A DNA stretch of 64,000 nucleotides, from assembly GCA_030428205.1 (NCBI GenBank), contig JAUIBK010000005.1:1-64000 (forward strand), in the 5' to 3' direction. Numbering within the stretch: the first letter of the stretch is position 1; each line of letters begins with the position of its first letter. Of the stretch, positions 1-64,000 are shown piece by piece. The notes under the pieces are model-generated. The model was given only the letters and a program-made list of their open reading frames with translations, was not told where the DNA came from and did no database searches. The stretch is from a bacterium (lineage in GTDB: Bacteria; Bdellovibrionota_C; UBA2361; RFPC01). A program made the translations under genes and the position numbers.

Positions 1-2
1 GT

Positions 3-878
3 GGAGCCGAGCTTTACCATTCTCTCTTTCTCCGAGCTGCTGAGGTTCCAGCTATGGGTGTGAGTCTTTTTCTTCGAGCTTTTTGTGGTGCTTTAACCTT
101 TTGCTTCTTTCTGTTTACGAGTGAATCGCTTCCTCTCGCTGCCTTTAGCCTACTTGTTGTTTCCTTGCTCACGACACTTTTGTTTGATCACAGGAGAATT
201 GGAGCCTTGGAGGCGTCTCATCGATCATTTCACGAAACTAGCTTGAAAGCTCTTTTTTGGTTAGCACTTCCACTTGGGGTTACCGTGCTTTTTTCTTCAG
301 CTACAACCAATGTTCCTCGATATGTGCTTGAGTTTCAATTTGGTGCGAGAGAGCTTGGAGTATTCGCTGCACTCTTTGCACTTGCGAATGCGCTTTCAAG
401 GATACCTACTGCAGCAGCAACACTGCTGCGTCCCAGGTTGGCTGAAGATGTTTTGAAGGGGAAAGAGTTCTTCTTGAATCGTTCCTACCGTCTTTTTTTC
501 TTTACCCTTGCTTTCTGGGCAGTGGTCATAGGAATAAGCTCAAAGTGGGGAGAGCATTTTCTTGTGCTCTTCTATGGTCCAGAGCTTGAGCCTTATAATC
601 ATCCGTTTGTTCTCATTCTCGTTGCACACCTTTTCCTCTCTCTTTCAGGTATTGGAAACACCATGTTGCAAGCAAGGCAGATCTTCCATCTCCAGCCATT
701 TCTTTATGGTACGAACCTCTTTCTTTCAGTTTTCCTTAGTACACTACTCATTCCTCGAGGGGGGCTTCTTGGAGCTTCTTGGGTGGTTTTTGGTTATGGT
801 CTAGGTTCTCTTGCGCTCTACTTCTTTGCGTTTCTTTGGCTTTCTCGGGGTGGGGAGGGGAGATCCGCGAGCCAGTAA
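3..878 (+). CDS. Polysaccharide flippase-like membrane protein (5' partial)
   Basis: The reading frame is open to the left edge of the window before the first ATG at 54, so this is probably the C-terminal part of a longer gene. The visible 274 residues after that ATG are dominated by hydrophobic segments (about seven to eight) separated by short charged loops, a pattern typical of Wzx/MATE-type lipid-linked sugar flippases in the inner membrane. Residues around the Arg- and Glu-rich loop after TNVPRYVLE resemble the central region of that family. The proximity of three glycosyltransferases and an O-antigen ligase supports a role in exporting surface polysaccharide units. The assignment rests on overall character and context, since no catalytic motif exists in this family. 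Confidence 0.7.
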   Translation, partial: GAELYHSLFLRAAEVPAMGVSLFLRAFCGALTFCFFLFTSESLPLAAFSLLVVSLLTTLLFDHRRIGALEASHRSFHETSLKALFWLALPLGVTVLFSSATTNVPRYVLEFQFGARELGVFAALFALANALSRIPTAAATLLRPRLAEDVLKGKEFFLNRSYRLFFFTLAFWAVVIGISSKWGEHFLVLFYGPELEPYNHPFVLILVAHLFLSLSGIGNTMLQARQIFHLQPFLYGTNLFLSVFLSTLLIPRGGLLGASWVVFGYGLGSLALYFFAFLWLSRGGEGRSASQ

Positions 879-1037
879 GATAAGGAGGATTCCTTAGAAC
901 ATCGTCAAGGCTTAGGAGCTCAGCACTCTTAGGCTTTGACCTTGTCCTCGTCCTGCTCCAATGTATCGGATTGTTGCACCTGGCGCGATACGCACAGGCG
1001 CTGGAGAAGGGCGAGGAAAAGGAGTTTTGGCCTTAGC

Positions 1038-1595
1038 TCAAAAGAGATCTACCGCATCATCCATCGCCTCACAGAAAGCATCGAGATCTACCTGAGAGCC
1101 TTGAGAGAGGCTACTAAAATCCCATGTTGCAACATCAGTCCAATCACGATCTTTTCTTCGGTTTTCAAGCTTGGTCTTACAAACAAATCGGGCTCGAGCA
1201 TAGAGTGTGGTTGACGGAGGAAGGGCACTTATCTGATCATAGTTCGCTCCAAAGCTTGGGTCGAAGTGACGTTCATCACCCCGTTGTGAGTAGAGTATGC
1301 AGGCGGAGTTTTGTCGGCCCTCTTTGGTGAGAAGAGCTTCTTCGCTCTCTGCGAGAAAGACCACGAGGCGGCATCCTAGACGTTTTAGTTTCCTTTTGGG
1401 TCTGCTGGTGAAACTTGTCGTACCACCCCAATAGCTGTTGAATTCATTTTCGTAGGTGAACTCTCCGAGTGAAGCATCCGTAATAATCTTTGCTCTTTTT
1501 TGTGTAGCGCGCGATTCACTCGTAGCATTTCCAGCAAAAAAAATGAGGACGAAGGGAAGAGTGAGTAGATAGGTAAAAAAGCGTGTGTTAGCCAT
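1038..1595 (-). CDS. Hypothetical exported protein
   Basis: The 185-residue product begins with a classical signal peptide (a hydrophobic run at residues 7-22 ending near GNATSES), so export to the periplasm or beyond is likely. The mature part is basic around residues 65-75 and contains four cysteines (in LGCRL, SACIL, FVCKT and AFCEA) that could form two disulfides. I do not recognise a family. It is transcribed alone, facing the partial flippase gene, with 159 bases between the two convergent ends and no clear terminator there. Confidence 0.6.
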   Translation of the reverse strand: MANTRFFTYLLTLPFVLIFFAGNATSESRATQKRAKIITDASLGEFTYENEFNSYWGGTTSFTSRPKRKLKRLGCRLVVFLAESEEALLTKEGRQNSACILYSQRGDERHFDPSFGANYDQISALPPSTTLYARARFVCKTKLENRRKDRDWTDVATWDFSSLSQGSQVDLDAFCEAMDDAVDLF

Positions 1596-1668
1596 ATACT
1601 TGAGTTCTCTACATTATATCAGATTACAGCTGTCTATCGTCACAATTGAGCAGATGAGAGAGTATTAT

Positions 1669-1696
1669 TTGACAACTATCTCATACGTGTAATATG
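1669..1696 (+). promoter_or_regulatory. Possible sigma70 promoter
   Basis: A perfect TTGACA lies at 1669-1674, and a weak -10 (TAATAT or AATATG) lies about 15-16 bases downstream. It sits some 50 bases ahead of the deoxyribosyltransferase start and inside the AT-rich divergent intergenic region. The spacing is slightly short, so the call is tentative. Confidence 0.4.
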
Positions 1697-1742
1697 AAAA
1701 CACAGTTCTATTGACGTTTTGGGGTTTGTTGCTGGAGGACTT

Positions 1743-2552
1743 ATGACCGATCTCGATACCGGGAGTACACCTGTTTCTGGGCGTGACTTTAATTTGAGTG
1801 AAATTCCACTAAAACCACTTGTAGATGCCGCTCGAGCGCCTTCCTTAGCAGGGAGGCCTCTTGATAAGGATTTTTATTATCATGCTGGTGGACTCTTTCG
1901 AAATGATGAACTAATGGGAAACGTCTATCTCGCAGGAGCTCTCCAACAGCTTTCTGGTGGACGCATAACCCCTGACCTTCCTCAAATGAAAGAAGCAAAT
2001 ACAGACCCTGAGCTTCGCTCGGTAGAGCTTATTCGTGCCAAGGATCTTCACGGTATTCTCTTGGATGATATGGCCCTGTTTATGTTTGAAGGAACTGACC
2101 TTGATGATGGAATGCTTGTTGAGCTTGGGCTCGCCAAAGCTCTAGGAATGCCAAGTGTTGTTGTGCGTACTGACTTTCGAGACGCGGGGGATGCGGGTAT
2201 TGGACATGACTGGAACCTCATGTGTGATGATTGGCCTGCTCACCGTATTGTTTCTCGGGTGTCAATGGATGATTTTGCGAAAGCGGTTGAGAACGCCGAG
2301 GCTCCAACTGATGTGTCTGTTCGAAATTCAATGTATGAGGCACTTGGAAAGGAAGTTGTGGCAGCATTTGAAGAGTTAAGAGGTTTACCTCCGGTTCTCT
2401 CTGGAACAAGAGAGCAACTAGATTTTTACTTTCGTCAGCTCCTTAAAACCTACGACGGTTCTGGACATCTTCTGAAGCTTATCGATGACGAGCTTCTCGC
2501 TCAAGTTATTGAGAGAAAAGCGGCCAAAGGCCTTATTACGATTGAGGAGTAG
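1743..2552 (+). CDS. Nucleoside 2-deoxyribosyltransferase family protein
   Basis: The 269-residue protein carries hallmarks of the nucleoside 2-deoxyribosyltransferase fold: an N-terminal HAGGLFRNDELMGNVYLAGAL segment resembling the substrate loop, and the acidic FEGTDLDDGMLVELGLA stretch that matches the D-G-T-D-x-D-D-G-x-x-x-E-x-G signature containing the catalytic glutamate. Such enzymes exchange or hydrolyse bases on deoxyribonucleosides. An upstream in-frame TTG exists at 1719, but the ATG at 1743 is preceded by GGAGGA at 1734-1739 and is chosen. The stop is five bases before the ribokinase start, so the two are very probably co-transcribed and act together in handling (deoxy)ribose from nucleosides. 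Confidence 0.75.
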   Translation: MTDLDTGSTPVSGRDFNLSEIPLKPLVDAARAPSLAGRPLDKDFYYHAGGLFRNDELMGNVYLAGALQQLSGGRITPDLPQMKEANTDPELRSVELIRAKDLHGILLDDMALFMFEGTDLDDGMLVELGLAKALGMPSVVVRTDFRDAGDAGIGHDWNLMCDDWPAHRIVSRVSMDDFAKAVENAEAPTDVSVRNSMYEALGKEVVAAFEELRGLPPVLSGTREQLDFYFRQLLKTYDGSGHLLKLIDDELLAQVIERKAAKGLITIEE

Positions 2553-2557
2553 GAACG

Positions 2558-3577
2558 ATGCCAGCCCAAGGACCTGAAGTAGTCGTAGTTGGAAGTTATA
2601 TTCAAGATCAGGCTATGCGTATGGCAAACTTGCCTGCACCTGGAGTGACTCAAATTGGCTCTGAACTCACTCTTGGATGTGGAGGAAAAGGGTTTAACCA
2701 AGCCGTTGCCTCTCAACGCCAAGGTGTTCCCTCGCTCTTCGTTGGAGCGGTTGGCAATGATAGTCAGGCCCAAGATATGCGAGCATTTGCTGAGAACGAG
2801 CGGCTTTTGGTTGCCCTCGAATCAATAGCGGGAGTTCCTACTGGTGTTGCTCAAATTCAGGTTGCTCAAGAGAGTGGACAGAATCAGATTGCCGTATATC
2901 TTGGAGCAAACGATAAACTCTCGCAGAAACACATTGATCAGCAAACAGCAAGCATCTCTACTGCCGATATCCTCGTTGTTCAACTTGAGGCAAATCTTGA
3001 TGCTGTTCGACGTGCACTCGAAGTGGCTCGTCATAGTGGAGTAACGACGGTCCTGAATCCTGCTCCGATTAATAATGCGCTTACCCCCGAGATACTCGAT
3101 CTTGTGGATATTCTTATTCCAAATGAGAGTGAGTTCTCGTTTCTTGCAAGTAAGTTATTCGGAAAAACTCTTGAGGGTGAGTATTGGAATGAAAAAAGAG
3201 AGGATCTTCTCGCCCTCTGTCATGAATGTAATATTCCAAGTATTGTTCTGACGCTTGGTGAGTTCGGCTCTTTTGTGGTACATAATCGCGGCGCTTCTGC
3301 ATTCGATAACCGTGCTGGTAATGCCAAAACTCAGTACACGATTCTTGATGAGCGTGATACCTATCGAGTCGAAAGATGTCAGGTCGATGCTGTAGACACC
3401 ACTGGCGCCGGGGATGCTTTTTGTGGCGGTTTTGCCGCAGCTTTTGTCAGGCACCGTGGAGATTTTTACAGGGCAATCGAACGTGCGAATGTCGTGGCTG
3501 GACTTGCTGTGACACAGCATGGAACAGCTCCTGCAATGCCTTCAAAAGAGGCGGTTGATAGATTCCTTGCTTCTTAA
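2558..3577 (+). CDS. rbsK: Ribokinase (PfkB family)
   Basis: The 339-residue protein has the two PfkB signatures: an N-terminal GCGGKGFNQAVA segment (residues about 44-55), which binds the sugar, and the C-terminal DTTGAGDAFCGGF motif with the catalytic aspartate and anion hole. It would phosphorylate ribose (or deoxyribose) at O5 using ATP in the cytoplasm. The N-terminal VVGSYIQD start and the GGKG-N motif favour ribokinase over fructokinase. A roughly 30-residue insertion around positions 255-270 (ending near TQYTILDERDTYRVE) is longer than usual. It is directly downstream of the deoxyribosyltransferase gene. Its 3' end overlaps the convergent gene by four bases. Confidence 0.85.
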   Translation: MPAQGPEVVVVGSYIQDQAMRMANLPAPGVTQIGSELTLGCGGKGFNQAVASQRQGVPSLFVGAVGNDSQAQDMRAFAENERLLVALESIAGVPTGVAQIQVAQESGQNQIAVYLGANDKLSQKHIDQQTASISTADILVVQLEANLDAVRRALEVARHSGVTTVLNPAPINNALTPEILDLVDILIPNESEFSFLASKLFGKTLEGEYWNEKREDLLALCHECNIPSIVLTLGEFGSFVVHNRGASAFDNRAGNAKTQYTILDERDTYRVERCQVDAVDTTGAGDAFCGGFAAAFVRHRGDFYRAIERANVVAGLAVTQHGTAPAMPSKEAVDRFLAS

Positions 3578-4338
3578 GGTGAAGAGAACATCTCTTTTGG
3601 CGAGTGTTTCAGGAGAGGTTTTTGGTCCTTGATCGTTTCCGAGGGAGCTTCTTCTGTCACAAGGGTGTCGACAACAGGAGCTATCTGTTTGGCTACTTCG
3701 TCTGGATCACGATCTATAAACTCTCCTTTGCGATTGAGAAAGAGCCAGAAAGCATCAATTCCGTCAAGCAAGACGGTGCCTTCAGCCGTATTGAAGACCC
3801 AGGTCGGAGAACGTTCAATGTCAAGATCTCGTGGCATCGAGAGATAGGGTGCCATCTGTCCTTGGAGAGCGATAAGCGCAAGTGACTGAGGAGAGAAGTA
3901 GAGGCCCGACATGAGGGGGTTTTCTTTTCCGGGAACAAACATTCCTATAGCGGCTACTTGAGAAACAATGAGATCAAACGTTGAGGCTATGTGAACGAGG
4001 TTCCCAACGTGTTTTGAAAAGTGGGCTCTGTCTCGTGCATTTATAATAACCCCAATTGATTTTATTGGAATACCTGGTTCATCAAGATAAGAAAATTCCT
4101 GAGCATCTTTTGTGTTTGTTTGTTCTTGAGGAGGTATCGTTACTGAGAGGGCGAGTGGATTTGTGGTCTTTTTTCTATCAATTTTCTTTTGTACCTTTGG
4201 TGGGGCTAGGTCTTTCTTTGTATTCATTCCCTTTGTAACAAAATCTCCCCCGAAGAGATCTTTTGGTTTCTTCGGAGATTGAGCGTTTAAGCTTAGGGGA
4301 AGAAGAAGGATAAGTATTGTACAAAGAATGTGTTTCAT
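3574..4338 (-). CDS. Hypothetical exported protein, last gene of three-gene operon (TrbC/TraW-like?)
   Basis: From the ATG at 4338 the product is 254 residues, with a clear signal peptide (MKHILCTILILLLPLSLNA). A longer frame extends upstream but would overlap the previous gene and bury the signal peptide. The central part has a thioredoxin-like flavour, and SPTWVFNTAEGTVLLDG followed by NRKGEF is reminiscent of the C-terminal region of F-type conjugation proteins TrbC/TraW. That resemblance is by eye only. The start codon is one base after the stop of the 704-residue gene, showing translational coupling. Function unknown. Confidence 0.6.
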   Translation of the reverse strand: MKHILCTILILLLPLSLNAQSPKKPKDLFGGDFVTKGMNTKKDLAPPKVQKKIDRKKTTNPLALSVTIPPQEQTNTKDAQEFSYLDEPGIPIKSIGVIINARDRAHFSKHVGNLVHIASTFDLIVSQVAAIGMFVPGKENPLMSGLYFSPQSLALIALQGQMAPYLSMPRDLDIERSPTWVFNTAEGTVLLDGIDAFWLFLNRKGEFIDRDPDEVAKQIAPVVDTLVTEEAPSETIKDQKPLLKHSPKEMFSSP

Positions 4339-4339
4339 A

Positions 4340-6454
4340 TCATCGCAACCGAAGTGATTCTCCGCCTCCAACTTGAGGAAAGTAACTCGGAAGGAGCCGA
4401 AAGACTCCTGGGCCAAATTCGAAAAGATCCCACTTCTCTTCCCCTACAAACCCATAGCACCCGGAGAACATGGTGAAAACTTCAAGAGTTGCTTCACTAT
4501 GATTTCCAATGGTTTTTGTGGTTTTTCTATTCGTTTCCGGAAAATTCCAAGGTTTTCTGCCGCCTGCTGCTTGAAGGTCTTCAAAAAGATCGCAACGTTG
4601 AGCAGCAAAATCCAATAGGCCACCTCCGCTGTCATGACCCATATCGTGAGTGAGGGCATCGTTGATCTCATCAGGACCTGGAATGTTACGAGGAGCGAGA
4701 TCGAGAATCCCTATTCCAGGGATGTTGATTCCGCCAATATCAATGCCATCTTCTCCGGGAAGAATGTGAAAACGATCTTTGGTGAGATCAAAGCTTACGG
4801 CCTGGGTACTACCTGGAGTGTATTTCGAATGGTATTGATTATATGCCTTAACGAACGTCTGGAAAAAGTAATCAGAGGTAGCAGGGCGCGTTTTTGCTGT
4901 GAGTGGAAAGACCTCACCGACGTCACGCAGACAGTCCATATCTTGAAAGTTGGTCTGGCCAGAGATTCCTAATGGTTCCCAAGCTTCTTTACACTCTCCG
5001 TTCTCCTCGGGGCAAATTCCGAGCAAGAGATCTTCTGGAGTTCGCCCAGCCGTTATATTCATGCGAGCGCATTTCTCTGGCATTTTGAGGTGAGCATCTT
5101 CGTCAGCTTCATATAACGAGGTGTTATGAGGGTTGCTGTAGCTCATCCAGTAGCTCAGTTTTACACCATACTTAGGGTCGCTCGAGCTTCCTCCTGGGCT
5201 AGGATCGATCGTATCCGTTTGATAGCTCGGTTGGCCCTCGACTCCATTGTTCGTGGGCCATTGGTGTGGGTAATAGTGTCCTTTTGCGTGAGAGTCCTGA
5301 ACAACAAGGTCTGCTCCGAAGAAACGAGCAAAACCACGATTGTTCATTCCGCGGATCATAGAGAAAGTCTCGAGGCTGTTGGGATCAAGTGAGAGATTGT
5401 AAATGGGATCGTCATTTGGGAGTGCATCATAGTCCCAAAATTGAGGTTTATAGAAGAGATCCCAGAGAGTTTCGGAGCCAAAAATAGAGCGTTTCATGTG
5501 CTTGAGTGACTGTTGAAGCTGGACAAGTGGGAGCGGAGAGAGACCAGGGGCGGTCGCTTCTGCTAAGTGGGTTCGAAGTTCAGGAAGGTGTTGTAGCAGT
5601 ACGTCAAAGTAGTCAAGGTAGCGACTGGCAAAAGGTTGTCGGCTCATGTTGAGTTTGTGAGTTGGGAAAAGATAGTCGACAACATGAGCCGCTTTTGCTT
5701 TGAGCTGAAAGGGGCAGCATGTCGGGCCCAAAATGAAATCAAGGTCGAGGCAAAAGCCAGCAGCAAGTCCCCATGTTCCATATCGAAATGGTTGGTATTC
5801 TTTTGTTTGAAAACATGTATGCCTTACGCAACAGCTCCAGCCGCAGGGTATCAAGCAACACTGTCCGGGTATAAAACCAGCAATCTGATTAAAAATAGCG
5901 ATGTAAGGCTGCAAGGGGGCGAGCAGCGCATCAAGCGCTAATCCAGGTATAGTAGGGTGATCAGGAAGAAAATATGAAGCTCTCGGAAATCCGTAATAAG
6001 AGACAGGGGGGGTGTGAAGAGCACCGTATGTGTGTAGGTGTGTTTTTGGAAAGTCAATACGATTACACTGAGCTGTTTGAGCAGCAAAATCTGTCCAGTC
6101 AATTTTCCGCATTTCAGTTTGTCCACCGCCCCACCAGCTGTTGAGGGTGTAGACGGGAATAGATGGATCCGTGGGGCCATCGTACGGGTTTAAGTCTGTC
6201 AGAAGGTAGTGATCAATCTCAAACATGGCGTCAGGATAGATATTGCCGAGGTGCCACTTGCCTGGATCGGTACCACTGGCCCAGTTCTCAATATTTGATT
6301 CAACGTGAGGTTCGAGAGAGTTTTCGACGTAGGGTTCAAGTGCATCTATAAGTGGTTCCGTGACAGTTGTACTCAAATCATCAGTTGTCTGTGCCAACAA
6401 TAACGTTGGAGAGATGAAGCAGAGGAACAAGAATCCAAATACGGAATTTCTCAT
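4340..6454 (-). CDS. Large cysteine-rich exported protein of unknown function
   Basis: The chosen ATG at 6454 opens with a signal peptide (MRNSVFGFLFLCFISPTLLLAQ), giving 704 residues. AAAGGAG lies about 11 bases upstream. The N-terminal third contains a dense cysteine cluster (CCLIPCGWSCC, then further single and paired Cys through GPTCCPF), suggesting multiple disulfides and an extracytoplasmic location. Several Trp/Gly-rich stretches (NSWWGGG, DMGHDSGGG) occur. I recognise no catalytic family. It is the middle gene of a tightly packed operon of three exported proteins; F-type conjugation TraU is also cysteine-rich and sits between TraW and TrbC, but I cannot align the motifs, so this is only a hint. 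Confidence 0.65.
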   Translation of the reverse strand: MRNSVFGFLFLCFISPTLLLAQTTDDLSTTVTEPLIDALEPYVENSLEPHVESNIENWASGTDPGKWHLGNIYPDAMFEIDHYLLTDLNPYDGPTDPSIPVYTLNSWWGGGQTEMRKIDWTDFAAQTAQCNRIDFPKTHLHTYGALHTPPVSYYGFPRASYFLPDHPTIPGLALDALLAPLQPYIAIFNQIAGFIPGQCCLIPCGWSCCVRHTCFQTKEYQPFRYGTWGLAAGFCLDLDFILGPTCCPFQLKAKAAHVVDYLFPTHKLNMSRQPFASRYLDYFDVLLQHLPELRTHLAEATAPGLSPLPLVQLQQSLKHMKRSIFGSETLWDLFYKPQFWDYDALPNDDPIYNLSLDPNSLETFSMIRGMNNRGFARFFGADLVVQDSHAKGHYYPHQWPTNNGVEGQPSYQTDTIDPSPGGSSSDPKYGVKLSYWMSYSNPHNTSLYEADEDAHLKMPEKCARMNITAGRTPEDLLLGICPEENGECKEAWEPLGISGQTNFQDMDCLRDVGEVFPLTAKTRPATSDYFFQTFVKAYNQYHSKYTPGSTQAVSFDLTKDRFHILPGEDGIDIGGINIPGIGILDLAPRNIPGPDEINDALTHDMGHDSGGGLLDFAAQRCDLFEDLQAAGGRKPWNFPETNRKTTKTIGNHSEATLEVFTMFSGCYGFVGEEKWDLFEFGPGVFRLLPSYFPQVGGGESLRLR

Positions 6455-6456
6455 AA

Positions 6457-7422
6457 TTAGAAAAACTCCTTTAGCTTTCTTTGTACATTCGGGTGGATCT
6501 CCCATTTCTCAGTTTCGGGATTAAAGCGTTCTAGAGCATCTTCACCGTATCTTCGTTCAACGACTGATTTTGTTACACGTAGTCGAAAAGGCAGGCATTC
6601 GACGTCGTTCTCGGAAGCGACAAACGAAGAAGTCATTCCTGGCATCTGTGAATAGTATTCAACCTGGGTAGAGAGCCCGAAGAGTTCTTCAGGGCCAGTA
6701 AGAAGGTTTTTCATCTGTGGGGCAGATTCTTGAAGAAAGAGAACATCAAAGAGAACCTCAGAAGAGTCAATGTCCTCGTCAATAATGAGAGGGTGGTTGT
6801 CACTATTTTTGATGGTAACGGTCCTATCTTCAGAGCAAACGGGAAGCGTTCTTGGAGTGGCGAGCTTCATAAATTGATTGCTGCGGTGCTCTTGAGTTTT
6901 TGAGGGGGCTTTACGCTTCTGTAGATTTGATTTGAGCTTTCTTTGAGCTTCGACTATTCCTTCAAGGATAGCTTTACGCTCTTCCGGAGTCGGAGCAATT
7001 GGCTTGAGCTCATCTTCTGAGGGAAAAAGAACCCCTTTTCCAAAACGGTAATGCTTGTAGATGCCAGGCTTGACCTTGATTTTTGCTTTCTCTCTACCAA
7101 TTTTAGTTCCCTTCTTATAGTTCACGATCAGATCGTGAAAACGCTCCGTAATTTTCGATTGGGCAGGGATTCCAAATTTAGAGGCGATAAGAGCTGCGAC
7201 CTGTTCCGTGGTGATGTCCCCACCTTCTGCGAGATTGGGTTCTTCAGCTTTCTGCCACAGTTCTGGTGGAGGGGTTGGTTCTCCTTCGGGATGATAGACG
7301 AGATCGTCAGTATCGTGAACTTCTCCCTCGGAAGGGGTCGGGCGTGGAATGGGGAGTGCTTTGCTCACAGATGTGTGAGAGAGGGTTATGAAGAGAATTG
7401 CTACCAGATATGAGAATTTCAT
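6457..7422 (-). CDS. Hypothetical exported protein, first gene of three-gene operon
   Basis: The 321-residue product starts with a signal peptide (MKFSYLVAILFITLSHTSVSKA) followed by a proline-rich linker (PIPRPTPSEGE, EPTPPPELW). The middle is lysine-rich, and the C-terminal half is mixed alpha/beta in appearance with two cysteines. No known family is recognised. Its stop lies two bases from the start of the 704-residue gene, so the three genes down to 3574 form one unit. It begins after a 223-base region that should contain the operon promoter. Confidence 0.6.
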   Translation of the reverse strand: MKFSYLVAILFITLSHTSVSKALPIPRPTPSEGEVHDTDDLVYHPEGEPTPPPELWQKAEEPNLAEGGDITTEQVAALIASKFGIPAQSKITERFHDLIVNYKKGTKIGREKAKIKVKPGIYKHYRFGKGVLFPSEDELKPIAPTPEERKAILEGIVEAQRKLKSNLQKRKAPSKTQEHRSNQFMKLATPRTLPVCSEDRTVTIKNSDNHPLIIDEDIDSSEVLFDVLFLQESAPQMKNLLTGPEELFGLSTQVEYYSQMPGMTSSFVASENDVECLPFRLRVTKSVVERRYGEDALERFNPETEKWEIHPNVQRKLKEFF

Positions 7423-7645
7423 ATTACAAGCACAGAGAACCGATCCAGTAAAAACCTACTTGGGATAATGTTCGTGGAGTTCGTAGAGCACCGTACCATG
7501 ACGCATATGAGCGTACCTCAAAAGGTGAGCATGAGGGAAGTTGAGAACTGGCTCGTGAGAAAAAAAGACGAGAGTGGCCTCCCTCGTTGTGATAAAGAAC
7601 GCTAAAAACCCCTAACTATTGTTATGCGAGAGAAAGAATGAAGTG

Positions 7646-8806
7646 TTACATAAAGTGCTTTGAAAGGAGGACGCCGAATGCTCGGGATACTTCAGCAGAG
7701 AGGGTATGATCTTGAGCGTAAGAGTACGCATTATCTGTGAGTCTTTGGCGGTATTGTGGGTCGTTGACCAGTTTTTGAATCGCTACAGCTATTGCGTGTG
7801 GTGTTCGGGGAGGAACAAGGATTCCATTTTGCTGATCGGAAATAATGTCAGGAACGCTCCCTGCGTTAGAAACACCAATGGGTACGATACCAAAGGACAT
7901 CGCTTCGGGGAGGACTTTCGGGCTTCCTTCTGAAAGAGAGGGAAGAATAAGTACATCACTACTCGCGTAGAGTTGCTCAAGCGTATTGAGATCGTCAATT
8001 TTTCCATGCCACGAAATGAGATGAGAGATGCTTTTGTCGTTTGCACGTTTCATGCAAGAAGTCTTATGCTTTCCGTCTCCTACAACAGAAAGTTGAATGT
8101 CAGGAAGCGTTTCTTGTAGCAAGGCTACAGCATCAAGAAGATCTTCGAGTCGCTTTTGTGGCTCAATTCGTCCAACGTACAGGAGTCGCTTTCCGTCTCG
8201 TATTCGGTCGATTGGCGTTATCTTTTCATGAGTAGTTGAAAAGTAGGGAATGGTATTGGGGAGGGAAAGATCCCGTCCGAGCGCGGTTCCGGCGCTTATT
8301 ATCGGTGCTTGAAGGAGCAGCGATCGCTCATACTGAGAGAGCTTGTTTGCGAGAAAAGGTACGAGTGGGTAAGGGTAACTCGCACAGAGAGACTGTTTCC
8401 AGTTACCAGAGAGATAGAAAGAAACCGGAATCGAAGAAGCAAGGAGGCTCGGTGTGAGAGATAGAGGGAGAACTGCCGGGAGTCGAATCTGAAAAAGTGA
8501 AGTATGAAGTGATTCGCAAAGAGATAAAATTCTGTTGGCAATCTTTTTTTTCTGAAATAATCCAGACAGCCTTCCAGTCATCGATTTGTTGTATTCTGGA
8601 ATGCTCGAAAAAGAGGTGTCGAGCTCTTGGGAATGGTGAGCAGAAATTGGTGAGGAGTGGAGCGACGGGCCAACATAGTGGAGTGTTGAGACGTATTTTC
8701 GATAGGCTCTGAGTATGGCATTGAACGAACGATCGACGGTATGATTACCCGAAGCTGAGATAAAGACCTCACCAACAATTGTAAGATTTACATTATGAAC
8801 CTTCAT
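7646..8806 (-). CDS. Glycosyltransferase family 4
   Basis: The 386-residue protein has the GT-B fold pattern of group 1 glycosyltransferases. A C-terminal nucleotide-binding half begins near KRLLYVGRIEPQKRLEDLLDA, and the EX7E motif appears as SEGSPKVLPEAMSFG, where the two glutamates contact the nucleotide-sugar donor. The variable N-terminal half gives no donor or acceptor specificity. It acts at the cytoplasmic face of the inner membrane on a lipid-linked or LPS acceptor. It is divergent from the next glycosyltransferase, separated by only 38 bases that must hold both promoters. Confidence 0.85.
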   Translation of the reverse strand: MKVHNVNLTIVGEVFISASGNHTVDRSFNAILRAYRKYVSTLHYVGPSLHSSPISAHHSQELDTSFSSIPEYNKSMTGRLSGLFQKKKIANRILSLCESLHTSLFQIRLPAVLPLSLTPSLLASSIPVSFYLSGNWKQSLCASYPYPLVPFLANKLSQYERSLLLQAPIISAGTALGRDLSLPNTIPYFSTTHEKITPIDRIRDGKRLLYVGRIEPQKRLEDLLDAVALLQETLPDIQLSVVGDGKHKTSCMKRANDKSISHLISWHGKIDDLNTLEQLYASSDVLILPSLSEGSPKVLPEAMSFGIVPIGVSNAGSVPDIISDQQNGILVPPRTPHAIAVAIQKLVNDPQYRQRLTDNAYSYAQDHTLSAEVSRAFGVLLSKHFM

Positions 8807-8844
8807 AAGACATATTGTGAATTGAAGTTAAGGAACTAGCAAGC

Positions 8845-9999
8845 GTGTCAAAACGTGTTCTCCATATTATTAACGGTATAGGTACTGGCGGAGCTGAACA
8901 ATCTCTTTTACGCCTCATGCCAGCATCAAAGAGAGCTGGCATGCAATCGATTGTTCTTTCTCTTGAAAGGGTGACAGAGTTTCAACGGCAAGAACTCTTT
9001 GAAAACGAAGGAGCGTGCGTCATTTCAATTGAAGTTCCCAGAGGCACATTCGCACTCCTGCTTTACGTTCCATTTCTCATATTCCAACTACGTCGTTTTG
9101 TTCGAGCTCTTGAGCCTGACGTTATTTGTGGGTGGATGTATCATGGAGCTCTTGTAAGTCTGATTGCAGCTCGTCTTTCACCTAAAAGAGTTTCTCCCCT
9201 CTTGTTTATTCGCCGTTCTCTTTATTCGGTGAAGGACCTTCGACCGGCTACCAGGTTTATTCTTCGCGCCCTCGCGAGATTCTCGCACTCAGCGAAAGCG
9301 ATTGTGTACAATTCAAATGTTTCAAAGTTACAGCATGAAGCTTTTGGCTTGAAAGACGGAGGGGTTGTGATTTCTAATGGCGTGCCTATCCATGATTTTG
9401 TGCCTTCGAGTGAAGAACGAAACAGTTTCGCTCTTGAACAGGGGCTTTCGAGTGATGTCCTCCTGATTGGTCATGTTGGGCGGTTTGTACCAGAGAAAGA
9501 TCATAGAACAGCACTTGAGACCTTTGCCATTTTAACGAGAAGAGAGCCTCGGTTGCGTTTTGTTTGTATCGGGCGGGGAGTGCAGCAGTCCAATCGTGAA
9601 TTTGCTCAGTTGTGTGAGCGAGCTGGTTTTGATCTTCATTTGCCAGACTGCCCTCTCCTTCTCCTTGGGGAAAGAGCCGATCTTCAGAAACTTCTACCAG
9701 CTTTTGACCTCCTCTTTTCGTCGTCTATTTCCGAAGGTTTTTCAAATGTCATTGCTGAGTCCATGAGTTGCCAAGTGCCGTGTGTGGTAACTGATGTTGG
9801 AGAATCTGCCACTATTGTAGGGGAAACAGGTAGAGTTCTTTCTGTGTCAGAACCACAGGAAGCTGCAAAGCATCTCTTAGAACTGCTCTCACTTTCAGCT
9901 GAGACTCGTAGACAGCTAGGAGAACAAGCGAGGGAGAGGGTTTGTGAACGTTACTCGGTTGAGAGGTTTTGTGGCGAGGTACTTGGGCTTTTTGAGTGA
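8845..9999 (+). CDS. Glycosyltransferase family 4
   Basis: The start is a GTG at 8845 with AAGTTAAGGAA just upstream; the product is 384 residues. The N-terminal IINGIGTGGAEQSLLRL is the characteristic glycine-rich acceptor-side loop of group 1 glycosyltransferases. The C-terminal half contains IGHVGRFVPEKDH and the EX7E motif SEGFSNVIAESMSC. The likely role is sugar transfer during surface polysaccharide or LPS assembly. The gene is followed by a palindromic repeat that lies between its stop and the 3' end of the convergent asparagine synthase gene. Confidence 0.87.
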   Translation: MSKRVLHIINGIGTGGAEQSLLRLMPASKRAGMQSIVLSLERVTEFQRQELFENEGACVISIEVPRGTFALLLYVPFLIFQLRRFVRALEPDVICGWMYHGALVSLIAARLSPKRVSPLLFIRRSLYSVKDLRPATRFILRALARFSHSAKAIVYNSNVSKLQHEAFGLKDGGVVISNGVPIHDFVPSSEERNSFALEQGLSSDVLLIGHVGRFVPEKDHRTALETFAILTRREPRLRFVCIGRGVQQSNREFAQLCERAGFDLHLPDCPLLLLGERADLQKLLPAFDLLFSSSISEGFSNVIAESMSCQVPCVVTDVGESATIVGETGRVLSVSEPQEAAKHLLELLSLSAETRRQLGEQARERVCERYSVERFCGEVLGLFE

Positions 10000-10022
10000 G
10001 ATTAAATTTAGTCAAAAAAATT

Positions 10023-10100
10023 TTTATAACGCGAAGTACGCGAAGTACGCGAAGAGCTTTTAGGAATAGAACACATTCTTCGCGTACTTCGCGTTATAAA
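10023..10100. repeat. Palindromic repeat, GCGAAG family, copy 1
   Basis: The left arm (10023-10045) and right arm (10078-10100) are exact 23-base reverse complements. The left arm is extended by one more 9-base GCGAAGTAC-type unit to 10054. A second copy with the same design lies at 51666-51721. It occupies the gap between two convergent genes and so may also act as a bidirectional transcription terminator; poly-A/poly-T runs flank both arms. Confidence 0.8.
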
Positions 10101-10167
10101 TTTTGAAAAAAAACAAATACTCATCTATAAGTTTTTTTGTCGAGGTCGAACTCGAGGGGGGGGCGAT

Positions 10168-12129
10168 TTAAAGGGATTGACGCCACTGTTGATAGATAAT
10201 GACATCCCAGAGTTGGTAGTGCCAATCGTTGCCTTTGAGGTGCTCGTTCCAGAGCTTACGGATACGTTTTGGATTGAGGCCTGAGTCTTCGAGTGCTTTC
10301 ACAGAGAGGAGTGGTTCAATCCACTCACGGAGATCTTGACGCAGCCAGCTCGCAAGTGGAATTCCAAATCCCATTTTTGGTCGCTCAAAGAGGTGTGATG
10401 GGACGTATTGTTCCAAGAGATCTTTGAGAATAAATTTTTGATTTCTATCTTGAATCTTCCAGGCAGGAGGGAGGGTCCACGAGAATTCAATAATACGGTG
10501 ATCGAGTAGCGGGGTCCTCGCTTCCAGTGAATAGGTCATGCTTGCTCTATCAACCTTGGTAAGGATGTCCTCTGGCAAGTAGGTGTGCATATCGATATAA
10601 GCAAAACGCTCAAAGTCGTCAGCGAAAGGCGGATAGTTTTCTAAAAAGAAAGGCTCCCTCTCTATCTCTTTGGCATTAGAGATGAGGGATGCAGAATCGT
10701 ACCAATGGGCGATCAGTGAGCGATACATCTCAGCTGGAGTTTGACGCGAGAGCATCTCTGCACCGCGCGAGAACATATCTCCTGTCCTCAGAGATTGAAA
10801 CCGTTTGGGAAGTATCGGGCGTAGAAGAGAGTATCCAAGAGAAGCAAGGGGCTGAGGGATGATTTGAGCCAGAGTTCGGAGTGGATACGGAAAACGACGG
10901 AGCCATGAGTTTACCTGAGCGGCTAAGAGGTAACGCTCATAGCCGCCAAAAAGCTCATCGCCACCATCGCCTGAAAGAGCAACCGTAACGTGTTCACGTG
11001 TAAGTTTACTGAGAAGTAGTGTGGGGATTTGCGATGAGTCTGAAAAGGGCTCGCTGTAGCTTGATGCGATGGAGGGAATGAGGTCGAGAGCGTCTCTTGA
11101 GGTGACATATATCTCCGTGTGGTCTGTGTTGAGATGTTGCGCTATCTCTCTTGCGTAAGGTGCTTCATCGTAACCACCTTCTTGAAAGCCAATCGAGAAT
11201 GTTCTGACCGGTTGAGTTGATACTTTTTGCATGCAACCGACAACGAGGCTTGAGTCAATACCCCCCGAGAGAAAGGCACCCACTGGTACATCAGAGAGCA
11301 TACGGTAGGAGATAGACGACAGGAGGAGGTCATTAAGCTTTTTCTTGGTTGGCTCATAGTCTGTAAGGGCTTCTCGTGAGGATGCTGCAACGAGCGATTC
11401 TAGATTCCAGTATCGCTTTGGAGAACAGTTTGAACGACCGGCAAAAGGAGAAAAAGAATTTGGCTTTTCTCTTAAAGAGGCACGAGAAAGCGTAAGAGTG
11501 GAGCCTGGGGGAAGCTTAAAGTGTGAATCGTAGATCGAGTAGGGGCTTGGAATATAATTATAGCGAAAAAAAAGAGCTGCTGTGTCTGGAGAGATATCTT
11601 TGGGAAAATTCGAATCAGCTGAAAATGCACCGAGCTCAGAAGCAAACCCAAATGAATTATTGTACCAACCGTAATAGAGTGGCTTTATGCCGATTCGATC
11701 ACGAGCAAGAGTAAGCTCTTCGAGAGAGTTGTCCCAGACAGCAATGGCAAACATCCCATTGGCACGTTGAAGTGTTTGTTCGATTCCCCATTCTTCAAAA
11801 GCAGCAAGGAGTACTTCTGTATCTGAGTGGCCACGAAATGTGTGTCCACACTTTTTGAGCTCTGCATGGAGCTCGCGGTAGTTATAGATCTCACCATTAA
11901 AAACGATCGTAAACCGTGAGGATGAGGAGTGCATCGGCTGGTGGCCGTGAGCGGAGAGATCCAGAATTGAGAGTCTGCGGTGTCCAAAAGCCAGGTTTGT
12001 GTTTGAGGCAACCCATGTGCCGGAATCATCCGGGCCCCTATGAGCAAGGCAGTCGGACATACCTGAGCAAGTATTGGAGAGTTCGTCTTGTGAGCGGCCT
12101 TCAGAGAAGAGGCCAACGATTCCACACAT
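10168..12129 (-). CDS. asnB: Asparagine synthase (glutamine-hydrolysing)
   Basis: The 653-residue protein begins MCGIVG, so after Met removal Cys2 is the nucleophile of the class II glutamine amidotransferase domain (residues 1 to about 210, with RGPDDSG and FNGEIYNY conserved). The C-terminal synthetase domain has the PP-loop SGGIDS at about 288-293 and the ALSGDGGDELFGGY motif. It converts aspartate to asparagine using glutamine and ATP. Long AsnB proteins of this type often occur in polysaccharide clusters, where they may amidate sugar carboxylates, so the true substrate could be a uronic-acid-containing intermediate. Confidence 0.9.
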   Translation of the reverse strand: MCGIVGLFSEGRSQDELSNTCSGMSDCLAHRGPDDSGTWVASNTNLAFGHRRLSILDLSAHGHQPMHSSSSRFTIVFNGEIYNYRELHAELKKCGHTFRGHSDTEVLLAAFEEWGIEQTLQRANGMFAIAVWDNSLEELTLARDRIGIKPLYYGWYNNSFGFASELGAFSADSNFPKDISPDTAALFFRYNYIPSPYSIYDSHFKLPPGSTLTLSRASLREKPNSFSPFAGRSNCSPKRYWNLESLVAASSREALTDYEPTKKKLNDLLLSSISYRMLSDVPVGAFLSGGIDSSLVVGCMQKVSTQPVRTFSIGFQEGGYDEAPYAREIAQHLNTDHTEIYVTSRDALDLIPSIASSYSEPFSDSSQIPTLLLSKLTREHVTVALSGDGGDELFGGYERYLLAAQVNSWLRRFPYPLRTLAQIIPQPLASLGYSLLRPILPKRFQSLRTGDMFSRGAEMLSRQTPAEMYRSLIAHWYDSASLISNAKEIEREPFFLENYPPFADDFERFAYIDMHTYLPEDILTKVDRASMTYSLEARTPLLDHRIIEFSWTLPPAWKIQDRNQKFILKDLLEQYVPSHLFERPKMGFGIPLASWLRQDLREWIEPLLSVKALEDSGLNPKRIRKLWNEHLKGNDWHYQLWDVIIYQQWRQSL

Positions 12130-12296
12130 ATTCTACGACCATTGTATCCTATTGAAATTACAATAGTAATATCTGACGGAAGAGAGATCCGAAAGCCTTC
12201 TTTGGCGCATCTAAGAATGAGGAGAAAGAAGAGGTGGAAGTAGCCGTAACGGCACAATAGCGACATCTAAAGAAAAGATAAGGTTTTAAGCAGGTT

Positions 12297-13577
12297 ATGC
12301 TCTCATCACTTCGAAGGCAACGAAATCTCCGAGCGAGAAAAAAATCTCGATCGAAACGGAAAAAGCTCCTGTTTGTTGTAAACGATCCCGCATTTTTTGT
12401 TTCCCATAGACTCATTCTTGGACAAGCTGCTCAGCAGGCTGGGTTTGATGTGTATGTTGCTGCGCCGTGGGGAGAAGGGATTGAGGTGATCTCATCTCAT
12501 GGATTTCGATTTGTTCCAGTACGTATCGAGCGGTGGGGAATGAATCCACTCAAAGAACTTAAATCGCTCCATAGTCTCTTTGCGCTCTATAGAAGAATAC
12601 AACCAGACATCGTTCACCACGTAACGATTAAGCCGGTGCTGTATGGCTCGCTCGCGGCATCACTTGCCGGAGTACCTGCCGTGGTAAATGCTGTATCTGG
12701 ATTTGGATATATGTTCTTGCACCGTACTCTTCGTGGATCGGTACGAAGAATATTTGCAGAACTCCTTTACAGATTCGCGAGCCGTCATCCAAACGGAGCA
12801 ACGATCTTTCAAAACAGTGACGATCAAAAATACTTCCGTAAAAAGATATTACGCTCAACGGCAAAGAGTATCCTGATCCGAGGCTCAGGCGTCGATCTTG
12901 AGCATTTCTGTGCTCAACCATTGCCAAGCACACACCGACCAACTGTCATGCTCATAGGTCGTGTTCTATGGGATAAAGGTATCGGTGAATTCGTAAGAGC
13001 GGCGCGTTTACTCCGAAGTTGGGGAGCTGATGCTCGTTTTGTTGTTGTTGGACCAGCCGTTCCAAACAATCCTTCAGGTATCTCGTATCAACAGATTGAG
13101 CGGTGGGTGAGTGAAGGTATCGTTGAGTTCTGGGGCAAAAAGTCTGATATCCTCCCGTGTCTTCAGCAAGCAGATATCGTCTGTCTTCCATCGTACCGTG
13201 AGGGGCTTCCCAAGGTACTTTTAGAAGCTGCGGCTTGTGGAAAACCTCTTGTGGCAACTGATGTGCCCGGTTGTCGTGAAGTTGTTCGTGATGGATACAA
13301 CGGAATTCTTGTCCCCTCACGTTCGGCTCAAGGATTGGCAGAAGGTCTTGTCACCCTTGTCAGTGATGCTGAGCTTCGCTGTGAGATGGGAGCAAAGAGC
13401 CGATTATTAATGGAGGGCAATGAGTTCTCTGATGAGCACGTAGCGCACAAGACCCTTGAGCTCTATTACTCTTTGATTGGAAGAAAGCCAGAGCAAACCA
13501 AAATTATTACTCTTGATCTTGATTCAACTTCATCAGTTGTTCGCAGTAATCATACGGGTACCGATGCGCGCGGCTGA
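12297..13577 (+). CDS. Glycosyltransferase family 4 (PglA/WbpL-context type)
   Basis: The 426-residue protein opens with a very basic 22-residue leader (many Arg/Lys) before KKLLFVVNDPAFFVSHR. HHVTIKPVLYGSLAA and PAVVNAVSGFGYMF are strongly conserved in the subfamily that adds a second sugar to undecaprenyl-diphosphate-linked HexNAc. The EX7E motif is REGLPKVLLEAAACG. It probably acts early in building a lipid-linked repeat unit. The basic leader may help membrane association, or the true start may lie slightly downstream. The last 71 bases overlap the convergent arylsulfotransferase gene. Confidence 0.85.
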   Translation: MLSSLRRQRNLRARKKSRSKRKKLLFVVNDPAFFVSHRLILGQAAQQAGFDVYVAAPWGEGIEVISSHGFRFVPVRIERWGMNPLKELKSLHSLFALYRRIQPDIVHHVTIKPVLYGSLAASLAGVPAVVNAVSGFGYMFLHRTLRGSVRRIFAELLYRFASRHPNGATIFQNSDDQKYFRKKILRSTAKSILIRGSGVDLEHFCAQPLPSTHRPTVMLIGRVLWDKGIGEFVRAARLLRSWGADARFVVVGPAVPNNPSGISYQQIERWVSEGIVEFWGKKSDILPCLQQADIVCLPSYREGLPKVLLEAAACGKPLVATDVPGCREVVRDGYNGILVPSRSAQGLAEGLVTLVSDAELRCEMGAKSRLLMEGNEFSDEHVAHKTLELYYSLIGRKPEQTKIITLDLDSTSSVVRSNHTGTDARG

Positions 13578-14829
13578 TGCGGTAATTTCCACGAACTTCC
13601 CAAACGATCTCACCTGAGGAGGTGACTTCAAATGCCCTCCCAGTGGTATCTTCGGAAATAAACGTATTTCCATTCGGTAGCCTCTGAACAGAACCTCCCC
13701 CATAAGTGAAAAACTCACCTGGCTTTTCATACTTCCAAACAGTTTCGCGTGTCAGGGGATCGACTTCAAGCACTTTTGAGTATTCTCGGTGTTTGAGAAA
13801 TCCGTTGTCGAGGAGAAGGACATTTCCAGCACCAGGAAGCCCCTCTGGAATCATATGCACTTCGTGTCCTCGAACAAGTCCCTCAGAGAGCTTTCCATCT
13901 GTTTGTTCGCCCTCATAGGTCCAAACCACTTCCCCAGATTCACGATCGACAAGATACGCCGTCCAAAAATTCCTCGGTAAAATAAAGATATTTCCGGGAC
14001 GAAAACGGAGATCGCCAGCTGAAAAGTGTCGGTTGGGTCCAAGTGGTTGAGCGGTGTTCGTGTGGCTCCAGTCCCATACAAGCTCTCCGCCTTTCTTCTT
14101 CCTCGTTTTTTCACACCCGTTCCAGCCACAGGTGACAGTATCGAGGTGCTCGTGAGCATTCCATTGCCAGACAGTTTCTCCAGTAGGGGATATTTCTACG
14201 AGTGCATCAGAACGAAAGATACTCCGTTCGGCTTTCTTGGGTGAGAAGGGGTGTTTTTCGGGGAAGGGAAGCTCAAGACGTTCAAGAGTGAGAATGTTTC
14301 CGTTAGGAAGCTGGTGAATATCGTGGTGGAACCAGTTCTCAGAGCTACTCTCCCAGAGTATCTCTCCATCCCAATTATAGCGTCGTATAATTTTTTTGAG
14401 TTCACGCCACTTCTTTTTACGAAGTCCGTATTTACTCCCGTGAACGACAAGAAGAGAGCAGTCTGGCATGAGGCGCGCACGCGTTGCATCAAGAGGCCAA
14501 GAGTGAATTGACTTACCTTTTTCAGTGAGCAAGTGGATAGCGTCAGCGCCAGAGAGAGGATAGAGAGTCACGGCTTGGAAAAAATTTCCGCTTTTATGTA
14601 TTGTCAGTTGTGGTTCCTGAGCTGCTCCGTCAACGGGTCGCTCTTTTGGTGTAGCAGGATTTAGATTCTTGTTATGGACGTTTGGAGATTGAAGCGTTTG
14701 ATTGACGATTTCTGGAGTGTCGGTTCTCGGGGAGGATGGGAGGAGGTAAGCTGCTGCAACCATAGCACCGCTGAGCAGGAGTATGATCTGGAAGAGAGAG
14801 GTTAGCTGTCGTTTGGTGGTGCGATCCAT
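13507..14829 (-). CDS. Arylsulfotransferase (ASST)-family protein
   Basis: The ATG at 14829 gives 440 residues; a TTG-started extension to 14865 is less likely. An N-terminal transmembrane anchor (residues about 12-30) precedes an extracytoplasmic beta-propeller with repeated LPNGN(I/T) blades (HQLPNGNILTLE, VQRLPNGNTFISED) and the HDIH and HEVH histidine pairs typical of ASST-like proteins. The bacterial enzyme transfers sulfate between phenolic compounds in the periplasm, but many homologues are uncharacterised. It lies within the surface-sugar region. Its 3' end overlaps the opposing glycosyltransferase by 71 bases, unusually long for two apparently intact genes. Confidence 0.75.
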   Translation of the reverse strand: MDRTTKRQLTSLFQIILLLSGAMVAAAYLLPSSPRTDTPEIVNQTLQSPNVHNKNLNPATPKERPVDGAAQEPQLTIHKSGNFFQAVTLYPLSGADAIHLLTEKGKSIHSWPLDATRARLMPDCSLLVVHGSKYGLRKKKWRELKKIIRRYNWDGEILWESSSENWFHHDIHQLPNGNILTLERLELPFPEKHPFSPKKAERSIFRSDALVEISPTGETVWQWNAHEHLDTVTCGWNGCEKTRKKKGGELVWDWSHTNTAQPLGPNRHFSAGDLRFRPGNIFILPRNFWTAYLVDRESGEVVWTYEGEQTDGKLSEGLVRGHEVHMIPEGLPGAGNVLLLDNGFLKHREYSKVLEVDPLTRETVWKYEKPGEFFTYGGGSVQRLPNGNTFISEDTTGRAFEVTSSGEIVWEVRGNYRISRAHRYPYDYCEQLMKLNQDQE

Positions 14830-14937
14830 AGCGGGCACAGTAGTATAGGTCGGATAGAGAGGCAATCCTTGGCTTGAGGTCGAAATGTTGAGTAGTAGGT
14901 GTAATTTGGTACACTTACCTTACGTAAGGGAGCCTCT

Positions 14938-16392
14938 ATGACCGCCACAGATCCGGCAGATCCATCTACAACTCCTCCTTCTCCTAGCTCTGAGGAGCAA
15001 GTAGGGGAGGCTCGCCCATTACTTGATGTTTTTGAAGGGCTTGTTGTACCGCATGCCAATACGGACGACATAGAGGTCTCCAATACACTTGAGATCGATG
15101 TTCAAGAGTCAAATTTACGTGTGCGTTTTGTAGGTGACACTCATGCTCCAAGCCTTGGCTCTGAGAATGAAGTTCTCCCTGGAAAGCTTGAGGTCGAGCT
15201 TCTTACGGCTGGAGGACGTACCATTGATACTCTATCAATGTCTCAGCTTACTATGAGTTCGTTGAAAAAAATCCTTACAGCATTCACTCAAAGAGATATG
15301 CGTGAGCGTTTTCTCGGTCTTGGCCGTCTCTCGGGAGATACTTTTCTTTCTCAAGGAAAGTTGAGGAATCTTCTTACACAAGCAGGAGCTGAAGGGGTGC
15401 AAATTAACTCCTCGCTTGGTGTTGCGCCGAGTGACATTGCTTCGAATTATAACCGCCAGTATTCGCGAGCAAAAAGTGATGAAGATAATAGAGAAAGGTA
15501 CCTCGATCTGATTGAGCGTAGTGCTACATTGTCGATAGTGCATCACGGTCTTGCACAAGCGAAAGCACTTGGTATTAACAAGGTGCTTGTACCCGTGCAT
15601 ACTCAATCAATTGTGGCTGAAGTCTCACGCTCTCGCGAAGATATCGATATTATATGGGTGGTGCCAAAAGCTGCGGTAGAGGGGGTGAATCTCTCTGAGG
15701 ACGAAGGTGGGGATGTTGTTTACTTTTCGACAAATCCAAAAATATCACCTGATGCTGAGCAACGCCTTGCGCTCTTTTCTGCGCTTGCGAGAGGCCATCT
15801 CACTATAGATGAGCGTGTCCTGTGCCTAAAGGGGGCTAGTCACTCCCCGAACTTGTCTGGTTACGAGATTGTGGCTCCTCCGAGGATCTTTTCTTGGATT
15901 TCGAAAGAGAGTCTCGAGTCACTTCAGTCTATTCCTAAGAGCTCGCTTGAGGTTATTGAGCGTGTCGTTGATATCGCTATGAAGTTCTCTCGGGAAGGCA
16001 TTGAAGGGAAGTACTTTGGTGCAACGTTTGTTGTTGGAAGAGGGAAGAAGCTCGCTCCGTTTCTCAAGCAGGTAATGCACAATCCACTAGAAGGACTCGA
16101 TATCGAAGATCGATCTCTTTACGATCCAAGGTTTCTGCGAACATTACGAGCTGCGGCTTCAGTTGAGAATGCAGTGATTATCCGTCCCGATGGCCTGGTA
16201 TCTTCTGCCTGGACAAACATTGTTGCCCCTACTGATGAGATCGAGACAAGAGATGGCTGGGGATCTCGTCATGTTTCCGCTGTAGCTATTACTGCGGTAA
16301 CAGAGGCGTTCTCCGTGACTATCTCTGAGTCTACAGGCGATGTAACATTGATGTGGGCTGGAAAGCCTATTCTGGAGCTTTCTCCGAGGTAG
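14938..16392 (+). CDS. DisA_N-domain (diadenylate cyclase-like) protein with altered catalytic motif
   Basis: The 484-residue protein has a disordered Pro/Ser/Glu-rich N-terminus (residues 1-25). A segment at about 190-245 (HHGLAQAKALGINKVLVPV) resembles the pyruvate-kinase-C-like domain seen in DacZ-type cyclases, and a C-terminal DAC domain spans about 335-480. Within it GKYFGATFVVGRG, NPLEGL, GWGSRHVSAVAIT and ISESTGD follow the family pattern closely. The usual DGA triad is ENA (residues 410-412), and RH is followed by V rather than A/R. Family knowledge places the ATP/metal-contacting Asp in DGA, so activity may be reduced, altered or lost. It may sense or make c-di-AMP, or be a binding pseudoenzyme. 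Its 3' end overlaps the convergent recombinase by 26 bases. Confidence 0.75.
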   Translation: MTATDPADPSTTPPSPSSEEQVGEARPLLDVFEGLVVPHANTDDIEVSNTLEIDVQESNLRVRFVGDTHAPSLGSENEVLPGKLEVELLTAGGRTIDTLSMSQLTMSSLKKILTAFTQRDMRERFLGLGRLSGDTFLSQGKLRNLLTQAGAEGVQINSSLGVAPSDIASNYNRQYSRAKSDEDNRERYLDLIERSATLSIVHHGLAQAKALGINKVLVPVHTQSIVAEVSRSREDIDIIWVVPKAAVEGVNLSEDEGGDVVYFSTNPKISPDAEQRLALFSALARGHLTIDERVLCLKGASHSPNLSGYEIVAPPRIFSWISKESLESLQSIPKSSLEVIERVVDIAMKFSREGIEGKYFGATFVVGRGKKLAPFLKQVMHNPLEGLDIEDRSLYDPRFLRTLRAAASVENAVIIRPDGLVSSAWTNIVAPTDEIETRDGWGSRHVSAVAITAVTEAFSVTISESTGDVTLMWAGKPILELSPR

Positions 16393-17578
16393 ACTTGTCT
16401 TCGCCGTAGGACAAGCCCTTGGCAGGGTTCTTTTCAATACCAAGCCGCCGCTTGTCGTACGCTTCAACCATTTGCACGCTTGCGTGCCGTGAGAATTCTT
16501 GAACTTCCCTGTGTGAGATACCATCTTCAAGGAGTTTTGTAATGGCGGTAGCCCTTGCTGAGTGAGGGCTTACATTCCCTGTTACGCCAGCTTTTTTACA
16601 GTAACTGCGAAACATCTTATAAACACCGCTCGTAGAAAGTTGTATGTCGGTTTCAACAGCACCACCACGACCTCGATACGAGATGAAGAGGTAATCGCCG
16701 GATTCTGCCCCTTTTTCCTTTCGTGCTTCAACGAGCGCGTGGATGCTTTCTGCTGCCCATTCGGGAAGTGATTGCTCGGCGTCATTTCCTGCTTTTGTAG
16801 ATCGTAGGCGAATATAGGAAGTTCCTTGCTGAGAACGTTTTACATCTGCAAGTCTTACGTTCACGGCTTCAGCTCTTCTGAGGCCTGCTCCAAAAAGAAG
16901 TGAGAGAAGGGCTTTGTCCCTTATTCCTTTTGTCGTTTTGGTGTTTGGTAGAGCGATAATCTCTTGAACTTTTTCAAAAGGAATCATCTCTGTTGGGCGT
17001 TTTTGTCCAGACTTTGCTTTCGGAGGTGGAACTTTGTCTGTTCCAAAAGGGTTATCGCTCACAAGATTGTGGGAGTGGAGCATTCTATAGATTCTTCTGA
17101 GTGCTGCAAACTTTTTGGCTATTGTCGCGTTGGCGAGTGTGAGTTGTGTACCATCACGTGTTTGCCCAGAGGTGTTCGACTTTGCCATTTTCTCAGAGCG
17201 TGCAACAAGTGCTCGACCTGTAGACGAAGAAGTTGGAGAACCGATCCGTGGCTTTTGCCCAGGTCGGTTTTCAAGCCATTTTCGGTAGCGAATGGCATCA
17301 AGATCCGTAGCGTCGATAAACCGATGAGTGAGTTCGTTGTCACTACCAGAACCTTTGAGAAATGTGCACCACTCTTCGAGGATTCCACGGTATGTTCTCT
17401 GTGTATTCGCTGACTTGAGAGAGAGAAATGTTTCTATACGGAGGTTGAGCTCTCCTCCAAGCTCTTCTAGGGAGCGTTCACGCTCTGATGTCTCAGCGCC
17501 ACTATTCTTCTGGGCCCTCTGGGCTGGTAGGACCTCAGGAAGGGAGACGTTGGTGCGGGGTTTGTCGCTTTCTGCCAT
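16367..17578 (-). CDS. Tyrosine recombinase / integrase
   Basis: The 403-residue protein contains an N-terminal SAM-like core-binding domain (about 45-185; SLKSANTQRTYRGILEEW is typical) and a catalytic domain. All active-site residues are visible in order: Arg in GLRRAEAV, Lys in STKAGN, His-x-x-Arg in HSARATA, His in FSRHAS and Tyr in AYDKRR. It would cut and rejoin DNA through a 3'-phosphotyrosine. An insertion of about 35 residues (Gly/Ser/Thr-rich, around 112-145) separates parts of the N-terminal domain. It stands alone: no excisionase, phage gene or tRNA is adjacent, so it may be a chromosomal Xer-like protein or a remnant of a mobile element. Confidence 0.88.
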   Translation of the reverse strand: MAESDKPRTNVSLPEVLPAQRAQKNSGAETSERERSLEELGGELNLRIETFLSLKSANTQRTYRGILEEWCTFLKGSGSDNELTHRFIDATDLDAIRYRKWLENRPGQKPRIGSPTSSSTGRALVARSEKMAKSNTSGQTRDGTQLTLANATIAKKFAALRRIYRMLHSHNLVSDNPFGTDKVPPPKAKSGQKRPTEMIPFEKVQEIIALPNTKTTKGIRDKALLSLLFGAGLRRAEAVNVRLADVKRSQQGTSYIRLRSTKAGNDAEQSLPEWAAESIHALVEARKEKGAESGDYLFISYRGRGGAVETDIQLSTSGVYKMFRSYCKKAGVTGNVSPHSARATAITKLLEDGISHREVQEFSRHASVQMVEAYDKRRLGIEKNPAKGLSYGEDKSTSEKAPE

Positions 17579-17780
17579 GAGGACTATTTTACGGTAGTTA
17601 TATCAATCGCAACAGGGGGCAATGTGTAAGCCCTCAGTTTTTTCTTGTTCTATGCATCGCGTGTTCCAGGTATGGCTGGGAGTGATGACATCATTTTTTG
17701 CTTTTGTTGTCTAAGGCGTACGTGGGATCTTCGCGTAGGTTGTGGCCTTATTTATTCTAGATTCTTTACGGTGAAGCCGC

Positions 17781-18302
17781 TCAGCTCGATGGCGAAAGCG
17801 GGCTTGTTGTGGGCTTTTTGCTGTCGCTGCTTCTCGAAGATGCGACTGCGGCCGTACCTGCTCCAACAGCGGCGACTCCGCCGGCGGCAACTGCGCTGCT
17901 ACTTACACCAAGGCTAGATAGTCCAGCAGCTCCTGCGCCAGCTGCTGGTACGAGAGCAGCACTAGAGCCGATGGCAACATTTGTAAAAGTAACCTCTGGA
18001 ACAGCCGAGGCGACAGTCCAAATACCTGGAGGTACTGTGTCGAAAATAACTGCGCCATTAACAGCAACCGCCGAGATAACCTCTCCCGTTTCTGCTGAAG
18101 TCAGCGTCACTTCAACTCCCTCAGCTGGTGTGCCACCTTCATCAACAAGATTGAACTCGACGTTTCCAACACCATCTATTTCTGACACCGCTCTTGTAAA
18201 CCCGCTGGTATCCTTAATGGTGACTTCTGAGATCTCATCTGCCGTAACAAGACACGGGAGGAAGAGGGTTGAAAGTAGTAGTGCTTTAAGGGCTTGAGCC
18301 AT
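17781..18302 (-). CDS. Hypothetical exported protein with Ig-like domain and Ala/Gly tail
   Basis: The 173-residue product has a signal peptide (residues 1-21, ending LVTADE) and AAGGAG just upstream of its ATG. Residues about 45-100 read like a carboxypeptidase-regulatory or Ig-like beta-sandwich (EGVEVTLTSAETGEVISAV, GAVIFDTVPPGIWTV). The rest is an Ala/Gly/Ser-rich hydrophobic segment followed by a polar Ser/Pro tail, which could be a membrane anchor or a low-complexity extracellular stalk. Similar short proteins with such tails exist in surface-polymer clusters, but I assign no function. The region between it and the recombinase (17579-17780) shows nothing definite. Confidence 0.6.
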   Translation of the reverse strand: MAQALKALLLSTLFLPCLVTADEISEVTIKDTSGFTRAVSEIDGVGNVEFNLVDEGGTPAEGVEVTLTSAETGEVISAVAVNGAVIFDTVPPGIWTVASAVPEVTFTNVAIGSSAALVPAAGAGAAGLSSLGVSSSAVAAGGVAAVGAGTAAVASSRSSDSKKPTTSPLSPSS

Positions 18303-18421
18303 GAGACAGTTCTCCTTTGAGGGGTTCGTTTGCTACCCATGGGTTTAGATTCAGATAGAAGACGCAAAGCTTCTTGAAGAAGGAAGAATTCACTCATAAA
18401 AAGTAGTGTGATCTTAGAGGG

Positions 18422-19846
18422 TTAGTTATTTGAGTGCTCGAGACGAATGATCAAGTGTCCGTACAGAACTCCTAGGAGGGAAGCAAGGGAGGGAATACGA
18501 AAGGTGAAGTCAAAGCAGCTTGCTCCGAGTAAGGAAAGGCAAGCGAGGAGTGAAAACAGAAGAAGGTGCCTGATATGGGGCGAAATCGACTTATCGGTCA
18601 ATTGCTGCAGTGTGTTCCTGATAACGAAAATACCGAGAAATGCAAAGGGTGCAATAGCGAGCAGACCACACTCAAAAAGAAGCTGAATCGGATCGCAGTG
18701 GAGATACTCAGGATCGAATCCGAGTAGGTTAGTAGAGCGAGCCTTATAGAAAAATGTTTCCCATTCCCCAATACCAGCACCAAAGAAGGGAGCGTGGGGG
18801 AGTTGCTCGAGCGTCATCGAATAGAGTTGAAAGCGTATATGCTCGTGAGTTGATGAGAGTGTTTGATTGACCCTGGAGACAATGTTCTCACTTCCTTTGC
18901 CCCATAAGAGAAAGAGGAAGATGATCGCTATAATGCATAGAATTGCAGAAGGAAGGCTTCGCATTTTTTGTGTGAATGAGCGCCTTTGAGAAGTATGACA
19001 GTCGACGAACTTCTCACGAACAAAATAAACCAGGAGGAGTACGAAGAGACAAAGTAGAAGGATAAACCAGGTAGAACGTGAAAGAGTCAGTGAGATAGTG
19101 AGGAGTGTCAGAAAGACACCGCAGCTCCAAAGAAAAAAGGAGCGGAGGGCATGGAGGATATCTCTTCTGTGAAGTGTGTCGCGCAAAAGAAAGCGAGTTT
19201 TCTTCGAAGAGTTCTGAGAGGTGAGGTTTTGTTCGAGAAGTGTCATTCGAAGGAGCATACCGCTGAGAGCGAGGAGAAAGAGCGGTAAGAGGAAGTGCCC
19301 GAGGTGATTTGCATTCACAAATGGCCAACGAGCTCGGGGACTACGAAAAATGTGCTCAGGAAACAAGACACCGAAGAGAGCGCCAGAGTCTGAAAGGGCA
19401 TGAGAGAGTCCAATGAGCGACACTCCGATCGCGAGAAGGAGGAGGGGGTAGTCGAGCTTCACAATGAACGTTTTGTCTTTATTACGTCCCTCGGAGAGGG
19501 AGAGGGTGAGAAGGTAGACGACCCAAAACAAAAAAAACGAAGAGAGGTAGGAAAGAAAAGTCTGCCACGAGGAGTGCTCTGAGAGAAAAAGTGAATGAAA
19601 GGTGAGGTAAAGCGAAAAAAAGAGAAAGCTCTTTGTCGTTGCGCTGCGTAGTGGTGAGTAATGGAGAAGAGAGTTGAGTGTTGAGAAAAAAGGAGAGGTG
19701 CGAGTAAAAAGAAAGGTAAAAAGGAGTGCAGCAAATCCGAGGAGAGTCGCTCCAAAAATTAACGTGTGAACTCCTCCAAACGCAAGGGTTTGAATGATAA
19801 AGAGGATCCAGAAGATAAGAGCAAGATAGGGAAGTCGAGTCACCAT
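18422..19846 (-). CDS. O-antigen ligase / polymerase (Wzy/WaaL-like) membrane protein
   Basis: The 474-residue protein has roughly ten hydrophobic segments. The large periplasmic loop carries PFVNANHLGHFLLP and, later, FFGAGIGEWETFF, matching the Wzy_C (O-antigen ligase) domain in which an N-x-N-x-x-G-type motif and a following G-x-G/N region are conserved. Such proteins attach or polymerise undecaprenyl-linked glycans on the periplasmic side. Its ATG (19846-19844) overlaps the 3' end of coaE by seven bases, so the two are co-transcribed. The pairing with coaE is positional, not functional. Confidence 0.78.
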   Translation of the reverse strand: MVTRLPYLALIFWILFIIQTLAFGGVHTLIFGATLLGFAALLFTFLFTRTSPFFSTLNSLLHYSPLRSATTKSFLFFSLYLTFHSLFLSEHSSWQTFLSYLSSFFLFWVVYLLTLSLSEGRNKDKTFIVKLDYPLLLLAIGVSLIGLSHALSDSGALFGVLFPEHIFRSPRARWPFVNANHLGHFLLPLFLLALSGMLLRMTLLEQNLTSQNSSKKTRFLLRDTLHRRDILHALRSFFLWSCGVFLTLLTISLTLSRSTWFILLLCLFVLLLVYFVREKFVDCHTSQRRSFTQKMRSLPSAILCIIAIIFLFLLWGKGSENIVSRVNQTLSSTHEHIRFQLYSMTLEQLPHAPFFGAGIGEWETFFYKARSTNLLGFDPEYLHCDPIQLLFECGLLAIAPFAFLGIFVIRNTLQQLTDKSISPHIRHLLLFSLLACLSLLGASCFDFTFRIPSLASLLGVLYGHLIIRLEHSNN

Positions 19847-20487
19847 TCTCCTTGTTGACGTAGCGTGCGCACGAGTCTGTCTACTTCTGCTTGAAGCTCT
19901 TTTTTTGTTCCTGAATTGGAGATAACGTAGTCTGCGCGCTTTACTTTTTCTTTCATAGAAAGTTGAGAGCTCAACTTTCTTTTAGCGAGATCTCTTGAAC
20001 AAGAGTCGCGTTTCATGACCCGGTCGAGGCAAGTTTGCTCAGGAGCCGAAACGACAATGGTTTTCTTTATTTCAGGGTATTTATTTCCTGACTCAAAGAG
20101 GAGTGGGACTACGTAGACAATAGCAAGTGCTTGCTTGTGGAGTCCTTGTGCGATCTCCTTGTGCAGCCTAGCAAGTTCAGAGAGGTAGTGTTGGCGTATA
20201 AGCGGGTGGAGAATCTTCTCGAGTTCTGACTTCTTCTCTGGATTTGAGAAGACCAGTTTCCCTAATTTCTTTCTGTCAAGTGTTCCATCGGAAAGAAGTA
20301 TCTTCTCACCGAACTGTCCTACAACTTGAGCAAGCCCCTCTGATCCAGGAGCAACGACCTCACGGGAGATGAGGTCTGCATCAAGAATCAAAGCCCCTTT
20401 TTCCTCTAGCAGAGCTGCAACGCTACTTTTGCCACTTCCTATGGAGCCTGTTAGGCCAAAAATCGGTAGTTGAGCTTCTTGGTTCAT
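19840..20487 (-). CDS. coaE: Dephospho-CoA kinase
   Basis: The 215-residue protein has the P-loop GSIGSGKSS (about residues 14-22), DADLISREVVAPGS (the dephospho-CoA-binding DAD region) and the lid-region arginines in RDSCSRDLAKRKL. It adds the 3'-phosphate to dephospho-CoA as the last step of CoA synthesis in the cytoplasm. Length is normal for the family. It is divergently transcribed from the SCP2-domain gene, with under 100 bases between them. Confidence 0.92.
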   Translation of the reverse strand: MNQEAQLPIFGLTGSIGSGKSSVAALLEEKGALILDADLISREVVAPGSEGLAQVVGQFGEKILLSDGTLDRKKLGKLVFSNPEKKSELEKILHPLIRQHYLSELARLHKEIAQGLHKQALAIVYVVPLLFESGNKYPEIKKTIVVSAPEQTCLDRVMKRDSCSRDLAKRKLSSQLSMKEKVKRADYVISNSGTKKELQAEVDRLVRTLRQQGEW

Positions 20488-20584
20488 AGGTCAGGAGTCA
20501 TATTGGTGAAATTTATGAGCTGCATGTATGTTGGCACATTCTTCTCTGTGTTGGTATACTCTTCGGTGAGAGGTATGAACCGTT

Positions 20585-21148
20585 ATGACAGAATCCGACA
20601 ATATCAACGAACAGCAAGAGGCAGAGACACGAGAACAGCTCAAAGAGGCTTCGAGTATTCATGCTTCAAGAGATGAAGTCTCTGCGGAGGAGCAGCTTGA
20701 TGCTGCTCGAGAGCAAGATCGCTCAAGCGATGAGGCTGAGGCTTCCGGGTCTCAAAGACGTGGCCGTGGTCGTACATCACGTACTCGTTCCTCACGAGCC
20801 CACGGAAAACGAAATGCGAGCGATCTTTTTCAGAGCGAGTTACTTGAGCTTACCGAATCGGCAAGTCCCTCTCTTCGATCTCAGCTCAAAGGTACCATTG
20901 CCCTTTGCCTTCAAGATGGTAAACATGGTTACCTTTTTGATTGGTCTTCCTCGGAACCTCGTGTCAGTGAATTCCCTCTAGCGAAAGAACCACCGAAAGC
21001 TGACTGTACGCTCCACTTTGACGAGAGGGTTGCTCTTGATATTGCCAGTGGAGAGCTTAATCCTCAAATCGCTATGCTTTCTGATAAAATACGAGTCTCT
21101 GGTAAGCACCATTTGGCTGTATACTTCTTCAACCTCTTTGATTCCTAG
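20585..21148 (+). CDS. SCP2 sterol-binding-domain protein with charged N-terminus
   Basis: The 187-residue protein divides into a low-complexity N-terminal half (acidic Glu/Ser/Asp, then an Arg-rich block near GRGRTSRTRSSRAHGKR) and a C-terminal domain (about 98-187) resembling the SCP2 lipid-binding fold. The features are a strand pattern around GKHGYLFDW, a DCTLHFDERVALDIASGELNPQIAMLSDKIRVSGKH core, and the closing AVYFFNLF helix. It may bind a hydrophobic ligand; the basic stretch could contact nucleic acid or membrane. The spacing to the aminotransferase gene is about 12 bases, suggesting an operon. Confidence 0.65.
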   Translation: MTESDNINEQQEAETREQLKEASSIHASRDEVSAEEQLDAAREQDRSSDEAEASGSQRRGRGRTSRTRSSRAHGKRNASDLFQSELLELTESASPSLRSQLKGTIALCLQDGKHGYLFDWSSSEPRVSEFPLAKEPPKADCTLHFDERVALDIASGELNPQIAMLSDKIRVSGKHHLAVYFFNLFDS

Positions 21149-21160
21149 GGAGAGTTGCTC

Positions 21161-22423
21161 GTGAATGGTGCGCCTCTTCAAGCTAGCGGTGATATCTACC
21201 CGTGGCGTAGTGAGCTTGATGCTCTCCGAACAAACATGCTTGGCTCATTGCATACGATTCAACGTGAGCTTTTATCCAAAGGAATTGAATACTTCGATCT
21301 CTCTATGATCAATCCAGATCTTGCTCCTCCTCGAGTTCTTCAAGATCGTCTCGTTGAAGCCTCGCTTCAGTCTCGTAATCACCGTTATGCAGTGGCAAGG
21401 GGTGTAAGAAGACTCCGTCATGCATTCTCTGAGAAATACTACCGTCGATTTGGTGTAGAAGTTGATGCAGAGAGACAGATCTGCGTCACGCTCGGTGCAA
21501 AAGATGCTGCCGTGCAGCTGTTCTACGCATTAGCCCAGGAATCAAGTATAACAAAGGTTCTCTTTGGTGCTCCGACCTATCCTGCGCATCTCTCAGCAGC
21601 GGTACTTAATGGTCTTCATGCCTCTTTTTTTGAGATGAGCCGCAATGAAGCTGAAATGTTACGTCGTATTGAAGAGTGTCTCCGAGCCGATGCTTATTCC
21701 GCACTCTTCCTTAATTTTCCTAACAATCCGACCGGTATTAGTGTCAGCGACGGCTTTCTTGAGAAGGCGGCGCACCTTGCAAAGCAACATGGCGTCCTTC
21801 TTGTCAATGATTTCGTTTACGGTGAGATGGGGCTTGGAGAAACAAAGCCAGTTAGTATATTAGGCGCTGCTGGCGGTGACTCACGATTTGATGGTCTGCT
21901 CGAAATCTACAGTATGTCGAAGGCGTATAATATCCCAGGGTGGCGTGTGGGAGCTGTGCTTGGAGACTCTGCTATTGTCGAACAGATTTCGGTACTAAAA
22001 GCTCATCTCGATTACGGAACCTTTCTCCCTATTCAGTATGCTGCAGCTGCTGCACTTTCCTATGAGCAAGATCTTACGTCTCGTACCGTGAAGGTGTATG
22101 AGCAACGTTGCCGACGTTTAGTTGATGGGTTGTTGAAACTTGGCTGGAATCTTACTCCACCAGGAGCGGGGGCCTTTGTGTGGGCTCGTATCCCAGAGAT
22201 GTTTCGGTCCGGAAGTAGCGTGGCCTTTGCTGAGGAGCTCCTGAGAGAAGCTGGGGTGCTGGTTATGCCTGGAGACCTTTTTGGTGAACAATTCTCTCAA
22301 TTTGTTCGATTTTCCCTCGTTGTGAATGAGCAGCAAATTGCCTCTGTACTTGAGCGTTTGGAACAGTTTCATGCACGAGTAGCAAAGGGGAAGCACGATA
22401 TTGCAAGTGTCAGCTATCAATAG
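21161..22423 (+). CDS. PLP-dependent class I/II aminotransferase
   Basis: The GTG at 21161 is preceded by AGGGAG with an eight-base spacer; a TTG at 21155 is possible but less well placed. The 420-residue product shows FNFPNNPTG-like LNFPNNPTGISV, then LVNDFVYGEM, and the PLP-Schiff-base lysine in YSMSKAYNIPGWRVGA. These are diagnostic of fold-type I aminotransferases that act on aspartate, alanine or aromatic amino acids. The exact substrate cannot be deduced. It sits between the SCP2-domain and TPR genes on the same strand. Confidence 0.85.
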   Translation: MNGAPLQASGDIYPWRSELDALRTNMLGSLHTIQRELLSKGIEYFDLSMINPDLAPPRVLQDRLVEASLQSRNHRYAVARGVRRLRHAFSEKYYRRFGVEVDAERQICVTLGAKDAAVQLFYALAQESSITKVLFGAPTYPAHLSAAVLNGLHASFFEMSRNEAEMLRRIEECLRADAYSALFLNFPNNPTGISVSDGFLEKAAHLAKQHGVLLVNDFVYGEMGLGETKPVSILGAAGGDSRFDGLLEIYSMSKAYNIPGWRVGAVLGDSAIVEQISVLKAHLDYGTFLPIQYAAAAALSYEQDLTSRTVKVYEQRCRRLVDGLLKLGWNLTPPGAGAFVWARIPEMFRSGSSVAFAEELLREAGVLVMPGDLFGEQFSQFVRFSLVVNEQQIASVLERLEQFHARVAKGKHDIASVSYQ

Positions 22424-22434
22424 GTTTGTCGTCC

Positions 22435-23583
22435 ATGATCAATTATGTTTCAGTTTTTCGAACCCTCCTTTGTTTTCTTGTATTTGTTTCTCCTGAACGA
22501 AGTTTAGCGATTGAGAAAGATTGTGTGAAGGCGAGCAGGCTTGTTCGTGAAGGAGTTGCGCTCGGGGATGGTTCTGAGCAAGAGGAGAAGTTTTACCGAA
22601 CTGCTCTTCTCTATTGCCCCACGATGGCTGAGGCTCATCATAATATTGGTATTGTCCTTTCTAAACGAAACGATTTCGATGGAGCTCTTCGGGCATTTGA
22701 GGATGCGGTAAAATTTAAAGATGACCCTGAGTTTCGTATTGCCATTGCGAGTATGAATTTTCAAAGTGGCGACATAGAGCAAGCGCAGAAACAATATGAG
22801 CTTATCCTTGATTCCAATGCAAAGCACGTTGGGGCATTGCTTGGATTGAGTGTTGTCTATGAGAAGAAAAACGAGCTCTCACAAGCCGTTGATCTTATCC
22901 ACCGTGCACTTAAAAATGCGCCATCTGATGTAACAGCACGATATAACCTTGCCGTGCTCTATGAAAAGCAACAAATGCTTGATGAAGCGCAGTCTGAGTA
23001 TGAGCGGGTGTCAGAAATCGATCCGACTCACTTCGACGCTTGGTTTTACCTCGGGATGCTCCATCAAAAACGTTCTCAGTACGGTGCCGCGGAAAAAGCT
23101 CTTGCTACTGCTGCTCAGATACGACCAGAAAGCACCCGTGTTCATAAGGCACTCGGAGTTATTCGTGAGAAGTTAGGAGACTACGATGGAGCAGAACAAG
23201 CTCTAGAGAGAGCCGTTGCGACCGACCCCGAAGATATCTCTTCACGTGTTAATCTTGCTGTTGTTCTTATCCGAAAGAAATCGGAGTCTCGGGCCGTAGA
23301 TGTGCTTTCCCTCGTCATGAAAAAACAACCAAATCACGCTCGAGCTCTTAGTGTCTTGGGCTGGGCACAGTTGCAGCTCGGTGATTATGACCAAGCAGAG
23401 GCGTCACTCAAGAAAGCACTTGAACAAGACAAACTCAATGCAACAGCGCACAATAATCTCGGTGTCTTATACCAGCGAACTGGTCGTGAGGCTCAGGCAG
23501 AAGAGGAGTTTAAAGCCGCAGCTCGACAAGACCCCTCGCTCTCTGTTGCACAAGAAAATGTAAAAAGATTTACGTCGCAATAA
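22435..23583 (+). CDS. Exported tetratricopeptide-repeat protein
   Basis: The ATG at 22435 opens a signal peptide (hydrophobic through FLVFVSPERSLA). The remaining protein is a solenoid of about nine TPR units, recognised by repeated A-x-x-x-x-G/A...Y-x-x-A...P patterns (ALGVIREKLGDYDGAEQALERAV, AHNNLGVLYQRTGREAQAEEEF). It is probably a periplasmic scaffold for protein assembly, a role common in envelope biogenesis; the partner is unknown. A TTG nine bases upstream is in frame but less plausible as a start. Confidence 0.82.
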   Translation: MINYVSVFRTLLCFLVFVSPERSLAIEKDCVKASRLVREGVALGDGSEQEEKFYRTALLYCPTMAEAHHNIGIVLSKRNDFDGALRAFEDAVKFKDDPEFRIAIASMNFQSGDIEQAQKQYELILDSNAKHVGALLGLSVVYEKKNELSQAVDLIHRALKNAPSDVTARYNLAVLYEKQQMLDEAQSEYERVSEIDPTHFDAWFYLGMLHQKRSQYGAAEKALATAAQIRPESTRVHKALGVIREKLGDYDGAEQALERAVATDPEDISSRVNLAVVLIRKKSESRAVDVLSLVMKKQPNHARALSVLGWAQLQLGDYDQAEASLKKALEQDKLNATAHNNLGVLYQRTGREAQAEEEFKAAARQDPSLSVAQENVKRFTSQ

Positions 23584-23730
23584 CAGAGACTTAGTTCTTC
23601 CACGTCCGCCAGTGAACTGCCGTCACATACTTTCACTCTAGCGCGATCATACCCCCCAGCTTATATTATTTTTTTAGCGCTCTTCGTTGCCAATTTTGTT
23701 TGGTTGCTCACGGTTATGGTCACTGGTTTT

Positions 23731-23753
23731 GTGCTCTCTTACTCAGAGAGCAC
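23731..23753. terminator. Terminator-like hairpin
   Basis: GTGCTCTCT and AGAGAGCAC form a perfect nine-base stem with a five-base loop. There is no U-tract after it, so classical rho-independent activity is doubtful. It is followed at 23775-23796 by a second eight-base stem (GAGATAAA with TTTATCTC) that sits 22 bases before the methyltransferase start and might affect its translation. Confidence 0.35.
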
Positions 23754-23818
23754 ATTCCAGACAGCTCGTATAGAGAGATAAAAGAGAGTTTATCTCCCGT
23801 TATATTTTGAGGTGATCA

Positions 23819-24988
23819 ATGGTTCGAGCGGCATTAAAGGTCGTAGATAGTCCACCGTTTTACTCGGAAGGGGTTGCTCTTCAAGCTGAGCACGGTGGGG
23901 ACGTACATTCTCTTCATCAGGTGGTCAATCTTCCTTACATGACCCGGCCTGGTGTTGCTACTTACTGTATAGAGCGTTTTAGCCGACCAGGTGACGTCAT
24001 TTTTGATCCATTTTGTGGGACTGGGACGATTCCTTTAGAGGCAAATTTACTCGGTCGTGTGGCGTATGCCTCTGATCTTAATCCCTTGAGTGTTCGCGTG
24101 ACGCAAGCAAAGCTTGATCCTGCAGACCTCACTGAGGTTACCATGGCTCTTCAACAGCTTGATTTTCGTCGACCTGTGAATCTCAAGCGCTACAATGAGT
24201 ACTTTGCTCCATTTTATGATGTCGCCACCTACCGTGAAGTTGCCAACCTCAAGCTTTTTCTCGAGAGAAATCGTGATCGTGCGGCATGTTTTCTTGAGCT
24301 TCTCGCGCTTGGACTGATGCATGGTCCGAGTGCTGGGTATTTCTCGGCGTACTCGCCTTCTCAGATTTCTCTCTCGCCGATGGAGCAAGAAGACCTCAAT
24401 GTGAAGAGACGACAGGTGCCTGATTACAGGGCAGTAACACCACGCCTCCTTAAGCGTTCGGCCTCGAGCCTCCGTGATGGATATGTCTCTTCGACTCGTA
24501 ATGTTGCGCTACGTAATATTTCAGGGCTCTCCGATGCTCGAAATGTTCCGTTCATCCCAGCGGGTTCGGTTGATCTTGTTCTTACGACTCCTCCTGTACC
24601 AGGCGAGGAGCAGGCTATTACTCAGCAGTGGCTTAAATTATGGCTCTCTGGCTTTTCTGCGCAACAACTCACACGGGAAGTCTCTGTCGGCCATACCCCT
24701 ACGGCATGGTGTGATTTTATGAATGAGGTCCTTGTTGAGCTCGCGCGTGTCGTGCGTTCCTCGGGACGAGTTGTTCTCAACCTCTGTGAGATACCGTGGC
24801 GTGGTGATCGTATTGCGCTCGATGAGTTGCTGATTGAGCTTGTTGAAACGCATCTTCACCGCTTCTGGGAGCCTGAGTGCCTCCTTGTTGACGAAGGAAT
24901 AGCGGATAAAGTTGCTGGTCGTAAACGCCGAACTGGTAGTGGGAGAGTAAGTGTTGGATCACGTATTCTCGTACTACGTCGGTTTTAG
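23819..24988 (+). CDS. DNA methyltransferase-like protein (N4/N6 family)
   Basis: The 389-residue protein has a strong SAM-binding motif I (DPFCGTGT, residues 63-70) preceded by the FxGx-like lead NLPYMTRPGVATYCIERFSRPGD, and DLNPLSV as motif II. The catalytic motif IV position has LTTPPVPGE (TTPP at 256-259) instead of DPPY/SPPY. Family knowledge says the Asp/Ser and the aromatic residue of this motif stack the target base, so the change may alter target or activity. There is no restriction nuclease nearby. A 12-base gap links it to the degenerate CbiA-like gene. It could also modify RNA. Confidence 0.7.
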   Translation: MVRAALKVVDSPPFYSEGVALQAEHGGDVHSLHQVVNLPYMTRPGVATYCIERFSRPGDVIFDPFCGTGTIPLEANLLGRVAYASDLNPLSVRVTQAKLDPADLTEVTMALQQLDFRRPVNLKRYNEYFAPFYDVATYREVANLKLFLERNRDRAACFLELLALGLMHGPSAGYFSAYSPSQISLSPMEQEDLNVKRRQVPDYRAVTPRLLKRSASSLRDGYVSSTRNVALRNISGLSDARNVPFIPAGSVDLVLTTPPVPGEEQAITQQWLKLWLSGFSAQQLTREVSVGHTPTAWCDFMNEVLVELARVVRSSGRVVLNLCEIPWRGDRIALDELLIELVETHLHRFWEPECLLVDEGIADKVAGRKRRTGSGRVSVGSRILVLRRF

Positions 24989-25000
24989 GAAGCCACCCCT

Positions 25001-26389
25001 TTGGAAACATTACAGACCCCTCGGATACTCCTCTCGGGAGTTTCTCGTGGTGTAGGCAAGTTTATACTCTGCGTTGGTATTGTTCACGAGCTCAGAAGGC
25101 TCGGTTACGGAGTGTCGTGCGGAGTCTTGGGAGCGAATCTCTTACAAGCGGTCGTCTTGCGGAGGCTCACTGGCCGATATGTCCGCTGTTTTGATCATAC
25201 GTTTCTTTCTCGAGCTCAAAATGCATACAGCCTCTTTCATGCCGGGGTAGGCGCTGACATTATTGTGCTGCTTGGCCAAAACGGTCTCTATGATAGTTGT
25301 CTTGTTGGTGGTCAAAGCGGAAGTGACGCTGAGTTTGCCGCTCTCACGGGGACACCTGTGGTGCTTACGGTAGATGGTTCAAAGATGGGCTCAAGCCTTG
25401 CTGCCGTTGTGAAAGGTTTTGAGTCTCTCACGCAACAGTTCACTCTTGCAGGTAGCATTGCAACAAAGGTTTTCGAGCGTCATGTTTGCGGCGTCGACAA
25501 GAGTGAGGTTTTTGCGCAAGCTTTTGCGAAAGCCGGATTAGATGCTCCCCTTGGTCTGGTTGGTCCAACTTCATATGATACGGAGATTCCCCCTGTTATT
25601 CTTGATGAGTCGAGGAACCGCACGATACTTCCTCGACAATTTTTTATTGAAATTGCAGAACTTGTCAGGGAGCACGTAGACCTTGAGCGATTCATGGCCC
25701 TTGCTTCTGGTGCGCCAAGGGTAGAGCTACCTGATCTCAACTATGAACCATCTTCACGCCGTGCGAGAATTGCCGTCGCTGAAGACTCCTGCTTTCACGT
25801 CTGTTTTCAAGATAATTTAGATCTCTTGAAGTATTATGGTGCAGAGATTGTTTCGTTCTCACCTCTAGCTGATGAGGAGCTGCCCTCGGGGATTGGTGCA
25901 GTCTATCTCCCAAGTGGAGTTATACGTGAATATGGCTACGAACTCGCGCGCAATGAGCCTCTTCGATCTTCATTGCGGTCTTTTGCGGGACGGGGAGGAT
26001 GTATCTATTCTGAAGGTTCTGGCTCGGCGTACCTCTGTAGCTCCTTTGAGGTTGCTGAAGGAGAGTTTGTTGATGGAGTAGGGGTGCTTTCAGGGGCGGC
26101 ATACGCAAACGGTGGGGAGTTGACGAACAATGAAGGTGTCACCGTCGAAGATTCTATTCTTGGGGAACCGGGAATAATTCTTAAAAGTCTCTCTTCGCAC
26201 TCGTGGCGTTTTGTCGAAGAAGACTCTCTCTCACATATTTTAAGACTTACCTGTGGCGATGCTGCACCAGTTCGTGAAGGGTATTCCCCAACAGCGCAGT
26301 CCTTTTGTACTTTCTCGTTAGCTCACTTTGGCTCAAACCCAGTGGTGGCTGCTTATCTTGTAGATGCTGCTACTGTCATAGGTGGTTAG
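25001..26389 (+). CDS. Cobyrinate a,c-diamide synthase homologue lacking catalytic Cys
   Basis: The start is TTG at 25001 after AGGA. The 462 residues align by eye along both halves of CbiA/CobB. The ATPase half has GVSRGVGKF (residues 13-21; Lys kept but the following Thr replaced by Phe). The glutaminase half retains the block IAVAEDSCFHVCFQDNLDLL, then FSPLADEELP. However the ECGG nucleophile motif reads EGSG (residues 338-341), and the usual LGGGYPE is LPSGVIR. Loss of the cysteine should abolish glutamine-dependent amidation. No cobalamin genes are in the window. It is probably a repurposed pseudoenzyme, perhaps a partner of the adjacent methyltransferase. Confidence 0.72.
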   Translation: METLQTPRILLSGVSRGVGKFILCVGIVHELRRLGYGVSCGVLGANLLQAVVLRRLTGRYVRCFDHTFLSRAQNAYSLFHAGVGADIIVLLGQNGLYDSCLVGGQSGSDAEFAALTGTPVVLTVDGSKMGSSLAAVVKGFESLTQQFTLAGSIATKVFERHVCGVDKSEVFAQAFAKAGLDAPLGLVGPTSYDTEIPPVILDESRNRTILPRQFFIEIAELVREHVDLERFMALASGAPRVELPDLNYEPSSRRARIAVAEDSCFHVCFQDNLDLLKYYGAEIVSFSPLADEELPSGIGAVYLPSGVIREYGYELARNEPLRSSLRSFAGRGGCIYSEGSGSAYLCSSFEVAEGEFVDGVGVLSGAAYANGGELTNNEGVTVEDSILGEPGIILKSLSSHSWRFVEEDSLSHILRLTCGDAAPVREGYSPTAQSFCTFSLAHFGSNPVVAAYLVDAATVIGG

Positions 26390-26520
26390 CAGTCTTACCT
26401 AAAACCGCAAAACTACCTGCTCGTTGAGCTCGACCAACCATGAACACTCCTTACAGGAGTCAAAGTTGAGCTAGAAGCGAAGATAAAGTTGTCAGTATTT
26501 GCCGTATCTACGTTTGAATC

Positions 26521-27624
26521 TTAAAACAAACCAAGAGCGCGTCTTGCTGCGTTATCATCCCAACGACTTGAATAGATCTGTGATTCCTTCGTTGGGGTTC
26601 GAGTTGTGGCCCAGGCAAGGCTTGATCCGTCAGGATGGAACACAGGGAGTCCATCAAATCCATTAGTGTACGTGACACGAACAGGGGTGTTCTCTCCGTT
26701 GCTGTCAACAATATAGAGCTCGAAGTTGCGGTGTCCCTCAAGGTTTGAAGAAAAGATAATATACTCTCCAGATGGGTGAAAGTATGGTGCCCAGGAGAGT
26801 GCGCCAAGTTTGGTGAGCTGCTTTTTATCCGAACCATCACGGTTCATAAGAAAAATCTCAGCTGTGCGACCATCTGCGGAGAAGTGTCTCCAGACGATCT
26901 TTGTGCCATCGGGGCTGAAAAAAGGGCCTCCGTCATAGCCTGGCTTATCAGTCAATTGCTGTACATTACTGCCATCGGCGTTCATGACATAGAGATCCAT
27001 GAAATACCCAGGATCCTTCTCAAGCTGTTGCTTCTCGTCTGAAGTAAGATCCTTGTCATAGGCTGAACGGTTGGAGCCAAAAACGATAAGCTTCCCATCA
27101 GGACTATAGGAGCCTTCGGCATCGTATCCCATCGTTTGAGTGAGGTTGGTGTTCAGGTTGGTCTTAAAATCGTAGGCATAGATGTCATACGTAGGGTCAA
27201 AGTCCCATGCATACCGTTTGTGGGACTTGTTCTTTCGTCTTTCGAGCTCTTTTTGGACTTTCTGTAAGTAGTGCGGATCTTCGTGAGTGGAGGCATAGAG
27301 TGCCTTGTTGTTGTTGGGGTGTATCCAAGCGCAGGTCGTTTTGCCGATCCCTGGTGAAACCCGTTGTGTTTTGCCAGTTTTGAGATCTCGGAGATAGATC
27401 TGGTAAAATGGATTATCGGCCTCTCCCTCACTCTGAAAAATCATCTGAGACCCATCAGCGCTAAAATATCCTTCACCAGAACGTTTTCCCCAAGCGACAA
27501 GTGGAGTCGCCTCAGAGAGGTATGTTGTTTCAGAATTGGTAGGAGGCTGTGGTGTTTGCACAGAGCTACAAGATGAGAGGAGAACACAGACGGTGAGAGT
27601 AAGGATGTTCCGGGGTGTAAACAT
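26521..27624 (-). CDS. PD40/TolB-like beta-propeller lipoprotein
   Basis: The 367-residue product has a lipobox (LLSSC, Cys19), so it should be lipidated and anchored in the envelope. Repeated S/H-P-D-G motifs (YSPDGKLIVFGSNR, FSPDGTKIVW, FHPSGEYIIFSSN, FHPDGSSLAWAT) are typical of the PD40/TolB propeller, with about six blades. Such proteins act as interaction platforms in the periplasm, often alongside peptidases, but no enzymatic domain is present. It is transcribed alone, away from a 20-bp perfect inverted repeat upstream. Confidence 0.82.
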   Translation of the reverse strand: MFTPRNILTLTVCVLLSSCSSVQTPQPPTNSETTYLSEATPLVAWGKRSGEGYFSADGSQMIFQSEGEADNPFYQIYLRDLKTGKTQRVSPGIGKTTCAWIHPNNNKALYASTHEDPHYLQKVQKELERRKNKSHKRYAWDFDPTYDIYAYDFKTNLNTNLTQTMGYDAEGSYSPDGKLIVFGSNRSAYDKDLTSDEKQQLEKDPGYFMDLYVMNADGSNVQQLTDKPGYDGGPFFSPDGTKIVWRHFSADGRTAEIFLMNRDGSDKKQLTKLGALSWAPYFHPSGEYIIFSSNLEGHRNFELYIVDSNGENTPVRVTYTNGFDGLPVFHPDGSSLAWATTRTPTKESQIYSSRWDDNAARRALGLF

Positions 27625-27703
27625 GAGAATGCCCTATATTGTAGTGGAAACAGATTTTTTGTGGTTATAGCGCTCTTGAAGGGCCTGTACAAGTATTGTC
27701 CTG

Positions 27704-27746
27704 CCAATTGGATAGAGAAAATCTTTGATTTTCTCTATCCAATTGG
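27704..27746. repeat. Perfect 20-bp inverted repeat (hairpin)
   Basis: Bases 27704-27723 and 27727-27746 are exact reverse complements with a three-base loop. This strong hairpin lies 80 bases upstream of the lipoprotein start and downstream of the structured element. It may terminate transcription from the acetyltransferase gene on the minus strand, but no U-tract follows on either strand. Confidence 0.8.
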
Positions 27747-27821
27747 TAACTCAAGCGAGAAGTGCGAAACGAGAGCTCGGGCTAATTTTCTAAAGAAGGG
27801 GAGCCCAGAGTTGATTGAAGA

Positions 27822-28043
27822 ATATACCCCGTGAGATCGGCTCTGTTGTGCTCTCTGAAAGATTGTGTCGCGTATGGTGGTGTGAAAGCTAATCGCTTTC
27901 ACGCGTTTTTCTGCACGGGGTATATTTGTCCTCCCCAGGCCCATAAATGGGCCGTGCGGCCTCCCCGAGGAGGCCTCGAAAATGCTTCGCATTTTATACT
28001 CAATCAGTTTTGTCTGCGACAAACCTGCGTTCATTGAGTATAT
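27822..28043. repeat. Multi-hairpin structured element, copy 1
   Basis: This 222-bp segment consists of: outer stem ATATACCCCGTG (27822-27833) paired with CACGGGGTATAT (27914-27925) around an 80-base copy-specific insert, then hairpins GGCCCAT/ATGGGCC, GGCCTCC/GGAGGCC and AAAATGC/GCATTTT, and a final compound stem ATACTCAAT/ATTGAGTAT with GTTTTGTC/GACAAAC inside. The insert has its own hairpin GTGAAAGC/GCTTTCAC with loop TAATC. The 130 bases from 27914 match copy 2 (62517-62646) at all but one position. The element's end overlaps the 3' coding end of the GNAT-like gene. Strand of transcription, if any, is unknown. Confidence 0.88.
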
Positions 28044-29067
28044 GCTCTGCAAGAATAGAGGAGGGATTCCCATTTTGGTGATAAACAGCCTTTTCAATAG
28101 CTTGAGTAAGCGATGTTCGTTTGAAATAGACGAGTTGGTCGTTGCCGAAAAATTGGGGGAGATATCCACCGAAGGTATAACCGTAACGTTCTAATTCATT
28201 AACACAGTGATGGGCTGAAGGATCCTCACAGTTAACAAAGAGAATTGGGCTGTCAGTTTTTGAACAGTGCGCGATCTGCCCGAGGTAGTCCTCGGCTGTT
28301 CCAAGCAGTGATGGCTGGAGAAACGAGTGTGATACTCCTGTTTGATAATAGTGGCACGTTCTGATAGCTGGGGTGTCCGCAGGGAGTGAGTAGGTTGATT
28401 CGCAAGACGATCTCAAGTCGTGATCGATGCACCGTGCAAGGCCGAGCTGGTCGTTTAAGTTGAGTACAAGAGATGCATGCTTTTGAGGTATGTACAGTGT
28501 CTTTCTCTCTTGGAAGTCCTGTTGAAAGAGTTTCACAAAGAGTTGTGCGGAGTGGCGTTTTGATTGTGGTACGCCACTTGTTCCATTTCGAGAGAGTGGA
28601 CGGTTGCGTAGTTGATGATTTGGATAATACCCAGGAAGAATACCGAGTTCTTTACACTGCAGAGCCTCTTTGAGGAACGTATCAGTTCCTGGAAGTCCCG
28701 ATTTTACAGAGGCGAGAAGGGTGTGCCAGCTTCGCCGCTTGGCAACATTTGAGAGATACTCCGAGAGCGTCTTGGCAATCTGGGGAAGTTGGGAGAAGTG
28801 ATCTGGGTGGCAGACAAGGTGTTCGAGGTGAGCAGAGCCTTTAACACCAACCTCTTCATTATAGGCGATATGGCATACGAGTTCACCATCGAGCTCACCA
28901 ACGATGCTCACAAAACGTGAACCGATATGGCTCTTCCAAAATTGTAGATCGTATACTCCAGGAATTGGATAGCTACGGCCGTATGAGGCCCAGAAGAGCT
29001 TGGTTAACTTTCTGAGCAAAGCGTCGTTGTCTGGACTCAGAGCAAAAATTCGAAACTGTAATGACAT
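28000..29067 (-). CDS. GNAT-like acyltransferase, C-terminus within repeat element
   Basis: The 355-residue protein has an N-terminal region (about 15-150) suggestive of a GNAT acetyltransferase fold (RFVSIVGELDGELVCHIAYNEEV, then HLEHLVCHPDH as the acetyl-CoA-side strand), and a second half of similar size possibly forming another GNAT lobe. No substrate can be named. The last 14 or so residues are encoded by the structured repeat (27822-28043), implying that the element inserted at or replaced the original 3' end. The promoter must lie in the 330-base region before hflX, which is divergent. Confidence 0.6.
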   Translation of the reverse strand: MSLQFRIFALSPDNDALLRKLTKLFWASYGRSYPIPGVYDLQFWKSHIGSRFVSIVGELDGELVCHIAYNEEVGVKGSAHLEHLVCHPDHFSQLPQIAKTLSEYLSNVAKRRSWHTLLASVKSGLPGTDTFLKEALQCKELGILPGYYPNHQLRNRPLSRNGTSGVPQSKRHSAQLFVKLFQQDFQERKTLYIPQKHASLVLNLNDQLGLARCIDHDLRSSCESTYSLPADTPAIRTCHYYQTGVSHSFLQPSLLGTAEDYLGQIAHCSKTDSPILFVNCEDPSAHHCVNELERYGYTFGGYLPQFFGNDQLVYFKRTSLTQAIEKAVYHQNGNPSSILAEHILNERRFVADKTD

Positions 29068-29397
29068 ACTTATTTTAACCCCTAAGCTATGTTGACTATC
29101 TCTGGGCGGGAATCAAAAGACATCCTGTGGCCAGAAAGCTCAAGTGAGAGCGGCTGAGAGAACCTAATTTTCCCCAGCTCTTGCTCGTACACTTTGAAGG
29201 CGATACATTCAGCTGATCATTGATGGGCAACCGTTTGTGGATGAAACAATGCTAAGAGAATATATCGTGTTCTCTTATGTTATCCAACCTAAGTAATAGA
29301 TATGACTCTTAATTCAGAATGACCATTCGTTTTTTACCCCCTTTCCCCCGTTTATCGCTTCTACCTACTTTCGCCTACTCCTCCAGCTAACGGTTGT
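29068..29397. other. Intergenic region between divergent genes
   Basis: This 330-base stretch must hold promoters for the GNAT-like gene and hflX. It contains an imperfect hairpin AAGAGAA/TTCTCTT with a nine-base loop near 29260, and a pyrimidine-rich run just before hflX. No ORF or convincing promoter boxes are seen. Confidence 0.4.
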
Positions 29398-31062
29398 ATG
29401 TCTCAAAAACCTAAGGGAAACCTCAAAGGGCTCTCGCCTTCACAGATAAAAGGAATTCAGAAACTCTTTTCTCGCTCGGTTGACCGTTCACAACTTTGTC
29501 CGAGAGCACTCGGCTTAGAAGTGGCGGAGCTCTCAAGTAAGCTTGGGCGGCGTATTGGTTTACTTATCTCACGAGAAGGAAAAATTCTGGAAGTCGTCGT
29601 CGGAACTCGGGAGATCCTCTATCTTCCAGATCTTGGTCGGTATCGATTTGGAGCAGGGAGACTTCGTAGACTCAGGCTTGTTTTTGGGGATCTGTCAAAA
29701 GGGGACACCGCTCAAATTCCACACGATATCTATACAGACCTTGAAAAGTTACGGCTCGATGCCGTTGTCTCTGTGAAGTCCGTAAGTAATCAAGTACGCG
29801 CTAGTTACGCTCATCTTTTGCCACTACGAAATGAAGAAGAAGCTCCTATTGAGACCGAGGAGGTAAAAGACTTAAGCGAAGTAACCTTTCCTTTTATCGA
29901 GTTTATGGAGCAGCTCGAACAACAGCTCACATTAAGCCGAACACGCAAGAAGTCATCAAAAGAAGCTGCCGTACTTGTTGGTGTCTACGATAAAAAGCTT
30001 CAAAATGTTGAAGACTCTATGGCTGAGTTAGAAGAACTTGCGCGGACCGCAGGTGTTGAGATTGCCGGTAAGATTATCCAACGACGTACGCCAGACCCTC
30101 GAACTCTTTTGGGAAAAGGAAAGCTCGAAGAAGTTGTGCTTCGGTGTCTGCGACTTGAAGCTGAACTGCTCATTTTTGACACTGAGCTCAAGCCTTTTCA
30201 GTGGCGGGTTATTACCAATTCAACTGATATTAAGGTGCTCGATCGCAGTATGCTCATTCTTGATATCTTTGCTCAGCGAGCAACAAGCAGTGATGGTCGG
30301 CTTCAAGTTGAGTTAGCACAGTTAAAGTACAATTTACCACGGCTTGTTGAAAAAGATGCTGGGCTTTCGCGTCTTACTGGTGGAATTGGTGGAAGGGGGC
30401 CTGGAGAAACAAAGCTTGAAATCGGTCGTCGACGTATTCGTGATCGAATTAGCGATCTTGAAAAACGTATTGATAAGCTTGGAAAGCAGCGTGAAATGCG
30501 CCGAAAGAAGCGCAAGGGAATTCCTGTTCCTCTCGTAGCAATTCTTGGTTATACGAATGCTGGAAAATCGACGCTCTTTAACGCCCTCACAAGTGGATCG
30601 GTACTGGCCGAAGATAAGCTCTTTGCTACCCTTGATCCTGCTCAAAAACGGTGGGTTATTCCCGGTGGTGAAGAGGATCCGACTTCGTATGGTATGCCAC
30701 TTGTGTTGACCGATACGGTAGGATTTATCCGAGATCTTCCCGACGAATTACGTACTGCGTTTCGTGCCACCCTTGAAGAGCTTTACGAAGCGAATTACCT
30801 ACTGCATGTTGTTGACGCTTCTTCTCGAGATCTCAAAGAGAAAATGGCTTCTGTACGTGGTGTTTTACAAGAGATGAACTTACTTGATACTCCACTTATT
30901 ACGGTTCTCAATAAGTGTGATCTTGTCTCTCACGAGCGGCTCGAGGAACTTGTTGCAGAAACTGAAGGGATTGCGGTTTCTGCAATCAATCGAGAAGGTT
31001 TTAATGAGCTTCGTAGGCGTGTCAAAGAGATGGTGACAGAAAAAGATGAGCTAAGCCATTAG
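29398..31062 (+). CDS. hflX: GTPase HflX
   Basis: The 554-residue protein has the HflX subdomain (GVEIAGKIIQRR, DPRTLLGKGKLEEV, the glycine-rich GGIGGRGPGETKLE, residues about 190-345) and a TRAFAC G domain with G1 GYTNAGKST (384-392), G3 DTVGFIRDLP and G4 NKCD. HflX splits stalled or heat-damaged ribosomes. The N-terminus is about 185 residues longer than E. coli-type HflX and begins with a basic segment; this extended form is known in several phyla. The 3' end overlaps pepP by 12 bases. Confidence 0.92.
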   Translation: MSQKPKGNLKGLSPSQIKGIQKLFSRSVDRSQLCPRALGLEVAELSSKLGRRIGLLISREGKILEVVVGTREILYLPDLGRYRFGAGRLRRLRLVFGDLSKGDTAQIPHDIYTDLEKLRLDAVVSVKSVSNQVRASYAHLLPLRNEEEAPIETEEVKDLSEVTFPFIEFMEQLEQQLTLSRTRKKSSKEAAVLVGVYDKKLQNVEDSMAELEELARTAGVEIAGKIIQRRTPDPRTLLGKGKLEEVVLRCLRLEAELLIFDTELKPFQWRVITNSTDIKVLDRSMLILDIFAQRATSSDGRLQVELAQLKYNLPRLVEKDAGLSRLTGGIGGRGPGETKLEIGRRRIRDRISDLEKRIDKLGKQREMRRKKRKGIPVPLVAILGYTNAGKSTLFNALTSGSVLAEDKLFATLDPAQKRWVIPGGEEDPTSYGMPLVLTDTVGFIRDLPDELRTAFRATLEELYEANYLLHVVDASSRDLKEKMASVRGVLQEMNLLDTPLITVLNKCDLVSHERLEELVAETEGIAVSAINREGFNELRRRVKEMVTEKDELSH

Positions 31063-32325
31063 ATCTTCTATTTTGCTTCTCTCTTTTGGAATCATCCTTG
31101 TAAGTACTTCACACCCGCTCTTTCGTACGACGACATCATCTTCAATTCGTATGCCGCAGGCTGGGAGTTTGCCCACAGGCCTTGGAAAATAGAGGCCAGG
31201 CTCGATGGTGAAAACCATGCCCTCTTGGAGTTTTGGTTTATTTGTTCCACGCAGCCTGCCCACGTCGTGAACATCAAGCCCGAGGCCGTGACCGATGCCG
31301 TGTGGAAAATAAGGGAGGTGCGCACGTTTTTCTAAGAGCGCTGAGGTGTTGCCACGCAAGACCCCAAAGTCTTTGAGCCCGTCTATCAGAACTCTTGCTG
31401 CTGCATTATACACTTTTTGGATGGTAACGCCTGAGCGAACAGCAGCGATGCTCTTCAGTTGAGCCTCGAGGACACAGTCGTAGAGCTCAGCGAGTATTCC
31501 AGTAAAAGTACCAGTGACAGGAAGCATTCGTGTGACATCGGCAGCGTACATATTGTACTCAGCGCCAAAATCAAGCAGGAGGAGCTCTCCTTTTTTGAGT
31601 TTTTGGGTGTGTGCTTGGTAGTGCAAAGTGGCAGCAGAAGCTCCTGAGGCAACGATGGTAGAGAAACTCGGTTCACAACCAAAAAGACGCATATGGTACT
31701 CAAGGGTAGCGAGCACTTCATGTTCGCGCAGGCCGGGCTCAACCATCTGAGCTGTGTGCTGGAGTGATTCCCATGTAACCTCAGCTGCACGTTTGATCTC
31801 TGAGATCTCATGTCGAGATTTTCGAACACGCAGTGGCTCGAGTATGGTATCAACATGATGAAACGATCGTGGTGAGGTGAGGCGTTGATGTGATGGGAGC
31901 CCAAAGAGCTCGTTGACCATCCGAAATACCTGTGGATCGCTTTCGCTTTGGTAGTAGAGAGAATGAATAGGACGGAGCTTCTTTTTGATCTCTTGAGGAA
32001 TATCAGAAACGGTCTCTAGTGTTGCGCCAAGTGAACGAGCAAGAGGTTTTGGTGAGACAGGTTTACCGTCCCATACGACTTTGTGTGCGTTTACTGGTTC
32101 TGTAAACAGGAGAGGTTTCTCCTCCTCTGTTGAGATCAAGAGATGTTGAGCTGGCTCAAGTGAACCTGTGAGATAAAAGAAGTCGCTGTTTTGGCGGTAC
32201 GGGTGAAAGGTATCTCGTGAGCGAGGTGCAAATGGGGCACTTGATACGAGAAGGGCAGATGGAGTTTTTGTTGCGAGAAGTGTTTTGATGACTTTGCGAA
32301 TTCGTGATTTGTATAGGTCTTTCAT
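31051..32325 (-). CDS. pepP: Xaa-Pro aminopeptidase
   Basis: The 424-residue enzyme has the creatinase-like N-terminal domain (with FFYLTGSLEP) and a pita-bread M24 catalytic domain. The metal ligands are visible in order: Asp in LLDFGAEY, Asp in YAADVTRM, His in HGIGHGLGLDVHD, Glu in FTIEPGLYF and Glu in RIEDDVVV. It removes N-terminal residues preceding proline using two Mn ions in the cytoplasm. It is convergent with hflX and is followed upstream by the thioesterase gene on the other strand. Confidence 0.92.
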   Translation of the reverse strand: MKDLYKSRIRKVIKTLLATKTPSALLVSSAPFAPRSRDTFHPYRQNSDFFYLTGSLEPAQHLLISTEEEKPLLFTEPVNAHKVVWDGKPVSPKPLARSLGATLETVSDIPQEIKKKLRPIHSLYYQSESDPQVFRMVNELFGLPSHQRLTSPRSFHHVDTILEPLRVRKSRHEISEIKRAAEVTWESLQHTAQMVEPGLREHEVLATLEYHMRLFGCEPSFSTIVASGASAATLHYQAHTQKLKKGELLLLDFGAEYNMYAADVTRMLPVTGTFTGILAELYDCVLEAQLKSIAAVRSGVTIQKVYNAAARVLIDGLKDFGVLRGNTSALLEKRAHLPYFPHGIGHGLGLDVHDVGRLRGTNKPKLQEGMVFTIEPGLYFPRPVGKLPACGIRIEDDVVVRKSGCEVLTRMIPKERSKIEDLMA

Positions 32326-32463
32326 GATAGGGTTCTGTATCTCAATACTTCTTCGTTGTATACCAGGTGCAAATCAAAGTCCCCGCTCTCGGTGCTCAAT
32401 GAATCGGGAATTTCAAATGCGGGGAGTATAAATTGTACTATAAGAAACGGTGATTCCACTACC

Positions 32464-32859
32464 ATGTTTACCATTGAACGTACGATTCTGGCTGATGAAA
32501 TTGAACCGGTATATAACCACGTTCACCACGCCAAAGCAGTTTGTTTTCTTGAAGAGGCTAGGCTGAAGTTTCTTGAGTTTATTGGGTTTCCCAACGAAGT
32601 CCTCATCGAAAAAAATCTCTACCTCGTTTTGACCCGTATTGAGGTTGATTATAAGCGCGAGCTCTTTGAAGAGGAGGTTACAGTCACCTGTGAGCTCCCA
32701 AAGATCGACAGGCGTCGAATGAGTGTTGAACAGAAGATCGTAAAGGGCAGCGGAAAAGTGGCTGTAGAAGCTCATGTGGAGTTCATGTGCCTTGATAGAA
32801 CAAGGGGTAGAGGAGTTGAGCCCCCAAGTGATTTGAGAGAGGCCTTTCTGGCTGCGTAA
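32464..32859 (+). CDS. Hotdog-fold acyl-CoA thioesterase (YbgC/4HBT-like)
   Basis: The ATG at 32464 gives 131 residues, the normal size of 4HBT single-domain thioesterases; a frame extending upstream to 32356 lacks hotdog features. VYNHVHHAKAVCFLEEARLKFLE corresponds to the helix and active-site segment of the family (usual D-x-x-G-H-x-N-N-x-x-Y), though the exact Asp-Gly is replaced here, so catalysis may differ. It would hydrolyse acyl-CoA or acyl-ACP. It is divergent from pepP. Confidence 0.72.
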   Translation: MFTIERTILADEIEPVYNHVHHAKAVCFLEEARLKFLEFIGFPNEVLIEKNLYLVLTRIEVDYKRELFEEEVTVTCELPKIDRRRMSVEQKIVKGSGKVAVEAHVEFMCLDRTRGRGVEPPSDLREAFLAA

Positions 32860-33231
32860 CTGGGTTTCGGTTCATATTGTTTTTTCTAGCACTTAAAAGC
32901 CCATATTCTGATGCTTGAGATACTCGTAGTGGCGAAAGATTGGGGCGAGTAGAGAATGAAATCTTTTTCTTTCTCCTTTTCCTCCTCTTGTGCTTGTACG
33001 AATCTCTGTATCTTACTCAAATGCTTAATGATTTAGGATGAGGAAGAGGAACTTGGTGCAGGTGCAGGAGGAAGAAGGGGAGAATGGGTATAATGACACT
33101 TGGTGTGATTGACTCGGATATCCCGGTTAAGGTAAGGTGCGAGCTTCATTTAGGAATTGGGTGCGTTACGACTCATTCCCACGAATAGTTATAAGTTTGT
33201 TGTAGTTGCCATTAGGCTAATAGGTATCACC
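32860..33231. other. Intergenic region upstream of rpmE
   Basis: This 372-base stretch has a perfect TATAAT at 33088-33093 but no well-spaced -35 box, and a TTGACT at 33108-33113 without a good -10. Either may belong to an rpmE promoter. A purine-rich segment around 33035-33085 is noted. No ORF or strong hairpin is seen. Confidence 0.35.
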
Positions 33232-33477
33232 ATGAAAAAAGGAATTCATCCACAATACCATCAAGATGCAAAGATTGTTTGCGGTGGATGCGGTACAGAG
33301 TTTTCTATTGGCTCTGTTATGCCTGAGATTAGCATCAGCGTTTGTGCCGAGTGTCATCCATTCTACACAGGAAAGGCAAAAGTCCTCGATAGTGAAGGAC
33401 GTGTAGATCGCTTTAATAAGAAGTTTGCGAAGTTTAACGAGCAGCGCCAAGCTAAGAAAGCGGCTAAATCTTCCTAA
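33232..33477 (+). CDS. rpmE: 50S ribosomal protein L31, zinc-binding type
   Basis: The ATG at 33232 begins MKKGIHPQYH, the canonical L31 start; the longer frame from 33157 is rejected. The 81 residues contain CGGC (zinc ligands) and CAEC-x-PFYTG-K, giving the four-cysteine C+ form that is used when zinc is sufficient. The lysine-rich tail (KKAAKSS) is longer than minimal. It bridges the two ribosomal subunits. The next gene begins eight bases after its stop. Confidence 0.95.
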   Translation: MKKGIHPQYHQDAKIVCGGCGTEFSIGSVMPEISISVCAECHPFYTGKAKVLDSEGRVDRFNKKFAKFNEQRQAKKAAKSS

Positions 33478-33485
33478 ATCACTCC

Positions 33486-34043
33486 ATGTTTGCACTTTTT
33501 CGCAGCATCGTCGTGCTTCTCAGCGTTGTGTCTGTGCTGTTGATGAGTGGCTGTCAGGTTCGTGATACAAGTCTTGCACCTGGCGCGCTGGCTCCTGAGC
33601 TAAAACTTACCTCTCTTTCTGATACATCCGAGCACCACCTCGCGGACTTTCGCGGAAAATTTGTGGTGCTTAACTTTCTTGCTTCTTGGTGCGCGCCTTG
33701 CTCTGAAGAGATGCCGTCATTGCAGCGACTTCACGAGAAGCTCGTCCCGCTTGGTGGAAGTGTCGTAGCTGTTGGTGTGGATGATAATCTTGTGGGCCTA
33801 AGGGAGTTCAAAGAGAAGCATCAGATCAGCTTTCCTTTTCTTGTCGACTCAAAGGGGCTGAGCACAAAAAAATACCGCCTCTCAGGTTTCCCAGAAACGT
33901 TTCTTCTTACTCAAGGTGGTAGGCTTGCTCTCTTTATCGATCCTCTGACATCTCAACCGGAATTGAAGTTTGTCGGCCCAAGGGAGTGGGATACTCCAGA
34001 AATGTTAGCGCTTATTCAACAATCAGTTACTGCTCGGCAGTAG
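33486..34043 (+). CDS. TlpA/ResA-like thioredoxin lipoprotein
   Basis: The 185-residue product has a lipobox (LMSGC, Cys23) and a thioredoxin-fold domain with the redox pair WCAPC in FLASWCAPCSEEMPSL, plus the cis-Pro segment GFPETFLL. It should be a membrane-anchored thiol-disulfide oxidoreductase reducing periplasmic targets such as apocytochrome c, or acting as a peroxiredoxin-like protein. No cytochrome c maturation genes are visible near it. The last 17 bases overlap the convergent neighbour. Confidence 0.87.
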   Translation: MFALFRSIVVLLSVVSVLLMSGCQVRDTSLAPGALAPELKLTSLSDTSEHHLADFRGKFVVLNFLASWCAPCSEEMPSLQRLHEKLVPLGGSVVAVGVDDNLVGLREFKEKHQISFPFLVDSKGLSTKKYRLSGFPETFLLTQGGRLALFIDPLTSQPELKFVGPREWDTPEMLALIQQSVTARQ

Positions 34044-34704
34044 TCACTTCGTTTGAGATGGATAGCGCAAGCTCAACAAACGGATAGAGGAGTGTTTTGA
34101 GCGCCTGCTCAGATTGAGGTTCAACGTTTGTAAGCATTCTCAGGTTTGTATGCTCACCAACTCGATCTAAAGCGAGGGAGAGGGGGGCTCTGTAGTTTAG
34201 GAGGCTCTGCTTTGTTGGAGTATCAAAAAAAGACTCTGCGCGAGTTCTATTACTACTCCGAATAGCCACATGTCCTAGAGGACCAGGTTCTTGGGGTGGG
34301 CTGCAGAGGGACGCTTTTGCAAGGAGACTTCGAATTCCATTTCGAACGGATATGGCTTGGCCAATAGCTGGGGCAGTTTGAACACTTCTAAAGGGATGAT
34401 CGTCTCGTAGCGGAAGCGACGTTTCAACTCGGAGTGTACGGGAAGAGGCGATTCCGGGCGCGGCAAAAGAGACTTCGCTCTCGATAGTCAAAGGTGTTGT
34501 GCCGATGGTAATTCTCGTGGAGTAGCCACCGTTTCCATTTTTTGTAATCTGACCACCATGGGATTCAACAAGAGAGTGGAGAGCCCTATCGGTGTGACTC
34601 ATTCCGCCATCTGGTGCTACAAGCCCACGTAGTTGATCTAAAAATCCAACTGCTGCTGTGGCTGAGGCATCTCGACCTTTATCTGTTGTCTGTTCGCTAA
34701 CCAT
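34027..34704 (-). CDS. Hypothetical protein
   Basis: The 225-residue product has no signal peptide or membrane segment. It begins with a charged stretch (MVSEQTTDKGRDAS) and has alternating strand-like regions (GYSTRITIGTTPLTIESEV, RTLRVETSLPLRDD) in the middle and an amphipathic C-terminal helix. I recognise no family or motif. The gene converges on the TlpA-like gene with a 17-base overlap and lies close to the exported-protein gene upstream on the same strand. Confidence 0.5.
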   Translation of the reverse strand: MVSEQTTDKGRDASATAAVGFLDQLRGLVAPDGGMSHTDRALHSLVESHGGQITKNGNGGYSTRITIGTTPLTIESEVSFAAPGIASSRTLRVETSLPLRDDHPFRSVQTAPAIGQAISVRNGIRSLLAKASLCSPPQEPGPLGHVAIRSSNRTRAESFFDTPTKQSLLNYRAPLSLALDRVGEHTNLRMLTNVEPQSEQALKTLLYPFVELALSISNEVTTAEQ

Positions 34705-34755
34705 GCGAACATCGTAGCGTATCCTCGGGTCTTAATCGAATAGAGGAAGAGCCTT

Positions 34756-35511
34756 TTATGAACAGCTCAGAGCCACTTCTCCATCGACTGAATTGACGGC
34801 AAAGGAGGTCAAATTCTGGTTCGAATCAAAAATAGCACTCCCTGTCATCGTTCGCTTCACAGAGGAGGACTCGGCGCCAGAGAGGGTTGTGGTTTGAGCC
34901 CCTGAGACCTCCTCACCACTTACCGTTAAAGCCCCTGAGAGCTGAGCAGTTGTATCCCCAGTGGGATTTGTAGTGTTGAGAGGAACAGAGAAAGAGTTGT
35001 TTCCTACCTGAGTGAGGGTAAGCGAGTTTTGGGTGTAGGTGTCTGTCGAGGTTGTCAGTGTGCAATCGAGAGTTGCTACGAGATTTGAGTTGAAAACAGC
35101 TCCTTCAAGGACACTCGTAAATGGACGACCGTCTGGCGTGAGGACTTTTGCAACAACGGTGTAATTAAACGGAGGAACTGCTACGTCACTTGCGATATCA
35201 ACTCCAACTGGGCCTGGGAGAGTTGGTGAGCGGTATTGACTAGAGAAGAGCCTCCGATTGATGAAAAAATCAAATTGGAGAGGGTAGAGTTGGTACTCAG
35301 TGTGAGGAATGTGAGCATCCGCTAAAATCTGAACCCTACCGCTGAAGCGATTTACTGTAACACCGAGGTCAGGTGTTCTGTCAGCTTTATCCATCTTGCC
35401 GGCGATACCCACCGTGCGATTGGTGACTGATTGGGCCATGGCCACTGTGCTACATACAAATGCACTCAGCACAAAGGTGAGCAAGAGAATGAATAGCATT
35501 CGCGAAGTCAT
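34756..35511 (-). CDS. Hypothetical exported protein
   Basis: The ATG at 35511 has AGGAG nine bases upstream and is preferred over the ATG six bases earlier. The 251-residue product has a signal peptide (through STVAMAQ). The rest is Thr/Ser-rich with beta-strand periodicity (TLTTSTDTYTQNSLTLTQVG; SGALTVSGEEVSGAQTTTLSG), resembling a secreted beta-sandwich or adhesion-type domain, with two cysteines (DCTL and the final CS) that may pair. No family is recognised. Confidence 0.6.
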   Translation of the reverse strand: MTSRMLFILLLTFVLSAFVCSTVAMAQSVTNRTVGIAGKMDKADRTPDLGVTVNRFSGRVQILADAHIPHTEYQLYPLQFDFFINRRLFSSQYRSPTLPGPVGVDIASDVAVPPFNYTVVAKVLTPDGRPFTSVLEGAVFNSNLVATLDCTLTTSTDTYTQNSLTLTQVGNNSFSVPLNTTNPTGDTTAQLSGALTVSGEEVSGAQTTTLSGAESSSVKRTMTGSAIFDSNQNLTSFAVNSVDGEVALSCS

Positions 35512-35655
35512 GGTCATCAGCTCCTATCGATAGGTATACATCGCAATATTCTGACAGATGCAACTCAATCCTAAAAGGGAGTGAATAAAGAAGTTATCTT
35601 TGTCTTTTCCTCAGGCTGTTTATGCAGCACAATGAGTCTGAAGGTCGCTAAAATA

Positions 35656-36138
35656 ATGTTTGTGATGCACTTAGCCAGGTATATCTGCGTATTCATTTGC
35701 TTCTGCTCAATTTTTGGCTGCTCTGTTCTCAAAAAGAACGAGCAGGGGCCTCCATCAATTGATCAGGTCAAATTGAAGCCAATGACGCCGGAGGAATCCG
35801 AAGAGATGCTCGGTACGCTCACAGGTAACTATTTTTACGGACCCGGACTTGGTGAAACTGCTGTGGCAGCCGGAGGAGTCTTTCTTTTTCCTCCCTATGC
35901 GCTTGTGCTGTTGGGAAATGCAGCTCTCACTCTCGGGGGATATGAGCCTATTGGTGTCGGTACCTTTCTTCCTGAAAAAGGAGAGGAGACGTGGGATACT
36001 TTATACGATGGATTTGTCTCTGTTCCTGGAAGGCTCACCGCGGCCGTTGCAGATACCCCTTACCGAACTCGACAAGACGTAAATAACCATCTGAAATCTT
36101 TTCTTTCCTCAAAAGAAAATCAAGACTCTAACGAGTAA
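35656..36138 (+). CDS. Putative lipoprotein
   Basis: A signal sequence runs from the chosen ATG at 35656 to a lipobox (IFGC, Cys22). An earlier GTG at 35581 has no proper spacer, and an ATG at 35665 is also possible. The mature part is about 139 residues. It contains a hydrophobic glycine-rich segment ([30 protein letters not shown]) that could be a second membrane contact, and ends in an acidic tail. No family is recognised. It is the first of two plus-strand exported-protein genes. Confidence 0.55.
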
Positions 36139-36274
36139 TTCGGCTCCTCGTAAGCTACATTTCTTGTGCTTGCTCCATAACAAATCTGAACGCACAAAAT
36201 GTGCGCTCTGGATGAAGTGCTCCCATGCCTACGCAGGGAGATCTCCTATCGTCGGTTTATTAGAGAGGTTAAGA

Positions 36275-37234
36275 ATGAAATATATGAACATAAAGTATCT
36301 GATTGCGTCATTTATTTTGGCGTTTGGACTTACAGTGTCATTTGGAATCACTAGAGCTCATGCTGATTCTTCAAGCAGTCAGTTTTCCAAGCTTAAAAGG
36401 CAATTTAAGCGTCTTCGCAAAAGAACGAAGGTTTTAGAGACTGCAGCGCAAGATATTTCGATCACCATTGATGGCGTAAACGATTCACCGGCATTGGGTG
36501 TAGATTACACCGGCCCTCAGGGAGAAGTTGGTCCACAAGGTCCTCAAGGACCAGCTGGTATTCAAGGTCCGGTTGGCCCTCAAGGTGAGACAGGAGCTGT
36601 TGGACCGCAAGGACCTACTGGACGAACTGGTGCCCAGGGGCTTATTGGTTTAACTGGGCCACAAGGTGAGATGGGGCCTGAAGGTCCTCAAGGCGAAATG
36701 GGGCCACAAGGACCAGCAGGTCGAAATGGTTCTCAGGGACCAATCGGTCTGACAGGTGCTCAAGGGCCTGCGGGGCCACAAGGAGACGTTGGACCTCAGG
36801 GGCCTACTGGACCACGAGGCCTAGTTGGTCCGCAAGGTGAGGTTGGACCTCAGGGGGCAGTTGGTCCACAAGGTGAAGTTGGACCCCAGGGGCTGATAGG
36901 TGCACAAGGACCTATGGGACCACAGGGAGAGGCCGGTCCAGCTGGTAGTGTCAATGTAAGCGAATGTTCGACTTCTATTGAGTATCATAATGTTACATCA
37001 GGATCGTATGCTGATGTCGACTTCATCTGCTCGAATGGTCAATTTCTGTTTGAGTATGGATTTGTAGCTCAATACGAGTTTATGGATCCCGGCGACCTAG
37101 GGTCTGTATGGATTGACACTAACGCGGAGCTCTTAAGAAAGACTCTCCTCTTTCCTAGTGGAGTCACCTTGAGACTTACAAGAGAACCGGCCGTCGATCG
37201 ATATCAAAAAACATTAGTATGTTGTCAAGAGTAG
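36275..37234 (+). CDS. Secreted collagen-like (Gly-X-Y) protein
   Basis: The ATG at 36275 (GAGAGG upstream) gives 319 residues: a signal peptide (1-30, ending RAHA), a basic coiled-coil-prone region (about 35-60, [19 protein letters not shown]), roughly 48 consecutive Gly-X-Y triplets (residues 80-225, rich in GPQ and GEV/GPA) and a 94-residue globular C-terminal domain with four cysteines. Bacterial collagen-like proteins form trimeric surface stalks, the flanking domains nucleating trimerisation. The repeats are irregular at DNA level. A strong terminator follows. Confidence 0.9.
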
Positions 37235-37261
37235 GACCAAGTTATTAAGAATACCTGATAT

Positions 37262-37293
37262 AGGGCGTTTCGTTTACGGAACGCCCTTTCTTT
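37262..37293 (+). terminator. Rho-independent terminator
   Basis: An AGGGCGTTTCG/CGGAACGCCCT stem, perfect except for a G-T pair, with a four-base loop is followed directly by TTCTTTG. It sits 28 bases after the collagen-like gene's stop and terminates that transcript. Confidence 0.85.
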
Positions 37294-37384
37294 GTTTGTG
37301 CTCCTTAAATGTTTACCCTTTGGACGATCTCGTCAGGTTTTGCTATTCTCATCACGTACGATTTGGATGTGAGAGAAGTGATAC

Positions 37385-38254
37385 ATGGCAACGATTGGAT
37401 TAGTTCTTAGACCAGGTGTTGATGGAGTAAGGACTCTCGCTTGCGAGATCTCCGATTGGGCAAAGAAGAACAACCACACGCTACTTGTCGAGCAGGGGTC
37501 GGCCGATGTACTTGAGTGTACATGTCAGACTGTTTCTGCCGATGAGCTTGCTTCCCAAGCTGATCCTATTGTTACTTTAGGAGGAGATGGGACTCTCATT
37601 GGTCTTGGCCGCCACGTGACAAGTCCTTCCCCTCTTATGGTTGGCGTGAATTTTGGAACACTTGGTTTTTTAACCGAGGTCTCGCCACAAGAAGTCTTTG
37701 ACGTTCTCCAAACTGCGATTGATGGGAGTGCGTCAGTGGGAGAGCGAATCATGCTTCGTGCAACTGTTTCACGAAATGGAAAAGAGGTGTTTTCTTGCCA
37801 AGCTGTAAATGATGCGGTTATTCAGAAGGGGAGTCGAGATGCGTTGCTCGATCTTGATCTTCACGTGCAAGGCGAAGATGTCACCCGCCTACGGGCCGAC
37901 GGGGTCATTCTTGCAACTCCAACAGGGTCCACAGCTTATTCCCTAGCTGCAGGGGGTTCCATTGTTCATCCAAGTCTTGATGTTGTTTTAGTCACACCCA
38001 TTTGCGCTCACGCATTAACGTCTCGTCCATTTATTCTGCCACTCTCTTTTGAAATTGATGTCCATATTCCTGAGTATGGCGGTGAGGTGTTCCTTTCTGT
38101 TGATGGACAAGAGTCCTGTGAGCTTACTCCGGGAGATGTCGTGTCCGTGAGACGTTCTGAACACTCCGTTCGTTTTGTCCTTTCAAAATCAAAAAGCTAC
38201 TTCAATATTTTGCGACGAAAACTCAATTGGGGTGTCGCTAATCAGGGTGATTGA
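37385..38254 (+). CDS. nadK: NAD kinase
   Basis: The 289-residue protein has GGDGT at residues 66-70 in VTLGGDGTLIG, the NAD-binding NDAVI region and the conserved RADGVILATPTGSTAYSLAAGG stretch. It phosphorylates NAD to NADP in the cytoplasm. The stop overlaps the recN ATG in a TGATG arrangement, the classic nadK-recN pairing seen in many bacteria. Confidence 0.94.
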   Translation: MATIGLVLRPGVDGVRTLACEISDWAKKNNHTLLVEQGSADVLECTCQTVSADELASQADPIVTLGGDGTLIGLGRHVTSPSPLMVGVNFGTLGFLTEVSPQEVFDVLQTAIDGSASVGERIMLRATVSRNGKEVFSCQAVNDAVIQKGSRDALLDLDLHVQGEDVTRLRADGVILATPTGSTAYSLAAGGSIVHPSLDVVLVTPICAHALTSRPFILPLSFEIDVHIPEYGGEVFLSVDGQESCELTPGDVVSVRRSEHSVRFVLSKSKSYFNILRRKLNWGVANQGD

Positions 38255-39903
38255 TGTTACGCGAACTGCAGATCTCTCAATTTGCCATCATTGAAAAACA
38301 GTCGATAGAGTTTGGATCTGGACTGAATGTTATTAGTGGGGAAACAGGAGCAGGAAAATCTGTCATTCTTCAAGCCTTTGACCTGATCCTTGGTGGACGA
38401 CCGAAGCCGAAATATATCCGCACTGGAACAGAAGGCTGGCAAGTTGAGGCGCTTTTTGATCTCTCAAGTCTTCCACAAAATCTCCGCGAACAACTTCCAG
38501 AAAGTATCGAAGGAGACGAGCTTGTTGTGAGCCGCTCTATGAGTAGCTCTGGACGAGGAAAAGTCTATCTCAATGGACACCTCGGCTCAGTTTCTCTCTT
38601 GCAAGAGACGTGTCGTTCCTTAATGAATATCTGCGCACAGGGCCACCACGTACGCCTGCTCGAGCCTACATATCATCTCGAGCTTGTTGACACGTATGCA
38701 GATAACGGCCAACTGCTTCAACGCTACAAACAACGCTTTGCTCAATGGAAGGAACTCTCACATAAGCTACATGAGAGAAAGGAGCGTCGCGAACAAAACC
38801 TCCTGCGTCGTGCTGAGTTAGAGTTTGTTGTAGAAGAGCTCTCCTCTCTTGCCATTCATGAAACTCTCCGTCAGGAGCTTGAAACTGAGATCTCTCGTTT
38901 AACGAACAGTGAGCAGATACTCGAACAGGTGGGGGCACTTCTGGAAGTGCTCCAAAACGAGCGCTCTGGTGTGTCGGGAATGCTTGACCGCGTATTTTCT
39001 GAACTACAAGGTCTCTCACGGCTCGACTCCTCGTTTTCGGGTCAAATTGAGAGGGTCTCACGAGTTCAACAAGAGATTGAAGAGCTTGAAATCGATCTCC
39101 AAGGGTATGCCGGTCAAGTTGAGCTTCTTCCTGAAGAGCTCGAATCTCTCCGTGAACGCCTGTCTTCTGTTGCCTCACTCGAGCGAAAGTACCGTACCGA
39201 TTGTAGTGGTCTTGTCTCTCTCTTTAAGCGGGCAGAAGAAGAGCTCTCTCTGCTCGATGATGAGTACTCTCTCGGTGTGCTTGAACAAGAGTGCGAATCC
39301 GCCTATGCAGACTGCCTTGAGCTAGCCGAAAAACTCCGCGCGACCCGTAAGATTGCTGCTGGACGCCTTGTTCAAGAGGTTTCGCAAGAGCTCGCTGAGC
39401 TCAATATGCCTGATGCACTCCTAAGCGTGAGCGTGGAAGAAGGGGAGCTCGGCGTGAGGGGAGCCGACCGAGTTGAGCTGCGAATCTCAACGAATAAAGG
39501 CGAACCGCTACGCCCCCTTCGAGAGATAGCCTCAGGTGGTGAGCTCTCTCGAATTATGCTCGTGCTCAAGAAGGTGCTCCGTGATACCTCCGGCGTTGAC
39601 GTGCTTGTCTTTGATGAGGTCGACACGGGTGTTTCAGGTGGCGTCGCACGCTCGGTTGGAGAGAAACTCAAACAGCTTTCTGAGCATTCTCAGGTGGTTT
39701 GCATCACTCATTTAGCCCAAGTTGCCTCCTTAGCTGATAGGCATTTTTTAGTGGAAAAAGTGGTCGCAGATCGGACAACCAGTGTTTTACGAGCTCTTTC
39801 GAGCGAAGAAAGAGTCGAAGAAATTGCAAGAATGTTAGCTGGTTATGAAATTACTGCTGCAACTCGTGAGTCGGCACGAGAGTTGCTCTCATCTAATCTG
39901 TAG
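38254..39903 (+). CDS. recN: DNA repair protein RecN
   Basis: The 549-residue SMC-like protein starts at the ATG of the TGATG overlap (the TTG three bases earlier is discounted). It has Walker A GETGAGKS at about residues 35-42, a long coiled coil (about 160-400), then the ABC signature SGGELSR and Walker B VLVFDEVDTGVSG. It organises DNA ends in double-strand break repair. The usual nadK-recN operon structure supports the call. Confidence 0.94.
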   Translation: MLRELQISQFAIIEKQSIEFGSGLNVISGETGAGKSVILQAFDLILGGRPKPKYIRTGTEGWQVEALFDLSSLPQNLREQLPESIEGDELVVSRSMSSSGRGKVYLNGHLGSVSLLQETCRSLMNICAQGHHVRLLEPTYHLELVDTYADNGQLLQRYKQRFAQWKELSHKLHERKERREQNLLRRAELEFVVEELSSLAIHETLRQELETEISRLTNSEQILEQVGALLEVLQNERSGVSGMLDRVFSELQGLSRLDSSFSGQIERVSRVQQEIEELEIDLQGYAGQVELLPEELESLRERLSSVASLERKYRTDCSGLVSLFKRAEEELSLLDDEYSLGVLEQECESAYADCLELAEKLRATRKIAAGRLVQEVSQELAELNMPDALLSVSVEEGELGVRGADRVELRISTNKGEPLRPLREIASGGELSRIMLVLKKVLRDTSGVDVLVFDEVDTGVSGGVARSVGEKLKQLSEHSQVVCITHLAQVASLADRHFLVEKVVADRTTSVLRALSSEERVEEIARMLAGYEITAATRESARELLSSNL

Positions 39904-39921
39904 CTCAAATTGAGGCTTGTT

Positions 39922-39941
39922 CCACCCGGTGTACCGGGTGG
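39922..39941. terminator. Terminator-like hairpin after recN
   Basis: CCACCCGGT and ACCGGGTGG form a nine-base stem around a two-base centre 18 bases after the recN stop. No U-run follows, so efficiency is uncertain. Confidence 0.4.
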
Positions 39942-40052
39942 GTAGTAGGCGGCTTAGCCGTTTGATCTTCAAATGAGAATTGCGTAGCCTCTCAGACTTC
40001 TTTGTGGCGGTGTTGTTTTATGGCCACTTAGGTTCTTGAGAAATGTTGGTCA

Positions 40053-40081
40053 TTGACAAACATGGAGCTAACATTTCTTAT
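40053..40081 (+). promoter_or_regulatory. Possible sigma70 promoter
   Basis: A perfect TTGACA (40053-40058) is followed after a 17-base spacer by TCTTAT (40076-40081), a four-of-six match to the -10 consensus. It lies 33 bases ahead of the M23 peptidase start. Confidence 0.5.
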
Positions 40082-40113
40082 TGGAGTCTCATTTGTTTTA
40101 AGTTTGTTAAAGT

Positions 40114-41079
40114 ATGAAGTGGAAACTGAAGAAAGATTTCTGTTTGTGGGTCGTTCCTCCTACTGATGGGCGAGTTCGTAAGCTGCGTCTTTCGCACCGT
40201 AAGGTACTCCTCTCTGTTTCAGTGGCACTGCTTGTTGCCTCTGGGTTTCTGTATGTGGCTGGTGACTACACCCGGATTCAACTCGTGCGTCTCAAAGATG
40301 CGCTCTTCTTGAAGCAAGTCACTGCAGAAAGAGATGCACTTAAAAATGAAAAAGCATCACTTCATACGACGATTTCCACTCTTGAGGAAAAAAATCTCAA
40401 AGTCCTCGCTTACGAGAACAGTATCCGTACCAGAGTCGAAGAGCTTGAGGGGATTTTAGAGTCTGCCTCAGAGCTTGGGGTTGTCCCTGCAGAAGAGCTC
40501 GCTTCAGAAGATGGACACGATGAGGTGGGTGGTGCTGAAATTGATTGTACTGGAGGAGACTGCTACTCACAGAGCGCGTCGCTCCTGAGTCGAATTGTGC
40601 CTGGCGCTGCTTCAGACGAACCTAACCTCTTTGAAAAACTCGACAAGACAATTGAACTCATTCGTTCTGCGCCTCTTGGCTCTCCTGTTAATGGTCACAT
40701 AAGTTCTCATTTTGGTATGAGACGCTCACCATTTAGTGGAAAGTGGAGAAAGCACCAGGGGATTGATTTTTCCATGCCTTACGGCAGTGAGATTCTAAGT
40801 ACCGGTGACGGGGTTATTAAATCCGTCAAGCGAACTCGTACCTATGGGCTCGTTATCGATATTCTCCATAGTGACAACGTCGTTACACGTTATGCCCACC
40901 TCTCAAAAACACTGGTCAAGAAAGGAGAGAAGATCTGTCGTGGCGAAATTATTGGTCTGATTGGATCCTCTGGCTCTTCGACGGGCCCACACCTTCACTA
41001 CGAAGTGCACGTGGATGGCAAGCAAATTGACCCACTCCTATTGGTTAACCTTGCTCAACGGCTCGGTGGCGCGTTCTAG
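40114..41079 (+). CDS. M23 family peptidase (LytM-type)
   Basis: The 321-residue protein has an N-terminal membrane anchor (about 28-50), a coiled-coil segment (about 65-125) and a C-terminal LytM domain. Zinc-binding motifs are present as HQGIDFS and, at the end, HLHYEVH in SSTGPHLHYE; the SHFGMRRSPFSG lead is also typical. It is probably an active glycyl or peptidoglycan-crosslink endopeptidase, or a divisome/envelope activator of amidases, located in the periplasm. The domain order matches MepM/EnvC-like proteins. Confidence 0.87.
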   Translation: MKWKLKKDFCLWVVPPTDGRVRKLRLSHRKVLLSVSVALLVASGFLYVAGDYTRIQLVRLKDALFLKQVTAERDALKNEKASLHTTISTLEEKNLKVLAYENSIRTRVEELEGILESASELGVVPAEELASEDGHDEVGGAEIDCTGGDCYSQSASLLSRIVPGAASDEPNLFEKLDKTIELIRSAPLGSPVNGHISSHFGMRRSPFSGKWRKHQGIDFSMPYGSEILSTGDGVIKSVKRTRTYGLVIDILHSDNVVTRYAHLSKTLVKKGEKICRGEIIGLIGSSGSSTGPHLHYEVHVDGKQIDPLLLVNLAQRLGGAF

Positions 41080-41181
41080 CAAACAAACCCTCGTTCTATT
41101 TACGCCGCTTGCGCTATAGCACTTGCAACCTTCTACCTATCTATTAAATTAGGGGCCATACATAGTTGCAAGGATTAGCTG

Positions 41182-42087
41182 TTGTCTTCTGTCTCTACTT
41201 ATCTCCGATCGCTTTCTCTCCTTATCACACTAGGTGCCCTAGCCGCTCTGGGACTGTACCTCTGGTTTGGCCAAACGGTCAGGCCTGGCTCGATTGGTCT
41301 TCGTAAGCTCTCGCTTGGCTCTGTGTATGAATCTCAGATGGAGATCCTCGAGCCTGGTTTCCATTGGGCTCTTCCGTCAGTAGCAAAGATTCACACGCTT
41401 GATGTTTCTCCAATAGTAAGCGAACTGCATTTCTCACAACCGCTTGCTACTGGCCAAGAAGTGAATCTTACATTTGCGTATTCTTTTTCTCCAGAACGGA
41501 GTCCTGTTGACATGCTCCCGACGCTCTTCTCTGAGCTCAAACCTGAGCGAAAGGTATGGGAGGGGGTTGTCGCGAAAGTGTTAGAGCATGAACTCGCTTC
41601 GCAGTTATCAACGGTACACTTTGACGGTATTGCTCAGTTTCTCTCCTCCCCAGATGAGAAGCTTCAATCTGCAATTGAGCGAGCTACTGAAGAGCTCCTT
41701 GCCCAAGGGCTCTCACTTTCAGGAGTTGCACTACGTGAGTTTCGGTTTGCCGATGATGGTGTTGCGGCTCAGTACGTAGAAAGTCGCTATGCCCCTGAGC
41801 TGGCAAGAATTGAGGGATGGAGCAATACTCAAAGAGCATCGAAAGATGATCTTCTTGAAGAAAATCATACTCTCGAGCAAGAGCTCGATCTCATGAGACG
41901 CACGGCAGAGCGTCAAGAATTAGAGCTTATCTTAGAGGGAAAACTCCTTCGTGAAAGAAGGATGGCGGAAGGGGATCTGCTCGTAGCTGAAGCACAAGCC
42001 CAGGTTGCCAAAGAACTGAGCGCTATTCTCTTTGGGGATACCACGAGCTCAGAGAGCTCTCTGTTAGCTAGCGGCGAGAGAGGATAG
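41182..42087 (+). CDS. SPFH/Band-7 (prohibitin-like) membrane protein
   Basis: A TTG start at 41182 with AAGGA at a good distance gives 301 residues. An N-terminal membrane segment (about 10-30) leads into an SPFH-like domain (GSIGLRKLSLGSV, EPGFHWALPSV, LDVSPIVSEL) and an alpha-helical C-terminus with heptad-like charged repeats (RQELELILEGKLLRERRMAEGDLLVAEAQAQVAKEL). It resembles HflK/HflC or stomatin proteins that form large membrane rings. It is followed four bases later by a second SPFH-like gene. Confidence 0.78.
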   Translation: MSSVSTYLRSLSLLITLGALAALGLYLWFGQTVRPGSIGLRKLSLGSVYESQMEILEPGFHWALPSVAKIHTLDVSPIVSELHFSQPLATGQEVNLTFAYSFSPERSPVDMLPTLFSELKPERKVWEGVVAKVLEHELASQLSTVHFDGIAQFLSSPDEKLQSAIERATEELLAQGLSLSGVALREFRFADDGVAAQYVESRYAPELARIEGWSNTQRASKDDLLEENHTLEQELDLMRRTAERQELELILEGKLLRERRMAEGDLLVAEAQAQVAKELSAILFGDTTSSESSLLASGERG

Positions 42088-42091
42088 TGTT

Positions 42092-43096
42092 ATGACCAAG
42101 AAGCTCCTTCTCATACTCTTTGTTGTCTTTTCGTCTGTTGGTTGTGAATCGCTTGCAGGAAACGAGAGGGGGGTGCGATTTTGGAAGTTGCCAACGGCAC
42201 TTGGCGGTGGTCTCTCCTCGACCGGGATAGGATCTGCTGAGAGCTTTGTCTCGATTCCGTATATTAGTGAAGTCTACTCTCAAGAAATAGAGGAGAGAAT
42301 CTATCAGTGGTCTGAGCAAGCCCCGCTAACCTTTTACACTCAAGATGGGATTCTCTTTCATGTTCACGGTGATTTTCAATTTAAACTCGCTGGAACTGAT
42401 GATGCTCTAGTTCGCTTCTTTCAGAGTCTCGGTGGGGACTTTGAGCGTGCAGAGCGTCTAGCCTCCTTTCATGTTGAAAATGAACTGCTACGAGAGCTTC
42501 GCGGGTTTCACTCGCAAGATTTTGCCTCACTCGAAGCGCTAGAACAGGCCGTTGATATCTCTGAGCAGAGGGCCAGAGAGGCGCTTCGCCCAAATGGGCT
42601 CTTTTTATCTCGTATTCATATTCAGGAGATGAATCTCTCTGCTCCCTTTAGGAAAGAAAAAGAGAAGCTTGTGGCAAAGGAGGAGTCGATAAAGAAAGAG
42701 CTTGTAGTTCTCGAGCGCGACCCTGCTTCATTACGGGACCAAAAGGAAGCGCTTGCTCGTAAGCTAGAGCGGCTCATCGTTACTGCCCAGAATAAAAGAG
42801 ACAACTTACGAGAGGAAGGAGAACGGTATTTTGAAACGAAGCAGAACGAGGCCGAGCGAATCCGAATAAAAGGGCTGTCTCAGGCTCAAGGAGTCAGGAA
42901 ACGGCTGCAAGCAATGTCTGGACCGAATGCGAAGGCAATGTTAAAGCTTGAGCTCGTAAGACAGTTAGTGAACGAACAGCCAGCGCTTCCAGAGATCGTT
43001 GAGCAGGTCACAGAAGCTGGAGGCACCCGTGCGAGTGTGCTAGGAAGTAGTGTGGTTCTTGATGGAGAGCTGTCGAGTAGTGATAAGGTGAAGTAG
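42092..43096 (+). CDS. SPFH-like lipoprotein
   Basis: The 334-residue product has a lipobox (VGC, Cys18) instead of a transmembrane anchor, then an SPFH-like region (EEQAPLTFYTQDGILFHVHGDFQFKL pattern) and a long charged helical C-terminus (about 180-280, rich in KEEKEKLV and RREGERYFETKQNEAERIR). It appears to be a lipid-anchored partner of the preceding SPFH protein, analogous to the HflK-HflC pair but with an unusual anchoring. The pair may scaffold a membrane protease or envelope microdomain; no ftsH is in the window. Confidence 0.7.
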   Translation: MTKKLLLILFVVFSSVGCESLAGNERGVRFWKLPTALGGGLSSTGIGSAESFVSIPYISEVYSQEIEERIYQWSEQAPLTFYTQDGILFHVHGDFQFKLAGTDDALVRFFQSLGGDFERAERLASFHVENELLRELRGFHSQDFASLEALEQAVDISEQRAREALRPNGLFLSRIHIQEMNLSAPFRKEKEKLVAKEESIKKELVVLERDPASLRDQKEALARKLERLIVTAQNKRDNLREEGERYFETKQNEAERIRIKGLSQAQGVRKRLQAMSGPNAKAMLKLELVRQLVNEQPALPEIVEQVTEAGGTRASVLGSSVVLDGELSSSDKVK

Positions 43097-43111
43097 GTAC
43101 TTCTCCGCTAG

Positions 43112-44086
<975 letters not shown>

Positions 44087-44134
44087 TTTTGTCCCTCTTT
44101 GCCACTGGAGTAATAGGCGACTAAGGAGACGTTT

Positions 44135-44842
44135 ATGAACGTATCATGTGAATTTTATCGGAGTTCGGTTGGAAAGAAAGTGGTTGTGGCACTTACTGGT
44201 GCTGTGCTGTTTCTCTTTGTCGTTGGACACATGCTTGGAAACCTGAAAACTTTTATGGGGATGGATCCAAGCGGCGTGCACCACCTCGACATGTATGCAC
44301 ATTTTCTTCGTGAATTTATGGCCGAAGCGATGGGGCACGGGAACTTTCTCTGGCTCACCCGAGTAGTACTTCTTGGGTGTCTTCTTCTTCATGTCGTCAC
44401 GGTTGCTCAACTTCAGGCCAGAAGCTCTGAAGCTCGACCGGTGAAGTATAAGAAGCAGACACTGAGAGCCTCGTCTGTCGCTGCTCGAACGATGTGGTAC
44501 GGTGGAATGCTCGTCTTCCTCTTTATCGTACTTCACCTCGGGCATCTTACTCTTGGGAGTTTGCATAGTGATTTCGTTGAAGGTGAGGTGTATCGAAATG
44601 TGTACATCGCCTTCCAGAACCCGCTCATTGTCATTGGGTATTTTATTGCCATGTGCGTGCTCGGATTTCATCTCTATCACGGTGTCTGGAGCTTTTTTCA
44701 GACGCTCGGCCTTGATACGCCTGATAGAAACTGTGCTCTGAGGCTCGTTGCTAAGGTTGCATCCTTTGTGATTGTTGTTGGCTTTCTATCAGTCCCTCTC
44801 TCTCTTTCACTTGGTCTTTTACCGCCGCCTGTTGGCATGTGA
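44135..44842 (+). CDS. sdhC: Succinate dehydrogenase cytochrome b subunit (b558-type)
   Basis: The 235-residue membrane subunit has five predicted transmembrane helices with histidines positioned for di-heme binding (FVVGHMLGN, HHLDMYAHF, LHVVTVAQL, LHLGHLTLG, FHLYHGVWSFF). This single fused anchor is the b558-type form that pairs with flavoprotein and iron-sulfur subunits and lacks a separate SdhD, as seen in several non-enteric phyla. It delivers electrons to a quinone. The gene begins 48 bases after mdh. Confidence 0.9.
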   Translation: MNVSCEFYRSSVGKKVVVALTGAVLFLFVVGHMLGNLKTFMGMDPSGVHHLDMYAHFLREFMAEAMGHGNFLWLTRVVLLGCLLLHVVTVAQLQARSSEARPVKYKKQTLRASSVAARTMWYGGMLVFLFIVLHLGHLTLGSLHSDFVEGEVYRNVYIAFQNPLIVIGYFIAMCVLGFHLYHGVWSFFQTLGLDTPDRNCALRLVAKVASFVIVVGFLSVPLSLSLGLLPPPVGM

Positions 44843-44895
44843 TCTGTCCCGAGAGAGAGTTGCTTAGAGTTTCTTTTGTGAAGTGAGAAAACGTT

Positions 44896-46809
44896 ATGAC
44901 CCTTGATTCGAATATCCCTGAAGGCCCAATTCAAGATAAGTGGGACAACCACCGGTTCTCTATGAAACTGGTAAACCCGGCGAACAAAAGGAAGTATTCT
45001 ATTATCGTCGTTGGTACTGGTCTTGCTGGAGCATCTGCTGCTGCATCGTTTGCTGAGCTCGGATATAAAGTCAAAGCTTTTTGCTATCAAGATAGTGCAC
45101 GGAGAGCACACAGCATTGCTGCCCAGGGTGGGATTAATGCCGCAAAGAACTATCCGAATGATGGAGATAGTGTTTGGCGACTTTTTTATGACACGGTTAA
45201 AGGCGGTGATTACCGATCACGAGAAGCTAACGTCTATCGCCTTGCTCAAATCAGTACCAACATTATCGACCAGTGCGTAGCCCAAGGAGTACCGTTTGCT
45301 CGTGACTACGGTGGATTGCTTGATAACCGCTCTTTTGGTGGTGCTCAAGTGAGCCGGACCTTTTATGCGCGTGGGCAAACAGGACAACAACTCTTACTCG
45401 GTGCGTATCAAGCACTTTCAAAAGAGGTCGCTCGTGGACAGGTTGAGCTTGTTACGAACACAGAGATGCAAGATCTTGTGGTCGTCGATGGTCACGCCAA
45501 AGGAATAATTGTGCGAGATCTCCGTACTGGTGAGCTCTCGATGCACGCTGCTGATGCGGTCGTGCTTGCTACCGGTGGCTATTCGAACGTTTTCTATCTC
45601 TCCACCAACGCAATGGGGTGCAATGTTACTGCGGCGTGGCGAGCTCATAAGCGAGGAGCATTTTTTGCTAACCCTTGCTACACACAGATTCACCCTACGT
45701 GTATTCCTGTCTCAGGTGATCATCAGTCAAAGCTCACTTTGATGAGTGAGTCCCTTCGAAATGATGGTCGTATCTGGGTGCCGCGCGATAAAGACGAGAC
45801 TCGTCGTGCTTCAGATATTCCCGAGGAGGACCGTTACTACTACCTAGAAGAGCGTTACCCAAGCTTTGGTAACCTTGTGCCTCGAGACGTGGCCTCAAGG
45901 AATGCTAAGGAGCGGTGTGACAGTGGTTTTGGTGTAGGACAAACTGGGCTCGGAGTCTATCTCGATTTTCGCGATTCCATTAACCGTCTTGGTGAAAACG
46001 CAGTACGAGAACGGTACGGGAATCTCTTTGAGATGTACGAGAGGATTACGGACGAGAGCCCCTATAAAGTTCCGATGAGGATCTTTCCGGCTCCTCACTA
46101 TACGATGGGTGGTCTCTGGGTTGATTATAATCTTATGAGCAACCTTCCCGGCCTGTTTGTGATTGGAGAGGCGAACTTCTCCGATCACGGCTCAAACCGA
46201 CTTGGAGCAAGCGCTCTTATGCAGGGGCTCGCTGATGGGTATTTTGTGATTCCTTATACTATTGGAAACTATCTCGCTCGTCAGACGCCGGGCTCGGTTA
46301 CGACGGAAGCCTCTGAATTCTCTCAGGTAGAGAGTGAAGTCCGCGATCGAATTGAGACCATTGTGAACCTCGATGGAGAGCGTTCGGTTGACTCTGTGCA
46401 CCGTGAGCTTGGACGACTCATGTGGAATGAGTGTGGTATGGAGCGTAATGCAGATGGTCTTCAGGGCGCACTCAAAGAGATTCCGTCGATTCGTGATCAG
46501 TTCTGGCAGAACGCATCTGTGCCCGGAACGTCAGGTGAACTCAATCAAACGCTTGAGCGCGCTATGCGTATCGCTGATTTCCTCGAGTTTGCAGAAGTTA
46601 TGTGTACGGATGCTTATGAGAGAAATGAAAGTTGTGGTGGGCACTTCCGTTCTGAATATCAAACAGAAGAAGGGGAAGCTCTTCGAAACGATGAAGACTA
46701 CTCATATGTGGCAGCATGGGAGTTCAATGGGGTTGGGCAGAAACCTACGCTCCATAAGGAACCACTCGCATTTGATCATGTACCACTCACGCAACGTAGC
46801 TATAAGTAA
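44896..46809 (+). CDS. sdhA: Succinate dehydrogenase flavoprotein subunit
   Basis: The 637-residue protein begins with a long hydrophilic extension before the FAD-binding [10 protein letters not shown] motif (residues about 36-45). [14 protein letters not shown] contains the histidine that covalently carries FAD in this family. [13 protein letters not shown] and [12 protein letters not shown] are substrate-site conserved. It oxidises succinate to fumarate at the cytoplasmic face. The sdhCAB order is conserved here. Confidence 0.95.
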
Positions 46810-46836
46810 GTTTGTAGATATAGGAGCTAAGACGTT

Positions 46837-47613
46837 ATGAAGGTTACCGTTCACGTCTGGAGACAAAAAAACGCAAGTGCCGCAGGGAAGTTTGTGACTT
46901 ACCCGATGGATGATATTAGTCCAGATATGTCCTTTCTTGAGATGCTTGATGTGCTCAACGATAGACTCGAAGAGCGTGGAGAAGAGCCCGTTGCCTTTGA
47001 GAGCGACTGTCGAGAGGGAATCTGTGGGAACTGTTCGATGGTGATTAACGGAACACCTCACGGCCCCATGAGGAACACCACTGCGTGTCAGCTTCATATG
47101 AGAAGCTTTTCTGATGGAGAAGATATCTATATTGAGCCGTGGCGTGCTAAGGCCTTTCCTCCTATTAAAGATCTCGTTGTTGATAGAGGGGCCCTTGATC
47201 GTGTTATACAAGCTGGAGGCTATATCTCGGTTCGTACCGGTTCTGCGCAAGATGCCAACGCACTCCCGATTCCTAAGCTCGATGTCGATCTTGCCATGGA
47301 TGCTGCTACATGTATTGGGTGTGGAGCTTGTGTAGCGGCGTGTCCAAATAGCTCTGCCATGCTCTTTACGGCAGCGAAGATTTCTCACCTTGGACTTCTT
47401 CCCCAGGGGCAAACAGAGAGAATGGAGCGTGTTCGAAATATGGTCCGTCAACATGATGACGAGCTTTTTGGTTCGTGTACGAACTACGGAGAGTGTCAAG
47501 ATGCTTGCCCGAAAGGAATTAGCATTAACTTTATCGGTCATTTAAACCGAGACTTCTTAAAGGCGAATTTTTTAAAGGTGAAGAACCCTCGTCGTGAGGT
47601 TGAGTCACAGTAA
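46837..47613 (+). CDS. sdhB: Succinate dehydrogenase iron-sulfur subunit
   Basis: The 258-residue protein has the N-terminal 2Fe-2S ligands (CREGICGNC and a later Cys), and the C-terminal cluster motifs [11 protein letters not shown] and [14 protein letters not shown] for the 4Fe-4S and 3Fe-4S clusters. It passes electrons from SdhA to the membrane subunit. The stop is 47 bases before sucC. Confidence 0.95.
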
Positions 47614-47660
47614 CTTTGAATCTTACGTAAGGAATAGTGTAATCAATCTGGAGAAAGTGA

Positions 47661-48818
47661 ATGAACTTACATGAGTATCAATCAAAACAGCTCTTAGCGA
47701 GTTATGGACTACCGGTTTTGAATGGGTATGTCTGTCACAATGCTGGTGATGCAGAAGCGGCGGATAACCTCGGTGGTGGAATATGTGTCGTTAAAGCGCA
47801 GGTTCACGCTGGTGGTCGTGGAAAAGGTGGTGGAGTGAAGCTTGCAAAAAGCTCAGCTGAAGCTCGTGAGCACGCCGAATCGATTATCGGAATGCATCTT
47901 GTTACCCCACAGACCTCTGCTGAGGGGAAGCTTGTACGCAAAGTCTATGTCGAAGATGGATGCAATATAGACAAAGAGTACTACCTTAGTTTTCTGGTCG
48001 ATCGAGCAAAGAAGTGTATCTCCATCGTGGCCTCTACTGAGGGTGGTATGGAGATTGAGGTTGTTGCTGAGAAAACACCGGAAAAAATCATCACCTTAAT
48101 GATCGACCCTAAGGTTGGTTTGCAGAACTTTCAGTGTATGGAGCTCGGGCTACGACTTGGTCTCTCGGTTGGCCTCGCGAGTGAGCTCTCTGATGTTGTT
48201 TTTGGGCTCTATGAGGCATTTGTTGAAAACGACATGTCTCTGTTAGAGATCAATCCACTTGTGCTCACGAAAGAAGAAGACTTTGTTCTGCTTGATGCTA
48301 AGTGTGCCGTTGATAACAATGCACTTTTTCGACACCCAGATCTGAAAGAGCTTCAAGATTACAACGAGATGGATGCTCGTGATCTCAAAGCAGGAAAGCA
48401 CGGGCTGAGCTATGTTGGGCTCGATGGAAATATCGGCTGCATGGTAAACGGAGCAGGGCTTGCGATGGGAACCATGGACATCATCAAAGAGTATGGTGGT
48501 GAGCCAGCGAACTTTCTTGATGTAGGTGGCGGAGCGACAAAAGAAACCGTTACGGAAGCTTTTAAGATCTTACTTGGTGATAGCAATGTGAAAGCTATTC
48601 TCGTAAATATCTTTGGTGGGATTATGAAGTGTGATGTTATCGCCAATGGTATTGTTGAAGCGGCCAAAGAGCTCGGCATCGAGGTTCCTCTCGTTGTGAG
48701 GCTTCAAGGCACCAATGTTGATATGGGCAAGGAAATCCTTTCACAGTCCGGACTCAATATTATTGCTGCAACGACGATGGCTGATGCTGCGGAAAAGGCT
48801 GTTCAAGCTGCAAGTTAA
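47661..48818 (+). CDS. sucC: Succinyl-CoA synthetase beta subunit
   Basis: The 385-residue subunit has the ATP-grasp fold start [30 protein letters not shown] as the nucleotide-binding loop, LEINPLVLT and the C-terminal [15 protein letters not shown]. It binds the nucleotide and works with SucD in converting succinyl-CoA to succinate with substrate-level phosphorylation. Normal length; GGAGAAAG precedes the ATG. Confidence 0.96.
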
Positions 48819-48860
48819 TGTGCTTGGCGAAGAGTTAGGAATTTTTCTATAGAGGATCAT

Positions 48861-49730
48861 ATGAGCGTATTAGTTAATAAAGATACGAAAATTATCACAC
48901 AAGGTATGACAGGAAAGACCGGCACGTTTCACACTCAGGCGTGTGCTGAGTATGGAAGCCAGATGGTAGCTGGTGTTGGACCTGGAAAGGGAGGCAAAGA
49001 GCATCTCGGTATTCCACTGTACAATACGGTGAGAGAAGCAAAAGAGGCGACTGGTGCAACCGTGAGTGTTATTTACGTCCCACCACCATTTGCAGCTGAC
49101 GCTATCATGGAAGCGGTAGACGCCGATCTTGATCTTGCCATTTGTATCACAGAGGGTATTCCGGTTCTTGATATGCTCCGCGTCAATACCTTTATGGCTG
49201 GAAAACGTACGCGCCTGATTGGACCGAACTGTCCAGGTATTATTACCCCAGGTGAGTGTAAGATTGGAATTATGCCTGGTCACATCCATAAACCTGGTCG
49301 AATAGGTGTTGTTTCTCGTAGTGGAACACTCACCTATGAAGCGGTCTTTCAATTAACCGAACTCGGTATTGGTCAATCTACCTGTATCGGTATCGGTGGC
49401 GATCCACTCAACGGAACAAACTTTATCGACTGTCTCCAACTCTTTAATGACGACTCCGAGACTGATGGCGTGGTCATGATTGGGGAAATCGGAGGTTCCG
49501 CTGAGGAAGAGGCAGCTGCTTGGATTAAGGAAAACATGACTAAACCAGTTGTTTCCTTCATCGCTGGTGCGACAGCCCCAGCAGGGCGCACTATGGGCCA
49601 CGCTGGAGCTATTGTGAGTGGAGGCAAGGGAACAGCTGAAGGCAAGTTTGCTGCTCTAGAGGAAGCTGGAGCCCATGTGGTACGTTCTCCCGCTAATCTC
49701 GGTGAAAAGATTAAAGAAGTTGTTGGCTAA
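48861..49730 (+). CDS. sucD: Succinyl-CoA synthetase alpha subunit
   Basis: The 289-residue subunit has the CoA-binding Rossmann start ([13 protein letters not shown]), the [20 protein letters not shown] signature and the phosphorylated histidine in [17 protein letters not shown]. It completes the SucCD enzyme. A hairpin (49739-49758) lies directly after the stop and probably marks the end of the mdh-to-sucD unit. Confidence 0.96.
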
Positions 49731-49738
49731 CGACTTTC

Positions 49739-49758
49739 CCAGGGGGCATTCCCCCTGG
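49739..49758. terminator. Terminator-like hairpin after sucD
   Basis: CCAGGGGG and CCCCCTGG form a perfect eight-base GC-rich stem with a four-base loop, nine bases after the sucD stop. The tract that follows is only moderately T-rich. Confidence 0.5.
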
Positions 49759-49843
49759 CTAACACTATTCTCACTATTTCCTAACCTCATTTTCCTTGAG
49801 TAGAGTCAGTGCTGGGCTAAACTTCATGCTGGAGTTGTTGCCC

Positions 49844-51013
49844 ATGATCGTGTCCCACAATAATAGAGAGCGTCAGCCTGTTTGCTTGAAGGTGCACCCT
49901 ACTGATGATCTTGGGGGACTTCGAGGGGGAAGCCCTCATCAAGAAGCATTTAGGGCCCACGAGCACCTTCGTCAGGGAATCAATCGCGAAAGTCCTTCTC
50001 CTGAAATTGTCTCACTCGGACACGCTGCACTCTTTGACTGGTATACTGGGTTACTTTCTGATCGTGTATTCTCACTCCCATCAAGTGGTCAGATCCCTCA
50101 GAGAGAAGTACCATTTTTAGATCGCTTGCCATCTAAACTTGATAGTGTACTTGAGGAGTTTCAGCTCCGACTTGAAACCGTCACTGATAATGCACAGACG
50201 CAGTTAAGCGGGCTGAGAAGAGATCAGTTTCTCTTTCGCATTGGTGACCTTGAACACCGCGCAGGTAATTTCATCAGCCGCTTTCGCATGATAGCCGAAC
50301 ATATCGCTGAATACGGCCAACAGCCACACATGATGAAAGAGTTTTTTGACAGCTTTTTGCAAAAACCTCCTGTTCGAAAAGGAGAGTTTGTTCACTTTGC
50401 TATTCGTGCGCTAGGGGTTACTGGCCAAGAGAGTGTGAGTGAAATCTGTCAGAATGCCTTTGAGCAAGCGGTAGCAGAATACCGCTTAGATCGCTTTTCA
50501 CCAATTACCTTCACCTTCAAAGCTGGCGGAGCTGCTGAACGTATTCCTCCCCATGCCTCCACCGTCTTTTCCATTGTGCAAGAGACAGTGCGCAATGCGG
50601 TTGAACATCTTAGTCCACGAGAGGCTGGTAGTCTTGCTATCACAATTAGAGAAGGTGTCGATTCTTTCCAGTACGAAATTACGAATAGCGGAGTTATTCA
50701 TCCTGACTTTCGAGAAAGAGTCTTTGATATCGGATTCTCTACGAAGATCGGCCAATCTAAGTCGATATCTGGCCACCAGGGAAGAGGGCTTGCGCTAGCA
50801 CGGAGAGAGGCGCGTTTGCTCGGAGGCGATCTCGTCTTATCGGTCAATGACGAAGATCGAACGACAACCTTTAGCCTGGCACTTCCTTTTGAGGAACGTG
50901 GTGTTATTGGTGATTTCCATATTTCACCAGCTGCATGTATTTCTTTTTTTCAAGAAAAAGCAACAAGACGAGCAGTCTTACGACATTCGGCACACCCAGA
51001 AGTAGTGCAGTAA
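49844..51013 (+). CDS. Histidine-kinase-like ATPase (sensor domain unknown)
   Basis: GGAG nine bases before the ATG at 49844 supports this start over TTG 49796 and ATG 49826. The 389-residue soluble protein has no membrane segment. The C-terminal HATPase domain has N box VQETVRNAVEHL, G1-like YEITNSGV, F box VFDIGFSTK and G2 GHQGRGLALARREA. The dimerisation region (about 110-170) has LEHRAGNFISRFRMIAEH; a phospho-acceptor His may be in this segment. No response regulator is adjacent. It probably phosphorylates an unlinked partner. Confidence 0.75.
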   Translation: MIVSHNNRERQPVCLKVHPTDDLGGLRGGSPHQEAFRAHEHLRQGINRESPSPEIVSLGHAALFDWYTGLLSDRVFSLPSSGQIPQREVPFLDRLPSKLDSVLEEFQLRLETVTDNAQTQLSGLRRDQFLFRIGDLEHRAGNFISRFRMIAEHIAEYGQQPHMMKEFFDSFLQKPPVRKGEFVHFAIRALGVTGQESVSEICQNAFEQAVAEYRLDRFSPITFTFKAGGAAERIPPHASTVFSIVQETVRNAVEHLSPREAGSLAITIREGVDSFQYEITNSGVIHPDFRERVFDIGFSTKIGQSKSISGHQGRGLALARREARLLGGDLVLSVNDEDRTTTFSLALPFEERGVIGDFHISPAACISFFQEKATRRAVLRHSAHPEVVQ

Positions 51014-51020
51014 GAAGATC

Positions 51021-51461
51021 TCAGACCCAAAGATCACTTTCACCTATAGAAGTAATCCTTCCTTCGGTACGTAGTTTATCGAGAATTTCAAGTATCCGTC
51101 GCTGTGCCTGTTCAACTTCGGTCAGACGTGCTGCTGGAAGCGCGTTGAAATCTTCTTCGACCATTTGACGTTTACGATCTGACATATTCTGAAGAAGGAT
51201 TTTCTTGGTTTCCTCTTTCGCCGTTTTAAGGGAGAGCACGAGGTCGTGGTGGTCGATAGCACCGAGTAGGGTTTGGAGTCCTTTCGCTGAAATCTCAACG
51301 ATATCATCGAAACGAAAGAGGTTCTCTTCAATTTTAGCTGCAAGCTCTGGTGCTCTTTCGTGGAGTGCTGATACAAGACGTTCTTTTTGTTCGGGCCTCA
51401 TTTCGTTGAGAATCATAGCGGCTACACGCGCGCCATCTACCGGTTCGTCATTATCGCTCAT
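51021..51461 (-). CDS. Orphan FliG C-terminal-domain protein
   Basis: The 146-residue protein is almost entirely a FliG_C-like domain: LFRFDDIVEISAKGLQTLLGAIDHHDLVLSLK, then ILLQNMSDRKRQMVEEDF, and RLTEVEQAQRRILEILDKL. In the flagellar motor this domain contacts MotA and generates torque. A full FliG is about 330 residues with N and middle domains, which are absent here, and no flagellar gene lies in the window. It may be a repurposed interaction module or a gliding/secretion factor. It converges on the sensor-kinase-like gene, whose stop lies 7 bases from its own. Confidence 0.8.
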   Translation of the reverse strand: MSDNDEPVDGARVAAMILNEMRPEQKERLVSALHERAPELAAKIEENLFRFDDIVEISAKGLQTLLGAIDHHDLVLSLKTAKEETKKILLQNMSDRKRQMVEEDFNALPAARLTEVEQAQRRILEILDKLRTEGRITSIGESDLWV

Positions 51462-51665
51462 TGACTAGGCTCCTCTTCCTTTGGTGATATGGACAATGCA
51501 CACTTGTAGTATTTAGATGAGTCTCAGGTGGTAAAGTATTCGAATGAATATTAGTGGAATTACAGGATCTTAGGGGTGTTGTCAACACTCCGTCAAGGAA
51601 ACGAGTCTAGCTCAGATCCACGGGTAAGGGACGATTCTCATAGCAGATATCACGGTTGAAATTTT
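51462..51665. other. Intergenic region upstream of the FliG-like gene (part of a 455-base gap)
   Basis: This part of the 455-base gap holds the presumed promoter of the FliG-C gene and nothing else definable. The rest of the gap contains the palindromic repeat (51666-51721) and the 51864-51897 hairpin. Confidence 0.4.
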
Positions 51666-51721
51666 ATAACGCGAAGGGCGCGAAGTACGCGAAGGAGAGA
51701 TCTTCGCGCCCTTCACGTTAT
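51666..51721. repeat. Palindromic repeat, GCGAAG family, copy 2
   Basis: The left arm 51666-51685 pairs with the right arm 51702-51721 at 19 of 20 positions. Between them sits one extra TACGCGAAG unit, as in copy 1 at 10023-10100. Where copy 1 has TAC/GTA between the two GCGAAG blocks, copy 2 has GGC/GCC, a paired change that preserves base pairing. It lies in the gap between the FliG-like gene and the gene at 51917. Confidence 0.78.
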
Positions 51722-51863
51722 ACAGCTGTGACTGGGCGAGGGGCTGGGTTTAGACCTGGAAAATATAAGGACTTGGAGTCGGGATGCAACAACTTGGTGT
51801 AGGTCGTGGGTTAGAAGTTCTCACAGCAAATATACTCAAAAAACCTTTATGGTGAGTGGGATT

Positions 51864-51897
51864 ACGGGGCGAAGAGAGGTCTTTCTCTTCGCCCCGT
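51864..51897. terminator. Strong hairpin, likely terminator
   Basis: ACGGGGCGAAGAGA and TCTCTTCGCCCCGT form a perfect 14-base stem with a six-base loop, 20 bases after the end of the minus-strand gene at 51917. No U-run is present. The arms share GCGAAG with the palindromic repeat family nearby. Confidence 0.5.
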
Positions 51898-51916
51898 GTA
51901 GATCTCGTCAGCTCCC

Positions 51917-52369
51917 CTAGTTGATCACAAGCGTATCGAGAACCAGAGAGGCAACCTGACGGTTGCTCAGCCACATTCGTTGGACACGAGACTCGAGACT
52001 CTCGTCCTGACACAGACTGTACAGGAGTTCACGGTAGCACCGGTCGAGGTAAGAAGGAGTCGACCAGATCTCCTGACGTAGCGTCAGCCAGAAGAACATG
52101 TGAGCCAGTGCCCTGTCATCGTCCCCTTCGAACTCGTCGAAGTAGGGCAGATCGTGGCCCCTCGAGAACCCTCCCTCGAGGAGGTCGTCGTCTCTGCCGA
52201 GCTTCTCAAGAGCAACGACGCAGTCGAAGCGCTCTCGGCTGTTCTCGAGCTCCTTGGCAAGGCCAGGGTGCTCGCTCAGTGCCCTCGAGAGTGCGTAAAC
52301 ACACTCCCAGACGACATCCGCGTCTTCGCTGCTAAGAGCATCGAAGACTTTATCAATGGTATCGTACAA
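51917..52369 (-). CDS. Hypothetical protein, acidic
   Basis: A TTG start at 52369 is preceded by AAGGAGG with a ten-base spacer and gives 150 residues. The reading frame is open further upstream to a TTG at 52468, but without a ribosome-binding site. The protein is acidic and helical in appearance (SSEDADVVWECVYALSRALSEHP; FEGDDDRALAHMFFWLTLR) with no signal peptide. No family is recognised. The 3' end is followed by a strong hairpin. Confidence 0.55.
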   Translation of the reverse strand: MYDTIDKVFDALSSEDADVVWECVYALSRALSEHPGLAKELENSRERFDCVVALEKLGRDDDLLEGGFSRGHDLPYFDEFEGDDDRALAHMFFWLTLRQEIWSTPSYLDRCYRELLYSLCQDESLESRVQRMWLSNRQVASLVLDTLVIN

Positions 52370-52512
52370 GTGAAGCAAACCTCCTTGGTGGTTTAGGGTG
52401 GATGGACGCACCGTGTGTAGATGGTGCACTACCTCAGCAGTGGTCCGTAGAGAACGCGTGAGGCGCAATAATCTACGGACAACTGCACCCTAAACGCAGC
52501 CTGAAAAACGTT

Positions 52513-52526
52513 ACGTAATATTACGT
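52513..52526. promoter_or_regulatory. Perfect 14-bp palindrome, possible operator
   Basis: ACGTAATATTACGT is a perfect dyad 144 bases upstream of the start of the minus-strand gene at 52369 and just outside the large palindrome. Its size and symmetry suit a dimeric regulator site; no other evidence exists. Confidence 0.3.
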
Positions 52527-52548
52527 GAGAACTTCTAACCCCCAACAC

Positions 52549-52730
52549 TAGCCCAGACATTTCACCAGAAATCTGCTACGGGGAGTGAGAGTGCTGTTTT
52601 TTCGGGCCTTCAAGCTCCGATCCGACCTTGTTGTGTTTCAACACACCGTCGTCCGGATCGAATCTCGAAAACCCGAAAAAACAGCACTCTCACTCCCCTC
52701 GCGACGAAGTCTGGTGAAATGTCCGGGCTA
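52549..52730. repeat. Large imperfect palindrome (about 182 bp)
   Basis: Outer arms 52549-52569 and 52710-52730 pair at 20 of 21 positions; inner arms 52580-52606 and 52672-52698 are a perfect 27-base match. Between these the arms also resemble each other partially (CCGATCC with GGATCG) toward an apex near 52635. It lies between the presumed upstream region of the 51917 gene and the 3' end of corA. It has no ORF and could be a miniature inverted-repeat element or a long hairpin RNA. Confidence 0.88.
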
Positions 52731-52815
52731 ACAGAAAAGAGCGTGTTTGCGGGAGTGTAGCGGATTTTTGAATCTTAGTGAAGATGGCACGAGGTAATCT
52801 ATGATAAATAGAGCG

Positions 52816-53838
52816 TCAGATCCATTTCTTTTGGCGAAAGAAAAACAACATAGCTATGGCCACAAGAAGCATGAGGAAAAGGATAACCCAAAAACCAGCT
52901 GGGCTATGAAGCAGTGGGATGGCGTCAAAGTTCATACCGTAGAGCCCAACAACGATATTCATAGGCGCAGCAATGGTGGTAATGACCGTGAGAATACGCA
53001 TTGTGTCGCCAAGTCGTACGTTTGCAAGCGCAAGATAGCTATCGCGAATACTTAAGACCGCCTGAATCTGTTTATCAAGCATGCGCAAGATAGCAACAGC
53101 GTGATCGTCGATGTCTTTGAAATACCGTCGTCGTTGATTGTCTTGGATTAACGTTGGGTCGCTAGAAAGTCGTCCTACAAGTGAGCGTTGGTTGCGTGCA
53201 ATCTGTCGCAAGAAAGAGAGCTCTCTTTTGACTTCGAAAAGGTCTGTGACTTCGAAATCATCAGAGTCTTCAAGCGCAAGGTCTTCAAAGGTATCGATGA
53301 TATTATCAAAGAAGACCATTCCACGCATAAATCTATCGATGAGCACATCGATAACGCGGTGAGCAATTCCTTCTGTGCCGTCACGTAGGAGTCTGTCAGG
53401 GCTCTGTTGAACTTGTCGAACAACAGCGTCGAGCCAAGCAACCTCTTTACGACGGTGTGTAACGATAAAATTTTGCGAGAGGTAGATGGCAATTTTACGG
53501 GTGAAGAGGTGGTTGACATCTTCTTTGTCGATAATCTCTTCTTCGTCTTCGCTCTCCCAGATCTCTTCAACCTCTGACCACGGCTTAAAGCCACGCAGGA
53601 TCATGAAAAGGTACCCGCCGTAGTCATCGATTTTTGGGAAGTGTCCAGGAGTGAGACAGTCTTCTACGGTGAGTTCGTGAAAACCGAAGTATGAGGCAAC
53701 GGTGGTAAGCTCTGCGATATTATCAGTCTCGATGTCAACCCAGACCTGCTCACCGGGTGAGAGATCGCCGAGTTCGTCGAGTGAGTTGTAGAACTCACAC
53801 GGTTCGTCTTGCTCGAATTTGATAATAGAGAGACTCAT
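52816..53838 (-). CDS. corA: CorA-like magnesium/cobalt transporter
   Basis: From the ATG at 53838 the protein is 340 residues; the frame is open back to a GTG inside the tRNA gene, which is unlikely to be used. The large cytoplasmic domain (with the PGHFPKIDDYGGYLFMILR segment) is followed by two C-terminal membrane helices and the signature YGMNFD between them, which forms the selectivity filter of this pentameric Mg2+ channel. No obvious ribosome-binding site was seen at this ATG, so the start is uncertain. A C-terminal KKW tail follows the second helix. Confidence 0.9.
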   Translation of the reverse strand: MSLSIIKFEQDEPCEFYNSLDELGDLSPGEQVWVDIETDNIAELTTVASYFGFHELTVEDCLTPGHFPKIDDYGGYLFMILRGFKPWSEVEEIWESEDEEEIIDKEDVNHLFTRKIAIYLSQNFIVTHRRKEVAWLDAVVRQVQQSPDRLLRDGTEGIAHRVIDVLIDRFMRGMVFFDNIIDTFEDLALEDSDDFEVTDLFEVKRELSFLRQIARNQRSLVGRLSSDPTLIQDNQRRRYFKDIDDHAVAILRMLDKQIQAVLSIRDSYLALANVRLGDTMRILTVITTIAAPMNIVVGLYGMNFDAIPLLHSPAGFWVILFLMLLVAIAMLFFFRQKKWI

Positions 53839-53982
53839 CGCGCCATAACTCACTGAAACTTCATAAGAATCTGGTTCGTAGTTCGCACGATGGTACCACT
53901 TCTCCAGATTCTGGCAAGCTCTGCTTGCCCCTTTGCCTTCTTCGTCAATAAACGGTAGGTTACGTTCCCTAAATTCCCCCAC

Positions 53983-54056
53983 GGCCACGTAGCTCAGCTG
54001 GTTAGAGCGCAGAACTCATAATTCTGAGGTCGGTGGTTCGAGTCCACCCGTGGCTA
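53983..54056 (+). tRNA. tRNA-Met (anticodon CAT)
   Basis: The 74-base sequence folds as a cloverleaf: acceptor GGCCACG with CGTGGCT, D-arm AGCTCAGCTGGTTAGAGC, anticodon loop CTCATAA, and T-arm GGTGGTTCGAGTCCACC. There is no encoded CCA. It most resembles elongator tRNA-Met; a tRNA-Ile2 with a lysidine-modified CAT cannot be excluded. The 3' end (from 54044) recurs in the following tandem repeats. Confidence 0.93.
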
Positions 54057-54352
54057 TTCTTAAATTCTTGGGGATGATCAACTGTTGAGAGCCTGAAGCG
54101 ACATTCATTTCACCACGAACAGAACGGGTGGACTCGAACCACCTGAAAAAATACTGCTGAGAGGCCAATCGCGACAGCGATTGGAGATACCACCCGTGGC
54201 TATTCTTAAATTCTTGGGGATGATCAACTGTTGAGAGCCTGAAGCGACATTTATTTCACCACGAACAGAACGGGTGGACTCGAACCACCTGAAAAAATAC
54301 CGCTGAGAGGCCAATCGCGACAGCGATTGGAGATACCACCCGTGGCTATTCT
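54044..54352. repeat. Two tandem 146-bp repeats bounded by tRNA 3' end copies
   Basis: The 17-base tRNA 3' segment at 54044-54060 recurs at 54190-54206 and 54336-54352, spaced exactly 146 bases apart. The sequence between is repeated almost identically (differences include ATTCAT/ATTTAT and TACTGC/TACCGC). Each unit also has an inverted 20-base copy of the T-arm (54124-54143 and 54270-54289) and a hairpin CCAATCGC/GCGATTGG. Confidence 0.9.
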
Positions 54353-54587
54353 CAATGAACATCGAACTTAGCTTGCTAAGTTCGCTCGTGAATTGATCCC
54401 GCCGTAGCACCTGCGAAGCAGGGACGAAGGGGGATTCCTTTGCCTTACGCACCTGTTAAGCCTCTAAACTGCCCCTCTCTATCAAGTCAAGTTCTAGTGA
54501 TTCTACATAAGATGGAGGGTAGATTCGGATTCTATTACAATCACAGAGGCGCATAGAGGGGGGCACTTCTCGGTGTTCCTCTGTGTC
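54353..54587. other. Intergenic region after tandem repeats
   Basis: This region has a perfect hairpin CGAACTTAG/CTAAGTTCG with loop CTTG (54363-54384) and a CCTGC/GCAGG hairpin near 54410-54422. No gene is seen. It ends at the stop of the minus-strand bifunctional gene. Confidence 0.45.
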
Positions 54588-56066
54588 TCACTCAATAGAG
54601 TTCTTGACCTTCCTCATAATGAATTCAGCAATCGCCTTAGGACTTTGCTCGCTATCGATACTGTACCAAGTGCATTCGGGCTGTTCTTTCTCTAGCTGCT
54701 GTTCTAGAACGTCTGGTGTTGCATCTGAAACATCACTCTTTCTCTCTGAGACCCTACGCTCAAGAGTCTCTTTGGGGGCTTCGAGCCAGAAGCCGTGAAA
54801 TGACGCGTTGTGGTCTTTTGCAAAGTCTTCTGCTTGTTCGCGGTATTCATGTTCGAGGTGCGTTGCATCAAAGATTACGGAATAACCAGCAGTAAGCGCG
54901 TGCTCAGCTCTCTTAAGCATTTCATTATAGGTCCTCTGGGACATCTCAGGTGTGTAAAGAGACGATCCTCCTCGCTGCAAGAGAGGAACCCCACCAAGAT
55001 GTTTTCGAATAGCGTCAGATCGCAAGATGATGCATCGACACAGTGTTGCAATAGCTTTTGCTATAGTTGATTTTCCTGAACCAGACGGGCCACCGAGAGC
55101 GATGATGTTGGGCTCTGGCAGAGAGAGTTCTGTATGAGCGAGTTCAATATGTGTATTGCATGAGTCCTGATTATCTCTGAGCGAGGCAATTTTAGCGCGT
55201 ACTAATGCACGATATGAGATGTAGAGAGGAAGAAGCTCTAGTCCTTCATAGTCATCGCTGAGCTCTAGGTAGTGGTTGGTTGCACGTGTTGCAAGGTTTG
55301 GCTGGTTCTCATAGAGAAGATCCATAATCAAGAAGGAGATATCCCCCCAACCATCACTTGCGGCGTATTGGTCACCGAATTCAATACCATCGAAGGGGGT
55401 AGGGGTATTGTTATAGAGACAAATGTTTTTAAGGTGTAGATCTCCGTGGAGAAGCTTTACGTGGGTCTTTTGTCGTAATTTGAGAAGTCTTTCGTAACGA
55501 GAGAGCTGAGAGTAGATCTTTTCCTTGCATGGGGAGAGGTACGGAGAGTAGGGAGGCTCTTTCGCTTCTATAATTTCAAAACACTCATCAATAAAGTTAG
55601 TGAGCTGTGAGGCGTCCCAGTACGAAGGAGCTTTTTGAGCCCTCGTATGAAATGTATAGATGGATTCAATAGTTTTTTCGATCATTTCACAGCTTAAGTC
55701 GTTTCTGGCAGCAAGTTCACTAAAGAGAGAGTCCGTAGGGAATTGCTTCATTTTGACGAGAAAATCGGTGACCTCGCCTGAAGTAAACGAATAGGTGTTA
55801 TGCGATTTATAGAGGGGGACAACCTCGAGGTATATTTCTGGCGCAAAGCGTTGATTGAGGTGGAGTTCGCGTTCACAAAAGTGTTGTCTGAGTTTGAGGG
55901 TAGAAAAGTCGAGAAAGGAGAGCTTGACCTCTTTTTTGAGCTTGTAGGCATACTGCCCTGTAAGAAAAATGTGTGAGATGTGAGTTTCAACGTGTTCTAT
56001 CTCTCCTACCTGATGAGGGTAGTTTGCTGGTGAGAGAAGAAACTCGATCAGATCGTGTGGGGTCAT
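54588..56066 (-). CDS. Bifunctional aminoglycoside-phosphotransferase-like / AAA-type kinase protein
   Basis: The 492-residue protein has two parts. The N-terminal half (to about 310) is an APH-like kinase fold with LLHGDLHLKNICL (catalytic Asp) and GIEFGDQYAASDGWGDISFL. The C-terminal half (about 325-492) is a P-loop kinase with GGPSGSGKSTIAKAIA and VIFDATHLE. This fusion (COG2187 plus COG0645 type) is known in many bacteria, but its substrate is unresolved. It is convergent with the tRNA and divergent from the transporter gene. Confidence 0.85.
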   Translation of the reverse strand: MTPHDLIEFLLSPANYPHQVGEIEHVETHISHIFLTGQYAYKLKKEVKLSFLDFSTLKLRQHFCERELHLNQRFAPEIYLEVVPLYKSHNTYSFTSGEVTDFLVKMKQFPTDSLFSELAARNDLSCEMIEKTIESIYTFHTRAQKAPSYWDASQLTNFIDECFEIIEAKEPPYSPYLSPCKEKIYSQLSRYERLLKLRQKTHVKLLHGDLHLKNICLYNNTPTPFDGIEFGDQYAASDGWGDISFLIMDLLYENQPNLATRATNHYLELSDDYEGLELLPLYISYRALVRAKIASLRDNQDSCNTHIELAHTELSLPEPNIIALGGPSGSGKSTIAKAIATLCRCIILRSDAIRKHLGGVPLLQRGGSSLYTPEMSQRTYNEMLKRAEHALTAGYSVIFDATHLEHEYREQAEDFAKDHNASFHGFWLEAPKETLERRVSERKSDVSDATPDVLEQQLEKEQPECTWYSIDSEQSPKAIAEFIMRKVKNSIE

Positions 56067-56161
56067 ACCTATGTGTGTCTTTTACCATGTGCAAAAGGAA
56101 CTGCACATCATAATTTCGAAGAAATCTTGCATCTCAAGGCGTGGTTAACGATAATTTCACT

Positions 56162-57598
56162 ATGCGCACGGTGCTCCTTTTTCTCCTCTTTTTGATTGCT
56201 CCACCAGCTCTTCTCTCAGCAATGTCGATAGAGCCGCTTGCTCCGACGTCTCTCTTTCTCACAATTGTCCTGCTCTGGTTTACTGAACTGATTCCACTTC
56301 CTGTTACTGGACTACTCGTTCCTGTTCTCATTGCCGTGTATGGAATTGTCCCGGTGAAAGAGGCTTTTCAACCTTTTGGTAGTGATATCCTTTTTCTCTT
56401 TATCGGATGTTTCTTACTTGCGCAGTCTATGGCGAAGCACGGGTGGGATAAGAGAATGGCATTCTACATCCTCTCACGTGATATCGGTACGCGCTCAACT
56501 GAGATATTAATTATCATTCTTAGCCTTGTCTGCTGGTCTTTGAGTATGTGGGTCTCAAATACTGCCACCTGTGCGATGATGACCCCAGTCTGTCTTGGAA
56601 TTGCGAGGCTCTATGCAAAGGAAACGGACACCGTGCAGGCAAGAGCGTTTACCTCTCGTATTCTTTTTACCTGTGCCTTTGCCTCTAGCATTGGTGGTAT
56701 TGCTACACCCGTAGGGACTCCTCCTAATCTGATTGCCTTTGAGTTTCTTAAAACACATGGAATTATAATCGGTTTCTTTGATTGGATAGCACTTGCGCTC
56801 CCTCTCTCTTTCGTTATGTTGCTCTGCCTCTATTATCTTCTGCGGTGGAGATATCCTCTGGGCCTTCAAAATATCGCACCCTTGAAAGCTCATTTTCGTG
56901 ACGAGCTACGTGACCTCGGCCCATTGCGTCGAGAAGAGGTGCAGGTAGCTACTGTCTTTTTCCTTGCTGTTTTCTTTTGGATAGCGCCTGGACTTTTACA
57001 CCGTATTGTATCTGATTCCTCGTTCCTTGAGCTGGTTAGCTCTCGAGCTTCAATGAGTGTTGTTGGGATTGTTGCGGGGATTGTTCTTTTTCTCTGTCCC
57101 CGACAGAATTCCAAGCTTATGAATCTTGAGTGGCGCGATGCACAGCAGATTGATTGGGGAACTATTCTTCTCTTTGGCGGAGGGCTTTCGTTGGGAGCTA
57201 TGCTCAATTCTACCGGGCTAGCTCAAACTGTGGGAGAGTATCTTGTTCGACCTGAGCTTGGGTTTTTGGGGGTGTTACTCACGGTTGTTGTATTGGGAGT
57301 TCTGATCTCAGAATTTGCTTCGAATACAGCTTCAGCTTCAATTCTTCTGCCCATGGTTCTTAGCGTTCTCATTGCGTCAGGAACTGAGCAGTCTTTACTT
57401 GTTTCGGTGGTGGTGGCAGGAACCCTCGGAGCAAGCTTCGGGTTTATGCTTCCAGTCTCTACACCGCCAAACGCAATTATTTACGGTACTGGGGAGCTCA
57501 CTGTGCGTGAGATGATACGCGCAGGTGTACTGTTCGATCTCTTAGGGATCTTTATTATTGTTGTCGGAGCTTTGTTTGTTTTTCCTTTTGTACTTTAA
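56162..57598 (+). CDS. SLC13/DASS-type anion transporter
   Basis: The 478-residue membrane protein (start ATG 56162; a GTG at 56141 is possible) has about eleven to twelve hydrophobic segments. It carries the two SNT-type motifs of the divalent anion:Na+ symporter family, VSNTATCAMM and ASNTASASILLP, each followed by a TPPN (TPVGTPPNLIAFE and VSTPPNAIIYG). These bind dicarboxylate, tricarboxylate or sulfate with Na+. Given the TCA block elsewhere, a dicarboxylate such as succinate is a reasonable guess but not proven. Its end overlaps the convergent gene by four bases. Confidence 0.87.
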   Translation: MRTVLLFLLFLIAPPALLSAMSIEPLAPTSLFLTIVLLWFTELIPLPVTGLLVPVLIAVYGIVPVKEAFQPFGSDILFLFIGCFLLAQSMAKHGWDKRMAFYILSRDIGTRSTEILIIILSLVCWSLSMWVSNTATCAMMTPVCLGIARLYAKETDTVQARAFTSRILFTCAFASSIGGIATPVGTPPNLIAFEFLKTHGIIIGFFDWIALALPLSFVMLLCLYYLLRWRYPLGLQNIAPLKAHFRDELRDLGPLRREEVQVATVFFLAVFFWIAPGLLHRIVSDSSFLELVSSRASMSVVGIVAGIVLFLCPRQNSKLMNLEWRDAQQIDWGTILLFGGGLSLGAMLNSTGLAQTVGEYLVRPELGFLGVLLTVVVLGVLISEFASNTASASILLPMVLSVLIASGTEQSLLVSVVVAGTLGASFGFMLPVSTPPNAIIYGTGELTVREMIRAGVLFDLLGIFIIVVGALFVFPFVL

Positions 57599-58098
57599 AA
57601 GAAATTTCCGCCACCTTGGCGCTCTTGAAGTTCTTCCTGACATTGAGTTTGAAGAGCGTCGAGATCGTCTTCAAGTTGATCGAGCACGCCTTGGATTTTG
57701 AGAAAGCTCTCGAGCTCTTCACGGTCAATTCCAACGATATTTGGGTGCTCTGATTCGTAGTTAAAAAACTGAAGATCTGAGATCTTAATCACGCAAGCAT
57801 CATCGAGGTAGCACTGCAAAGTACAGTTCTCAAGGAGTAGGTGTCTGTCGTCCAGATAGTCACTGAGCTTGTCGTCAGAAACAGCAGAGTCAAATCGGTT
57901 TCTAAAATTTGGACCAATGAGTCTCCATTTAAGCGATGTACTTACTCTTTCAAGCCACTGAGATTGAGGTGATTTCTGTTCTCGCACGATTAATTCTCCC
58001 AAAATGTTGCACTTACACGCCCTGCCAGCTCTGTTTGGCCACGAAAGGTCGGTGCTTCCAAAATATGTATCGGCACAACTGGCAATTGAGTAAATCAT
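57595..58098 (-). CDS. Hypothetical protein with acidic C-terminal coiled coil
   Basis: The ATG at 58098 (GGAAG just upstream) gives 167 residues; the frame continues upstream to 58179 without a better start. Cysteines occur at SCADT, RACKCN, ENCTLQC and DDACV, and the C-terminal stretch (LESFLKIQGVLDQLEDDLDALQTQCQEELQERQ) is a probable coiled coil ending in a GGGNFF tail. No family is recognised. Its 3' end overlaps the transporter gene's by four bases. Confidence 0.5.
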   Translation of the reverse strand: MIYSIASCADTYFGSTDLSWPNRAGRACKCNILGELIVREQKSPQSQWLERVSTSLKWRLIGPNFRNRFDSAVSDDKLSDYLDDRHLLLENCTLQCYLDDACVIKISDLQFFNYESEHPNIVGIDREELESFLKIQGVLDQLEDDLDALQTQCQEELQERQGGGNFF

Positions 58099-58253
58099 TC
58101 TTCCAATATTTATGTGAAGTGCTCGAAAACTGGTTAATATGTGTAAGTACAGTAGGTTATGGCTGGTTGTGATATTCAATAATTTGCCCCCCTTTAAATC
58201 ACACCGCTTGATGATTAGATAGTCTATAGAGAGTTGGAGCGACGAAGCTGACT

Positions 58254-59273
58254 ATGAAATACGAAGATTACTATAAGACATTAGGGGTGGAGAGAACGGC
58301 GACGGGGGAAGAGCTACAGAAAGCCTACCGAAAACTTGCTCGCAAATATCATCCAGATCTGAATAAAGCTCCTGAGGCAGAGGAAAAATTTAAGGCTATT
58401 AATGAAGCGTATGAAGTTCTGAGTGATACCGAAAAGCGGAGCCAGTACGATGCGCTTGGAAGCAACTGGCGAGCTGGCCAAGACTTTCAACCACCTCCAG
58501 ATTGGGAGCAGATGTTCCAAAGAGCCCACTTTGGTGGGGGAAGTTTTCAGGGGCAGGGCGCTGAACAATTCTCCTTTGAGGGGGCTGGTGCGTTTAGTGA
58601 TTTCTTTCAAACGCTATTTGGTGGTGGTGCAGGTGGCCACGCGGCCTCATTCGTAGATCCGTTCGGAGGGGGCTTTCATACGGGGGCGAGTGGTCGAACC
58701 CGTCCTGAAAAGCGTAAAGGCCGAGATCTTGAAGCTCGGCTTGAAATCACGCTTGAGGAGGCTTTTCACGGAGCTAAAAAAGACCTCTCTTTTGAGCTTC
58801 TCAGTAGCAGCCCTTCAGGAGAGCGACACTCCGAGATGAAGAATTATTCGGTAAAGATTCCTGCAGGTACAAAGAATGGAACCCGAATTCGGCTTTCGGG
58901 TCAAGGGGGAGCTGGAGTTGGCGGCGGACCAAGTGGAGATTTGCATCTCCGTGTAGAGATTGCCCGTCACCCACGCTTTAAGCTCGATGAATATAACCTT
59001 GTGGCAACTCTTCCACTTACTCCTTGGGAAGCTGCTTTAGGTGCAAGTGTGAACATACCGACACTTGATGGGACCGTACGAGTAACCATCCCACCTGGCG
59101 CTCAATCAGGACAAAAGCTCCGTGTAAAAAACAAGGGGCTACCTGCAAAGAAGGGCGAAAGAGGAAATCTCTATCTTGAGTTAAAGATTGTTGTACCTGA
59201 GAAATTGACTGAAGGAGAGCGAGAAACGTTTGAGAGACTCAAAGATATTTCGACCTTTGATCCTCGAAAATAA
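58254..59273 (+). CDS. cbpA: DnaJ-family co-chaperone (CbpA-like, no zinc finger)
   Basis: The 339-residue protein has a J domain (residues 1-70) with HPD at 33-35, a Gly/Phe-rich linker (about 90-155, [21 protein letters not shown]) and two C-terminal beta domains (from about 165). The CxxCxGxG zinc repeats of canonical DnaJ are missing, making this a type II (CbpA-like) J protein. It stimulates Hsp70 ATPase. The clpB gene follows in 43 bases, a chaperone pairing consistent with the disaggregase pathway. Confidence 0.9.
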
Positions 59274-59316
59274 CTTTAACGTCGCAATATTAGGAATTCG
59301 TGATTAGGGGAATGTT

Positions 59317-61956
59317 ATGGATACAAGTAAACTCACAGCCAAATCACAAGAAGCTCTACAGGCAGCACAGATGGAGGCTGCTAAACGTGGGCATCAAGAG
59401 ATTGACATATTACACCTACTCCACGCACTCGTTTCACAATCTGAGGGGATTGTATCGCGGCTGCTAGAAAAGTGTGCGGTTGAGCAGAGCAATTTTCTTG
59501 CTACCATAGTTGAACATCTCAACAAAAAACCATCTGTATCCGGACCTGGGGCAGAGCAGGGAAAGGTTTATCTGAGCCAAGCCCTCGGTCAGCTCTGGGC
59601 TGCTGCTGAACAAGAGGCAAAACAGCTTCAAGACGACTTTATTTCGGTTGAACATTTTTTCCTTGCGCTTGTTTCTGATAAGAAAAATAGCGAAATCAAA
59701 TCGATTTTCGATAAGCACAAACTTTCACGTGAAGGTGTTCTCAAAGCTCTCAGTGAAGTTCGAGGCAATCAACGTGTCACAAGTGCCAATCCTGAGGCTA
59801 CGTACGAAGCACTCTCTCGCTACGGGCGAGATCTCGTTGAAGAGGCTCGTGGTGGGGATGTTGACCCAGTCATCGGTCGAGATACTGAGATACGACGCGC
59901 AATTCGTATACTTTCACGTAAGACAAAAAACAATCCGGTACTTATTGGTGAGCCGGGTGTTGGAAAAACGGCAATCGTTGAAGGTCTTGCGCAACGTATT
60001 GTACGAGGAGATGTGCCTGAGGGGCTCAAAAACAAAACCGTTTTTTCTCTTGATATGGGAGCTCTGATAGCAGGTGCAAAATATCGCGGAGAGTTTGAAG
60101 AACGACTCAAAGCTGTGCTTCAAGAGGTCAAGCAGTCTGATGGTGAAATCATACTTTTCATTGACGAACTTCATACGATCGTAGGTGCTGGAAAGACAGA
60201 CGGAGCAATGGATGCAAGTAATCTGCTCAAACCAATGCTTGCGCGTGGAGAACTGCACTGCATCGGTGCAACCACCCTTGATGAGTACCGCCAGTATATC
60301 GAAAAAGACAAAGCACTGGAGCGCCGATTTCAACCAATTATCGTTGACCAGCCAGGCGTTGAGGATACCATCTCTATTCTACGTGGAATTAAAGAGCGAT
60401 TTGAGGTGCACCACGGAGTTCACATTCAAGATAATGCACTTGTTGCTGCTGCGACGCTTTCACACCGATACATTTCCGATCGATTTTTACCAGATAAAGC
60501 CATTGATCTTGTTGATGAAGCCTGTGCGCTTATTCGTACAGAGATTGACTCTATGCCAGCTGAGCTTGATGAGGTTACTCGGCGTGTGATGCAACTTGAG
60601 ATCGAAGAGGCTGCTCTTAAGAAAGAAAAAGATAAAGCATCCAAAGAAAGGCTTACGAGCTTACGAAAAGAACTTACGGGACTCAAAGAGCGAGAGGAAG
60701 AGATGCGCTCTCAGTGGGAGACAGAAAAAGCTGGGATTGGACAATCTCAATCACTTCGTGAGCAAGTTGAGAATGTGCGCAGTCAGATAGAGATAGCAGA
60801 ACGAGAGTACGATCTACAAAAAGCTGCAGAGCTCAAGCACGGAGTCCTGCCAGAGCTCGAAAAGAAGCTCGCTGCTCAGGATTCGAAGACTGAGGAGGGA
60901 GATGAGAATAAGCTCCTGAGAGAGAATGTTACTGAGAATGAGATCGCTGAGATTATCTCTCGCTGGAGTGGAATTCCTGTTACAAAACTTGTTGAAGGTG
61001 AAAAGGAAAAGCTACTGAAACTCGAAAGCATTCTGCACAAACGAGTTATAGGTCAAGATGAGGCGGTGCAGCTTGTTTCAGATGCCGTGTTACGTGCGCG
61101 TGCTGGAATTAACGATCCAAATCGTCCTATTGGCTCATTTATCTTCCTTGGTCCAACTGGAGTAGGGAAAACGGAGCTTGCTAAGACACTTGCCAATACA
61201 CTTTTTGATTCCTCTGAGAATATTGTTCGAATTGATATGAGCGAGTACATGGAGAAGTTCTCTGTTTCGCGACTGATAGGCGCTCCTCCGGGGTATGTTG
61301 GCTATGAAGAGGGCGGGCAGCTGACTGAGGCTGTTCGTCGAAAGCCTTATTCCGTAGTGCTCTTTGATGAAATTGAAAAAGCACACAATGATGTCTTTAA
61401 TGTACTGCTTCAGATCCTCGATGATGGTCGTGTGACAGACTCACAGGGTCGTACTGTAGATTTCAAGAACACAGTCATCATCATGACCTCAAATATTGGG
61501 TCGCCACACCTGCTGCAAGGCATAGATGGGAGTGGTGAAATTAGAGAATCAGCTCGAGAAGCCGTAATGGGAGAGCTTCGTGGTCACTTTCGCCCAGAGT
61601 TTCTTAACCGTGTTGATGAAGTGGTCCTCTTTAAGCCGCTTCAGCTGCACGAGACAGAAGAGATCGTTTCACTCCTCTTACACGAGGTTGCTAGAAGGCT
61701 TGAGACTCGAGGAGTTTCCCTTGATGTCTCAGAAGATGCGCTTCGCTTTATCGCTGAGTCAGGCTATGATCCAGTCTATGGCGCAAGGCCATTGAAGCGC
61801 TATATCCAGAGACAGCTAGAAACGAAGATTGGTAGAGCTTTGATTGCGGATGAGGCACCTGAAGGGTCTGTTATCTCAGTAGGAGTGGATAACAAAGAGC
61901 TTGTTGTGCAAGTACTTGGAGCAAAGGAGCAGGCGGAAAGAGCAAGGATACACTAG
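59317..61956 (+). CDS. clpB: ATP-dependent chaperone ClpB
   Basis: The 879-residue protein has an N domain with the two Clp_N repeats ([28 protein letters not shown]), NBD1 with [16 protein letters not shown], a middle coiled-coil domain (about 400-545, with long heptads), and NBD2 with [15 protein letters not shown] and the ClpB-type [13 protein letters not shown] pore loop. With Hsp70 and the preceding J protein it rescues aggregated proteins. The middle domain distinguishes it from ClpA or ClpC. Confidence 0.95.
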
Positions 61957-62449
61957 AGAAATAGCCACTCGTCTTGATGTTTGGAGCGCTCTCGCCGTTA
62001 TGGGTGCGCTCTTCCTACAGTGATAAGCTTACACTCTCGTGCTTGTAGCATCGAAAATATTGAAACTCTCCAGAACTACGTGTCTGACTGTAAGTTAACT
62101 CGTGATGACGATCGTTATTCTCGAAGAGCTCATTGAGTTGGCTCTGTAGGTTACTTCGGTAGTACCAGAAGGTGAATCGATCTTTGATGCCTTCGCCTCT
62201 ACGCGAATGCGCTTGACCTTGAATTTCTTTGAACATGTCCCTTTACAACCAAATACTGCTAAACGTTCATAGTGACACTACGAAGAGCTCATGATGCCTG
62301 TAAGAGATTTCCCCCAATGGTTTCCCATCGATCTCTTTCATGGGCGTTACGCAAAACGTCACTTTCCTATAAGAGAATCTCGTATGAGGGGATGAGTGCT
62401 TCAAGGAAAGCTATAACCACCTGTAAATACTTCGGAATATCGCTTGTGG
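61957..62449. other. Long intergenic region between clpB and the structured element
   Basis: This stretch of nearly 500 bases has no convincing long gene. A 73-codon minus-strand ORF (62015-62236) is possible. A plus-strand ORF starting at 62272 runs into the structured element and is probably spurious. No terminator with a U-tract was found after clpB. Confidence 0.4.
62015..62236 (-). CDS. Possible small hypothetical protein
   Basis: This 73-residue ORF begins with ATG preceded by AAAGGGA, a short-spaced but plausible ribosome-binding site. The protein is rich in charged and aromatic residues (KDRFTFWYYRSN; SGEFQYFRCYKH). No family is recognised, and it could be chance or a remnant of a longer gene. 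Confidence 0.3.
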   Translation of the reverse strand: MFKEIQGQAHSRRGEGIKDRFTFWYYRSNLQSQLNELFENNDRHHELTYSQTRSSGEFQYFRCYKHESVSLSL

Positions 62450-62646
62450 ATATACCCCGTGAACGTCCGTTTGTCGTACTTCTTGGTCAAAATCTGATCG
62501 ATTTTGGCGATTCTTTCACGGGGTATATTTGTCCTCCCCAGGCCCATATATGGGCCGTGCGGCCTCCCCGAGGAGGCCTCGAAAATGCTTCGCATTTTAT
62601 ACTCAATCAGTTTTGTCTGCGACAAACCTGCGTTCATTGAGTATAT
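62450..62646. repeat. Multi-hairpin structured element, copy 2
   Basis: The 197-bp copy has the same order of stems as copy 1 (27822-28043): ATATACCCCGTG (62450-62461) with CACGGGGTATAT (62517-62528) around a 55-base insert, then the GGCCCATATATGGGCC, GGCCTCC/GGAGGCC, AAAATGC/GCATTTT and ATACTCAAT/ATTGAGTAT stems. The insert differs from copy 1, but its hairpin CAAAATC/GATTTTG keeps the loop (TGATC). It lies 62 bases upstream of acs, so it is in that gene's promoter or leader region. Confidence 0.88.
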
Positions 62647-62708
62647 TTGCTTGTACTCCTCCCCCTTCTCAATGCAACATACCATTTTACCTTTTAAGGC
62701 ATAGTTTT

Positions 62709-64000
62709 ATGAGCGTTCACGATATTGTCTATGAGATCCCTGAGCCCCTTCAGTCAGGCACCTATGTTAATGATACACAGTACAACGAGCTCTATCGCCG
62801 TTCCTTAGACGATGGAGATTCTTTTTGGGAAGAGATGGCCCGTGAATATATCCACTGGAACAAGGAGTGGCATACTGTCTCAAAATGGGATTACGTCAAA
62901 GGTGAGATTGAGTGGTTTGCAGGAGCTGAGCTTAATGTGAGCTACAACTGTATCGATAGACACCTTGCAGTACGTGCAGATAAAACAGCACTTATCTGGG
63001 AAGGCAATGAGCCTGGAGATGTTCAAACGTTTACCTACCGTGAACTCCACGCCCGAGTGTGCAAGGCGGCAAACGTACTTCAGTCTCTTGGAGTGACCAA
63101 AGGAGATCGTGTTGCGCTCTACCTTCCGATGGTTCCTGAGCTCACTTTTTTTATGCTCGCTTGTGCGAGAATCGGGGCTATTCATTCAGTCATTTTTGCT
63201 GGCTTCTCTGCTGAGTCGCTGAGAGATCGAGTTCTCGATGCATCATGCAAGGTGCTTATCACTGCCGATGAGGGTCTACGAGGTTCAAAGACAATTCCAC
63301 TCAAAGCGATTGCTGATGAAGCTGTACGTCAGTGTCCTTGTATTGAAACAGTGCTTGTTGTTCAACGAACAAACGGTAACATTGATTTGGAGCAGGGGCG
63401 TGATGTGCTTGCTGGACCACTGATGGAGCAAGCCTCACCTGAGTGTGAGCCGGTATCGTGCTCCTCGGAGGATCCTCTCTTTATCCTTTATACCTCGGGC
63501 TCAACGGGAAAACCAAAGGGGGTGCTCCATACTCAGGGAGGATACCTTCTCTACACAACGGTTACCCATAAGTATGTTTTTGATTACCGCGAAGATGATG
63601 TTTATTTCTGTGCTGCTGATATTGGATGGATCACAGGCCACTCGTACATTGTGTATGGGCCACTATCAAACGGTGCAACAACAGTCATGTTTGAAAGTAC
63701 ACCGATGTATCCTGATGCTGGAAGGTATTGGGACGTCTGTGAACGCCATAAGGTAAATATTTTTTATACGGCTCCAACGGCACTCCGTTCAATTGAAAAG
63801 CATGGCGATGATTTTCCTGCACAATACGATCTCTCAGCTCTGAGAGTGCTTGGTTCCGTAGGTGAGCCTATAAACGTCGATGCCTGGGAGTGGTATTTTA
63901 AGGTTGTAGGAAGAGAGCAGTGCTCGCTTGTTGATACTTGGTGGCAGACAGAAACGGGAGGGATTCTTCTTACACCACTTCCTGGTGCGACTCGCCTTAA
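62709..64000 (+). CDS. acs: Acetyl-CoA synthetase (3' partial)
   Basis: The ATG at 62709 begins a frame open to the window edge (about 430 codons visible of roughly 650). The product shows the acyl-CoA synthetase N-terminal ACAS domain (residues about 25-80), the AMP-binding P-loop YTSGSTGKPKGVLHT, and DIGWITGHSYIVYGPL and WWQTETGG, which are specific for acetyl-CoA synthetases. It converts acetate, CoA and ATP into acetyl-CoA. The catalytic lysine near the C-terminus lies outside the window. The structured repeat sits immediately upstream. Confidence 0.95.
   Translation, partial: MSVHDIVYEIPEPLQSGTYVNDTQYNELYRRSLDDGDSFWEEMAREYIHWNKEWHTVSKWDYVKGEIEWFAGAELNVSYNCIDRHLAVRADKTALIWEGNEPGDVQTFTYRELHARVCKAANVLQSLGVTKGDRVALYLPMVPELTFFMLACARIGAIHSVIFAGFSAESLRDRVLDASCKVLITADEGLRGSKTIPLKAIADEAVRQCPCIETVLVVQRTNGNIDLEQGRDVLAGPLMEQASPECEPVSCSSEDPLFILYTSGSTGKPKGVLHTQGGYLLYTTVTHKYVFDYREDDVYFCAADIGWITGHSYIVYGPLSNGATTVMFESTPMYPDAGRYWDVCERHKVNIFYTAPTALRSIEKHGDDFPAQYDLSALRVLGSVGEPINVDAWEWYFKVVGREQCSLVDTWWQTETGGILLTPLPGATRL

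Follow-up and report, generated by a model that had tools for sequence, protein, structure and literature searches.

The analysed window, a 64,000-nucleotide stretch of a bacterial genome, contains two copies of a hairpin-rich repeat, at 27822–28043 (copy 1) and 62450–62646 (copy 2), whose parts are listed in Table 1. They share a constant part of 130 nt at 99% identity (27914–28043 versus 62517–62646), which begins with the 3′ strand of the 12-bp outer stem P1. The two copies have this stem, ATATACCCCGTG/CACGGGGTATAT, in identical form, and the sequence it encloses carries a hairpin with different stem bases in each. The initial annotation had described two copies with one mismatch in the shared part, an identical outer stem and copy-specific hairpin stems in the inserts, and we found all of these features. 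The right end of copy 1 overlaps the final codons of an open reading frame (ORF) on the minus strand (28000–29067). About 75 nt before copy 1 lies a perfect palindrome, CCAATTGGATAGAGAAAATC-TTT-GATTTTCTCTATCCAATTGG (27704–27746), which may be a terminator. Elsewhere in the window, two 146-nt copies, 99% identical, are arranged head to tail at 54044–54335, the first beginning inside the final bases of a tRNA gene (53983–54056).

Table 1 Repeat copies in the window and their parts (window coordinates; hp, hairpin)
Feature	Position	Strand	Description
Copy 1	27822..28043	+	Mosaic of a long left arm and a short-subfamily right part
Copy 1, left end	27822..27833	+	5′ strand of outer stem P1, ATATACCCCGTG
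Copy 1, hp1 (first hairpin)	27882..27902	+	GTGAAAGC-TAATC-GCTTTCAC; minus-strand loop GATTA
Copy 1, P1 3′ strand	27914..27925	+	CACGGGGTATAT
Copy 1, conserved linker	27926..27937	+	TTGTCCTCCCCA
Copy 1, hp2	27938..27953	+	Subfamily-specific stem; minus-strand GNNA loop in long subfamilies
Copy 1, hp3	27958..27975	+	GGCCTCC-CCGA-GGAGGCC
Copy 1, hp4	27979..27995	+	Minus-strand loop GAA, closed by GC (GCGAAGC)
Copy 1, right terminal arm	27995..28042	+	TATACTCAAT...ATTGAGTATA; inner hairpin with minus-strand loop GCA at 28015–28017
Copy 2	62450..62646	+	Short subfamily
Copy 2, left end and P1 5′ strand	62450..62461	+	
Copy 2, hp1	62488..62506	+	CAAAATC-TGATC-GATTTTG; minus-strand loop GATCA
Copy 2, P1 3′ strand	62517..62528	+	
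Solitary right arm, related family F3	32380..32430	-	TATACTCCCCGC...GCGGGGA

The genome of the window (G000; 3.76 Mb, 81 contigs) contains many further copies. A blastn search with copy 1 returned 44 matches, in some cases several fragments of a single copy, and the terminal repeat TATACYCMRTRANNNYAGGTTTGTCG, allowing up to 3 mismatches, occurred at 68 sites, compared with 0 for a reversed-pattern control. A covariance model of the core of this family (hereafter F1), termed R1, gave 39 matches in G000 at E ≤ 0.01 and none in 27 other genomes of the order. Blastn with copy 1 likewise found nothing in 36 relatives, so that, among the genomes searched, this precise family occurs in G000 alone. 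Contig ends C5, C12, C19, C31, C70 and C81 fall inside copies; given these assembly breaks, the true copy number is likely above our count. The 21 full F1 copies that we aligned measure 195–242 bp.

Forty full or partial copies could be sorted into three subfamilies. The two inserts, described as unrelated in the initial annotation, proved to be left arms of two of these subfamilies, one long and the other short. In further copies (for example, L040 at C39), left arms are joined to other right parts, so that the copies are mosaics. Of the swappable cassette proposed earlier, what stands is that arms reassort between subfamilies; we saw nothing to indicate a dedicated mechanism of exchange. One 53-nt copy consists of two terminal repeats alone, and the lone terminal repeats that we inspected resemble copies that have decayed or been truncated.

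Some F1 copies are adjoined by members of two related families, F2 and F3, which have different ends and different stems and keep the first hairpin with loop TGATC and a linker resembling TTGTCNTCCC. Searching 57 genomes by blastn with an F3 copy gave matches in G000 and four others, of which three belong to the same family and one, with a short linker match, to another family of the class. We built a second covariance model, R2, from the left-arm core of F2, F3 and copies from genomes G001–G003, including no F1 copy. Run on the 64 kb of the window, R2 recovered both copies, at E = 2.6e-6 and 2.2e-4. At E ≤ 0.001 it matched 8 of 45 genomes of the phylum, all 45 belonging to one class: G000 (51 matches), G013 (17), G002 (14), G003 (14), G044 (13), G001 (10), G006 (8) and G039 (1). 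R2's E-values are approximate, as the tool itself states, and the remaining 37 genomes, with 0 matches, serve as background. Covariance-model searching, advanced earlier as the way to reveal more copies in the genome and its relatives, thus yielded many. The distribution is patchy, with 14 matches in G003 compared with 0 in G004 of the same genus. One copy measured from each gave lengths of 124 bp (G003), 127 bp (G013), 174 bp (G002) and 169 bp (F2).

The copies in G006 have the same core with other ends, AACCGTTTAA. Two of the seven inspected carry 9-bp direct repeats (GATGGATGA, ACCGACCGA), 222 bp apart, and a third has a possible 7-bp repeat. The combination of the shared core with different ends and 9-bp repeats suggests that the core may be independent of any one transposition system. 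Copy 1 and an F3 copy had no match in phages or plasmids, a G003 copy had none in plasmids, exact patterns had none in viral contigs, and the exact F1 pattern alone had none in GTDB contigs; records of the window's own genome may be missing from these databases.

Several copies showed additional arrangements. F3 copies L095, L096, L097, L123 and L126 contain additional hairpin-rich inserts between the two arms, and L050 and L078 carry similar inserts within the first hairpin; these are perhaps a second, smaller palindromic repeat nested in the element. By eye, L189 (G013:C74) and L196 (G013:C80) share the same flank and the same TA and hold two different copies in opposite orientation, reflecting strain variation or a duplicated site. 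Some G044 copies (L210, L212) are inverted pairs with a common GCCACGTAGGCT palindrome tail.

We analysed constraint on the stems in alignments of diverse copies. For hp1 we used 39 copies picked for diversity (alignment A4), comprising 28 of 60 copies fetched from relatives, 6 from F2, F3 and G001, and 5 from F1. Pairing was kept in 98.5% of 273 cells, and fell to 52–61% when the partner was slid by one column. The closing C-G pair is invariant in the 39 copies, and changes on both sides occur at 6 of the 7 pairs. The resulting 79 both-side cells compare with 21.9 ± 4.3 in shuffled alignments, a value reached by 0 of 500 shuffles. Both-side cells were also in excess in the R2 set (27 versus 9.3 in shuffles) and in the F1 core of hp2–hp4 (44 versus 14.0), all such cell counts being inflated by related copies. 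The numbers of changed pairs and of pair types showed no clear excess, being reached, respectively, by 245 and 279 of 500 shuffles for the 39-copy set, by 45 and 320 for the R2 set and by 228 and 82 for the F1 core. Alignment A2 comprises 27 copies, and its structure omits most hp4 pairs because the columns are out of register. Alignment A1 was left out of the pair counts because its right hairpin is misaligned. Rows L079, L098, L112 and L117 were dropped, and L107 was excluded from alignment A3.

The loop of hp1 varies little. With its closing pair, it could be resolved in 106 of 115 cores, reading CTGATCG in 75, CTAATCG in 9, CTGGTCG in 8 and CTTGTCG in 4, with others rarer. P1, too, occurs in many paired versions: a best-match scan, in which some pairings arise by chance, gave 38 haplotypes. 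The youngest subfamily comprises 19 copies, some of them interrupted by contig ends. In it, variable columns made up 11 of 114 in stems and 44 of 121 in unpaired regions (p = 1.1e-6), or 11 of 114 and 19 of 73 once the left spacer was removed (p = 0.004); given the non-independence of the copies, both p-values serve as description. Together, the covariation in three alignments and the lower variability of stem columns in a young subfamily bear out the earlier proposal that selection acts on structure.

The folds of both window copies are far more stable than those of dinucleotide shuffles. For copies 1 and 2, respectively, z-scores were −6.25 and −7.16 for plus-strand RNA, −8.32 and −9.78 for plus-strand DNA, and −8.90 and −10.22 for minus-strand DNA. 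Across the 21 full copies, the minus strand folded better than the plus strand in all 21 with DNA energies and in 16 with RNA energies. The predicted shape depends on the energy set. With RNA energies the two ends of the element pair with each other in 18 of 21 copies (plus strand) and 19 of 21 (minus strand), and two arms form in only 3 and 2; the best RNA fold of copy 2, for example, joins the element's ends and leaves the outer stem unclosed. With DNA energies, the two arms are closed in 15 of the 21 copies on the plus strand and in 16 on the minus strand.

The hairpin loops show a marked strand preference. We scanned the elements, some sequences including a little flank, for perfect hairpins. 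Among 37 unique triloops, those starting with G and ending with A numbered 13 on the minus strand and 0 on the plus strand. The corresponding numbers were 10 and 3 among 36 unique tetraloops (p = 0.09), and 21 and 1 among 32 unique pentaloops. Counted by copies, 70 of 132 triloops were GNA on the minus strand (GAA 28, GCA 19, GTA 13, GGA 10), so every middle base occurs. By comparison, the window outside the copies has two such triloops on the minus strand and three on the plus strand, of 69.

Anchored patterns applied to 43 F1 sequences placed these loops at defined positions. On the minus strand, the right inner loop was GNA in 23 of the 24 sequences in which it was resolved. All 25 resolved hp4 loops were GNA, with the D subfamily, whose hp4 loop violates the rule in 8 of 9 copies, lying beyond the reach of this pattern. 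The hp2 loop was GNNA in 24 of 25; loops such as GCTA and GTTA obey the GNNA rule, not the GNRA rule of RNA. The available text of a published study names a GNA or GNNA loop, together with two or more G-C pairs, as the rule for extra-stable DNA mini-hairpins (PMC4686876). Many loops on the minus strand of the element are GNA, GNNA or GANNA, the first two of which follow this DNA rule; on this basis we favour folded single-stranded DNA over RNA and consider minus-strand single-stranded DNA the likeliest form.

The positions of the copies point to mobility. Simple longest-ORF calls placed an ORF on both sides of 81 of 93 copies examined, with the two neighbours oriented −/+ (21), −/− (21), +/+ (20) and +/− (19), hence without bias. 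A fixed 3′-UTR RNA, which we considered, is unsupported by this overall gene orientation. In G013, 12 copies have an ORF upstream, and in 11 of these it lies on the same strand. Among the 21 full F1 copies, A precedes the left TATA in 19 and T follows the right TATA in 14. At C7, C62 and C66, copies in tandem or nested arrangement join as GGGGTATATACTC, GAGTATATACCCC and GGGGAATATACCCC; these junctions at TA are compatible with insertion there, whether or not the dinucleotide is duplicated. The presence of TA at both ends fits either a TA duplication or an element carrying its own TA, and a 4-bp TATA or ATAT duplication is disfavoured by the C7 tandem junction and by copies with a differing outer base. 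Owing to the lack of gene-orientation bias and the ends at TA, the copies look like non-autonomous mobile elements and not like a fixed RNA gene. We saw no autonomous copy in G000, either in searches with Pfam DDE_3 and DDE_Tnp_1, which gave 0 matches each, or among the lone terminal repeats inspected.

The nearest known kind is the bacterial miniature inverted-repeat transposable element (MITE), especially the CIR elements of Caulobacter. Small, gene-less repeats with TA ends and strong folds are an established class, as the available parts of three papers describe (PMC2229807, PMC10969869, PMC5896051). Accordingly, the initial annotation's view that the element is unlike REP or ERIC repeats holds for sequence and layout, but not for the general type. 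The element is short, multi-copy and dispersed, and F1 has terminal inverted repeats; in F2 and G003, the first bases alone match. Its GC content (0.453–0.525, mean 0.498, in the 21 full F1 copies; 0.474 in the window) departs from the A+T richness that Delihas, in the part of the review available, lists as usual for MITEs, with YPAL as an exception (PMC2229807).

CIR elements of Caulobacter and Brucella are described in the same partial source as having two long arms and a linker, TA termini, a conserved motif in the terminal loop and unexplained mobility (PMC2229807). F1 shares the TA termini. With DNA energies most of its 21 full copies are predicted to take the two-arm form, and with RNA energies most pair end to end, the latter a difference from CIR. 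Whereas CIR is given as ~110 bp with a GANTC loop (PMC2229807, in the part available), the superfamily ranges from 124 bp (G003) to 242 bp (F1), has extra hairpins and carries TGATC-like loops, the loop tally containing no GANTC in the terminal loop. Correia/NEMIS, ERIC and RUP, in the same portion of that review, are similarly small, TA-ended, strongly folded and multi-copy (PMC2229807); in contrast to them, the superfamily conserves a loop and linker across families and genera with differing ends and stems. REP/BIME sequences with TnpAREP, and IS200/IS605, offer a parallel in strand-specific recognition of single-stranded hairpins, in which loop bases can matter (PMC8266576, as far as its available text goes). 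However, REP palindromes are 20–50 nt long and follow GTAG, whereas our element is larger and hp1 is preceded by GTGG in part of the aligned copies and by other bases in the rest. QMITE1 and QMITE2 of Coxiella are also multi-copy MITEs with strong folds, but QMITE1 is found in no other genome according to its authors, QMITE2 has 7–9 bp repeats, and the available parts of both papers describe no covarying stems (PMC5896051, PMC10969869). In a literature search covering titles and the beginnings of abstracts, the superfamily was absent among the matches listed. It is set apart by its loop, its length, its extra hairpins, stems that covary across genera around a near-fixed loop, and a strand-specific GNA/GNNA tendency. 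The mechanism itself is possibly new, although putative.

These observations are best accommodated if the window copies belong to a superfamily of ~120–240-bp repeats from a single bacterial phylum, in which most ends bear TA and the stems covary around conserved loops. The copies would be non-autonomous mobile elements, with an enzyme supplied in trans that recognises folded single-stranded DNA; the predicted strand is opposite to the one on which the element was first described. We assign this explanation as a whole a probability of about 0.5. The earlier choice between a structured non-coding RNA family and mobile structured DNA leans towards the latter, which best fits the absence of gene-orientation bias, the nested and tandem copies at TA and the patchy distribution.

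The main competitor, which we regard as rather unlikely, is a mobile structured RNA, in which the transcript folds and a protein binding the CUGAUCG loop likely controls mobility or host message stability, in the manner of the RNase III and RNase E sites of Correia and ERIC elements. It would also account for the covariation and stem constraint and would match the RNA roles of MITEs described in the available parts of PMC2229807 and PMC10969869. Wobble counts in hp1 lean towards plus-strand RNA (12 G·U to 4 A·C on the plus strand), but the ratio weakens to 24:15 (p = 0.10) when P1 is included. A CCC-TCCG-GGG or CCCC-TTCG-GGGG hairpin in F2, F3, G002, G003 and G044 resembles a plus-strand UNCG tetraloop of RNA, and the former can equally be read as a minus-strand C-GGA-G loop of DNA. 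The unbiased gene orientation and the minus-strand GNA/GNNA loops both count against the RNA reading. Rfam, too, had no match to the element at the gathering score, the sole match in the window being a tRNA elsewhere, and at a relaxed E-value 11 loci gave 9 matches, each below its gathering score. We therefore consider a structured RNA family the weaker of the two earlier alternatives.

An ordinary MITE is less probable still. Here a DDE transposase with a TA target would bind duplex terminal repeats, and the inner hairpins would be passengers kept perfect by template switching at palindromes and not by selection. The TA ends and ~26-bp terminal repeats of F1, the 53-nt copy of just two such repeats, the mosaics and the end-to-end RNA pairing of most F1 copies would all follow naturally. 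Passenger hairpins are harder to reconcile with loop ends, a linker and a strand-specific G...A signature that are kept while stems change, or with the persistence of hp1 and the linker across genera with different ends, and G000 has neither DDE_3 nor DDE_Tnp_1. Least probable, and by our estimate very unlikely, is an element beneficial to the host that acts in regulation or replication, as a primase, helicase or promoter hairpin site would, and was spread by several transposases. The occurrence of the same core with TA ends and also with AACCGTT ends, two copies of the latter kind having 9-bp repeats, suits this idea, but the 37 of 45 genomes without a match (including G004 beside G003) and the truncated and decayed copies speak against it.

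Returning to a mobile element recognised as folded single-stranded DNA, we tentatively put forward a more specific version, which we hold with considerable doubt. The superfamily would be phylum-specific, and the selected unit would be a single-stranded DNA sculpture of mini-hairpins with GNA/GNNA loops on one strand. Ends, stems and even insertion style vary by lineage while the C-GANNA-G hairpin and the short linker stay, so that the folded strand itself would serve as the address for a mobilising enzyme of a new kind.

A 2007 review describes the means by which gene-less bacterial repeats such as CIR and Correia move as an open question (PMC2229807). Covarying stems around near-fixed loops, present in several genera whose ends differ, separate what is kept (loop, linker and fold) from what may change, and thereby single out features for testing. 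Should the folded strand be DNA, the superfamily would add a natural use of GNA/GNNA mini-hairpins.
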